Shown here: positions 1 to 29,449 of the stretch, piece after piece
How positions within the stretch are numbered: the stretch's first letter is position 1
Layout of the letters: each line of letters begins with the position of its first letter
Virus record (IMG/VR): IMGVR_UViG_3300045996_000302
Coordinates: 1-29,449 of that record
DNA length: 29,449 nucleotides
Reading direction: 5' to 3' (one strand)
Source of the DNA: a virus
Program-made: the position numbers and the translations under genes
Notes under the pieces: model-generated
Database searches by the model: none
Told to the model about the DNA's origin: nothing
The model's input: the letters and a program-made list of their open reading frames with translations, nothing else

Positions 1-582
1 GACGATGGCTCCGTCTTCCTCTTCGATCCAGCATACGGAACTAAGTTCTGCACGATGGACGTTGCCGCCTCGGAAAAACAGTCCGCGGACTACTCCGTCA
101 TCGCTACTTGGATTGTCACTCCGCAAAAGGACCTACTCCTTTGGGACCTTGAGAGGCATCAGTTCGAAGGTCCAGACATTCTGCCAATGGTTCGACGGGT
201 GTACGCGGAGCAGCGTCCAGGTGTTATCGGGATCGAGCGTCTCGGATATGGCCTGAACGTAATCCAGACACTCCTCCGCGAGGGGTACCCCATCGTTCGT
301 CTCGAACCGGACACAGATAAGGTGTCGCGTGCGCTCCCGGCAGTGGCTCGCTACGAGGAGCATCGCGTCTACCACCCGCGCAATGCTCATTTCGTTGAAG
401 AGCTGGAACACGAACTCCTTGTCTTCCCAAACGGCGCCAATGACGATCAGGTCGACGTTGTCAGCTACGCGGCCTTGCAGCTCCCCACGGTCGGTGCTGG
501 TCATCGTCGCTCCATGCAGGAGCACAAGGTGCGCACGGGGCGCTCAACGATCACCGGTGGTCTCCTCTCCGACGTGCTGTAG
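1..582 (+). CDS. terL: Terminase large subunit, C-terminal part (partial)
   Basis: The frame is open from the first base of the window, so the N-terminal ATPase domain lies upstream. The visible part is the RNase H-like nuclease that cuts concatemeric phage DNA at the start and end of packaging. It begins DDGSVFLFDPAYG and continues with TMDVAAS, the first catalytic Asp of this fold; IERLGYG supplies the middle acidic residue, and NGANDDQVDVVSYA matches the terminal [H/N]DDxVD signature of phage terminases. The next + strand genes are portal and head genes, which is the usual order. The stop codon is at 580-582, and its last 39 bp overlap the end of a minus-strand ORF. The family call is secure. 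What is missing is only the upstream half; no frameshift is visible. Confidence 0.92.
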   Translation, partial: DDGSVFLFDPAYGTKFCTMDVAASEKQSADYSVIATWIVTPQKDLLLWDLERHQFEGPDILPMVRRVYAEQRPGVIGIERLGYGLNVIQTLLREGYPIVRLEPDTDKVSRALPAVARYEEHRVYHPRNAHFVEELEHELLVFPNGANDDQVDVVSYAALQLPTVGAGHRRSMQEHKVRTGRSTITGGLLSDVL

Positions 583-780
583 GACGTAGACGTGCCCAGC
601 ATGGGTGAGCGGGAAGTCGTCAGGGTGCCACATAGCCGTCAGAATCCGCCCGTGCGGGCCGTGCATACGCAGGTAACCCCTTTCGTCCCGCACGGGGTCA
701 GCGACCGTGTAGCGGGCGCGCAGGGCGTTGCGATCCACGGTGCGGCGCTCGATGATCGCGCCGGGTGAGAAGTCAGTCAT
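544..780 (-). CDS. Small hypothetical protein on the minus strand (78 aa)
   Basis: I do not recognise this gene. It is the only plausible minus-strand gene in the window. The ATG at 780 gives a 78-residue protein starting MTDFSPGAIIERRTV, with a balanced, globular-looking composition (RYTVADPVRDERGYLRM, PLTHAGHVYVLQHVGEE) and no Cys pairs or membrane segment. A weak purine stretch (GGACGG) lies a few bases upstream of this ATG. The frame also opens at a GTG at 828, but that extension adds a poor-looking segment. It converges on the terminase gene and overlaps its last 39 bp. It fills an otherwise empty interval, which argues for it; the lone strand switch argues against it. It may be a control or DNA-mimic-sized protein, but nothing in the sequence shows a function. 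Confidence 0.5.
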   Translation of the reverse strand: MTDFSPGAIIERRTVDRNALRARYTVADPVRDERGYLRMHGPHGRILTAMWHPDDFPLTHAGHVYVLQHVGEETTGDR

Positions 781-790
781 TGTTCCGTCC

Positions 791-798
791 GATAGTTC
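791..798 (+). promoter_or_regulatory. GATAGTTC motif upstream of a 10-codon ORF
   Basis: One of the exact GATAGTTC copies found on the + strand. Six bases after it an ATG (805) opens a 10-codon reading frame, MVNMSKSHSG, that stops at 835-837 inside the first long stem of the structured region. The same motif-to-start spacing is seen before several real genes (starts at 1106, 4942, 16056). It could mark a leader peptide or be chance. Confidence 0.3.
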
Positions 799-830
799 GA
801 TATGATGGTCAACATGAGTAAGTCGCACTC

Positions 831-1040
831 GGGCTAGCGGCGGGTCAGCGGATGCGCCGTCGCTAGCTCATCTACGGGAGTCGGGTAACCAGGCCCGGCA
901 CGCAGCTTCGAGTGGCTGCCTCCCGACTGCACCCTCGCGGGTGCTCATGGCAGGCCCCCCTGACGCCGTAAGGCACCTTCGGGAAGGGAATGTTACCGGC
1001 AGTTTCCACATAGCGCCGGTAGCTGAAACAAGTGGTCAGG
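831..1040 (+). ncRNA. Candidate structured RNA between terminase and portal genes
   Basis: No convincing protein gene is seen here, but inverted repeats fill the interval. Stem 1 pairs 831-843 with 857-869 (13 bp, two G-U). Stem 2 pairs 879-885 with 922-928 and encloses 902-906/915-919. Stem 3 is a perfect 6-bp hairpin with a 4-nt loop (929-934/939-944), abutting stem 2. Stem 4 pairs 959-964 with 1035-1040 and encloses a GTAA-loop hairpin (965-967/972-974), a 4-bp hairpin (976-979/984-987) and a 7-bp stem (994-1000/1015-1021). The loop of that last stem (1002-1006) can also pair with 1025-1029, a possible pseudoknot. All of this is seen by hand; I could not compute folding energy or covariation. 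No known RNA family is recognised. It could be a trans-acting phage RNA, a leader for the head operon, or part of a termination region. Confidence 0.4.
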
Positions 1041-1050
1041 CTCCTCCTAC

Positions 1051-1076
1051 GATGGCCCCGCCCAGGCGGGGTCGTC
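1051..1076 (+). terminator. Terminator-like hairpin before the portal gene
   Basis: Positions 1051-1061 pair with 1066-1076 in an 11-bp stem (GC-rich, two G-U pairs) around a 4-nt loop. No U-run follows (GTGTGTCTAGGG), so it may be a weak or Rho-assisted terminator, or the 3' closing stem of the structured region just upstream. Confidence 0.5.
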
Positions 1077-1088
1077 GTGTGTCTAGGG

Positions 1089-1105
1089 TAGGATAGTTCA
1101 GGCTG
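1089..1105 (+). promoter_or_regulatory. TAGGAT / GATAGTTC start-associated motif of the portal gene
   Basis: TAGGAT (1089-1094) matches the actinobacterial -10 consensus and overlaps GATAGTTC (1092-1099), which ends 6 nt before the ATG at 1106. The next bases (AGGCTG) are nearly identical to those before the tape-measure start at 19554. No clear -35 box is visible. No Shine-Dalgarno sequence sits at normal distance. Either a promoter giving a leaderless or very short-leader mRNA, or a translation-associated signal. Confidence 0.45.
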
Positions 1106-3985
1106 ATGCTCGACGCCTTCCGCAACCGCAAAGTGAAGAAGTCACCTGAGCCTAAGCCGAGCTACGCTCCGAAGGGCGAGGCAGGGCGCGGGCACACCGA
1201 GGGTTGGCTTGACCTCGAAGAGTTCAACAATGATCTGAAGCACCCGCACGGTCATCGTGTCTATGACAAGATGTACCGGACAGACGGCGATGTGCGTCAG
1301 GTCGTTCAGTTGATCTGTAACCCGATCATTGCCGGTACCTGGGCCGTGGTGCCCTACGGTGGCGAGCACGCTGATGACGAGGCGCAGGACATCGCCGCGT
1401 TCATCAAGTGGGCGCTGTTCGAGGCAATGTCGCCCAACCTGTTGCAGCACCTCCAGTCGATGCTACCTATCCTGGTCCGCAGCGGGTTTGTTCCTTTCGA
1501 GAAGATTTGGAAGACCGCCGAGTACACGCCGGTCGAGCGCGCGCCGGGCAAGGAGGATGGCGAGCGCATGAAGAAGGAGGCCGAGCAGAAGGCCGAGAAG
1601 AAGGAGAAGGCTGCTCAGGAGATGCAGAAGGAACAGCTCAAGGCGCAAACGGACATCGCCAAGGAGCAGGAGAAGACCAAGCAGAAGCAGGTCGCCAAGA
1701 AGGCACTCGAAGCGATCCGCAAGGCGCTGTACGCGGGCACAATCACCCTTGCCGAGGCGACTGCGATGACCAAGCAGGTCGTCACGGAGAGCAAGGGCGA
1801 CGACGCCGAGCGCAACAGCGAGTCGAAGCGCACCGTTGTCGTGCCCCGCACTCTCAGCGTGCGCCTTCCCCGCACCATCGAGAAGTTTGAGCAGGACGAG
1901 TGGGGCGAGCTACGGCGCATCAAGCAGTGGCTGCCGGTTCCCCGCACGTCGCTTACTGCGCGCGAGGGTGGCCCGCTGAAGGATGAGCCGCAGCGCCCCG
2001 AGGGTCCGTCGTACGTGTGGCTGGATGCGGAGAACCTGATCTACTACCGCATCGGAGCCGAAGGGGACAACTGGGAGGGTGTCTCCCTGCTACGTCCCGC
2101 GTACAAGCATTGGCTGTACAAGGACAAGATTGAGCGTATTGACGCCATTGCGCAGGAACGGGAGGCGCTGGGCATCCCGATCTGCTACCCGCCCCTGGGA
2201 GCCGATGAGCGACAGCTCGATGAAATCGAACTTGTACTCCAGGCGATGCGGGCTAACGAGCAGGCGTACATTGTCGCTCCAGGGCCGAAGGCCGCGGCTG
2301 GTGCGCCAGAAGGTCAGGGTTGGCTGTTCGAGGTGATCGGCTACGACCGCACGGGCAGTGGTCGAGACCCACAGCCGTCGCTGGAGTATCACACGCTCAA
2401 GATCGCCGCGAGCTTCATCGCGGAGTTCATGCGGCTCGGACACGGGCAGACGGGTGCTCGCGCGACGGCGCAAGTGCAGGCCGACCCCTTCCAGATGTCG
2501 GTCGAAGCTCTCGTTGGGATCGTCGAGCAGCAGCTCAACACACTGGTACGCGAGATTGTACGCGTCAATTACGGTGAGACTCACAAGGTTCCTAAGTTGC
2601 AGATGTCGCTGGTGGATTCCACCAGCCTCTCACAGCTCGCCGACTACGTGCAGAAGCTGACGCAGATCGGCGCGTTGCTCCCGGACCAGGAGCTTGAGGA
2701 CTTCCTTCGTGCGCGCGCCGACCTGCCGCCCGCGAACCCTGCGTCGATCGAGAAGCGCAAGGACAAGGACGACGAGACACGTCGCATGATCGTGACGGGT
2801 GGGACTACCTCGGCGGAACAGGCCGAGGCGGGTGCCGAGGCACCGGGCGGTCCGCCCAAGGGCGATCCGTTCGGCGCGAACGCACCTGTTGGCAAGCACG
2901 GTACAAAGGACGCACCGCAGAAGACTCAGTCGGGTGGCGGTGCCGCATCGAACCGCTCGCGCGACGATGAGGCGATCACGCTCAACGCTGACTTCCTCCC
3001 CCCCGAGGAGGGTGGCCCGCGTCCCAGGCACCGCGACCTACGTTGGCTTGAGCTGACGGTCGATTGGGATGCACTTGAGGACGAGATGGATGCTCTGCCG
3101 GAACGAGCTATCCAGCTTTGCGGCGATCATGTGTTCGGCAAGGCGTGCGGAGCAGACGTGAGTGACACGGAGATGCACGATGCTCTTGCTCGGTTGCTGA
3201 ACGACGCTTACGACTACGGTTACAACAGCGTCGTCGAGGAAGTCGCGCATCAGCGAGAGCTTGCGGGGCTTGTACTCGATCGGGGTGCGGTTGACCGTGG
3301 CCGGAAGCATCTCGACCAGCGTGTTGAGCTGGCTGTCGAGTTCGTGAACTTCGCTCTTCGTCAGGCGAAGATCAATGCTGATCTTATCTATGGGCATGAT
3401 TCCAAGGTGCAGCTCGCGGTTGAACAGGCCGGCCTCGCTGCACTGAAGGCGGTCGGTCGTGACCATGCGGTCAACTCATTGCTCCTCGGTCGGCACGATG
3501 CGGGGCGCTACCTTGATGAGGAGGACGACAGTGTACGCATCCTGGGGGTCCGATACTCTGCCGTACTCGACAAGGGAACTTGCGGTCCGTGCGCTGAGTC
3601 CGATGACGGTCGCCTGCGCCGTGTTGATGACCCTGTTCGTCTTGATCGCAGGCCGCCGAACCGTCACTGCGACTCGACAGCTTCGGGCTTCAATCGTTGC
3701 CGTTGCACCGAGGTCTACGAAGTGCAGCCCGAGAATGCGTTTTCCCACAACCTGGGTGTGGCTCTGGACGACGGAGGACTCCACCCCTACCTCGCACGGG
3801 TAGCAACCGCACTGATGGCGCGCGGGATGGATAGCAACCGGGCGGTGTCGACGGCGCTGGGGATCGCCAAGACACACTGCACGTCCGGTCGCATCAACTG
3901 GCCTGGCATCCGCGCCATCAACCCCGGGTCTCGTTCCGAGGCGTGCGAGGCGTTGGCACAGCATGGCTACGAGTACACTACTTAG
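1106..3985 (+). CDS. Portal protein fused to MuF-like minor head protein (959 aa)
   Basis: The portal forms the dodecameric ring through which DNA enters the head; MuF-type proteins are minor head components ejected or used in assembly. Residues about 30-580 read as a Mu gp29/DUF935-like portal (DVRQVVQLICNPIIAGTW, YLYKDKIERIDAIAQ-type core). Residues about 640-959 are a MuF-type domain with C826xxC829 (GTCGPCAESDDG) followed by RHCDS and NRCRC, a likely zinc-binding cluster. Residues 148-206 are an extremely Lys/Glu-rich, coiled-coil-like insertion inside the portal half, and 600-650 is a Gly/Pro/Ala-rich linker. In most phages portal and MuF are separate genes, so this is a fusion; no internal stop or frameshift is seen. 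The start at ATG 1106 is preceded by a GATAGTTC motif rather than a normal ribosome site. The end overlaps the methyltransferase start by 23 bp. Confidence 0.85.
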   Translation: MLDAFRNRKVKKSPEPKPSYAPKGEAGRGHTEGWLDLEEFNNDLKHPHGHRVYDKMYRTDGDVRQVVQLICNPIIAGTWAVVPYGGEHADDEAQDIAAFIKWALFEAMSPNLLQHLQSMLPILVRSGFVPFEKIWKTAEYTPVERAPGKEDGERMKKEAEQKAEKKEKAAQEMQKEQLKAQTDIAKEQEKTKQKQVAKKALEAIRKALYAGTITLAEATAMTKQVVTESKGDDAERNSESKRTVVVPRTLSVRLPRTIEKFEQDEWGELRRIKQWLPVPRTSLTAREGGPLKDEPQRPEGPSYVWLDAENLIYYRIGAEGDNWEGVSLLRPAYKHWLYKDKIERIDAIAQEREALGIPICYPPLGADERQLDEIELVLQAMRANEQAYIVAPGPKAAAGAPEGQGWLFEVIGYDRTGSGRDPQPSLEYHTLKIAASFIAEFMRLGHGQTGARATAQVQADPFQMSVEALVGIVEQQLNTLVREIVRVNYGETHKVPKLQMSLVDSTSLSQLADYVQKLTQIGALLPDQELEDFLRARADLPPANPASIEKRKDKDDETRRMIVTGGTTSAEQAEAGAEAPGGPPKGDPFGANAPVGKHGTKDAPQKTQSGGGAASNRSRDDEAITLNADFLPPEEGGPRPRHRDLRWLELTVDWDALEDEMDALPERAIQLCGDHVFGKACGADVSDTEMHDALARLLNDAYDYGYNSVVEEVAHQRELAGLVLDRGAVDRGRKHLDQRVELAVEFVNFALRQAKINADLIYGHDSKVQLAVEQAGLAALKAVGRDHAVNSLLLGRHDAGRYLDEEDDSVRILGVRYSAVLDKGTCGPCAESDDGRLRRVDDPVRLDRRPPNRHCDSTASGFNRCRCTEVYEVQPENAFSHNLGVALDDGGLHPYLARVATALMARGMDSNRAVSTALGIAKTHCTSGRINWPGIRAINPGSRSEACEALAQHGYEYTT

Positions 3986-4967
3986 GGTTGGGTCGCTATT
4001 CAGCGGGATCGGAGGATTCGATCTTGGCTTCGAGCGCGCAGGGATGCGTGTTGTGTGGCAGGTCGAACGCGAACCCTACTGTCGTAGAGTGTTGCGCAAG
4101 CACTGGCCGGACGTGCCGTGCTACGACGATGTGCGTTATCTGCCGCACGACATTGAGCAAGTTGATGTCCTCTGTGGTGGTTTTCCATGCCAGGACGTAA
4201 GTGAAGCCGGTCGCAAGAAGGGTCTGAGGGATGGCGCGAAATCGTCGGCGTGGGTATACTTCGCACGCCTTATTGGCAAGCTACGACCCAGCTACGTCGT
4301 CGTGGAGAACGTCAGCGCCCTCACGCGACGCGGACTCGACATCGTCCTCGCTGACCTTGCCGCGCTCGGGTACGATGCGGAATGGGAATGTCTACCAGCA
4401 TCCGCCTTCGGTGCGCATCACGAGAGGGACCGGCTCTGGCTCGTTGCCTACCCCCACCGCCTCGGAGAGGGGTCGCTCGAGGCAGGGGTATCCCAGCCTG
4501 ACACAAACGGTCAAGGCGTCAGAGATTCCGACCCCGACGGCGAGCAACTACAACGCGGTGCAGACAAGGGGCTACGGTCGGCCTCCGATCGACTACACCC
4601 GCCCACTGTTACCGACACCAGTAGCATCGGACGCGGAGCGGGGACCGAGGGGCAAGGGGTCGGCGGAACGTCATTGGGGGAAAGGCAACCTGCCGATGGT
4701 GGCGGCATCCTGGCCTACGCCGACGCGCTCAGATGCGCACGGCAACGGGTCGTATTCGGGCAGGCAAGGTGGTCCGAACTTGAGGGGAGCCGTTCAGAAC
4801 TCGGGATCACCTGGGCCGTTGAACCCGACGTGGGTAGAGTGGCTTATGGGATTCCCTCTCGGGTGGACAGAATGCACGCCCTCGGAAACGCCCTCGTCCC
4901 CCAGGTAGCGGAGTACATCGGGCGTGCGATAGTCCGGCATCATGCCGGATTGTCTCTTCATTGCTGA
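3963..4967 (+). CDS. DNA (cytosine-5) methyltransferase (334 aa)
   Basis: Transfers a methyl group from S-adenosylmethionine to C5 of cytosine in a specific DNA site, most likely protecting phage DNA from host restriction. Diagnostic motifs run in order: I, FSGIGGFDLGFERAG (13-27); IV, GGFPCQDVSEAG with catalytic Cys76; VI, ENV (115-117); VIII, HHERDRLW (152-159, R155 and R157); and X, GNALVPQVAEYIG (308-320). The stretch before motif X (EPDVGRVAYGIPSRVDRMHALGN) is also typical. The segment between VIII and IX, where target recognition lies, is Gly/Asp/Ser-rich and atypical, and it coincides with a second conserved-looking frame (4231-4908). The gene overlaps the portal-MuF gene by 23 bp and the protease/scaffold gene by 26 bp, so it is embedded in the head operon. 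No cognate restriction enzyme is seen. Target sequence unknown. Confidence 0.93.
   Translation: MATSTLLRVGSLFSGIGGFDLGFERAGMRVVWQVEREPYCRRVLRKHWPDVPCYDDVRYLPHDIEQVDVLCGGFPCQDVSEAGRKKGLRDGAKSSAWVYFARLIGKLRPSYVVVENVSALTRRGLDIVLADLAALGYDAEWECLPASAFGAHHERDRLWLVAYPHRLGEGSLEAGVSQPDTNGQGVRDSDPDGEQLQRGADKGLRSASDRLHPPTVTDTSSIGRGAGTEGQGVGGTSLGERQPADGGGILAYADALRCARQRVVFGQARWSELEGSRSELGITWAVEPDVGRVAYGIPSRVDRMHALGNALVPQVAEYIGRAIVRHHAGLSLHC
4231..4908 (+). CDS. Overprinted ORF inside the methyltransferase, with PTPxxSD repeats (225 aa)
   Basis: This frame lies wholly within the methyltransferase gene in a different phase, yet looks like a protein family in its own right. It opens after a stop at 4225-4227 with ATG 4231, and AAGAAGGG (4215-4222) sits 8 nt upstream as a fair ribosome site. 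Features in order: YDPATSSWRTS (18-28), LPRSGTMRNG (43-52), TGSGSLPTPTASE (67-79), further PTPxxS[N/D] repeats at 100-106, 128-134 and 162-168, GGPNLRGAV (180-188), and LNPTWVEWLMGFPLGWTEC (197-215). From memory, free-standing phage proteins with PTPxxxD repeats and a terminal NPxWVEWLMGxPxGWT motif exist; I cannot verify this here. The function is unknown. The alternative is a fortuitous open frame generated by conserved methyltransferase codons in GC-rich DNA, since each of these motifs lies over a conserved methyltransferase segment. Confidence 0.45.
   Translation: MARNRRRGYTSHALLASYDPATSSWRTSAPSRDADSTSSSLTLPRSGTMRNGNVYQHPPSVRITRGTGSGSLPTPTASERGRSRQGYPSLTQTVKASEIPTPTASNYNAVQTRGYGRPPIDYTRPLLPTPVASDAERGPRGKGSAERHWGKGNLPMVAASWPTPTRSDAHGNGSYSGRQGGPNLRGAVQNSGSPGPLNPTWVEWLMGFPLGWTECTPSETPSSPR
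4928..4935 (+). promoter_or_regulatory. GATAGTCC start-associated motif
   Basis: A GATAGTYC copy ending exactly 6 nt before the ATG at 4942 of the protease/scaffold gene, inside the end of the methyltransferase frame. No good Shine-Dalgarno sequence is present for that start. Confidence 0.4.
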
Positions 4968-6057
4968 TGCGCCCGACACCCTGACGCTTGCGTCGGGGAC
5001 CGCGACATCACGCGTACAGATCGCTAAGACGGGGAACTTCGTTGATCCTCGCTACGGTAAGTTCTCCATCACGACCGCGGACTTTCGCAAGTGGATGGAC
5101 AACTTCGCAACCCTGTCCACCGCGCAGGACCGCGCTGGCCTCCCTGTGGACGTGGACCACGGGCCTGAGAAGCGTGGTGACACCGAGGCGGCGGGATGGA
5201 TCACCAAGCTGGATACGTTGGGCAAGGACGGGAAGACATCGTCACCCAATGAACTCTGGGCCACTGTCGAGTGGAACAGCCTGGGTCAGGAGCTAGTCAC
5301 CGACAAGCGTTACCTGTACCTCTCCCCCTCCTACCAGCACAACTACAAGGACGAGAACGGACGTGCGCATGGCACCGCGCTGGTTGGTGTCGGCCTCACG
5401 AACCGTCCCTTCCTGACGATGGCAACCGTGTCGCTTTCCAAGTCGGCACAGTTCGCTACGGAGGACGTGACGCCGCCCGCGCCCGCGCGCGAGTCGGATA
5501 GTTCGACCTCGATGCCGGAACTGAGCAACACCATTCTCACCAAGCTCGGGCTGGATGACAAGGCTGATGAGGCGGCGGTGCTCGCCGCCATCGATGGCCT
5601 GTCTACGAACCCGACCCTCGACGACCTGGCGAAGAGCCAGAACAAGGTCGTCCTCGACGCGAGCGATGTCACGACGCTGCTTGCAGATGCGACGGCGGGC
5701 CGTCAGGCTGCCGACGAGCTGCACAAGCAGAAGTTCGAGACGGCGTTCGACAAGGCCCTGTCGCAGGGCAAGGCCACTCCGGCGCAGAAGGAGACCTACG
5801 AGAAGCTGTATGCCGCTGACGCGGATACGACCCTCTCGGCTCTCGACAGCGCCCCGGTGGTCCTGAACATGCACGGTGTCGGCGGCTCGGGTAGCGATAC
5901 CCTCGCTCACGATGCTGGCGGGACGCTCTCGGCTGAGGCCGACGGCCTTGCGGTTGACGAGGACCGCTCCGCGCTGCATGAGAAGGCGCTCCAGCTCGCT
6001 GCCGAGCGCAACATCGACTACGCTGACGCTGTCATCCTGGCCGCGTCGGGAGCGTGA
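4942..6057 (+). CDS. Mu I-like prohead protease/scaffold protein (371 aa)
   Basis: Acts inside the procapsid: the N-terminal part is a maturation protease and the C-terminal part is a scaffold around which the capsid protein assembles. Residues about 1-170 match the Mu-like I protease family: DVDHG (70-74), AAGWI (83-87), LWATVEW (105-111), YLYLSPSY (124-131) and VGVGLTNRPFL (148-158). H73 and S128 or S130 are candidate catalytic residues. After a Pro/Ala-rich hinge (177-190) the C-terminal 180 residues are Ala/Asp/Lys-rich and helical, as expected for a scaffold. In Mu, gene Z is translated from an internal start in gene I; here Met191 (codon at 5512) is in the right place. Decoration and capsid genes follow directly. 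The start at ATG 4942 overlaps the methyltransferase end by 26 bp. Confidence 0.85.
   Translation: MPDCLFIADAPDTLTLASGTATSRVQIAKTGNFVDPRYGKFSITTADFRKWMDNFATLSTAQDRAGLPVDVDHGPEKRGDTEAAGWITKLDTLGKDGKTSSPNELWATVEWNSLGQELVTDKRYLYLSPSYQHNYKDENGRAHGTALVGVGLTNRPFLTMATVSLSKSAQFATEDVTPPAPARESDSSTSMPELSNTILTKLGLDDKADEAAVLAAIDGLSTNPTLDDLAKSQNKVVLDASDVTTLLADATAGRQAADELHKQKFETAFDKALSQGKATPAQKETYEKLYAADADTTLSALDSAPVVLNMHGVGGSGSDTLAHDAGGTLSAEADGLAVDEDRSALHEKALQLAAERNIDYADAVILAASGA
5512..6057 (+). CDS. Probable nested scaffolding protein (internal start, 181 aa)
   Basis: An in-frame ATG at 5512 begins MPELSNTILTKLGLDDKADE at the junction between protease and scaffold parts of the 4942-6057 gene. A GATAGTTC motif (5497-5504) ends 7 nt upstream, the same motif and nearly the same spacing as before several other starts without Shine-Dalgarno sequences. 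A separately made scaffold from an internal start is the known arrangement in Mu (genes I and Z) and lambda (C and Nu3). The product would be acidic, Ala-rich and helical, with no protease motifs. Confidence 0.5.
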   Translation: MPELSNTILTKLGLDDKADEAAVLAAIDGLSTNPTLDDLAKSQNKVVLDASDVTTLLADATAGRQAADELHKQKFETAFDKALSQGKATPAQKETYEKLYAADADTTLSALDSAPVVLNMHGVGGSGSDTLAHDAGGTLSAEADGLAVDEDRSALHEKALQLAAERNIDYADAVILAASGA

Positions 6058-6063
6058 TCTAGA

Positions 6064-6465
6064 ATGGCTTTCGAGCTGACGCGCGACGGGTTCCAGCAGT
6101 CCTTCATTGCTGCATCCGCCGTCCTCCCGAAGCAGCCGGTTCAGGTGGTGGGTACCTCGGTGCCCTTCGTCATCCCTGCTGCGTCGATGAACGTGCGCCC
6201 CTTCGGTGTGGTCAAGGCAACTGCTGGTGCCTCGGGCCTCAACCAGGGCGAGACTGTCACGGTGTTCGAGGAAACGAACGTCGTGAAGATGGTTGCCTGC
6301 GCTTCGGTCGGTGCAGCCGCAGAGGTCGCCGTCGCATCCAGCAATGGTGCGGTCGGTCCTCAGACCCTCATCTCCGCGTCGGGTCACTGGGCTCTCGGTA
6401 TCACCGAGACCTCGGCTGACGCAGGTGAGATCGTCAGCGTCTACATCAAGCCCCGAAAGGCGTGA
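6064..6465 (+). CDS. Capsid decoration protein, DUF2190-like (133 aa)
   Basis: Small beta-rich protein placed directly between scaffold and major capsid genes, the usual place for head-stabilising decoration proteins. The middle (VRPFGVVKATAGASGLNQGETVTVFEETNVVKM is the region at residues about 42-75) and the end (SADAGEIVSVYIKP, about 118-131) follow the pattern of the DUF2190 family, whose members trimerise on capsid threefold sites. Gly and Val/Ala are abundant; no Cys-pair motif or membrane segment is seen. GGGAG (6048-6052) lies 11 nt upstream of the ATG, a long but possible ribosome-site spacing. The gap to the capsid gene is 5 bp. The exact family is a judgement from pattern and context. 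Confidence 0.7.
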   Translation: MAFELTRDGFQQSFIAASAVLPKQPVQVVGTSVPFVIPAASMNVRPFGVVKATAGASGLNQGETVTVFEETNVVKMVACASVGAAAEVAVASSNGAVGPQTLISASGHWALGITETSADAGEIVSVYIKPRKA

Positions 6466-6470
6466 TCTGA

Positions 6471-7433
6471 GTGGCTGCTAACCGCCCCCGCTCGCTCCAG
6501 CTTTACGATCCGGTTCTCTCGAACCTGGCGCGTCGGTACAAGCCGAATGGCTTTATCGCGCGTCGGCTTCTGCCGTCGATCCCGGTCTCCCTGCTCTCAG
6601 GGCAGTACCCGGTGTTCACGGACGAGTACTGGTTCAAGGAGCACACCGACAACCGAGTCTCCGATCGTGCTCCTGCGCGTGAGGTCGACTTCGAGTGGAG
6701 CACCGAGTCGTACCTCTGCGAGGAGTACGCACTCAAGGTGTCCATCACCGACCTTGAGCGTCGTCAGGCTGACGCTGCGCTCAAGCTGGAGTTCAACAAG
6801 ACCGACCTCCTGTCGCATCAGATGGAGCTGTCGCACGAGATTCGTGTGGCTGCCCTCCTGAACACGCAGGACGCCGGTGGCGGCTTCGACAACGCGCATG
6901 ACTCGACTCCCAGCACCAACTGGGATCAGGCCACCGCAACGATCGAAGAGGACATCAAGGACGGCGTGCTTCAGGTGTATGACACCTGCGGTGGCATCGT
7001 CCCTAACGTCATCGTCATCCCGTTCAAGGTCGCCTACGAGATGGCTACCCAGGAGGACATTCGCTCCCTCCTGCGGTACGACGCCTCGGGCAAGTCGGTC
7101 GACTTCATCCAGCTCGGCAACCGCGTCCTCCCCTCGGTCATCCACGGGATGCAGGTCATCATCCCGCAGGGTGCCCAGAAGATGACCGGCAACGAGGGTG
7201 GCTCAACCACGGTGTCGGAGATTTGGGGCGACGACGTTCGCCTCCTCTACACCGACCCGAACGCTGGTTGGGGCATCCCCTCCTGCGCTTACGAGCTGCG
7301 GCACACGCCGAAGCGCGTGACGCGTTGGCGCGAGACCGATCCCGATGTCGAGTACATTCGGGAGATGGAGCGCTACGACCTAAAGGTCGTCGCTCCGAAG
7401 GCAGGGTTCATCATCAAGGACGTGCTCTCGTAA
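6471..7433 (+). CDS. Major capsid protein, HK97 fold (320 aa)
   Basis: The main shell protein. It begins with a GTG; GAAAGG (6455-6460) is 10 nt upstream. Residues about 1-110 contain an N-arm and E-loop-like part (LYDPVLSNLARRYKPNGFIARRLLP, then EYALKVSITDLERRQAD at about 85-101). VPNVIVIPFKVAYEMATQEDI (about 179-199) and the spine helix before it are typical of the P domain. The C-terminal part (WGDDVRLLYTDPNAGWGIPS, then RWRETDPDVEYIREMERYDLKVVAP) resembles the A-domain ends of Mu gpT-like capsid proteins. Its place after scaffold and decoration genes and before a strong terminator, together with its size, supports the call. No delta domain is present: the separate scaffold gene replaces it. 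Confidence 0.85.
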   Translation: MAANRPRSLQLYDPVLSNLARRYKPNGFIARRLLPSIPVSLLSGQYPVFTDEYWFKEHTDNRVSDRAPAREVDFEWSTESYLCEEYALKVSITDLERRQADAALKLEFNKTDLLSHQMELSHEIRVAALLNTQDAGGGFDNAHDSTPSTNWDQATATIEEDIKDGVLQVYDTCGGIVPNVIVIPFKVAYEMATQEDIRSLLRYDASGKSVDFIQLGNRVLPSVIHGMQVIIPQGAQKMTGNEGGSTTVSEIWGDDVRLLYTDPNAGWGIPSCAYELRHTPKRVTRWRETDPDVEYIREMERYDLKVVAPKAGFIIKDVLS

Positions 7434-7458
7434 GAGGCACTGTCCATCCGGCAGCGGT

Positions 7459-7489
7459 AACGGCCCCGCCCCCAAGGGGTGGGGCCGTT
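7459..7489 (+). terminator. Strong intrinsic terminator after the capsid gene
   Basis: Positions 7459-7472 pair with 7476-7489 in a 14-bp stem (one G-U) closed by a CAA loop, followed by TTTGCTT. This is the clearest terminator in the window. It would separate high-level head transcription from the downstream genes, or limit read-through. Confidence 0.85.
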
Positions 7490-7508
7490 TGCTTAGGGGA
7501 CTACACAC

Positions 7509-7976
7509 ATGGCTGATCAGGTTTTCAACATCGCAAAGGGCAAGGTCGCCCAGTACTTCCAGAACGTCGAGGATGGTTCCCCGGCGAACGCGAAGATTTA
7601 CATGATCGTGTTCAACTCATCGGACACGGACGATGCGGTTCGTGACTGTGACACCGTCGCAGCCATCGAGGCGCTGTCGTCCACCGCCGAGGTGACGAAC
7701 ACGAACTACTCGCGCAAGGAGATCCTTGCCGCAGACATCACGATCACGATTGACGACACGAACAACCGCGTCGACATCGACATCGCTGACGAGTCGTGGA
7801 CCGCTGTGGCAGCGGGCACCGCGTGGACGGACATCTGCCTCGCGTACGACCCGGACAGCACGACGGGCACCGACTCGACGCTTGTTCCGCTGACGTGGCA
7901 TGACTTCGCAGTGACGCCGGACGGTTCCGACATCACCGCGCAGATCAACGCCTCCGGCGTCTTCCGCGCAGCGTAA
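7509..7976 (+). CDS. Probable virion structural protein (155 aa)
   Basis: Not recognised by family name with certainty. It starts at ATG 7509 with a good ribosome site (AGGGGA, 7495-7500). The protein begins MADQVFNIAKGKVAQYFQNV, then alternates short beta-like stretches (KIYMIVFNSS, ADITITIDDTNNRVDIDIAD) and ends LTWHDFAVTPDGSDITAQIN. The high Asp/Thr/Val content, no transmembrane segment and no enzyme motif suit a beta-sandwich capsid or head-tail surface protein. It is the first gene after the terminator and is followed 5 bp later by the next gene. Similar small proteins are common just after capsid genes in actinobacterial phages; the role as a minor head component is inferred. Confidence 0.6.
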   Translation: MADQVFNIAKGKVAQYFQNVEDGSPANAKIYMIVFNSSDTDDAVRDCDTVAAIEALSSTAEVTNTNYSRKEILAADITITIDDTNNRVDIDIADESWTAVAAGTAWTDICLAYDPDSTTGTDSTLVPLTWHDFAVTPDGSDITAQINASGVFRAA

Positions 7977-7981
7977 GCAAC

Positions 7982-8314
7982 ATGGTCCCTGTCGGCTGGC
8001 GGGCCTGGTACGTGGGCGGCGCAGTCTACGAGGGCACCACTCTTCAATCATGGCGGCAAGCACCCGAGGATGGGTTGCTTGTCGTCATGGTCTACTTTGA
8101 CGAGTTCATGGGTAGTGAGCGTATCCGTGCAATCGCGCAGGGTGACGACTGTTACTGGATTCAGTCGGACGGGTCGATCGCGCATAACAGTGATACGCCC
8201 GAGTCGAACAAGCAGCGGTATGGCAGGAACATTCCGCTCAAGCGCGGAATGTGGACGGCGGTAGCCGAGTACGAGGCTGCGGTCGCTGCCGCGATGGCGT
8301 CGACCTGGGAGTAG
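7982..8314 (+). CDS. Hypothetical protein, possible virion component (110 aa)
   Basis: Function not recognised. The N-terminal half is aromatic and beta-like (GWRAWYVGGAVYEGTTLQSWRQ, then GLLVVMVYFDEF), the middle has a hairpin-like YWIQSDGSIAHN, and the C-terminal 30 residues are an Ala-rich helix (EYEAAVAAAMAS). There is no signal peptide or Cys pair. It starts 5 bp after the preceding stop without a visible ribosome site, and its stop is 3 bp before the next ATG, so it is translated as part of the same operon. Position between structural genes suggests an accessory virion or assembly role. Confidence 0.6.
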   Translation: MVPVGWRAWYVGGAVYEGTTLQSWRQAPEDGLLVVMVYFDEFMGSERIRAIAQGDDCYWIQSDGSIAHNSDTPESNKQRYGRNIPLKRGMWTAVAEYEAAVAAAMASTWE

Positions 8315-8317
8315 GTC

Positions 8318-10639
8318 ATGGCGAACTACTACTGGCTTCCGCAGCCTAACCAGTTCATATCGGCGTTCGCCCGGAGCTTCGAGCGGACCTACAAGGGCAC
8401 TACGCTCGTCAGCGGCGACGGTGCGTTCGGCTGCGCGTTCACCGCTATCCCCGCGAGTAACTTCGACGGGGTGGTCTATTCACCGACCGCCGCGACGCCT
8501 GGCTTCGCTACCTCGGGTGATATCACAGTCGGAGCCTTCACGCTCCCGATCACCACGACCAACATGAACATCGAGGCGGGTCTGTGGCTGCACCGCTGCA
8601 ACTCGGGCCTCACGACGGTCGCGGCCAGCGGACAAGTCGGCACCAACAAGGTCATCAGCACAAGTACCGTGTCGATGGACGGCGGTACGGTTGACCTTGG
8701 TACATGGAGTGCGACCGATCGCCTCGTCATCGAGTTCCGCTTCACGAACACGAACACGATGAGTACGCAGGCGTGCAATGTCTGCTACAACGACCAGTTT
8801 CAGAACTGGAATGTGCCGATCACATGGCCTGCATCGGGCTACACCGTCGCGGTTGGTCAGACTACCGAGACCGACACGGCGCAGCCGATCACGGCACGCA
8901 AGACCAAGACGATTGGTCTCAACACCGAGACGAACACCGCGCAATCGATCACGCGTGCTGCGCCTCCCCAGATCATTGCAGTTGGTCTTGTCACCGAGAC
9001 AGACTCGGCGCAACCGATCACGGCACGCAAGACGAAGGCTATCGGTCTCAACACCGAAACCGATTCTACCTTTGCGCTCGATGTCAACCCATACCGTCGC
9101 CTTGTTGGTCAGGCATCGGAAACCGACACTGCGCAGACGCACACCGCGCACAAGACGAAAGCAATCGGTCTCAATAGCGAAGCTGATGCCGCCTTTGCGA
9201 TCACCGCGCGCAAGACGGTTACGCTCGGCCTCAACACGGAAACCGATTCCGTCTTTGCGATCACCGCGCGCAAGACGCGGGCTATCGGCCTTACGGGCGA
9301 AACCGATACCGCACAGACGCACACCGCGCGTAAGACGCGATCGGTTGCGCAGGCGAGTGAAACCGACACCGCGCAGGCGCATACCGCGCTCAAGACCAAG
9401 GCGATTGGTCTCAATAGTGAGACCGACACGGCGCAGGCGATCACCGTTGTTCAGACTGGTGGCGACCAGACGATCCCGGTTGAGCAGGTCACGGAAACCG
9501 ATACCGCGCAGCCGATCACCGCGCACAAGACTAAGGCGATCGGTCTCAACACTGAAACCGATACCGCACAGTCGATCGATGTCAACCCCTTCCGTCGCCT
9601 CGTTGGTAGTGCAACCGAGACCGATACGGCGCAAACGCACACTGCGCGCAAGACGCGTACCCTTGGTCTCAACACCGAGACCGATACCGCACAGTCGATC
9701 ACCGCGCATAAGATCAAGTCGATCGGTCAGGTAACCGAGACGGACACCGCGTTTTCGATCAGCGCAAACGAGAACATCAACGTTGCCGTCGGTCAGACAT
9801 CGGAGACCGACACCGCGCAGCCGATCACCGCGCACAAGACTAAGGCAATCGGTCTCAACATCGAGACTGATACCGCGTTCTCGATCAGCGCGAACGAGAA
9901 CGCCAATGTCGCCGTTGGTCAGACCGTTGAGACGGACACGGCACAGCCGATCACCGCGCGTAAGACGCTGGCCGTTGGTCAGGTTATCGAGACGGATACC
10001 GCGTTCGCTGCGACTAGTAGCAAGTCCAGGGCGATCGGTCTCAACACCGAGACGGACACGGCACAGCCGATCACCGCGCGTAAGACTGTCACCCTAGGTC
10101 TGACGACGGAGACGGATACGGCACAGTCCATCTCCGTCCCCGGCGAGCTACTAGTTGCGGTTGGGCAGGTCACCGAGACAGACACTGCCCTTGCGACCAC
10201 CGCGCACAAGACGAAGGCGATTGGTCTCACCGCAACCACCGAGACGGCGTTTGCGATTACCGCGAAGAAGTCCGTCACCGTGGAACAGGCGGTCGAAACC
10301 GATACTTCGCAGGGGATGACCGCGCGTAAGACGAAGGCGGTCAATCTCGCCGCGGAGGTCTATACCCCCCAGGGCATCACTGTCGGCCGGTCGCGCACCC
10401 TCGGGCTTGTTACGGAGATTGATTCGTCGCAGGGCATCACCGTGCGGCGGACGTACACCCTTGGACTGGCGACCGAAACCGATACTGCGGGCGGCATCAT
10501 CTACCCCGGGTTGATCTTGGCTGGTGCGGGCGAGATTGATGTCTCGTACGCTCCTGCCGTTACGCTAGTATCCGACTATGTACCGGCGACTCGACTCCGT
10601 ACTGGTAAGCAGCCCGCTACGAACCTAGAGGTTGACTGA
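8318..10639 (+). CDS. Repeat-rich structural protein with ETDTAQ repeats (773 aa)
   Basis: Probably a fibrous or surface-exposed virion protein. Residues 1-182 form a beta-rich, Thr/Asn-rich N-terminal domain that may anchor it. Residues about 183-728 are 27 degenerate copies of a 20-residue repeat, typically TETDTAQPITARKTKAIGLN, with occasional 21-25-residue units (RAAPPQIIAVGLV, NPYRRLVGQA, ANENINVAVGQT). Later units decay toward the C-terminus, which ends in a short unique segment (PATRLRTGKQPATNLEVD). The repeats are 60 bp in DNA, so unit number can change without a frameshift. GGGAG (8307-8311) is a good ribosome site 6 nt before ATG 8318. Repeats of this kind occur in other phage proteins; whether it is a head fibre, neck whisker or tail decoration is not shown by the sequence. 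Confidence 0.75.
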   Translation: MANYYWLPQPNQFISAFARSFERTYKGTTLVSGDGAFGCAFTAIPASNFDGVVYSPTAATPGFATSGDITVGAFTLPITTTNMNIEAGLWLHRCNSGLTTVAASGQVGTNKVISTSTVSMDGGTVDLGTWSATDRLVIEFRFTNTNTMSTQACNVCYNDQFQNWNVPITWPASGYTVAVGQTTETDTAQPITARKTKTIGLNTETNTAQSITRAAPPQIIAVGLVTETDSAQPITARKTKAIGLNTETDSTFALDVNPYRRLVGQASETDTAQTHTAHKTKAIGLNSEADAAFAITARKTVTLGLNTETDSVFAITARKTRAIGLTGETDTAQTHTARKTRSVAQASETDTAQAHTALKTKAIGLNSETDTAQAITVVQTGGDQTIPVEQVTETDTAQPITAHKTKAIGLNTETDTAQSIDVNPFRRLVGSATETDTAQTHTARKTRTLGLNTETDTAQSITAHKIKSIGQVTETDTAFSISANENINVAVGQTSETDTAQPITAHKTKAIGLNIETDTAFSISANENANVAVGQTVETDTAQPITARKTLAVGQVIETDTAFAATSSKSRAIGLNTETDTAQPITARKTVTLGLTTETDTAQSISVPGELLVAVGQVTETDTALATTAHKTKAIGLTATTETAFAITAKKSVTVEQAVETDTSQGMTARKTKAVNLAAEVYTPQGITVGRSRTLGLVTEIDSSQGITVRRTYTLGLATETDTAGGIIYPGLILAGAGEIDVSYAPAVTLVSDYVPATRLRTGKQPATNLEVD
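8864..10500 (+). repeat. 60-bp in-frame tandem repeats, 27 units
   Basis: The DNA repeats with period 60 bp through most of this stretch, each unit centred on codons for ETDTA. Several units are nearly identical at nucleotide level (for example around 9660-9720 and 10035-10095), suggesting recent duplication or gene conversion, whereas the last five have diverged. The repeats also keep other frames open on both strands, producing long spurious ORFs. Confidence 0.9.
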
Positions 10640-10935
10640 TGCTTTTTGAATACGACAAGGGTGACATGCTGCGCACAGTAGCAACGTTCACCAACGCGGC
10701 CTCGGGATTGTCTGCGATCCCCTCGACGGTGGTGTTCCGCTTTATGAACCCCGCTGGTCAGGTGTCAACATACCGCTACGGTGACAACGCGTCTGTTGCG
10801 GCGCTGGCGTCAAACGCCTTCGTCGTCGAGCATCCTCTCGATGCCAGTGGGGATTGGCACGTTCGCGTCGAAGGTCTGGGTACCAATGCTGCCGCCGACG
10901 AGTTCTCGATCTACGTGAAGGACTCAGAGTTCTAG
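10639..10935 (+). CDS. Small beta-sandwich-like structural protein (98 aa)
   Basis: Family name not certain. The pattern (MLRTVATFTNAASGLSAIPSTVVFRFMNPAG, then a TYRYGD turn, then DASGDWHVRVEGLGT) resembles small Ig-like or BppU-like beta-sandwich domains found beside fibre and tail proteins: alternating strands with a Pro-Ser/Thr-Val-x-Phe strand and a GxWxVRVEG strand. ATG 10639 overlaps the stop of the repeat protein by one base (TGATG), so the two are translationally coupled, and it may cap or cooperate with that protein. A 65-bp gap follows, holding only a weak short hairpin. Confidence 0.6.
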   Translation: MLFEYDKGDMLRTVATFTNAASGLSAIPSTVVFRFMNPAGQVSTYRYGDNASVAALASNAFVVEHPLDASGDWHVRVEGLGTNAAADEFSIYVKDSEF

Positions 10936-11000
10936 CCGGTTCCGTCCGAGCGGGCGTGATACGCTCCCCGCAGTAGCATGGCAACTGTAAGGGGATGATG

Positions 11001-11195
11001 ATGGGCGAACAGTCCGATCGTGTCGAGGGCTTCATGCGCGTGTTCGGCGCGCGGATCAATCGGCGCAACGATGGTGGTGCCCAGGCGTGGTGCAAGAAGT
11101 GCTCGCGCACGCACGGGCGTCGTACCACCTGTAACCTGTACCTGCGGGACCGCATCGCCAAGAGTGGCGAGACGGTGAAGCGGTGGGCGCACTAA
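11001..11195 (+). CDS. Small Cys-containing protein (64 aa)
   Basis: Function not recognised. AAGGGG (10989-10994) is an excellent ribosome site for the ATG at 11001; two earlier in-frame ATGs (10995, 10998) are too close to it. The protein is basic, with a CxxC pair and a third Cys (WCKKCSRTHGRRTTCNLYL), so it may bind zinc, and ends with a short basic helix. The stop overlaps the next ATG by one base (TAATG), coupling it to the glycosyltransferase. It could be a small regulator or nucleic-acid-binding protein. Confidence 0.6.
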   Translation: MGEQSDRVEGFMRVFGARINRRNDGGAQAWCKKCSRTHGRRTTCNLYLRDRIAKSGETVKRWAH

Positions 11196-12625
11196 TGCCG
11201 TCGGTTGGTCTTGCACTGATCGTCAAGAACGAGGAGGACAACCTCCCCCGGCTCCTTGAGTCGGTGTCCGGCGCATTCGACTACGTCGTGCTGTGCGATA
11301 CCGGCTCGACCGACAAGACCGTCAAGGTGTTCCGCGAGTGGGCCGAGCGTGAGCAGGCAGCGCATCCGACGATGGGTTGGATCGTTGTCGACTACCACTG
11401 GGATGATGACTTCTCAGCGGCACGGAACTACGCCGACTCGTTCTTGTACACCGACTGGAAGGTGTGGGCGGACGCCGACGACACCATCGAAGGTGCCCAG
11501 AACATTCGGTACGTCATCGAGAACGCGCCCGAGCAGGTCACCGCGTTCATCACAGGCTATGACTACGCGCAGCATCCCGACACGGGCGCGTGCATGTGCT
11601 TCCTCAAGCGCGAGCGGATCGTCAAGCGAGGTCACGGTCAGTGGATCGGTCGTGTCCATGAGGCACAGACGGTGCAGGGTGCGTCACAGTACGTCCCCGA
11701 AGACCTCCTTCTGTGGAAGCATCACAAGGGCATTGAGGTCGGTGAGTCGGCATCGCGGTCGAACCGGCGCAACCTGCGCATCCTCCGCAAGTGGAACAAG
11801 GTCGAGCCGAACAACCCGCGCGTTGTCGGCTACCTCGGTACCGAGTACGCGGTGCATGGCGCGCACAAGACGGCGCTGCGCTACTACCGTCAGTACCTAC
11901 GCCTCGATGTTGGCTGGGCCGACGAGCGGGCGCAAATCTGTCGCAAGTACGCGGGTTCGCTCATGGCCCTGGACAACCACGCCAAGGCGAAGGATGCGGC
12001 GGTCGAGGGGATCAAGACGAACCCCCGGTGGCCGGATAGCTACCTGACACTGGCAGAGATTGCCTACCATGAGGAGCGTTACGATGACGTTCTCAACAAT
12101 GCGGAGATGGTTCTTGCACTTGGCAAGCCGGACACGCTGTTGATCGTCAACCCGCTCGATTACACGTTCGCGCCGCTCGCGCTCAAGGCCCGCGCCCTCG
12201 GGTCGCTGGGACGCTACGGGGACGCCGTTGAGGCCGCTGACGCGGCGCTAGCGGCCTTCCCCGACTACGGGCTGGCCCATGAGTCCCAGGCGTGGCGCGG
12301 CGTCCTAAAGGCCGAGCGGACGGCGGCACAGTACACGGTGATGGCGGAACAGCTCATTGCGCACGATGAACAGCTCAAGGCGCTCACGCTGCTGACGGAG
12401 TGTGTTCCCCATTTCGCCATTGACCACCCCAAGATCGCCGCGATGCGCACATGGCTGCATCAGCGGATCGGCTGGGCATTCGATCCGTCAGCACTGTCCG
12501 AGCACTACACCGACGGCGGTAGCAAGCCGGAGGACTTCATCCCGGACGATCAGGTGGACACGATCGCTGGTTCCCTCCCCCGCGCTCGTTTCCTCGCCGA
12601 CAACATTCTGGAGCAGATCGGATGA
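11195..12625 (+). CDS. GT2-family glycosyltransferase with TPR-like C-terminal half (476 aa)
   Basis: Transfers a sugar from an activated donor, most likely to a protein. Residues 1-about 190 are a GT-A fold: GLALIVKNEEDNLPRLLES (5-23), VVLCDTGSTDKT (31-42) and the DxD-like metal-binding site WADADD (91-96), followed by an acceptor region with RVHEAQ. Residues about 200-430 are helical repeats resembling tetratricopeptides (YLGTEYAVHGAHKTALRYYRQYL, YLTLAEIAYHEERYDDVLNNAE), which could hold the substrate protein. I start it at ATG 11195, overlapping the preceding stop by one base, rather than at GTG 11183. It ends in an ATGA overlap with the next small gene. Lying next to structural genes, it may glycosylate capsid or tail proteins; cell-wall or DNA targets are less likely but possible. 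Confidence 0.85.
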   Translation: MPSVGLALIVKNEEDNLPRLLESVSGAFDYVVLCDTGSTDKTVKVFREWAEREQAAHPTMGWIVVDYHWDDDFSAARNYADSFLYTDWKVWADADDTIEGAQNIRYVIENAPEQVTAFITGYDYAQHPDTGACMCFLKRERIVKRGHGQWIGRVHEAQTVQGASQYVPEDLLLWKHHKGIEVGESASRSNRRNLRILRKWNKVEPNNPRVVGYLGTEYAVHGAHKTALRYYRQYLRLDVGWADERAQICRKYAGSLMALDNHAKAKDAAVEGIKTNPRWPDSYLTLAEIAYHEERYDDVLNNAEMVLALGKPDTLLIVNPLDYTFAPLALKARALGSLGRYGDAVEAADAALAAFPDYGLAHESQAWRGVLKAERTAAQYTVMAEQLIAHDEQLKALTLLTECVPHFAIDHPKIAAMRTWLHQRIGWAFDPSALSEHYTDGGSKPEDFIPDDQVDTIAGSLPRARFLADNILEQIG

Positions 12626-12801
12626 TCCTGAAGTGCCAGAACATGCAGTGCGGCCGTCTGACCACGGACACCGAGGCTAACCAACGGGTAGTAAACCAGG
12701 GCCGCTGCGGTGAGTGCAATGGGGCACTTGCTCCCCAAGCGCATCAGGTGACCGCGGCAGATACACAACTCAACATCTTCCACACGAGAGACAATGGCTG
12801 A
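12622..12801 (+). CDS. Tiny zinc-ribbon-like protein (59 aa), Com-like in layout
   Basis: Starts at ATG 12622 with an ATGA overlap with the glycosyltransferase stop and ends at TGA 12799-12801, overlapping the ParB-like start by 8 bp. The N-terminal part has a C5-x4-C10 pair and the middle a C29GEC32 pair, the layout of a one-zinc ribbon. In phage Mu, Com is a zinc-binding protein of similar size that activates translation of mom. The tail (HQVTAADTQLNIFHTRDNG) is polar. The overlap at both ends and the Cys pattern make it a real gene; a Com-like role is only an inference from size, Cys pairs and the Mom-like gene nearby. Confidence 0.7.
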   Translation: MILKCQNMQCGRLTTDTEANQRVVNQGRCGECNGALAPQAHQVTAADTQLNIFHTRDNG

Positions 12802-13423
12802 GATCGTCACAACCGAGCTAGTTACGATTGACACGCTGAACCCGTACCCCGGCAACGCTCGCCGAGGTGATGTTGAGCGCATCCGCGAAAGCCTGCGGGT
12901 CAATGGTCAGTACCGACCAATCGTCGTTCAAGCTGACACCAACTACATTCTCGCTGGCAACCACACTTGGATGGCCGCGATGGAGGAGGGTTGGTCTGAC
13001 ATCGCCGTCACGTACGTCAAGTGTGATGATGTCGAGGCGCGGCGCATCGTACTCGTTGACAACAAGTCGAACGATGATGCAGCCTACAATGACGAGGCGT
13101 TGGCCGACCTTCTCAAGCAGCTCGATGGCAACTTTGAGGGTACGGGTTTTGAAGCGGCGGACCTCGACAACCTTCTCACCACTCTTGGGTCGGACGACTT
13201 TGAAGCCGTCCTGGGTGGGCTTGCGGGCGATAAACCTGAGTTCGTTACGATGAGCTTCACTTTGCATGAGGAACAGAAGCGCTCCATTGATGAGGCGATG
13301 GAACTCGCCAACGATATGGGCGAGTACGTCGACACGGGTAACGAGAACAAGAACGGCAACGCGCTCGCACGGGTTGCCGAGATGTTCCTCGGCCAATACA
13401 AGTCGGATGCCGATTCAGTATAG
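12794..13423 (+). CDS. ParB/Srx-fold nuclease-like protein (209 aa)
   Basis: Residues about 1-95 match the ParB N-terminal domain: VTIDTLNPYPGNARRGDVERIRESL is its opening, then GQYRPIVVQ, YILAGNHTWMAAMEEGW (the GNHT in place of the chromosomal GxRR box) and an ITYV-like strand before DDVEARRIVLVDNKSND. Phage members of this family are annotated as ParB-like nucleases or CTP-binding switches and often lie beside DNA-modifying enzymes. There is no recognisable helix-turn-helix partition domain after it; the C-terminal 100 residues are acidic and helical. It starts 8 bp inside the previous gene and ends 17 bp inside the next small ORF, so the whole 12622-14232 set is one overlapping unit. A role with the Mom-like enzyme downstream is likely but unproven. 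Confidence 0.8.
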   Translation: MAEIVTTELVTIDTLNPYPGNARRGDVERIRESLRVNGQYRPIVVQADTNYILAGNHTWMAAMEEGWSDIAVTYVKCDDVEARRIVLVDNKSNDDAAYNDEALADLLKQLDGNFEGTGFEAADLDNLLTTLGSDDFEAVLGGLAGDKPEFVTMSFTLHEEQKRSIDEAMELANDMGEYVDTGNENKNGNALARVAEMFLGQYKSDADSV

Positions 13424-13568
13424 GGTCTACGAGGGTGCCTTCTGCTGTATCAAGCATCGGGCACACTGCTCGAACGACCGCAACATTCGGCTAACCTGCT
13501 GGGAATGTGAGCACGAAGATGAGTGCGAAAGAGCTAGAGCTGAGGATCATCCCGGCGAAGCTGGCTAA
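13407..13568 (+). CDS. Tiny Cys/His-rich protein overlapping the Mom-like gene (53 aa)
   Basis: ATG 13407 lies inside the end of the ParB-like gene and the stop at 13566-13568 lies about 50 bp inside the Mom-like gene. The protein has many metal-ligand residues for its size: C13, C14, H17, H20, C21, C31, C34, H36 and C40 (FCCIKHRAHC, then LTCWECEHEDEC), which suggests one or two bound zinc ions. No ribosome site is obvious. In Mu, the zinc protein Com is encoded just upstream of, and overlapping, mom and exposes the mom start codon in the mRNA. The position here is the same, so this is the better Com analogue of the two small Cys proteins, though the Cys spacing differs from Com. Confidence 0.65.
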   Translation: MPIQYRVYEGAFCCIKHRAHCSNDRNIRLTCWECEHEDECERARAEDHPGEAG

Positions 13569-14232
13569 CCAGAAGATCGCTGAGCTTCACTACAGCGGGA
13601 AGTACGTGCGCAACTCGCAGGTACACATTGGGGTCTACTACGAAGGGTCGCTCGAAGGTGTGATGCAGTTTGGCCCGTCCCTGGACAAGAAGAAACTCAT
13701 TGGACTCGTTCGAGGTACTCGCTGGGACGGATTCATCGAACTCAATCGCATGGCTTTCAGTGATCGACTCCCCCGCAACTCCGAGAGTCGTGCTATTGCA
13801 ATCGCAATGCGGTTGCTTCGCCGTCATGCACCGAACCTTGGATGGGTCGTCTCCTTCGCCGACGCGACCCAGTGTGGGGACGGCACTATCTATCGTGCAA
13901 GCGGGTTCGTGCTCACGGGGATCACACCTTCCCCGAATCTTGCGCGCCTACCGGATGGCTCAACGATCCACAAGATGACACTCGAGTCGTCGCCGGCCTC
14001 GCCTCGTCCCGAAGCAGGAGGTCGGTCGTATTACCAAGTGACCAACGGGAAGTACAACTTCAAGGCGTACTGCAAGGCGGTGGGTGCCACGATCTTGCAG
14101 GGGTACCAGTTGCGGTACCTCTACTTCCTCAAGCCGGAGCTTCGTGAGCGGATGACGGTTCCGTCCATTCCGTTCTCTAAGATCGAAGAAGTCGGTGCTA
14201 GCATGTACCGAGGACAGGCGCGTAAAGCATAG
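13519..14232 (+). CDS. Mom-like DNA-modification acetyltransferase-fold protein (237 aa)
   Basis: Resembles phage Mu Mom, a GNAT-fold enzyme that converts adenine in DNA to a carbamoylmethylated (acetamido) form, blocking many restriction enzymes. Seen in order (numbered from ATG 13519): the His-Tyr pair in ELHYSGKYV (24-25), VYYEGSLEGVMQFG (39-52, the GNAT-type central strands), FIELNRMAF (72-80, R77), SESRAIAIAMRLLRRHAPN (88-106), WVVSFADATQCGDGTIYRASGF (109-130 with D115 and Y125). The HY pair, the SFAD aspartate and the tyrosine ten residues later follow the Mu Mom pattern. A GTG at 13507 is an alternative start; neither has a clear ribosome site, which would fit controlled translation. 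Its target base is inferred from the family, not shown. Confidence 0.8.
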   Translation: MSAKELELRIIPAKLANQKIAELHYSGKYVRNSQVHIGVYYEGSLEGVMQFGPSLDKKKLIGLVRGTRWDGFIELNRMAFSDRLPRNSESRAIAIAMRLLRRHAPNLGWVVSFADATQCGDGTIYRASGFVLTGITPSPNLARLPDGSTIHKMTLESSPASPRPEAGGRSYYQVTNGKYNFKAYCKAVGATILQGYQLRYLYFLKPELRERMTVPSIPFSKIEEVGASMYRGQARKA

Positions 14233-14284
14233 GTAGCGATGCGCCCGGCGTCCAGCCGGGAGAGGGCGATGCGAAGCGACCTAC
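14230..14284 (+). repeat. Hairpin flanked by GCGATGCG direct repeats
   Basis: In the gap after the Mom-like gene a perfect 6-bp hairpin (14244-14249/14255-14260, 5-nt loop) lies between two copies of GCGATGCG (14236-14243 and 14266-14273). An outer TAGGT/ACCTA pair (14230-14234/14279-14283) could close the whole. No U-run follows, so it is not a standard terminator; an mRNA processing or stability element is possible. Confidence 0.4.
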
Positions 14285-14317
14285 GCGCTCCAATACTTAC
14301 TCATGGGGATGGGTACG

Positions 14318-14491
14318 ATGGACAAGACGACGAGGCTCCTGGGATACATTCAGGACGCAGAAGCAATGACGCAGCGTGAACTGCGTGCGGCACCGACGCG
14401 TCACCTCTCGCTGATCGCAACGCAGCTTGAGTACGCGCGCCTGCTCGAAGAGGATCGCATCAAGAACGGGCTGGCCGCAGATGCGTCCTAA
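14318..14491 (+). CDS. Small hypothetical helical protein (57 aa)
   Basis: Not recognised. The protein (MDKTTRLLGYIQDAEAMTQREL at its start is mostly helical) has no Cys and alternates charged and Leu residues, consistent with one or two amphipathic helices. I choose ATG 14318 because GGGGATGGG lies upstream at a usable distance; an earlier in-frame ATG at 14303 has no ribosome site. Its stop overlaps the start of the methyltransferase-glycosyltransferase gene by 11 bp, so it may serve mainly to bring ribosomes to that start. Confidence 0.55.
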   Translation: MDKTTRLLGYIQDAEAMTQRELRAAPTRHLSLIATQLEYARLLEEDRIKNGLAADAS

Positions 14492-16046
14492 GTTCCGCGT
14501 CCTCGACCTCGGGGCGCACGATGGGTTCGTGACCAACTGGCTTGGTCGCGGCATGAAGTCGATCGGTCACGATCTGCACATCGATGGTGTCGAACTGAAC
14601 CCTGCCGCCGTCGAGGTGGCGAACCGCCGTAAGGAGAACGACGGCGAGTACAAGGTGGGTCTCGCGGAGGACGCCGCCAAGCTGTTCATGGCCCACTCGT
14701 ACGATGCGGTCGTCGCGTACGAACTGATCGAGCACGTCGTCGATATGAACGCGTTTCTGGCGCGTTGCGAGACGATGTGCAAGCAGGAAGGCCGGGTCTA
14801 CATCAGCACGCCTGACGGCACGTTCGGTGCGGGCCAGAACCCCCATCACCTGCGCGCCATCCGTGCCATCGAGCTGTACGAGTTGATCCGCCGCCGTGGC
14901 AAGGTGGAGGATATGATCGTCGGCGAGGACGGTGTGACGGTCATCTGCTACCAGCCGAAGAAGGGTGGGTTCACGCAGCCGGGCAAGCCGCACACCGACG
15001 AGGTGGCGATCTACTGTGGACCGGGCTGGCAGCGTTGGGAACCGACCGACATCGAGCGCAAGGGTCTCGGTGGCAGTGAGACCGCAGCGGTGCGTCTTGG
15101 TGAAGAGCTTTCCGAGATGGGCTACACCGTGACGGTCTACGGCGAGGTCAAGGAGTCGGCGTACAAGCAGGTTGCGTACCGTCGCCATGAGTCGTTCAAC
15201 CCGATGGACGACCGGCTCGCTGTCATCTGCTCCCGCTCCCCCGCGCTGTTCGATCAGCAGATCAACGCGCACAAGAAGCTGCTGTGGATGCACGACACCG
15301 ACTACGGCCCTGCGATGACACCCGAGCGCATCGAGAAGGTTGATGCGATCATGGTGCTGTCGGAGTGGCACAAGGCGCATGTTGAACAGACCTACCCCGG
15401 CATCGACAAGCTGCACGTCACTGCAAACGGTGTCCACCTGCCGTACTTCGAGGGAGACGAAGAGCGTGACCTCCACAGAGCGATGTACACCTCCTCCCCA
15501 GACCGCGGTTTGGATATCGTGCTCGAACTGTGGCCGCAGGTACGTCGTAAGGTGCCCGACGCTGAGTTGTACTTCTGCTACAGCGATGTCTACAACGCGG
15601 TCGCCGATGCTGACCCTGGGCTTGGCGCCTTTCGCAAGCGGGTGTTGGAGCTGTCCCAGCAGGATGGAGTTTTCAACCTGGGGTCGCTCACTCAGCCGCA
15701 GCTATCGCGTGAGATGAAGAAGTCGAACATCTGGCTCGCGCCGTCGTACAACACTCGCTACGACGTTCCGTTCCATGAGACCTACTGCATCGGTGCCACC
15801 GAGGCAGCGATTGCCGGTTGCGCGCTGGTGTTGTCCCCCTGGGGCGCGCTCCCCGAGCGGGCCGAGGACGCGGCGCAGTCGGCGCAGCTCCCCGCATCAC
15901 CGGAGGGCAAGATCGACAAGAAGCACTGGGCTGATGTCATCGTTGACCTCATGGCGTACCCGACTGACAACAATGTCTCACCCGAGGCGCAGGATCGCAC
16001 ATGGAAGGCCGTGGCCCGCGACTTCCGTGCGGTGATCGAAGGATAG
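14481..16046 (+). CDS. SAM-methyltransferase / GT4 glycosyltransferase fusion (521 aa)
   Basis: Residues 1-about 160 are a Rossmann methyltransferase: motif I VLDLGAHDG (7-15), the ribose-binding acidic residue in GVELNPAAVEVANRR (36-50) and YDAVVAYELIEHVVD (74-88). Residues about 172-521 are a GT-B, GT4-type glycosyltransferase: GLGGSETAAVRLGEELSEMGY near its start, VMVLSEWHK-type helix, TANGVHL, SSPDRGLDIVLELWP and the ExxxxxxxE signature (E433 and E441 in HETYCIGATEAAIAG). GT4 enzymes use nucleotide-sugars with retention of configuration. The frame is open from 14427, but ATG 14481, overlapping the previous small gene, gives a clean methyltransferase N-terminus. Together with the GT2 gene it suggests a phage-encoded pathway making a methylated sugar on a virion protein; this is inference. 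It ends 9 bp before the connector gene. Confidence 0.85.
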   Translation: MRPKFRVLDLGAHDGFVTNWLGRGMKSIGHDLHIDGVELNPAAVEVANRRKENDGEYKVGLAEDAAKLFMAHSYDAVVAYELIEHVVDMNAFLARCETMCKQEGRVYISTPDGTFGAGQNPHHLRAIRAIELYELIRRRGKVEDMIVGEDGVTVICYQPKKGGFTQPGKPHTDEVAIYCGPGWQRWEPTDIERKGLGGSETAAVRLGEELSEMGYTVTVYGEVKESAYKQVAYRRHESFNPMDDRLAVICSRSPALFDQQINAHKKLLWMHDTDYGPAMTPERIEKVDAIMVLSEWHKAHVEQTYPGIDKLHVTANGVHLPYFEGDEERDLHRAMYTSSPDRGLDIVLELWPQVRRKVPDAELYFCYSDVYNAVADADPGLGAFRKRVLELSQQDGVFNLGSLTQPQLSREMKKSNIWLAPSYNTRYDVPFHETYCIGATEAAIAGCALVLSPWGALPERAEDAAQSAQLPASPEGKIDKKHWADVIVDLMAYPTDNNVSPEAQDRTWKAVARDFRAVIEG

Positions 16047-16049
16047 TTC
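16042..16049 (+). promoter_or_regulatory. GATAGTTC start-associated motif
   Basis: An exact GATAGTTC copy spanning the stop of the glycosyltransferase gene and ending 6 nt before ATG 16056 of the connector gene, which has no Shine-Dalgarno sequence. It marks the boundary between the non-structural block and the tail module. Confidence 0.45.
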
Positions 16050-16055
16050 GTCAGC

Positions 16056-16466
16056 ATGGGATATGCCACTGTCAGTCACGTCCAGGCCAAGAACGTTGCA
16101 CGTGGCCCCTACACGGCCAACAGCAAGCCCTCGGCCGAGCAGGTTGTAGGGCTCATCAACGATTGTGCTGCGGAGATAGATGCGGTCCTATACGAGTCGG
16201 GGTACAGTGTTCCGGTCGGTACAACGGCGGGTACCGCACCCCTCTCATACCTCCAGCACGTCAATGCGCTTGGCGCGGCCTGGATGGTTGAACGCTCGGC
16301 TCAGGCATCGGATCGTGAAAAGGACTTTGAGCTAGCGTACCGCGCTTGTCTCAACTTCATCAGCGCGAACGGTGTGCCGGGCCTGGATGCCGATGCGAAC
16401 GTCGCACTGCCGCGTTATGCCGCGCCACTGGTCGATCCGATCTTTGAGATTGGCATGGACCTGTAA
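16056..16466 (+). CDS. Head-to-tail connector / adaptor protein (136 aa)
   Basis: The helical pattern (VSHVQAKNVARGPYTANSKPSAEQVVGLINDCAAEIDAVL spans residues about 6-45, then YLQHVNALGAAWMVERSAQ at about 68-86, and DREKDFELAYRACLNFI) is that of the first head-tail adaptor below the portal in siphoviruses (gp6/gp15-like), in which a cluster entering position xSKPSxEQVxxLIxxxAxEID is common in actinobacterial phages. It closes the portal ring and binds the tail completion proteins. The stop overlaps the next start by one base (TAATG). Confidence 0.75.
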   Translation: MGYATVSHVQAKNVARGPYTANSKPSAEQVVGLINDCAAEIDAVLYESGYSVPVGTTAGTAPLSYLQHVNALGAAWMVERSAQASDREKDFELAYRACLNFISANGVPGLDADANVALPRYAAPLVDPIFEIGMDL

Positions 16467-17026
16467 TGGTCGTCATTGTCGAGTGGGATATCGACTCGGC
16501 AGAGGTCGATGCGTACTTCGCCTACGCAGGGCATCATGCGCGGGATATGCGCGACCCGCTGGAGCAGACGGGCGCAATGACACTTGCGCTCGTCGAGGAG
16601 CAGTTCCTGTCCGAAGGTGTGGCGATGTCCGGTGGCTGGCAACCCCTCTCCAAGAAGTATTCATCGGAGAAGGAACGCAAGTACCCCGGGCAGCCCATCC
16701 TTGTTCGCACGGGCGATATGAAGGACGAGGCGCTGAATCCGCGCGCCATTCGAGTCACGAAGGACACGATGCGTTACGCGCCCACCCTGACTACCGAGGA
16801 CGGCTGGGACCTGCTACAGATCCACATGGACGGACGCGACGCTCCTAAGCCGATGCCCGCGCGTCCGATCTTTGAAGAAACCGCGGAGTGGTATGACAAT
16901 GTCGAAGACATCTTCATGGAGTGGCTGGACGATCTCGCATCGGCCAACGCTCGTCGGCGAGTTGACTCGTCTGTTCGCCCGGCTGTGGTCGGTCCTAGCT
17001 TCGTCTACCCGGTCGGAGGGTTCTGA
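16466..17026 (+). CDS. Mu gpG-like virion morphogenesis / tail completion protein (186 aa)
   Basis: Matches the phage virion-morphogenesis (Mu gpG) pattern: EEQFLSEGVAMSGGWQPLSKKY (residues about 46-67) followed by ILVRTGDMKDEALN (about 78-91) and a late IHMDGRDAPKPMPARPIF (about 118-135), where the W-x-PLS, RTG and PARP elements are the usual landmarks. This family joins head to tail (neck/tail completion). A Pro/Val-rich end follows. It is coupled to neighbours on both sides by one-base overlaps, consistent with a connector operon. Confidence 0.75.
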   Translation: MVVIVEWDIDSAEVDAYFAYAGHHARDMRDPLEQTGAMTLALVEEQFLSEGVAMSGGWQPLSKKYSSEKERKYPGQPILVRTGDMKDEALNPRAIRVTKDTMRYAPTLTTEDGWDLLQIHMDGRDAPKPMPARPIFEETAEWYDNVEDIFMEWLDDLASANARRRVDSSVRPAVVGPSFVYPVGGF

Positions 17027-17517
17027 TGTCACTGAACGTAAACAATGAACTCGTCCGGGTCGTCGTCGCTCGTCTCGATGCAGAGCTTGAAACCTATGTA
17101 AGCCAAGTGAACGATGAGGTCACTGACGGCTTTACGATTGACAGCCCTCAGGCTGTGCTCCCCTTCGTTCCCCCGGTCAGTTACCTCAATGCGTTCCCCA
17201 CCTTTGGGGTGATGGACGGAACCTTCACCCTTGAGGATGATACGGGTCATGGTGGTACTGGTCGCTCCTTTGTTTCGGTCGTGTGCTTCGAGCAGCACCC
17301 CGATCAGGAAGTGCTCTCCTGGCGTCTACGACGTTACGCCGTCGCGGTCGCGCGTACCTTGCTTGCAGGTCGCAACATCGATGACGAACATGCCTGGGGT
17401 GTCCAGCTCAGGCGTATCGACCCCGGCCCCACCCTGGGCAACACCGATCCTAAGACGTTCCTCTCGATGGTCACGGTAACGATCGAGGTCCGGTCCGAGC
17501 AGGATTTCCTCGCCTGA
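17026..17517 (+). CDS. Probable tail terminator protein (163 aa)
   Basis: Caps the growing tail tube and docks it to the head. The size, position (after the connector genes, before the tail tube gene) and alpha/beta pattern fit: an N-terminal helix (ELVRVVVARLDAELETYV), central strands, RSFVSVVCFEQHPDQEVLSWRLRRYAVAVARTLL around residues 82-115, and a closing strand pair (TFLSMVTVTIEVRSEQ). No motif identifies the family without a structural search, so the call rests mainly on synteny. TGATG overlap with the preceding gene. Confidence 0.65.
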   Translation: MSLNVNNELVRVVVARLDAELETYVSQVNDEVTDGFTIDSPQAVLPFVPPVSYLNAFPTFGVMDGTFTLEDDTGHGGTGRSFVSVVCFEQHPDQEVLSWRLRRYAVAVARTLLAGRNIDDEHAWGVQLRRIDPGPTLGNTDPKTFLSMVTVTIEVRSEQDFLA

Positions 17518-17519
17518 CG

Positions 17520-17527
17520 GATAGTCC
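17520..17527 (+). promoter_or_regulatory. GATAGTCC start-associated motif
   Basis: GATAGTYC copy ending 7 nt before ATG 17535. It supports that ATG over the GTG at 17529, which would be only one base from the motif. Confidence 0.35.
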
Positions 17528-17534
17528 AGTGGGT

Positions 17535-17720
17535 ATGGGCGATGGATATATCGATGCCGTTTGGGTCGGGCCTGCGGGCCACCGCCTGAGCGATGGCACC
17601 GGCCTTGAGCCGGGCGTGACAGTGTGCCGCCTTTCCGAAGGCGAGGCAACCGAGAGTGACAACTGGCAGCCGGTGAAGAGCAACCCGGCCCCCACCAAGA
17701 ACGAAGGGACTGGTAACTGA
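17535..17720 (+). CDS. Small hypothetical protein before the tail tube gene (61 aa)
   Basis: Function not recognised. MGDGYIDAVWVGPAGHRLSDG is followed by GTGLEPGVTVCRLSEGEATESDN and a Pro/Asn-rich end. The GxxLEPGxTxxxLSxGEAxxSDxW pattern is one I associate with small proteins next to tail genes in actinobacterial phages, but no role is known to me. Its stop overlaps the tail tube ATG by one base (TGATG), so it is coupled to a highly expressed gene. Confidence 0.6.
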   Translation: MGDGYIDAVWVGPAGHRLSDGTGLEPGVTVCRLSEGEATESDNWQPVKSNPAPTKNEGTGN

Positions 17721-18736
17721 TGGGCCTTCAGCCGGGCAAGCCCACCAATGATCCGAGCGACTACTGGGCGTTCGGCAAGCAGACGGCGAAGGGTACGGAC
17801 GCGTCAACGTTCACCTTTGCGAAGCATCTCGACGGTACGGGTACCGAGGTCGAGATGGAGGTCGAGAGTGTTCGTGAGGGTGGTGACGGCCAGGAGGTTG
17901 GCCTGCGCTACCGCACGATGGTCAAGGGCGATGGCAACCTTGTGACGCTTGGGCGTCAGAAGATCGCCGCTCGTCTCTGGCACGCTGTCCTCGGCAACGA
18001 CACGATCGCATCCGCAGGTGTTCCGTCGCTCGCGCGACACACCGCCAACCCGGTTGCTTCGCTGCCGTACTTCACCATCGAGCAGCGCGCGAACACGCTG
18101 ATCGAGCGCATCAGCGATTCCGTCTTCACCTCCCTCACTGTGGAGGGCGAGGCGGGCAAGCCGTTCCGCTACAGCGCAGGCTACCTCAACGGTGGCACGC
18201 TGACGATCCGCGACGTTGGCTCGACACTGACCCCCACGCGTGAAGATGGGCGTCCGCCCTTCTACCCCGGTGGCTCGTACGTGTTCGACGGTGCAGGCGG
18301 CGCGAACGCCTCCTACTCCGCGGACGTGACGAAGTTCAAGGTCGAGGTCAGCCGCAACGTTGACGATGCGATCCAGACCACGGCGCTCACGCGTGACGAT
18401 GTTGTCGCGCTGAACTTCGATGTCAACGTCGATGCCACGCTCAAGTGGACCTCCCGTGACTTCTACAAGAAGGTGCAGTACACGGGTGGCTCGGTGCCGA
18501 TTGCGGACCTCGCAACCGGTTCCCTCGACCTCGCACAGATCGCACAGGCGGGCACGATGGCCGCGTCGGCCCTGCATCGCATCTGCGTCCCGCTCCTTGA
18601 GTGGACCGACGCCAAGGTGAACAAGCTGGACCCGGACGGCAAGACGATGTACCTCGATGTCATCGGTATGTCGATCAAGGGCAGCACCTCGGCGATCTTC
18701 TCGCAGATCGACAACCAGGACACGTCGGCCTACTAA
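17720..18736 (+). CDS. Major tail (tube) protein (338 aa)
   Basis: Forms stacked hexameric rings of the tail tube. The N-terminal part (NDPSDYWAFGKQTAKGTDAS, then a FAKHLDGTGTEVEMEVE strand) and the rest are beta-rich with few Cys, as in tube proteins. Position fits: after the terminator gene and immediately before the frameshifted assembly chaperones and the tape measure. Later segments (FRYSAGYLNGGTLTIRDVG, KFKVEVSRNVDDAIQT and DLATGSLDLAQIAQAG) match the pattern of a tube domain with an insertion. A terminator-like hairpin follows 60 bp after its stop. Confidence 0.8.
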   Translation: MGLQPGKPTNDPSDYWAFGKQTAKGTDASTFTFAKHLDGTGTEVEMEVESVREGGDGQEVGLRYRTMVKGDGNLVTLGRQKIAARLWHAVLGNDTIASAGVPSLARHTANPVASLPYFTIEQRANTLIERISDSVFTSLTVEGEAGKPFRYSAGYLNGGTLTIRDVGSTLTPTREDGRPPFYPGGSYVFDGAGGANASYSADVTKFKVEVSRNVDDAIQTTALTRDDVVALNFDVNVDATLKWTSRDFYKKVQYTGGSVPIADLATGSLDLAQIAQAGTMAASALHRICVPLLEWTDAKVNKLDPDGKTMYLDVIGMSIKGSTSAIFSQIDNQDTSAY

Positions 18737-18796
18737 CAACCTCCCCCTCTGGGGGTACAAACGGCACGATCCATCCCCCGCTGCCGCCGCGCCTAC

Positions 18797-18836
18797 AACG
18801 CCCCGCTCTTGTCTGCCATGCCGAGAGTGGGGCGTT
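18797..18836 (+). terminator. Hairpin after the tail tube gene
   Basis: Positions 18797-18809 pair with 18824-18836 (13 bp, one G-U) around a 14-nt loop; no U-run follows. It sits in the 174-bp gap 18737-18910, which also holds a small CCCCC/GGGGG hairpin (18743-18755), a TACGAT that could be a -10 box (18860-18865, no clear -35), and a short GC hairpin (18880-18893). The gap could reduce expression of the chaperones relative to the tube protein. Confidence 0.55.
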
Positions 18837-18910
18837 CGCGGTTCTGCCTCGGGATGGTGTACGATGGCGGTGTAAAGATGCGCCTGCGGGCGCGGGGATG
18901 AAAGGCAAGC

Positions 18911-19309
18911 ATGACCGACGCACAGCAGTTCGATGTGGACCTCGACGCCCTGGTCGCGGCGACGAAGCGAGTGAAGCTCGGTGGCAAGGTGTACGACGTT
19001 CCCGGAGACATTCCGATGGACGTGTACATCAAGGTGAACCTCGCCGGCCAGAAGGAGATCGATGGTGCGGAGGAGGATGCCCTCAAGCTTCTCATCGACG
19101 CGCTCGTTGACCTCGTGTCTTGGAACGCGCCGGATGCGTACCGTCAGAACGTCCGCGACGAAGTCGGCGAAGCAGTGCGCCGGTTCGGTGTCGGCGCGAT
19201 CACCTCGGCGATCCGAGTGATCTACAAGGACACCGACGTTCCCGGTGGCGAGCCGGAGGGTGAGCCGGACCCTACCCCCGCGCCTGGGACGACGACGACT
19301 ACGAGCTAA
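18911..19309 (+). CDS. Tail assembly chaperone, short form (132 aa)
   Basis: Binds the tape measure during tail assembly and is absent from mature virions. AAAGG (18901-18905) is a ribosome site 5 nt before ATG 18911. The N-terminus (FDVDLDALVAATKRVKLGGKVYDVP) leads to a helical middle (EDALKLLIDALVDLVSWNAP) typical of lambda gpG-like chaperones, ending in a disordered Glu/Pro/Thr tail where the frameshift occurs. Lies between tube and tape measure genes, as always in this family. Confidence 0.85.
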   Translation: MTDAQQFDVDLDALVAATKRVKLGGKVYDVPGDIPMDVYIKVNLAGQKEIDGAEEDALKLLIDALVDLVSWNAPDAYRQNVRDEVGEAVRRFGVGAITSAIRVIYKDTDVPGGEPEGEPDPTPAPGTTTTTS

Positions 19310-19545
19310 GTAACGATGAGCGTCGGGTAACGTTCCTGGCGCTCATCAGTACGCTCGCTCGTTACTACCACTGGTCACATGACTTCTGGCGCAGGATGGG
19401 TCGCAAGGAGTTCTATGCATGGGTCGACCAGTGTTACCAAGAGATGTCCGGCGGGGAACAGGATGAAGGCTCTTGGAACAACTACGAGAACGACCCCTGG
19501 TACCAGCAGGCCCGTGAGAAGCGGTCCAAACTCCAGGGGCGATAG
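18911..19545 (+). CDS. Tail assembly chaperone, frameshifted long form (gpG-T type)
   Basis: A -1 shift extends the short chaperone into a frame open from 19264 to the stop at 19543-19545. The added part (RAWDDDDYELSNDERRVTF at its start, then HWSHDFWRRMGRKEFYAWVDQ and PWYQQAREKRSKLQGR) has the Trp/Tyr-rich helical look of lambda gpT-like extensions and has no start codon of its own at a sensible place. The shift must occur between 19264 and 19309. The best slip site by eye is ACCCCCG at 19274-19280, where the Pro codon CCC (19277-19279) can slip back onto CCC. The ratio of forms is not predictable here. Confidence 0.8.
19274..19280 (+). promoter_or_regulatory. Candidate -1 frameshift site (ACCCCCG)
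   Basis: Run of five C at a point where both the short-form frame and the -1 frame are open. It is not a canonical X XXY YYZ heptamer, so a single-tRNA slip at CCC is assumed. The repeated GAC/ACG run at about 19288-19299 is a less likely alternative. Confidence 0.45.
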
Positions 19546-19548
19546 TTC
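19541..19548 (+). promoter_or_regulatory. GATAGTTC start-associated motif of the tape measure gene
   Basis: Exact GATAGTTC, overlapping the chaperone stop and ending 5 nt before GTG 19554. Together with the following bases it matches the 14 bases before the portal start (1092-1105) at 13 positions. Confidence 0.45.
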
Positions 19549-19553
19549 AGCCT

Positions 19554-22500
19554 GTGGCGCGTGATCTGAACCTCGGGGTCAACATTCGAGGCAACAACCG
19601 CGACTTGGTTCGCGCAGTTGTTGGCTCCGAGGCTGCCCTTGCACGACTGAAGGCCCAGCAGGATCGCAATGCTGTGGCATCCCGCGCTCAGCGTGCGCAC
19701 ACGCTAGAGCTGAACCGCGCGCTGGCACAGCAGTCCGGCCTGGTGCGCAACCTGACGGGTGACTATGTCGCCCTGCGGCGTACGGTGCTCACCCTGGGTA
19801 TCCGAGGTGCGGTGACGGGCTTCGCCGCGCTGTCGGCGGGTATCACGGACACCGCTGGCGCTGTGGGCCTGCTCGCGGGGTCGCTCGGGTCGTTCGGCGG
19901 CGCTGGCATCGCGGGCATGGGTGCGGGCGCTCTGTCCGCCGCACAGGGCTTCTCCGTCCTCTCGGGCGCACTCGATGGCGTCGGCAAGGCGATGACCACG
20001 GTTGGTGAGGAGCATGAGAAGGCCGTCGACAAGCTGACCAAGCCTGCCCGTGCATTTGTCGGTGAGATGCGCGGCATCCAGAAGGGTATTCAGGAAACGA
20101 AGCTGATGGCCCAGGAGGGCTTGTTCCCCGGGGTGCTCAAGGGTCTCGAAGCTGCGAAGCCTGTTGTCAACGAGATTCAGCAGGCGGTGTTCGACACCGC
20201 GCAGATGTGGGGCTACCTCGCGGAGGAAGCTGGCAAGGCCGCGGCGCGCAACGAGAAGGGCATCGAGCGCGTCATGCAGCGCAATGTCATTACGATGCGC
20301 GACTTTGGCGAGGCCACCATCTACGCGGGCGAAGGTCTCATCAACACCTTCGTTGCTGCCGAGCCGCTGATCGGCGGGATGACCAACGATGTCAAGCGGT
20401 GGTCTAAGGGGTTCCGCGACTTCACCAAGGACAACAAGAAGGGTATGGCTTCCTTCTTCGATGACCTCAATGAGTCGTGGGAGAACTGGACGGGCATCTT
20501 CGGTAACGCCGGGGAGTCGCTGTTCAACATCTGGGACGCCGCGCAGGACCCGATGCACAAGATGGAACGTGGCATCGACCGGACGATGGAGAAGCTGGCT
20601 GACTGGACAAAGGACAACAAGTACGACATCGAGAAGTACTTTGACGAAGCCCTCCCCTCGGCCGAAGCACTTGCGAAGGCGGTAGGCGCAACCGTCAAGA
20701 CGTTCGCCGAGATTGGCATGGATGACAAGGCGCAGGAGAACTTCCGGCGCATCATGGACGGCTTCCGCACCGATGTTCTTCCGCTGGTCAAGGAGTTCGC
20801 GCTCGCGTTCAACGAGAACCTGCTCCCCTCGATCATTGACTTCACCGGCGAGTTCATCGGGTTCATCGACAAGGCGGCTCCCGGCCTTCAGTTGATCGGC
20901 AAGGGTGTCGCCATCGTTGTGGACGGCCTCGCGTTCGTTCTGAAGTACGGTGGCGAGATTGTTCAGCTGGCCGATGATCTTGCCGGCCCTGGTGGTGGCC
21001 TTGTTGCTGCGCTGGTCGTCGGCACAACGATCATCGCATCGTGGAAGGCACTGCGTCGAGAGATTGCACTCACCTCTCGCCTGATGTCGTCCATGCTCGG
21101 GTTCAACCCGGCAGCGCGTCCCACGGGTGCGGACTTCAAGCAGGCGCTGCCGTTCTACGCCAAGTCGAGCTTCTACGGTGGCGTCAAGTCGGCACCGGGT
21201 CACCTCGTTTCGTCGGCCTCGTCGCACATGCGCTACGGGCGCGTCGGCTCTGCCCTGGGTTTCCAGCAGCAGCCGCTTGGCCGGTACATTGGACAGAACC
21301 CGCGCGGTGAGGTGCGCGAGGGTGTCGGTCCTGCCGTACCCATCGGTGGACGCTCTGCCTCGGGTGTCGCCCTCCCGACTCGCTACCGGGATGAGAACGG
21401 TCGCTGGCGCGATGGTTCTGGTAGGTACGCGTCTGCGCCGGTCGGTAACTACATGGGTCGAGACGGTCGGGTCCGCGAGAGCGGACGCTTCGCATCCGCC
21501 TCGCCCGCCATCCTGCCGTACCACCCGATGCGTCAGACGGGCAGCGGTGATACGACCCGGCGACCGATCACTACTCGGGACGGCTCGCGCGCGTGGGTTG
21601 ATACGACTCGCTCGGGTGGTCCGCGCCGCCAGGGTTCCCCGATCATCAAGAACGCTGGCAATGTCGGTGACATCGAGCGCATCGCACGTGAGCAGGTGCA
21701 GCGTGAGATGGGCGCGGCGAAGAAGGGTATTCGTCAGGGTCTCAAGGGTTCCCTCAAGGGCATTGTCCCGGGCATGGGTGGGGCAGGCCGCGAGGCGGGA
21801 ACAATGGCCGCATGGCTGTTCGGCATCCCGCTCGCAGGTGCCGCAGCTAAGGGGATCATCGACGATCACAAGGGTCGCTCGGAGAAGTTCAACCTCCCGC
21901 AGACCAAGGTGCGCTCCGGTCCGCTCATTGGGCGCGACCTTGCGAAGTTGATCCCCGGCATGACGGAGACCAACAAGCTCCGTCAGTTCGGTGACACCGC
22001 CGAGAAGACCTTTGAGAAGTTGAAGAAGGCGGGTGACGGTCCGGGCCTCAACAAGCTGGCGGACCAGGCGCGCAAGATGGCCGCGGAGTTCCCCGACGCC
22101 GCATCGGAACTCAACAAGTTCGCCAACGCTGTCGAGTCGGCTTCCGGGAACGCCAATGACCAGTTCGCCAAGATGGCGCGCACGGGTGGCAAGCACCTGA
22201 AGACGATCAAGAACACAGTGGTCGAAACCACTGTGGAAATCAACGGTCGCCTCGGTAGTGACACCGCGAAGGGCAAGGAGGCATTGGCCCGCAACTTCCG
22301 CGCTGCGGCCGATGCCATCAAGGTGTCGATGGACGCGGGCCTCATCTCGACGCAGACGGGCATCCGTGAGATTCGGAAGCTGATGCGTCAGTCACTGTCG
22401 CAGTTCGGCATCACCGGTAAGCAGGCGGACCGCTACCTGAACGGCAAGGACACCGTCACCGGCAAGACGCTGCCGGGCGGTGGCTCGAAGACGAACGCGG

Positions 22501-25301
22501 CGACGGGTCTGCTCCAGCTCGGACGCGAAGGTTCCAAGGGACCGGATCGTATCCCGCTGAACCTCAACGGCGAGAACGTCATCGCAGCGCAGGGCGAGCA
22601 GGTCGCAGTGTTCACCCGCCATCAGCGGCGCAAGCTCGACACCATCCTGGGCCAGCAGGGCTACGGTGGTATGCGCGGGTTCTTCAACTCGAACAAGACC
22701 CCGCACTACATGGCGCAGGGCGGCATGGTCACAGGCGATACCGACTACGTGCCTGCGATGGGCAGCGCACTGAACCGGATGGCGCGCAAGGCCAACCAGC
22801 CGATCTACGTTCAGTCGGGTCGCCGTACCCGCTCCGAGCAGATGTACCTCAAGGCCAAGTACGGGAACAGCCGGCCTGTCGCTGGTCCTAATGGTCCGCA
22901 CGTCCGAGGCATTGCCGCAGACATCACGCCGGGTCGTGAGAAGTTCGGTGGCATGGCTGGTCAGTTCGGTCTCGGGTTCACCGTCCCCTCCGAAGCATGG
23001 CACATTCAGCTGCTCAACGCTGCACTTGCTGGTGACGACAAGGCGGCAGCGACGCTCAAGCGGGTCATGGCCGACAAGTCGGTCGGCGGCGCAATCCGCC
23101 CGATGGTCCAGGGTGCGCTTGATTCGGTGCATGGTGCAGGCAAGAGTCTCCTCGACAAGATCGCACAGGAGCAGGGCTTCGGTGGCGACGGCGACATCAA
23201 GATGGGTGGCGGCGGCAAGGGTACGCTGTCAAAGGCGCAGATCGCACAGCTCATGCGGCGCGCTGGTTGGCCCGAGGATCAGATTCGTACCGGTGTCGCA
23301 GTCGCGCTCGCGGAGTCGGGTGGCAACACCGCCGTCCAGAACAGCATCGGTGCCACGGGTCTGTGGCAGATTCTCCTGTCGGCGCATCCGTCGGTGTCCG
23401 CAGAAGAGGCGCGCGACCCGATGTTCGCTACGCGGTACGCGCTGCGTCTGTGGCGCGAGCGCGGGTGGCAGCCGTGGGAGGCGTACACCAAGGGGATGCA
23501 TCGTCAGTTCATGGCGATGGGTGGCCCGCCGCCGCGTAACAGCGGCCTGCCGAATGTCAGCGTCGGCGATGCGCAGCCGGGCAAGCGCCCCGACAAGAAC
23601 TCCAAGAGCAAGAAGAAGAAGAACCCCGTCTACCCGAAGGGCAAGCGCCCCGGTGGTCCGTACGGGCGCGAGTTGCTTGGTAGCGGCAAGCGTTCCAAGG
23701 AGGAACAGAAGAAGCGCAAGCAGCGGATCAATGCGCGTCTGCGTGCCGCGAAGAAGCTAGGTGGCAAGGGCTTCAAGATTCAGGACCTACAGGCACTCGT
23801 TGATCCGATCACCGGTGAGGATCTTGGGCTTGGTGGGTTCAAGTGGATCGAGCGCATCCAGAAGGTGCGCGATGCGCTGCCGGGTATCGAGCAGATGCTC
23901 GGTATCATGGGGTCGCAGCACGACTTGTCACTTGAGGAACCGATCGTCACCCTGTACGACAGCGAGCAGTACCGCGATCTGTCGAACTATCTCCTGGCCC
24001 ACCCCGAGGTACGCGGCAACCTGTCCGTGGATCAGTGGGTCGAGAAGAACGGCGACTCACTCGACATTGTCAACTCGGCCGGGTACAACGTCCAGGGCCG
24101 CTTCGTTCCCGGCATCAACCAGCGGGTTGGTGAACTGATGTCGCAGCTAGGCATCGTGAACGGCAAGGCGAATGCCAAGCAGGACCCCGGTGCGATGCTG
24201 CGTGATCTGGTGGGCCAGGGTGCGGGCGGTGGACGCGGTGGCATCATTGAGAACTTGCAGTACACGAAGGCGCTGACAGAGTTCGGTATCGACGGCGTGC
24301 CCGAGACGGCCATCAAGGAACGTCGCAAGCGTCTCTCGGAGATGAAGGCGATGTTCCAGGCGAACGTCAAGGTGCGCAAGTCAATGCGCAAGAAGCTCAA
24401 GAACATGGATCGCAAGGGTTACGACTGGAAGGATGCGGTCCGCGACAACAACGATCTGCTTGATCGCTGGCGCGACTACAAGCGTTCCGGCTCCCGCCTG
24501 CCCGAGGGTTACCGCGAGGACATCGACCGGGCGATGGAGCGCATCCGCAACACCAACGAGGACCTGCGCCGTCGCAAGCCGAAGGGTGGCGCGGACAGTG
24601 GCAAGCGGCGCGAACTCAACGATGAGTACGATGCCGCAACGCGCGCTAACCGCTATCTGGTTGGTGACGGCGGTGCAGATTCCTGGTCGGTCAACGGTGG
24701 TCGGGCGGCAGCAATCGCGCTGTCACTCGAGACCTGGAAGGAAGTGCAGACCTTCCGCGACGATGTTTACTCGGGTGTGAAGGATGGCCTGCCGACGGCA
24801 CAGTTGACGGCGGATCAGATCCGTCAGGAGATTGCGCTCCTCCAGTCCACCCGCGTCGAGCCGCGCCCGATCAGCCGTACCTCAACCGCTTCCGAGTTCG
24901 ACGAGCTGCGCACGGAGCTGTTGAAGGAGAAGAACATTCAGGCCATGCAGGCGAGCAACCTCCAGAATGGTCAGCTTGGCGCGCTGATGGGGATGATGCC
25001 GCTGGTCGCTGGTCGTATGGTCGGTTCGTTCTTCCGAGGTGGCGCGATCAACGAGACGGGCATGGCACTGGTGCATAAGGGCGAGTACATCATGCCTGAC
25101 CCGGACGGCGGCTGGCGCAACGGGATGAATGCTCCGCAGTCGATCCACACCTCCCCGACCGTGGAACTCCATATCCACGGTGACTTCGGTGGTGCGCTGG
25201 CCCACGCAGAGGCGCGCATCGCAGGTCGGGTTGTGCCGATGGTTTCGCAGCAGCTCGGTAAGCAGTCGCGTGTTCTCGCTGCCGCACCGGGACGCCGATA
25301 G
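19554..25301 (+). CDS. Tape measure protein with M15 peptidase and lytic transglycosylase-like domains (1915 aa)
   Basis: Sets tail length and leaves the tail during DNA entry. The start is GTG 19554. Residues about 75-150 are Gly/Ala-rich and hydrophobic, and another hydrophobic stretch (VAALVVGTTIIASW) lies at about 483-496. Residues about 1060-1165 form an M15 (VanY/D-Ala-D-Ala carboxypeptidase-like) domain with HVRGIAAD (H1116, D1123) and EAWH (E1147, H1150), the full zinc and catalytic set. Residues about 1220-1320 form an SLT/lysozyme-like domain with catalytic-type Glu1254 (ALAESGGN), GLWQI and PWEAYTKG. Residues about 1345-1403 are very Lys/Arg-rich. A Gly/Arg-rich repeat-like region lies near 590-670. 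The C-terminus ends in a VELHIHGDF-type motif common to tape measures. By the usual 0.15 nm per residue the tail would be near 290 nm. Confidence 0.95.
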   Translation: MARDLNLGVNIRGNNRDLVRAVVGSEAALARLKAQQDRNAVASRAQRAHTLELNRALAQQSGLVRNLTGDYVALRRTVLTLGIRGAVTGFAALSAGITDTAGAVGLLAGSLGSFGGAGIAGMGAGALSAAQGFSVLSGALDGVGKAMTTVGEEHEKAVDKLTKPARAFVGEMRGIQKGIQETKLMAQEGLFPGVLKGLEAAKPVVNEIQQAVFDTAQMWGYLAEEAGKAAARNEKGIERVMQRNVITMRDFGEATIYAGEGLINTFVAAEPLIGGMTNDVKRWSKGFRDFTKDNKKGMASFFDDLNESWENWTGIFGNAGESLFNIWDAAQDPMHKMERGIDRTMEKLADWTKDNKYDIEKYFDEALPSAEALAKAVGATVKTFAEIGMDDKAQENFRRIMDGFRTDVLPLVKEFALAFNENLLPSIIDFTGEFIGFIDKAAPGLQLIGKGVAIVVDGLAFVLKYGGEIVQLADDLAGPGGGLVAALVVGTTIIASWKALRREIALTSRLMSSMLGFNPAARPTGADFKQALPFYAKSSFYGGVKSAPGHLVSSASSHMRYGRVGSALGFQQQPLGRYIGQNPRGEVREGVGPAVPIGGRSASGVALPTRYRDENGRWRDGSGRYASAPVGNYMGRDGRVRESGRFASASPAILPYHPMRQTGSGDTTRRPITTRDGSRAWVDTTRSGGPRRQGSPIIKNAGNVGDIERIAREQVQREMGAAKKGIRQGLKGSLKGIVPGMGGAGREAGTMAAWLFGIPLAGAAAKGIIDDHKGRSEKFNLPQTKVRSGPLIGRDLAKLIPGMTETNKLRQFGDTAEKTFEKLKKAGDGPGLNKLADQARKMAAEFPDAASELNKFANAVESASGNANDQFAKMARTGGKHLKTIKNTVVETTVEINGRLGSDTAKGKEALARNFRAAADAIKVSMDAGLISTQTGIREIRKLMRQSLSQFGITGKQADRYLNGKDTVTGKTLPGGGSKTNAATGLLQLGREGSKGPDRIPLNLNGENVIAAQGEQVAVFTRHQRRKLDTILGQQGYGGMRGFFNSNKTPHYMAQGGMVTGDTDYVPAMGSALNRMARKANQPIYVQSGRRTRSEQMYLKAKYGNSRPVAGPNGPHVRGIAADITPGREKFGGMAGQFGLGFTVPSEAWHIQLLNAALAGDDKAAATLKRVMADKSVGGAIRPMVQGALDSVHGAGKSLLDKIAQEQGFGGDGDIKMGGGGKGTLSKAQIAQLMRRAGWPEDQIRTGVAVALAESGGNTAVQNSIGATGLWQILLSAHPSVSAEEARDPMFATRYALRLWRERGWQPWEAYTKGMHRQFMAMGGPPPRNSGLPNVSVGDAQPGKRPDKNSKSKKKKNPVYPKGKRPGGPYGRELLGSGKRSKEEQKKRKQRINARLRAAKKLGGKGFKIQDLQALVDPITGEDLGLGGFKWIERIQKVRDALPGIEQMLGIMGSQHDLSLEEPIVTLYDSEQYRDLSNYLLAHPEVRGNLSVDQWVEKNGDSLDIVNSAGYNVQGRFVPGINQRVGELMSQLGIVNGKANAKQDPGAMLRDLVGQGAGGGRGGIIENLQYTKALTEFGIDGVPETAIKERRKRLSEMKAMFQANVKVRKSMRKKLKNMDRKGYDWKDAVRDNNDLLDRWRDYKRSGSRLPEGYREDIDRAMERIRNTNEDLRRRKPKGGADSGKRRELNDEYDAATRANRYLVGDGGADSWSVNGGRAAAIALSLETWKEVQTFRDDVYSGVKDGLPTAQLTADQIRQEIALLQSTRVEPRPISRTSTASEFDELRTELLKEKNIQAMQASNLQNGQLGALMGMMPLVAGRMVGSFFRGGAINETGMALVHKGEYIMPDPDGGWRNGMNAPQSIHTSPTVELHIHGDFGGALAHAEARIAGRVVPMVSQQLGKQSRVLAAAPGRR

Positions 25302-25307
25302 GTCAGG

Positions 25308-25313
25308 TAGGAT
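25308..25313 (+). promoter_or_regulatory. TAGGAT -10-like box directly before the distal tail gene
   Basis: TAGGAT followed by 6 nt and ATG 25320. This spacing would put the transcription start at the ATG, the arrangement of actinobacterial leaderless promoters. No clear -35 is seen, and no Shine-Dalgarno sequence lies close to the ATG (only AGG further up). GGATAG is also the core of the start-associated motif. Confidence 0.4.
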
Positions 25314-25319
25314 AGACAC

Positions 25320-26720
25320 ATGGCGACCATCCTGAAGATCGACGGCTATGACCTTCAGCCGTACCTGCGTGTGGGCGAGGGCGAGGGTTTCGACCCAATG
25401 GACCCCGACAGGCGACAGCCGCAGTTTGCGGAGGCCGGTCTTACCGAGGGCCAGCCGCTTGTTTCGATCAACGAGGACAATGGCGAGTTCGTCATCCCGG
25501 TGCATCTCAACCCCGCCAAGAGCGGCGGCGGGTTCCCGAGCACACGCCAGGGGCTCAACGATCTCGTCATCGACCTCAACCGACGCCTTGCTGTTGCACA
25601 GCAGATCGAGTGGGCCGATGACGGCCTGACCGCTTCGACGTACTACGACATCGAGTTCGTCCGCTTCGAGCCGGAGTACAAGTTCCGTCGCGCGGGTGCG
25701 AAGTGGCTCTCGGGTACCATCCGCGCGTGGACCAAGCCGTACGGCCACACTGGCACAACGCGCCTCGTGGGGTCAGTCTCTGCATCAGGACCGATCGTCA
25801 ACATCGGCGCGGTTCCCAGCATCAGGGGCGATGTAGCCGCACGCGCACAGTTCGATGTCAAGGTGGCAACGCTACCCGGTCCCGCGTTTGTCCTGGCGGG
25901 CATCCTTCCCCACGCCTCGTACCGTGTCGAGCATACACCCTCGGTGCTGGAGGTTGATCCGTCACCGCACACTGGTTTCGGTATCCGCACCGGCACAGTG
26001 AGCGTTAGCTCCGGCGCGGTCGCAAGCCGTTACATGGCCTTCGCAGTTTCGGCCACCCGAGCCAATGTTGAGATGGTCGGTGGTGGCGGTGACACCAGTG
26101 GCTTCACCTTCCGTATCAACCTGCCCATCCCGACAACCTACACAGGTCGTAACCGCGTTCTGGTCATGGCTCGCAGCCGCACCTCGAACGGTTACTACAT
26201 CGTGATGAAGGACAAGTACGGTAACGCACTTGGGCCTACGGTGGTCGCCACGAACCAGGATTGGGCGATCTACGACCTCGGCGTCTTCAACCCTGACGGA
26301 ATCCCGCGTATCGCTAGCGAGTTCGTCAACGTTGTCGCAGGTGGCATCGCAACCAACGCCTCAGGTGTCGCCAACACACTGATCGCCTCACCCGGCTTCC
26401 TTGTGACCGATGTGTTCACCGTGCCCGACGAAACCTCGGTGGTCGTCGCAGAGGCCGCTGCGGAGAACCAAATGCGGACCTTCACCTTCGATGGTGTCAA
26501 CAACCGGATTTACTCCGCTACCAGTGTCACCAAGGGTGTCGTGCCGATGTCCCAATACCAGCGCGGCGGCGTCCCGCTTGTTCCCCCGAGCGGCGCAGCG
26601 GGCTTCTTCGCCATCGCAGCCCAGACGGGGGTGGATGACTTCTCTTCCCCGGGCGCGCGTACGATGGGCACGATCGTACTTGGTGTTTCCCTGCAAGAGC
26701 GTTTCACCTACGGGCGCTAA
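25320..26720 (+). CDS. Distal tail protein / minor tail protein (466 aa)
   Basis: First gene after the tape measure, the place of the Dit-like protein that joins tube to tip. The N-terminus (ILKIDGYDLQPYLRVGEGEG, then GQPLVSINEDNGEFVIPVHL) resembles actinobacterial phage minor tail proteins. Residues about 70-155 carry a beta-sandwich with YYDIEFVRFEPEYKFRRAGAK, and residues about 160-400 are beta-rich carbohydrate-binding-like modules (SGFTFRINLPIPTTYTGRNRVLVMARS). No enzyme motif is visible. Its stop overlaps the next ATG by one base (TAATG). Confidence 0.75.
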   Translation: MATILKIDGYDLQPYLRVGEGEGFDPMDPDRRQPQFAEAGLTEGQPLVSINEDNGEFVIPVHLNPAKSGGGFPSTRQGLNDLVIDLNRRLAVAQQIEWADDGLTASTYYDIEFVRFEPEYKFRRAGAKWLSGTIRAWTKPYGHTGTTRLVGSVSASGPIVNIGAVPSIRGDVAARAQFDVKVATLPGPAFVLAGILPHASYRVEHTPSVLEVDPSPHTGFGIRTGTVSVSSGAVASRYMAFAVSATRANVEMVGGGGDTSGFTFRINLPIPTTYTGRNRVLVMARSRTSNGYYIVMKDKYGNALGPTVVATNQDWAIYDLGVFNPDGIPRIASEFVNVVAGGIATNASGVANTLIASPGFLVTDVFTVPDETSVVVAEAAAENQMRTFTFDGVNNRIYSATSVTKGVVPMSQYQRGGVPLVPPSGAAGFFAIAAQTGVDDFSSPGARTMGTIVLGVSLQERFTYGR

Positions 26721-28315
26721 TGCTCACCCTGGTCGTCAACGGCAAAGACTACTCCGAGTACGCCTCGGGTATTCAACATTCCAGCGTCGACCCCGGCGGC
26801 TGGGAAGTGATGTCGTTCGACCTACCGTACATTCTAAGCGACCTGCCCACCATCGGCGCAGAGGCCGTTCTGTACGACGGCTTGCAGATCGTCTTCGAGG
26901 GACGTGTCGAGGAGCCGGGCGAGGATGCCCGCGACCGTGCGACAACTTACTCCGTCCAGTGCGTCGGCGCAGGTGCCGTCCTCAAGGACACGTCGTATGC
27001 GATGATCTACGTTGACCGCGATCTGTCGGCTTGGACCCCTATCTCACAGACACGTCAGTTGCTCCTTGCCAACGCAACGCGTCCTTACTTCCCGCCCGAG
27101 GTAATCCCCGATACACAGTCAGGGCAACAAGCACTACGAGTTGGCCTCCGGGGGCCTTGGGCAGTAGGAACCGCGACGGCCGAGGCAATGTACGATGCTG
27201 GACCTAACTGTACGCTAGCGGCTATCTACTTCCGGTGGTCTAAGCCTACTATCGTTGACCATGCCAGTGTCAACTGGGCATGGGGTGTCGACTCATGGAC
27301 CAACGACACCATCACATCATCGGTCTCCGCATCTGCGAACCTGCGGGCAGCCGGACCCAGCCGCAGCTCGCTCGCCCTCGGCTCAACCTCGCGCGTTGTG
27401 CGACTGTATGCTCAGTACGCAACGTCAGGCGGTGTCAATGGTCTGGACTACTCGATCTACTGGCAGCCGGTCGTATACGGTACGCATGGTCTACCAGTCG
27501 TTGGCTCGGGTACTGACATCAACGTCTTCGGCCTACGTCACTATGACATCGCGCGTCACGCTGCGCAGCAAGCCGGAGTGTCAATCGGCCTGGTCGAGGT
27601 GGACGACACCTACACCGTTCTACAGTCGGCGTATAAGGAGCGCGTCCATCCCGAGCAGGTGATCGATGATATGTCGAAGCACTCGGGCTGGCATTGGGGC
27701 GTATGGTCGAATCGCTCCGGCTTCGCAGGTGATCCTGAGTTCTTCTATGTTTCGCCACCCGAGTCGGCAACCGTCTTCGCGCACATCGATGACTGCGATA
27801 CGTCGCGGTTCTCGCAGCGGTTGTCGGAGATGCACGACTCCATTCACGTCTCCTGGTCCGAGGTGAATGGCACGCGCGGTTCGGTCACAGTGACGCGCGA
27901 CAACCCTCGCTCGCCTATCACTCGCTCAACGTCCATCGACATTGGCATCTCGTCGTCGACAGTGGCGCAGGCGTATGGGGCGATGTTCCTCGCGCTCGAA
28001 GAGCAGCAGGCGCGCGCAGCGGGTTCGATTGTTATCTCGGGAGACATTCGTACTACTCGCGGCCTAGTACCGGTGAATCACCTGCGCGCTGGTCTCGACC
28101 GTATCCAGATCGCCGGCCTGCCTAACTCCGGCCCGTGGACCGAGTCAGACACTCGCCGGTTCGACACCTTCCGCATCAAGCGCATCAACGTGACCTACCG
28201 AGGCGGCAAGCCGACGGCGACACTTGAACTTGATGCCGGGATGAATCTCATCGAGGTCATGCAGGCGCGCTTTGAGAACGCGGTACCGACCGGCCCCCTT
28301 CTGGGTGAGGATTAG
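26720..28315 (+). CDS. Tail hub / tail-associated minor tail protein (531 aa)
   Basis: Begins MLTLVVNGKDYSEYASGIQH, the strand-turn opening typical of phage tail hub (gp27/Tal-like) proteins, followed by VLYDGLQIVFEGRVEEPG (about 51-68). A beta-sandwich insertion spans about 125-270 (DASVNWAWG-like). The hub pattern returns with VLQSAYKERVHPEQVIDDMSKHSGWHWGVW (about 295-325), and the end (FRIKRINVTYRGGKPTATLELD) is typical. No peptidase motif is seen. It is coupled to the preceding Dit-like gene; it probably forms the base of the tail tip. Only 36 bp separate it from the lysis genes, so any receptor-binding protein lies elsewhere or within this protein. Confidence 0.75.
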   Translation: MLTLVVNGKDYSEYASGIQHSSVDPGGWEVMSFDLPYILSDLPTIGAEAVLYDGLQIVFEGRVEEPGEDARDRATTYSVQCVGAGAVLKDTSYAMIYVDRDLSAWTPISQTRQLLLANATRPYFPPEVIPDTQSGQQALRVGLRGPWAVGTATAEAMYDAGPNCTLAAIYFRWSKPTIVDHASVNWAWGVDSWTNDTITSSVSASANLRAAGPSRSSLALGSTSRVVRLYAQYATSGGVNGLDYSIYWQPVVYGTHGLPVVGSGTDINVFGLRHYDIARHAAQQAGVSIGLVEVDDTYTVLQSAYKERVHPEQVIDDMSKHSGWHWGVWSNRSGFAGDPEFFYVSPPESATVFAHIDDCDTSRFSQRLSEMHDSIHVSWSEVNGTRGSVTVTRDNPRSPITRSTSIDIGISSSTVAQAYGAMFLALEEQQARAAGSIVISGDIRTTRGLVPVNHLRAGLDRIQIAGLPNSGPWTESDTRRFDTFRIKRINVTYRGGKPTATLELDAGMNLIEVMQARFENAVPTGPLLGED

Positions 28316-28351
28316 TACCGTCCTGGGTAAGGACTAGACTACGGAGTAGTG

Positions 28352-28738
28352 ATGACACCGGACCAGACCCCCATCACCATCGAGACAGTGTACGCTGTCA
28401 CCGCCGACATTCGAGACGCGGTTGACAAGATCGATCGGCGACTGACGGATGAGGTCGGCGGGGTCAAGCGCGATATGAACGCGCAGAGCCGCGACATCGC
28501 CCGCATCACCGCACTCGTAGAGGTACAGCGTGAGAGTATGACCGCGCTTACCCGTAGCCTTGGCGCGTTCGTAACGCGCGATGAACTTGCAGGGTCCTAT
28601 GTGTCTCGAACCGAACATGAACAGAACGCGAGACAGAATAGGTCCCTGCTCGTACCTGCTATGACGGCGGTGATTGTCGGCGTACCCGGCTGGCTCATCA
28701 GTGTCATCGCATTGATCTCGGCGAAGGGTGGCAAGTGA
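28352..28738 (+). CDS. Membrane protein with coiled-coil N-terminus, holin-like (128 aa)
   Basis: CGGAG (28342-28346) is a ribosome site 5 nt before ATG 28352; the GTG at 28349 is too close to it. Residues about 1-90 are charged and helical (IRDAVDKIDRRLTDEVGGVK, then ARITALVEVQRESMTALTRSL). Residues about 101-122 (VPAMTAVIVGVPGWLISVIAL) form one transmembrane segment, followed by a short SAKGGK tail. It is coupled to the amidase by overlapping start/stop bases (GTGA). This could be a one-span holin, a spanin-like or an anchoring protein; proteins with this coiled-coil plus single span lie beside endolysins in many actinobacterial phages. Confidence 0.7.
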   Translation: MTPDQTPITIETVYAVTADIRDAVDKIDRRLTDEVGGVKRDMNAQSRDIARITALVEVQRESMTALTRSLGAFVTRDELAGSYVSRTEHEQNARQNRSLLVPAMTAVIVGVPGWLISVIALISAKGGK

Positions 28739-29274
28739 CCAAGGTCCGCATCTACACCGCGCGTGAGCTTGGACTCACGTTTCAAGACGTGTTCGGTCCG
28801 CTCGGCCCCGAGCAGTTTGTCACCGGGCATCACACTGCTGGCCCGCAGGATCACTCGCTAAAGGAGGCGACCGCCCTGTGTCGGCAGTACCACAGGGATC
28901 ACAAGGCGAAGGGTTGGGGTGGCATCGGCTACCACTTCTGCATCCCGCGCAACGCTGCTCCCGATGGAACGCTGCGGATCATTTGCCTGCGACCGACGGG
29001 TCTCAAGGGCGCGCATGTTGGTGGGCATAACAGCAAGAACATCGGCATCATGTTCCACGGCACGACAGGCGATCACCCGTCGATCCACCAGCGGCGTGCT
29101 CTCCTGTGGCTCCTGGAGAACGCCCATACGCGCCGGATGCCGAAGGCGCATCGCACTGACTACTCGCTCAAGAACAAGAAACGCTACGGCCACAAGGATT
29201 GGTCGGGCCACACGTCTAACGCTTGCCCTGGCGGTTTCCATCGACTGATCCTTTCGGGAGGTACCGCACGATGA
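28735..29274 (+). CDS. Endolysin: N-acetylmuramoyl-L-alanine amidase (179 aa)
   Basis: Cuts the bond between N-acetylmuramic acid and L-alanine of peptidoglycan to release progeny. Amidase_2/PGRP pattern: TGHHTAG (30-36) supplies a zinc-ligand His, GIGYHFCI (63-70) the active-site Tyr region, NIGIMFHG (102-109), then YGHKDW (151-156, H153) and TSNACPG (160-166, C164) the other two zinc ligands. The domain fills the whole protein, so there is no separate wall-binding domain. Start is GTG 28735, overlapping the preceding stop; no signal peptide is present, so export depends on a holin. It overlaps the next gene by 4 bp (ATGA). Confidence 0.92.
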   Translation: MTKVRIYTARELGLTFQDVFGPLGPEQFVTGHHTAGPQDHSLKEATALCRQYHRDHKAKGWGGIGYHFCIPRNAAPDGTLRIICLRPTGLKGAHVGGHNSKNIGIMFHGTTGDHPSIHQRRALLWLLENAHTRRMPKAHRTDYSLKNKKRYGHKDWSGHTSNACPGGFHRLILSGGTAR

Positions 29275-29449
29275 CTCGTTACGGCGAGACTGAGGCTGAT
29301 GACAAGCACGTCAGCGGCAACGAGGCGCATGTTGCGCGCAACGCATCCGAGGTCGACGATCGGCTGCCCGATCCACAGTGGAAGAACCCGGTGCGAGCCA
29401 TCGGTGCTTCTGCCAACGGCGCGGTGTTCGCGGGCCTGCTGGCACTGGG
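29271..29449 (+). CDS. Probable holin, N-terminal part (partial)
   Basis: ATG 29271 overlaps the amidase stop (ATGA) and the frame is open to the window end (59 codons). The protein starts MTRYGETEADDKHVSGNEAH, a polar N-terminal part, and then enters a hydrophobic stretch (GASANGAVFAGLLALG) that looks like the first transmembrane segment. Position directly after the endolysin suggests a holin. The rest is outside the window, so the number of membrane spans is unknown. Confidence 0.6.
   Translation, partial: MTRYGETEADDKHVSGNEAHVARNASEVDDRLPDPQWKNPVRAIGASANGAVFAGLLAL

Follow-up and report, generated by a model that had tools for sequence, protein, structure and literature searches.

The structure in the gap between the terminase and portal genes of this phage is real, strand-specific in its folding and probably that of a small RNA gene, an orphan in the collections searched. 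We favour, tentatively and with a little less than even confidence, the reading that it is a discrete transcription unit of ~275 nt (~805-1079, + strand) whose product is a structured noncoding RNA; such a unit would be an "RNA moron" of the phage, acting in trans. A discrete RNA unit most simply accounts for a start box, a strand-specific structure, a hairpin at the end and a separate box ahead of the portal gene. Transcription would start at a GATAGT-N8 box, of the kind that also precedes the protein genes of the phage, and the RNA would form a junction domain at its 5′ side (807-956) and probably another one after it (959-1040). Transcription would stop at a last hairpin (1048-1079). The portal operon would then start afresh from its own box at 1092. 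The RNA moron itself would act in trans, and its likeliest target would be gene expression, of the host or of the phage, at a late stage of infection.

The window, by which we mean the whole stretch of DNA analyzed, is a virus record of 29,449 bases (IMGVR_UViG_3300045996_000302) with a GC content of 62%, and all positions refer to it (Table 1). The region under study is a structured gap (829-1105) between a reverse-strand ORF and the portal gene, after which come methyltransferase, protease, scaffold-like and capsid genes. The reverse ORF overlaps the end of the terminase gene and had no relative in PHROGs, in Pfam, in phages or in 12 other records. Inside the region, the longest + strand ORF has just 51 codons (941-1096), in agreement with a preliminary description of this DNA, which saw no convincing protein gene there. 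ARAGORN found no tRNA or tmRNA genes in the window. Further along, amid the structural genes (12794-14232), a Mom-like DNA modification gene comes after a ParB-like one; together with the methyltransferase at 3963, this suggests DNA modification as a counter to host defence.

Table 1. Features in and around the structured gap (positions in the window; P, pair probability; z, relative to shuffles)
Feature	Position	Strand	Evidence or remarks
Terminase large subunit, C-terminal part (truncated by window start)	1-582	+	PHROG 38, E 1.1e-23
Reverse-strand ORF, 94 codons from GTG 828 (78 from ATG 780)	544-828	-	ORF list
Gene-start box GATAGT, 8 nt ahead of ATG 805; identical to the box of the portal gene	791-796	+	Motif comparison
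TATGAT, alternative -10-like hexamer	801-806	+	Sequence
10-codon mini-ORF MVNMSKSHSG, after the box	805-837	+	Sequence; stop codon within hairpin A
Predicted domain I: hairpin A, module B and hairpin C, closed by helices 807-810/953-956 and 813-817/945-949	807-956	+	MFE of 805-1080, P 0.70-0.99
Hairpin A, 13 bp (831-843/857-869)	831-869	+	P 0.99; z -4.8 on +, -2.7 on -
Module B: 875-879/921-925, 880-886/893-899, 902-907/914-919	875-925	+	P 0.91-0.99; z -2.9
Hairpin C, 6 bp	929-944	+	P 0.78; z -4.0 on both strands
Predicted domain II: 959-964/1035-1040 encloses GUAA hairpin 965-974, hairpin 976-987 and 9-bp stem 992-1000/1015-1023	959-1040	+	P 0.56-0.98
Candidate pseudoknot 1002-1006/1025-1029	1002-1029	+	Complementary; support not gained
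Last hairpin, 14 bp, terminator type without long U run	1048-1079	+	P 0.98; z -5.1 on +, -2.1 on - (1049-1078)
Gene-start box GATAGT of the portal gene	1092-1097	+	Motif comparison
Portal protein gene (Mu-type portal)	1106-3985	+	PHROG 113, E 2.1e-44; PF06074, E 4.7e-31

Folding of 825-1080 gave a minimum free energy of -132 kcal/mol on the + strand, a value that none of 200 shuffles equaled (z -3.96), and of -107.9 kcal/mol on the - strand, equaled or passed by 103 of 200 shuffles (z 0.08). A comparison with shuffled controls had been proposed as a check in the preliminary description. In a 256-nt tiling of the window laid in the region's own register (114 positions, both strands), 825-1080 ranked first of 228 with a z of -4.61 on the + strand and about 0 on the - strand, and its strand asymmetry (-4.64) ranked first of 114, the next tile reaching -2.21; this tiling favors the region, since its register was picked from the finding itself. 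In an offset 250-nt tiling that cuts the last hairpin, the region came merely 15th of 234, and coding stretches reached -4.2. In a phage as GC-rich as this one, energy by itself does not single the region out; energy combined with the strand difference does.

When the fold was started at 805 (805-1080), closing helices were added and the energy went down to -136.6. Of the 87 pairs of this fold, 11 are G-U pairs; these can form in the RNA of one strand only, which fits the strand difference. These features bear on whether the region could instead be a DNA-level site of inverted repeats, used for the start of packaging, for replication or for protein binding. Such a site would suit a place adjoining the terminase gene, and several of the inverted repeats are true ones, but DNA palindromes would be strand-symmetric, whereas here the - strand folds no better than its shuffles and the + strand fold includes G-U pairs. 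Strand-asymmetric folding fits a + strand RNA better than a DNA-level palindrome, and we regard a DNA site as very improbable.

The eight stems listed in the preliminary description are all complementary as written, and seven of them are kept in the 805-1080 fold, with mean pair probabilities of 0.99 for 831-843/857-869 and 902-906/915-919, 0.78 for 929-934/939-944, 0.79 for 959-964/1035-1040, 0.91 for 965-967/972-974, and 1.00 for both 994-1000/1015-1021 and 1051-1061/1066-1076. The eighth, 879-885/922-928, had a probability of 0.0 and is ousted by 875-879/921-925 together with 880-886/893-899. The final stem had been put at 11 bp; it is present and extends to 14 bp (1048-1061/1066-1079). The closing helices of domain I (P 0.70-0.71) form only if the RNA begins near 805, which would create the junction 807-956. 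Domain II is less distinct, as its energy is only weakly below that of shuffles and near chance: 948-1048 gave a z of -1.15, with 35 of 300 shuffles equally low, and trimming to 957-1042 brought this to -2.26. The pseudoknot proposed earlier within this domain gained no support; its two arms are complementary, but a 5-bp match between loop and downstream segment occurs in 12% of shuffles, and the fold pairs 1002-1004 locally. An anti-Shine-Dalgarno motif, CUCCUCCUA, 3′ of domain II was considered and dropped; the motif is partly paired internally in one fold.

Taken together, the earlier view of a discrete folded RNA keeps its + strand-specific energy, its 5′ box, its terminator-type 3′ hairpin and its lack of an Rfam family, and loses the pseudoknot and the 879-885/922-928 stem. 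Most of the folding signal comes from the simple hairpins A, C and the last one, and for this reason the contrast that had been drawn with plain terminators is only partly earned. The same hairpins speak for the main ordinary rival, in which the region would be a hairpin-cluster terminator or insulator whose tandem hairpins stop or process terminase-side transcripts before the portal box, with no RNA having a function of its own. In PMC8355165, terminators are said to include clusters of hairpins that lack a U run, above all in GC-rich genomes, and the style of the hairpins matches those 3′ of the capsid and tail-tube genes. The abstract of that paper, however, gives a distance from the stop codon of at most 80 bases for 98% of its correctly identified sites. 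Here, hairpin A begins 249 nt past the terminase stop (582), with the reverse ORF in between, which is farther than the ~80 bases from a same-strand stop codon expected of a hairpin-cluster terminator; only the stop of the mini-ORF (837) is near. In addition, the box at 791, the nested module B and domain II would be superfluous for a terminator, and each of the two comparable sites elsewhere in the phage consists of one hairpin. We consider the terminator reading unlikely, if still a serious contender to the discrete RNA unit.

Under the RNA unit reading, the last hairpin would mark the end of the transcript. A similar single hairpin follows the capsid gene (7459-7489) and another follows the tail-tube gene (18797-18836), and GC-rich hairpins 3′ of capsid, tail-tube and structured region are what would be expected if the phage ends its transcripts in this way. 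A consensus terminator scan, which requires a T run, found no terminator. Another hairpin, of 16 bp with G-U pairs (8047-8091), lies within the ORF 7982-8314.

At the 5′ side, a consensus sigma-70 promoter scan found no promoter, and the candidate start signal is the box itself. Its general form, GATA[AG][TC]-N7-9-[AG]TG, occurs 44 times on the + strand and twice on the - strand in the ten records of the phage group (117 kb), compared with 24 and 12 times in 74 other loci (637 kb), which are a subset of the other loci. The narrower form GATAG[TC] is found eight times in the window, against a mean of 0.73 in 40 shuffles of the window. Sites of the box in the window are 791, 1092, 3830, 4928, 5497, 16042, 17520 and 19541. 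The box is also seen in L162, L088, L093, L089-L092, L095 and L096, and GATAG[TC] stands ahead of the portal start in eight of the ten group records, L096 having GATAAT and L092 none. At least 40 codons follow the box at 41 of the 43 sites inspected (one more was omitted, being too close to the record end), the exceptions being 791 in the window and 658 in L090; this is less striking than it seems, because at least 40 codons also follow 1974 of 3166 ATG or GTG codons on the + strand.

In high-GC bacteria, leaderless genes carry a TA-type signal ~10 bases ahead of the start, as described in the cited part of PMC3160421. GATAGT agrees with TATAAT at four of six places; in L004 and L005 the box reads GATAGC, without the final T. 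Judged from sequence, the box may serve either as a promoter of leaderless genes or as a translation signal of an unusual kind, the latter being suggested by the lack of a -35 element at a fixed distance. This group-wide gene-start box is possibly of greater interest than the structured RNA itself. Inside the head-protease gene, one box (5497, in the stretch 5497-6057) stands ahead of a start at 5512 in the same frame, from which 181 of the 371 codons of the outer gene are read up to the common stop, and this nested start recurs in L162 (7812), L093 (7593) and L092 (5986). The arrangement looks like a nested scaffold gene, such as lambda has. In L089, L090, L091 and L095, TTCTGAAA or TTTCAGAA is often present ~8-15 nt upstream of the box, unlike in the window, and is perhaps an operator.

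The box marks the starts of protein genes and the mini-ORF follows it at the usual distance, which raises the alternative of a cis-acting leader of the portal operon. A leaderless 10-codon peptide (805-837) would be translated, its translation would affect hairpin A, and alternative folds would then govern read-through of the last hairpin. The position of the mini-ORF stop within hairpin A would suit such a leader, as would a terminator-type hairpin that ends 26 nt ahead of the portal start. Against it, the portal gene has its own box past the hairpin and so could be expressed without read-through. The last hairpin forms with a probability of 0.98, no alternative anti-terminator fold was seen, and the mini-ORF is without a relative for comparison. 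We judge a cis leader to be improbable; a unit whose box and hairpin make it independent of the portal operon would instead point to a role in trans.

Searches for relatives of the structured RNA gave no convincing lead. The Rfam 15 covariance models had no match in the window at the gathering threshold, so the earlier remark that no family is recognized stands, and at E up to 10 there were three matches in 560-1130, of which the best, RsmY, reached 14.6 bits against the 57 needed and covered the last hairpin only. No sequence homologue was found in the phage collection or in plasmids, nor did two patterns from the 992-1029 region find one among viral contigs. Two covariance models were built, one for 948-1048 (R1) and one for 829-947 (R2), both from the window sequence alone, and they found nothing convincing beyond themselves in 79 sources of 725 kb (taken from the window and 162 loci, many but not all of the rest being shorter copies of the same contigs), in 12 other whole records or genomes, or in 396 genomes of one bacterial phylum; these blanks show little, since single-sequence models are weak and the true host may be another. 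A 20-bit match of R2 to 815-871 on the - strand is the complement of hairpin A. Given that no homologue of the structured RNA was found in the collections searched, there is no covariation to call upon.

Portal searches led to ten near records, including the window, and the terminase-portal slot varies among them. The gap measures 523, 1448, 952, 16, 43, 1091, 778 and ~1001 nt in eight records and at most 9 nt in a ninth (L096), and no terminase is in view in L092. It is this variability of the slot that makes the unit best seen as an accessory RNA moron. A variable slot and a region without homologues would also be seen if the gap held the remnant of a decayed gene or mobile element, GC-rich and foldable by accident, and a box and start codon followed by just 10 codons could be what is left of it. 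Decay is unlikely to produce the strongest strand-specific structure of the window, and no second copy of the region is present in the window record, which leaves a decayed remnant highly doubtful.

In the nearest relative, L004, whose portal is 61% identical (57% for the best segment in another search), the noncoding gap before the portal gene has a z of -2.71 on the + strand and -0.94 on the - strand and ends in a U-run hairpin. This structured gap (3653-3826), with TGATACACT upstream, is a further candidate for an RNA unit at this site, not homologous in sequence to that of the window. In L006, a noncoding gap directly 3′ of the portal gene (6191-6370) has TGTACACT upstream and several hairpins; its fold is unremarkable (z -1.3 on the + strand, not better than shuffles). 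Local alignment of the window gap with the gaps of L004, L005 and L006 was no better than with shuffles. Homology to L005 was indicated at first by structure-aware alignment, where 1 of 80 shuffles did as well, but it failed wider controls (2 of 400 with L005 shuffled, 128 of 400 with the window shuffled and 8 of 400 natural GC-matched stretches), and the score against the reverse complement was nearly equal. The words CGGCAGTT and CCTCCTA, common to the window and L004, are by our estimate within chance for words of seven to eight letters. These gaps are not demonstrably homologous to the window RNA. In a bolder form of the RNA unit reading, this would be a new class of late-expressed phage RNA, started from a phage-specific box and made of two four-way-junction domains with a terminator closing them. 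It would act in trans while heads are assembled or the host is taken over, and sister phages would carry unrelated RNAs in its place at this slot. We hold this form to be distinctly improbable.

Phage noncoding RNAs are rarely annotated, as gene callers see proteins only. If the unit is what we propose, its own start box and end hairpin within a head-gene cluster would make it a clean and testable example, and the gene-start box would be a handle for finding RNA units in this uncultivated phage group, where a box without a protein gene after it points to an RNA gene. Among known systems, the pRNA of phi29 is likewise a phage RNA near packaging genes. Unlike in phi29, the terminase and the Mu-type portal of the window are of the usual tailed-phage kind, and the pRNA model is not among the three Rfam matches at E up to 10 in 560-1130. 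A role in packaging, raised in the preliminary description, is thus backed by nothing beyond position. The hairpin-cluster intrinsic terminators, in the passages cited from PMC8355165, share with the window tandem GC-rich hairpins without a U run, and the window differs from them in stop-codon distance, start box and nested structure. GOLLD and ROOL are folded RNAs of phages and prophages, of unknown function and often near tRNA islands (PMC12286853, in the part cited); they are larger than the window RNA, and the window has neither a tRNA gene nor an Rfam match.

Also comparable are the noncoding phage RNAs of mycobacteriophages L5, D29 and StarStuff, whose genomes give rise, in a high-GC host, to an abundant small RNA with no ORF of size and of unknown function (PMC5712189, as far as cited). 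The cited part places these RNAs at the right genome end or in the gap between D29 genes 63 and 64, and the abundant one comes from an early promoter without an evident stem-loop terminator, so sites, promoter and terminator all differ from those proposed here; the search of the phage collection, our only sequence comparison with them, gave no match. The anti-sRNA genes AgvB and AsxR, found at the moron site of lambdoid prophages, encode Hfq-bound RNAs of 51-60 nt (PMC4104026, in the passages cited), compared with ~275 nt and a high degree of folding for the window RNA. They share with the unit that we propose the making of a small RNA from an accessory phage site that is variable.

Follow-up and report, generated by a model that had tools for sequence, protein, structure and literature searches.

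An overprinted gene pair in tailed phages that probably encodes the two chains of one C5-cytosine methyltransferase

Two overlapping reading frames in a phage head operon

The window, by which we mean the whole 29,449-base IMG/VR virus record analysed here, carries a cytosine methyltransferase gene flanked by the portal gene (1106-3985) on one side and the head maturation protease gene (4942-6057) on the other, within a head operon ordered terminase, portal, methyltransferase, protease, scaffold, major head protein. We call the methyltransferase frame alpha and the second, overprinted frame beta. Beta lies entirely within alpha, in its +1 frame, so that the two share about 226 codons in different frames; to our knowledge, deeply conserved same-strand overlaps of such length are rare outside small viruses. 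The features of the pair are as follows.

3963..4967, + strand: alpha, catalytic subunit, C5-cytosine methyltransferase of 334 residues with motifs I-VIII and X (PF00145, AlphaFold, Foldseek)
3996..4016, + strand: alpha motif I, LFSGIGG (sequence; columns nearly invariant in alignment A2)
4176..4196, + strand: alpha motif IV, GGFPCQD, with the catalytic Cys (G-x-P-C-Q invariant in A2)
4215..4222, + strand: Shine-Dalgarno-like AAGAAGGG, 8 nucleotides ahead of the beta ATG at 4231 (sequence)
4225..4227, + strand: TGA in the beta frame, immediately upstream of the beta start (sequence)
4231..4908, + strand: beta, putative nested recognition and motif IX subunit of 225 residues, alpha +1 frame (homologous ORFs, shuffles, codon positions, phrog_1008)
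4282..4314, + strand: beta YDPATSSWRTS, beta-hairpin predicted at low confidence (alignment A3; model)
4305..4313, + strand: alpha motif VI, ENV (E and N invariant in A2)
4357..4386, + strand: beta LPRSGTMRNG, part of a beta-hairpin predicted at low confidence (P44, G47 and G52 at least 90% conserved in A3)
4425..4445, + strand: alpha motif VIII, RDRLWLV (R155 and R157 invariant in A2)
4447..4737, + strand: four beta PTPxxS(E/N/D) repeats, starting at 4447, 4528, 4612 and 4714 (sequence)
4473..4844, + strand: alpha linker above the beta recognition region, low in complexity and mostly predicted disordered (pLDDT; codon positions)
4819..4875, + strand: beta motif IX equivalent, LNPTWVEWLMGFPLGWTEC (profile matches to canonical motif IX; A3 columns at least 90% conserved)
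4881..4904, + strand: alpha motif X, LGNALVPQ (G308 and N309 invariant in A2; pLDDT ~92)

A preliminary description of this DNA had reported the 225-residue ORF overprinted on a 334-codon methyltransferase, and it exists as described. The motifs quoted there, and the register of one motif over another, all proved right when checked against the sequence: YDPATSSWRTS lies over RPSYVVVENV, LPRSGTMRNG over GYDAEWE, and LNPTWVEWLMGFPLGWTEC over EPDVGRVAYGIPSRVDR. The ribosome site proposed ahead of ATG 4231 is plausible, and the in-frame TGA means that beta cannot extend upstream, fixing its start at 4231. The same description took the methyltransferase to be intact with motifs I to X, but motif IX is found not in the alpha frame but in the second one.

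Alpha bears the C5-cytosine methyltransferase features of motifs I, IV (PCQ), VI (ENV) and VIII. Its match to PF00145 (E=5.7e-42) spans only residues 8-167, that is motifs I-VIII, and positions 2-165 of the 324 in the profile. The AlphaFold model has a confident catalytic domain (pLDDT >90 for most of residues 1-166), from which Foldseek matched M.HhaI over ~163 residues; most of residues 171-294 fall below a pLDDT of 50, and the C-terminal motif X helix is again confident. Motif X is carried in alpha's own chain, with an invariant GN in A2. Neither motif IX nor a folded target-recognition domain was found in alpha's frame by the PF00145 search, the AlphaFold model or the motif survey described below. 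Along the linker the alpha reading frame is kept open, its residues are not conserved, and alpha position 3 is no longer the fastest-changing codon position. As modelled, alpha is a chain for catalysis with motif X attached, lacking a folded recognition domain and with motif IX absent from its frame.

In beta, the PTP repeats begin at residues 73, 100, 128 and 162; among relatives their number per protein ranges from 1 to 7. The conserved end of the protein (consensus LNPTWVEWLMGFPxGWT in alignment A3) is the equivalent of motif IX, carried by beta as LNPTWVEWLMGFPLGW. Compared directly with ordinary C5 methyltransferases, the beta profile gives a single best local match on RLTPKECQKLQGFPDWF, which is motif IX, at a weak P=0.011, and its C-terminal segment alone gives an also weak P=0.002, so the link to motif IX depends on intermediates. 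Relatives whose motifs IX and X share a chain yield a bridging profile, which matches canonical motif IX-X at P=1.1e-6 and the beta of the window at P=3e-10, both values coming from two-profile comparisons rather than a database-calibrated search. Three single-chain relatives (L546, L606, L622) carry motifs I-VIII, PTP repeats, IX and X in one frame, with the repeats between motif VIII and motif IX, and the phage family phrog_116 aligns to alpha at 206-392 and, further downstream (409-496), to beta proteins from three actinophages. Bridging profiles, single-chain relatives and the PHROG 116 alignment together identify the PTP repeats and WVEWLMGFP, at the level of sequence, as the recognition region and motif IX of such enzymes.

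Modelled alone, beta reaches only low confidence (pLDDT 63.8, pTM 0.26), and fold matching of this low-confidence model found no PDB structure. A profile search of beta against PDB sequences returned chance matches only, such as glycolipid transfer protein, and a phmmer match to the designed SAKe protein looks like an effect of composition. The N-terminus of beta is variable among relatives, some loci having neither ATG nor GTG ahead of the conserved core. An ATG with a Shine-Dalgarno-like match of at least 4 bases precedes the core in 56% of loci vs 13% of shuffles, a comparison that is supportive only, being biased by the stops that shuffling also adds. Longer betas in several loci (e.g. L095, L164, L008) begin with QMELPL or similar, over alpha ADGI.VDVI just before motif IV, a start that resembles a sliding-clamp-binding peptide.

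Elsewhere in the window, a ParB-like protein (12794-13423; phrog_723) also matches the N-terminal part of the DNA methyltransferase family phrog_498. Two glycosyltransferase-like genes lie in the structural region (11183-12625 and 14427-16046; phrog_13126 and phrog_2170) and might serve in modification of the virion or of the host surface.

Occurrence of the nested frame and selection upon it

Scanning viral contigs with beta as the query confirmed at least 595 relatives, and tblastn with beta matched 141 phage records. Judged by record titles, relatives also extend to some 16 bacterial phyla, where they sit in prophages or phage-like contigs, and to two archaeal MAG contigs, with the proviso that phylum assignments based on MAGs may include stray phage contigs. 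Plasmid records with beta relatives include those of Leptospira, Streptomyces, Bacteroides and Salmonella. In a further group of P1-like plasmid matches (H80-H84) from E. coli, E. albertii and Salmonella, the alpha matches fall within genes annotated 'Dam family adenine methyltransferase', and the cytosine-methyltransferase-like part may overlap the annotated gene or be fused to it.

Neither Pfam nor NCBIfam holds a model for beta. Among PHROGs, it matches phrog_1008 (E=3e-27), and the members of families 1008, 10223, 26627, 27243 and 31772 are beta proteins, labelled either 'DNA methyltransferase' or of unknown function, with no mention of the overlap or of the missing catalytic motifs. Individual annotators have seen the arrangement: Diva gp50 is annotated 'g49 internal gene', the overlap of YungJamal gp7/gp6 is recorded in the annotation, and double annotations like that of Diva occur in Paenibacillus and mycobacterium phages, in records that give no function or generality. 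What the preliminary description had taken for free-standing phage proteins turned out, in nearly every case examined, to be the nested ORF annotated by itself (members of phrog_1008, Diva gp50). It had recommended a database search with the 225-residue protein, which did find relatives, and had held that matches confined to out-of-frame methyltransferase genes would speak against a second protein. That reasoning is misleading because the real beta gene resides exactly there.

The position of beta relative to alpha is close to constant. Of the 487 loci scored, 485 have the beta core in alpha's +1 frame; among 160 viral loci this held without exception, both for the 80 retrieved with beta as the query and for the 80 retrieved separately with alpha. 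We compared these frames with shuffles in which alpha's synonymous codons were permuted, retaining the alpha protein and its codon usage. The +1 frame of the window stayed open in none of 200 such shuffles, which had a mean of 5.8 stops. Scored against its HMM over 167 loci, the N-terminal core of beta reached a median of 103 bits vs 39 bits after shuffling (shuffled maximum 74), and the motif IX part a median of 51.6 bits vs 0. Part of the N-terminal similarity of beta thus hitch-hikes on alpha, and most of it does not.

Codon positions give a second line of evidence, drawn from 18 independent pairs of loci with 75-98% identity. Differences at alpha positions 1/2/3 numbered 39/17/136 upstream of the overlap and 14/14/68 downstream of it, a pattern normal for coding alpha, and 423/207/202 in the recognition region. 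The fastest-changing position thus switches from alpha 3 outside the overlap to beta 3 in the recognition region (binomial p = 6e-19); since alpha position 1 is beta position 3, beta is the conserved frame there. The rates at alpha and beta positions are balanced over both the N-terminal core of beta and its motif IX part, as dual constraint predicts. The alpha-like pattern persists up to a point immediately before YDP, which places the beginning of beta's conserved part near YDP, as in the window. The same trend was seen with a smaller set of loci, and, the copy in the window having no close relative, the test speaks for the family rather than for this copy. From the codon-position switch, beta is under purifying selection at the protein level.

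Both frames are open in most loci. In the recognition region, shuffles that preserve beta are expected to create ~2.5 alpha stops per locus, the expectation alone being informative in this comparison because the loci were picked for intact alpha and have zero stops by construction. As a control, 21 loci of ordinary C5 methyltransferases, taken from the same bacterial genomes, lacked beta in the 2.6 kb searched from the catalytic domain, and in the nine loci of that bacterial sample that do have beta, the PF00145 match covers only the N-terminal part of the profile or little beyond.

The pair is, by these measures, an overprinted gene pair with selection on both frames: both are conserved, and the recognition region and motif IX are in beta, not in alpha. 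The preliminary description had suggested that either both frames were under selection or one had arisen from the other by frame switching. Its second selected frame is borne out by the shuffles and by the comparison of change in both frames that it had called for, and frame switching by the motif placements given below, while its intact set of motifs I to X and its free-standing proteins did not stand. It had proposed no function for the second frame; the evidence points to a target-recognition and motif IX subunit of the same enzyme.

Motif placement among relatives and other readings

In a regular-expression survey of distinct loci, 278 had motif IX in beta and motif X in alpha, as in the window; both motifs lay in beta in ~68 loci, including phiBT1, Upyo, Ovechkin and YungJamal, and both in alpha in ~41 loci, of the type of Rhodococcus phage ReT1v-1. 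Only 3 loci had a motif duplicated in both frames. The survey is crude, and the loci in which it detected neither motif reflect divergence, contig ends or missed variants. Motifs IX and X hence sit in different frames in different relatives, and their complementary placement is the pattern that would be expected if both frames jointly make one enzyme.

The single-chain relatives described above are the methyltransferases with in-frame PTPxxxD segments that the preliminary description had mentioned. In all three, a match like the beta N-terminus persists in the +1 frame; in L606 it scores 82 bits, more than the 74 that shuffles reach at most, and it may be a relic of a nested ancestor, or hitch-hiking. 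Two methyltransferases of this kind lie in tandem on an Embleya plasmid (L171:2268-5628) and are built differently: IX and X are in the beta frame of the first, while the second has both in alpha and PTP repeats in +1. Two plasmid records from Salmonella and Enterobacter (L168, L169) form a divergent branch, whose alpha has motifs IV and VI and whose +1 protein has ALRASVRRTS, GWPTP repeats and LNPDLSRWLMGLPDAW; they are probably the same design with a different N-terminal part. Alpha has apparent frameshifts or stops in three loci (L195, L234, L247), from real decay or assembly errors.

Programmed ribosomal frameshifting could in principle join the same pieces into a single fused chain, the ribosome slipping by +1 after motif VIII and reading the recognition region in the beta frame. 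The constant +1 geometry and the existence of natural in-frame fusions fit such a slip, and a single slip would suffice to make a complete enzyme in forms that have both IX and X in beta (phiBT1, Ovechkin, YungJamal). In the window, however, a further slip would be required to reach motif X, which is again encoded in the alpha frame, while wherever alpha holds both IX and X the slip would lose both motifs. Beta of the window also has its own start and Shine-Dalgarno site after an in-frame stop, and the YDP and MRNG part that precedes the PTP repeats is selected in the beta frame, yet would be left untranslated by a slip after motif VIII. An alpha-to-beta frameshift is possible for the forms with IX and X in beta, but alone it cannot explain the window type, and as a general account we regard it as improbable.

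Beta might instead be a separate accessory protein outside the enzyme, such as a regulator or an anti-restriction or anti-methylation factor. It is independently started, its low-confidence model gives no fold, and its N-terminal motifs YDP/SWRT and WPxSGxMRNG were not found in frame in the single-chain forms. Set against this, alpha is without motif IX and a folded recognition domain, motif IX shifts between frames and is almost never duplicated, and the fusions place the same repeats inside the enzyme. The motif IX missing from alpha and the complementarity of motifs between frames disfavor an independent accessory, which we consider very improbable.

A decaying or inactive methyltransferase, its recognition region drifted out of frame, would account for the unconserved alpha linker, for the few loci with apparent decay (L195, L234) and for the annotation of phiBT1 gp9.1 as 'may be inactive'. 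This reading is extremely unlikely, given that alpha and beta are both open in most loci despite the stops expected from shuffling, that the catalytic residues are invariant in A2, and that beta is under purifying selection. Finally, the notion that beta is untranslated and owes its conservation to conserved alpha residues and codon bias has a next to negligible chance of being right: beta does overlap the conserved alpha motifs VI-VIII and X, and shuffled alpha retains 39 bits for the N-terminal core, but the real scores lie far above the shuffles, codon evolution is dominated by beta in just those parts in which alpha is unconserved, and the control C5 methyltransferases are without beta, so that chance or hitch-hiking is rejected by shuffles, codon positions and controls alike.

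The proposed enzyme and known split methyltransferases

The locus very probably encodes a split, heterodimeric C5 methyltransferase in which the gene for the recognition subunit is nested in that for the catalytic subunit. The same DNA would specify two chains of one C5-cytosine DNA methyltransferase. Alpha would supply the AdoMet-binding and catalytic motifs I-VIII, a long unstructured linker and then motif X; beta, translated from its own internal ATG in the +1 frame, would supply motif IX together with the region for target recognition, made up of the hairpin motifs and the PTP repeats. Alpha and beta would associate as an active heterodimer that takes its sequence recognition from beta. 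Given its placement in a tailed-phage head operon, the enzyme would likely serve to protect the phage from host restriction by methylating its own DNA. For this phage, we infer the translation of beta, its binding to alpha, the activity of the enzyme and its biological role from the computed evidence.

On a broader scale, the pair may be an old and very widespread overlap of tailed phages, often ~200 codons long on the same strand, in which motifs IX and X and the recognition repeats, all essential to the enzyme, have on repeated occasions changed frame or become part of single-chain fusions, making frame switching a route to new methyltransferase specificity; we hold the case for this history to be evenly balanced. 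Three aspects appear to be new: the dominance of this design across phages, the placement of the conserved recognition region in the nested subunit, and the movement of motifs IX and X from one frame to the other. The absence of the family from Pfam and NCBIfam is new as well. An earlier description of the phage-wide overlap was not found in the open literature, which omits most subscription journals and is weak evidence on this point.

If the proposed heterodimer is correct, both products of this overlap would be parts of the same enzyme. It would account for many phage proteins now called 'hypothetical' or falsely labelled 'DNA methyltransferase', and for many phage methyltransferases that look incomplete. 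It also suggests that activity tests would fail when the annotated ORF is cloned alone, or when the codons of alpha are changed for expression, a step that destroys beta. As dual-frame, split and fused states can all be found today, the family would offer a natural system for the study of how overlapping genes originate.

The nearest counterpart is M.EcoHK31I, whose small-subunit gene is nested in or overlaps the large-subunit gene in another frame, as is that of its isoschizomer M.EaeI; the small-subunit gene of the window is likewise nested, in the +1 frame. M.EcoHK31I, an E. coli enzyme recognizing YGGCCR, consists of two polypeptides, the large one with motifs I-VIII and X and the small one with motif IX (PMC3404938, citing Lee et al. 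1995), the division of motifs also seen in the window. Its predicted recognition domain has been placed in the large subunit (PMC3404938), whereas in the window it is the small subunit that bears the conserved PTP recognition repeats, the corresponding region of the large one being predicted to be disordered. M.EcoHK31I also belongs to a restriction-modification system, unlike the window pair in its phage head operon. When the EcoHK31I sequence was sought in plasmids, the matches opened were other methyltransferases. By analogy, the window type would work like M.EcoHK31I, to which we liken it by its motif split rather than assign it as a proven member.

M.AquI (CYCGRG) is divided differently, alpha holding motifs I-VIII and beta the distal variable region with IX-X (PMC3404938). 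The window departs from it in keeping motif X in alpha and in genes that overlap in different frames. The small subunit does contain motif X in the ~68 relatives with IX and X both in beta, among them phiBT1, Upyo, Ovechkin and YungJamal, which in this respect resemble M.AquI. The single-chain enzymes of the phrog_116 type have the same catalytic part, repeats, motif IX and motif X as the window pair and, unlike it, are unsplit and encoded in one frame.
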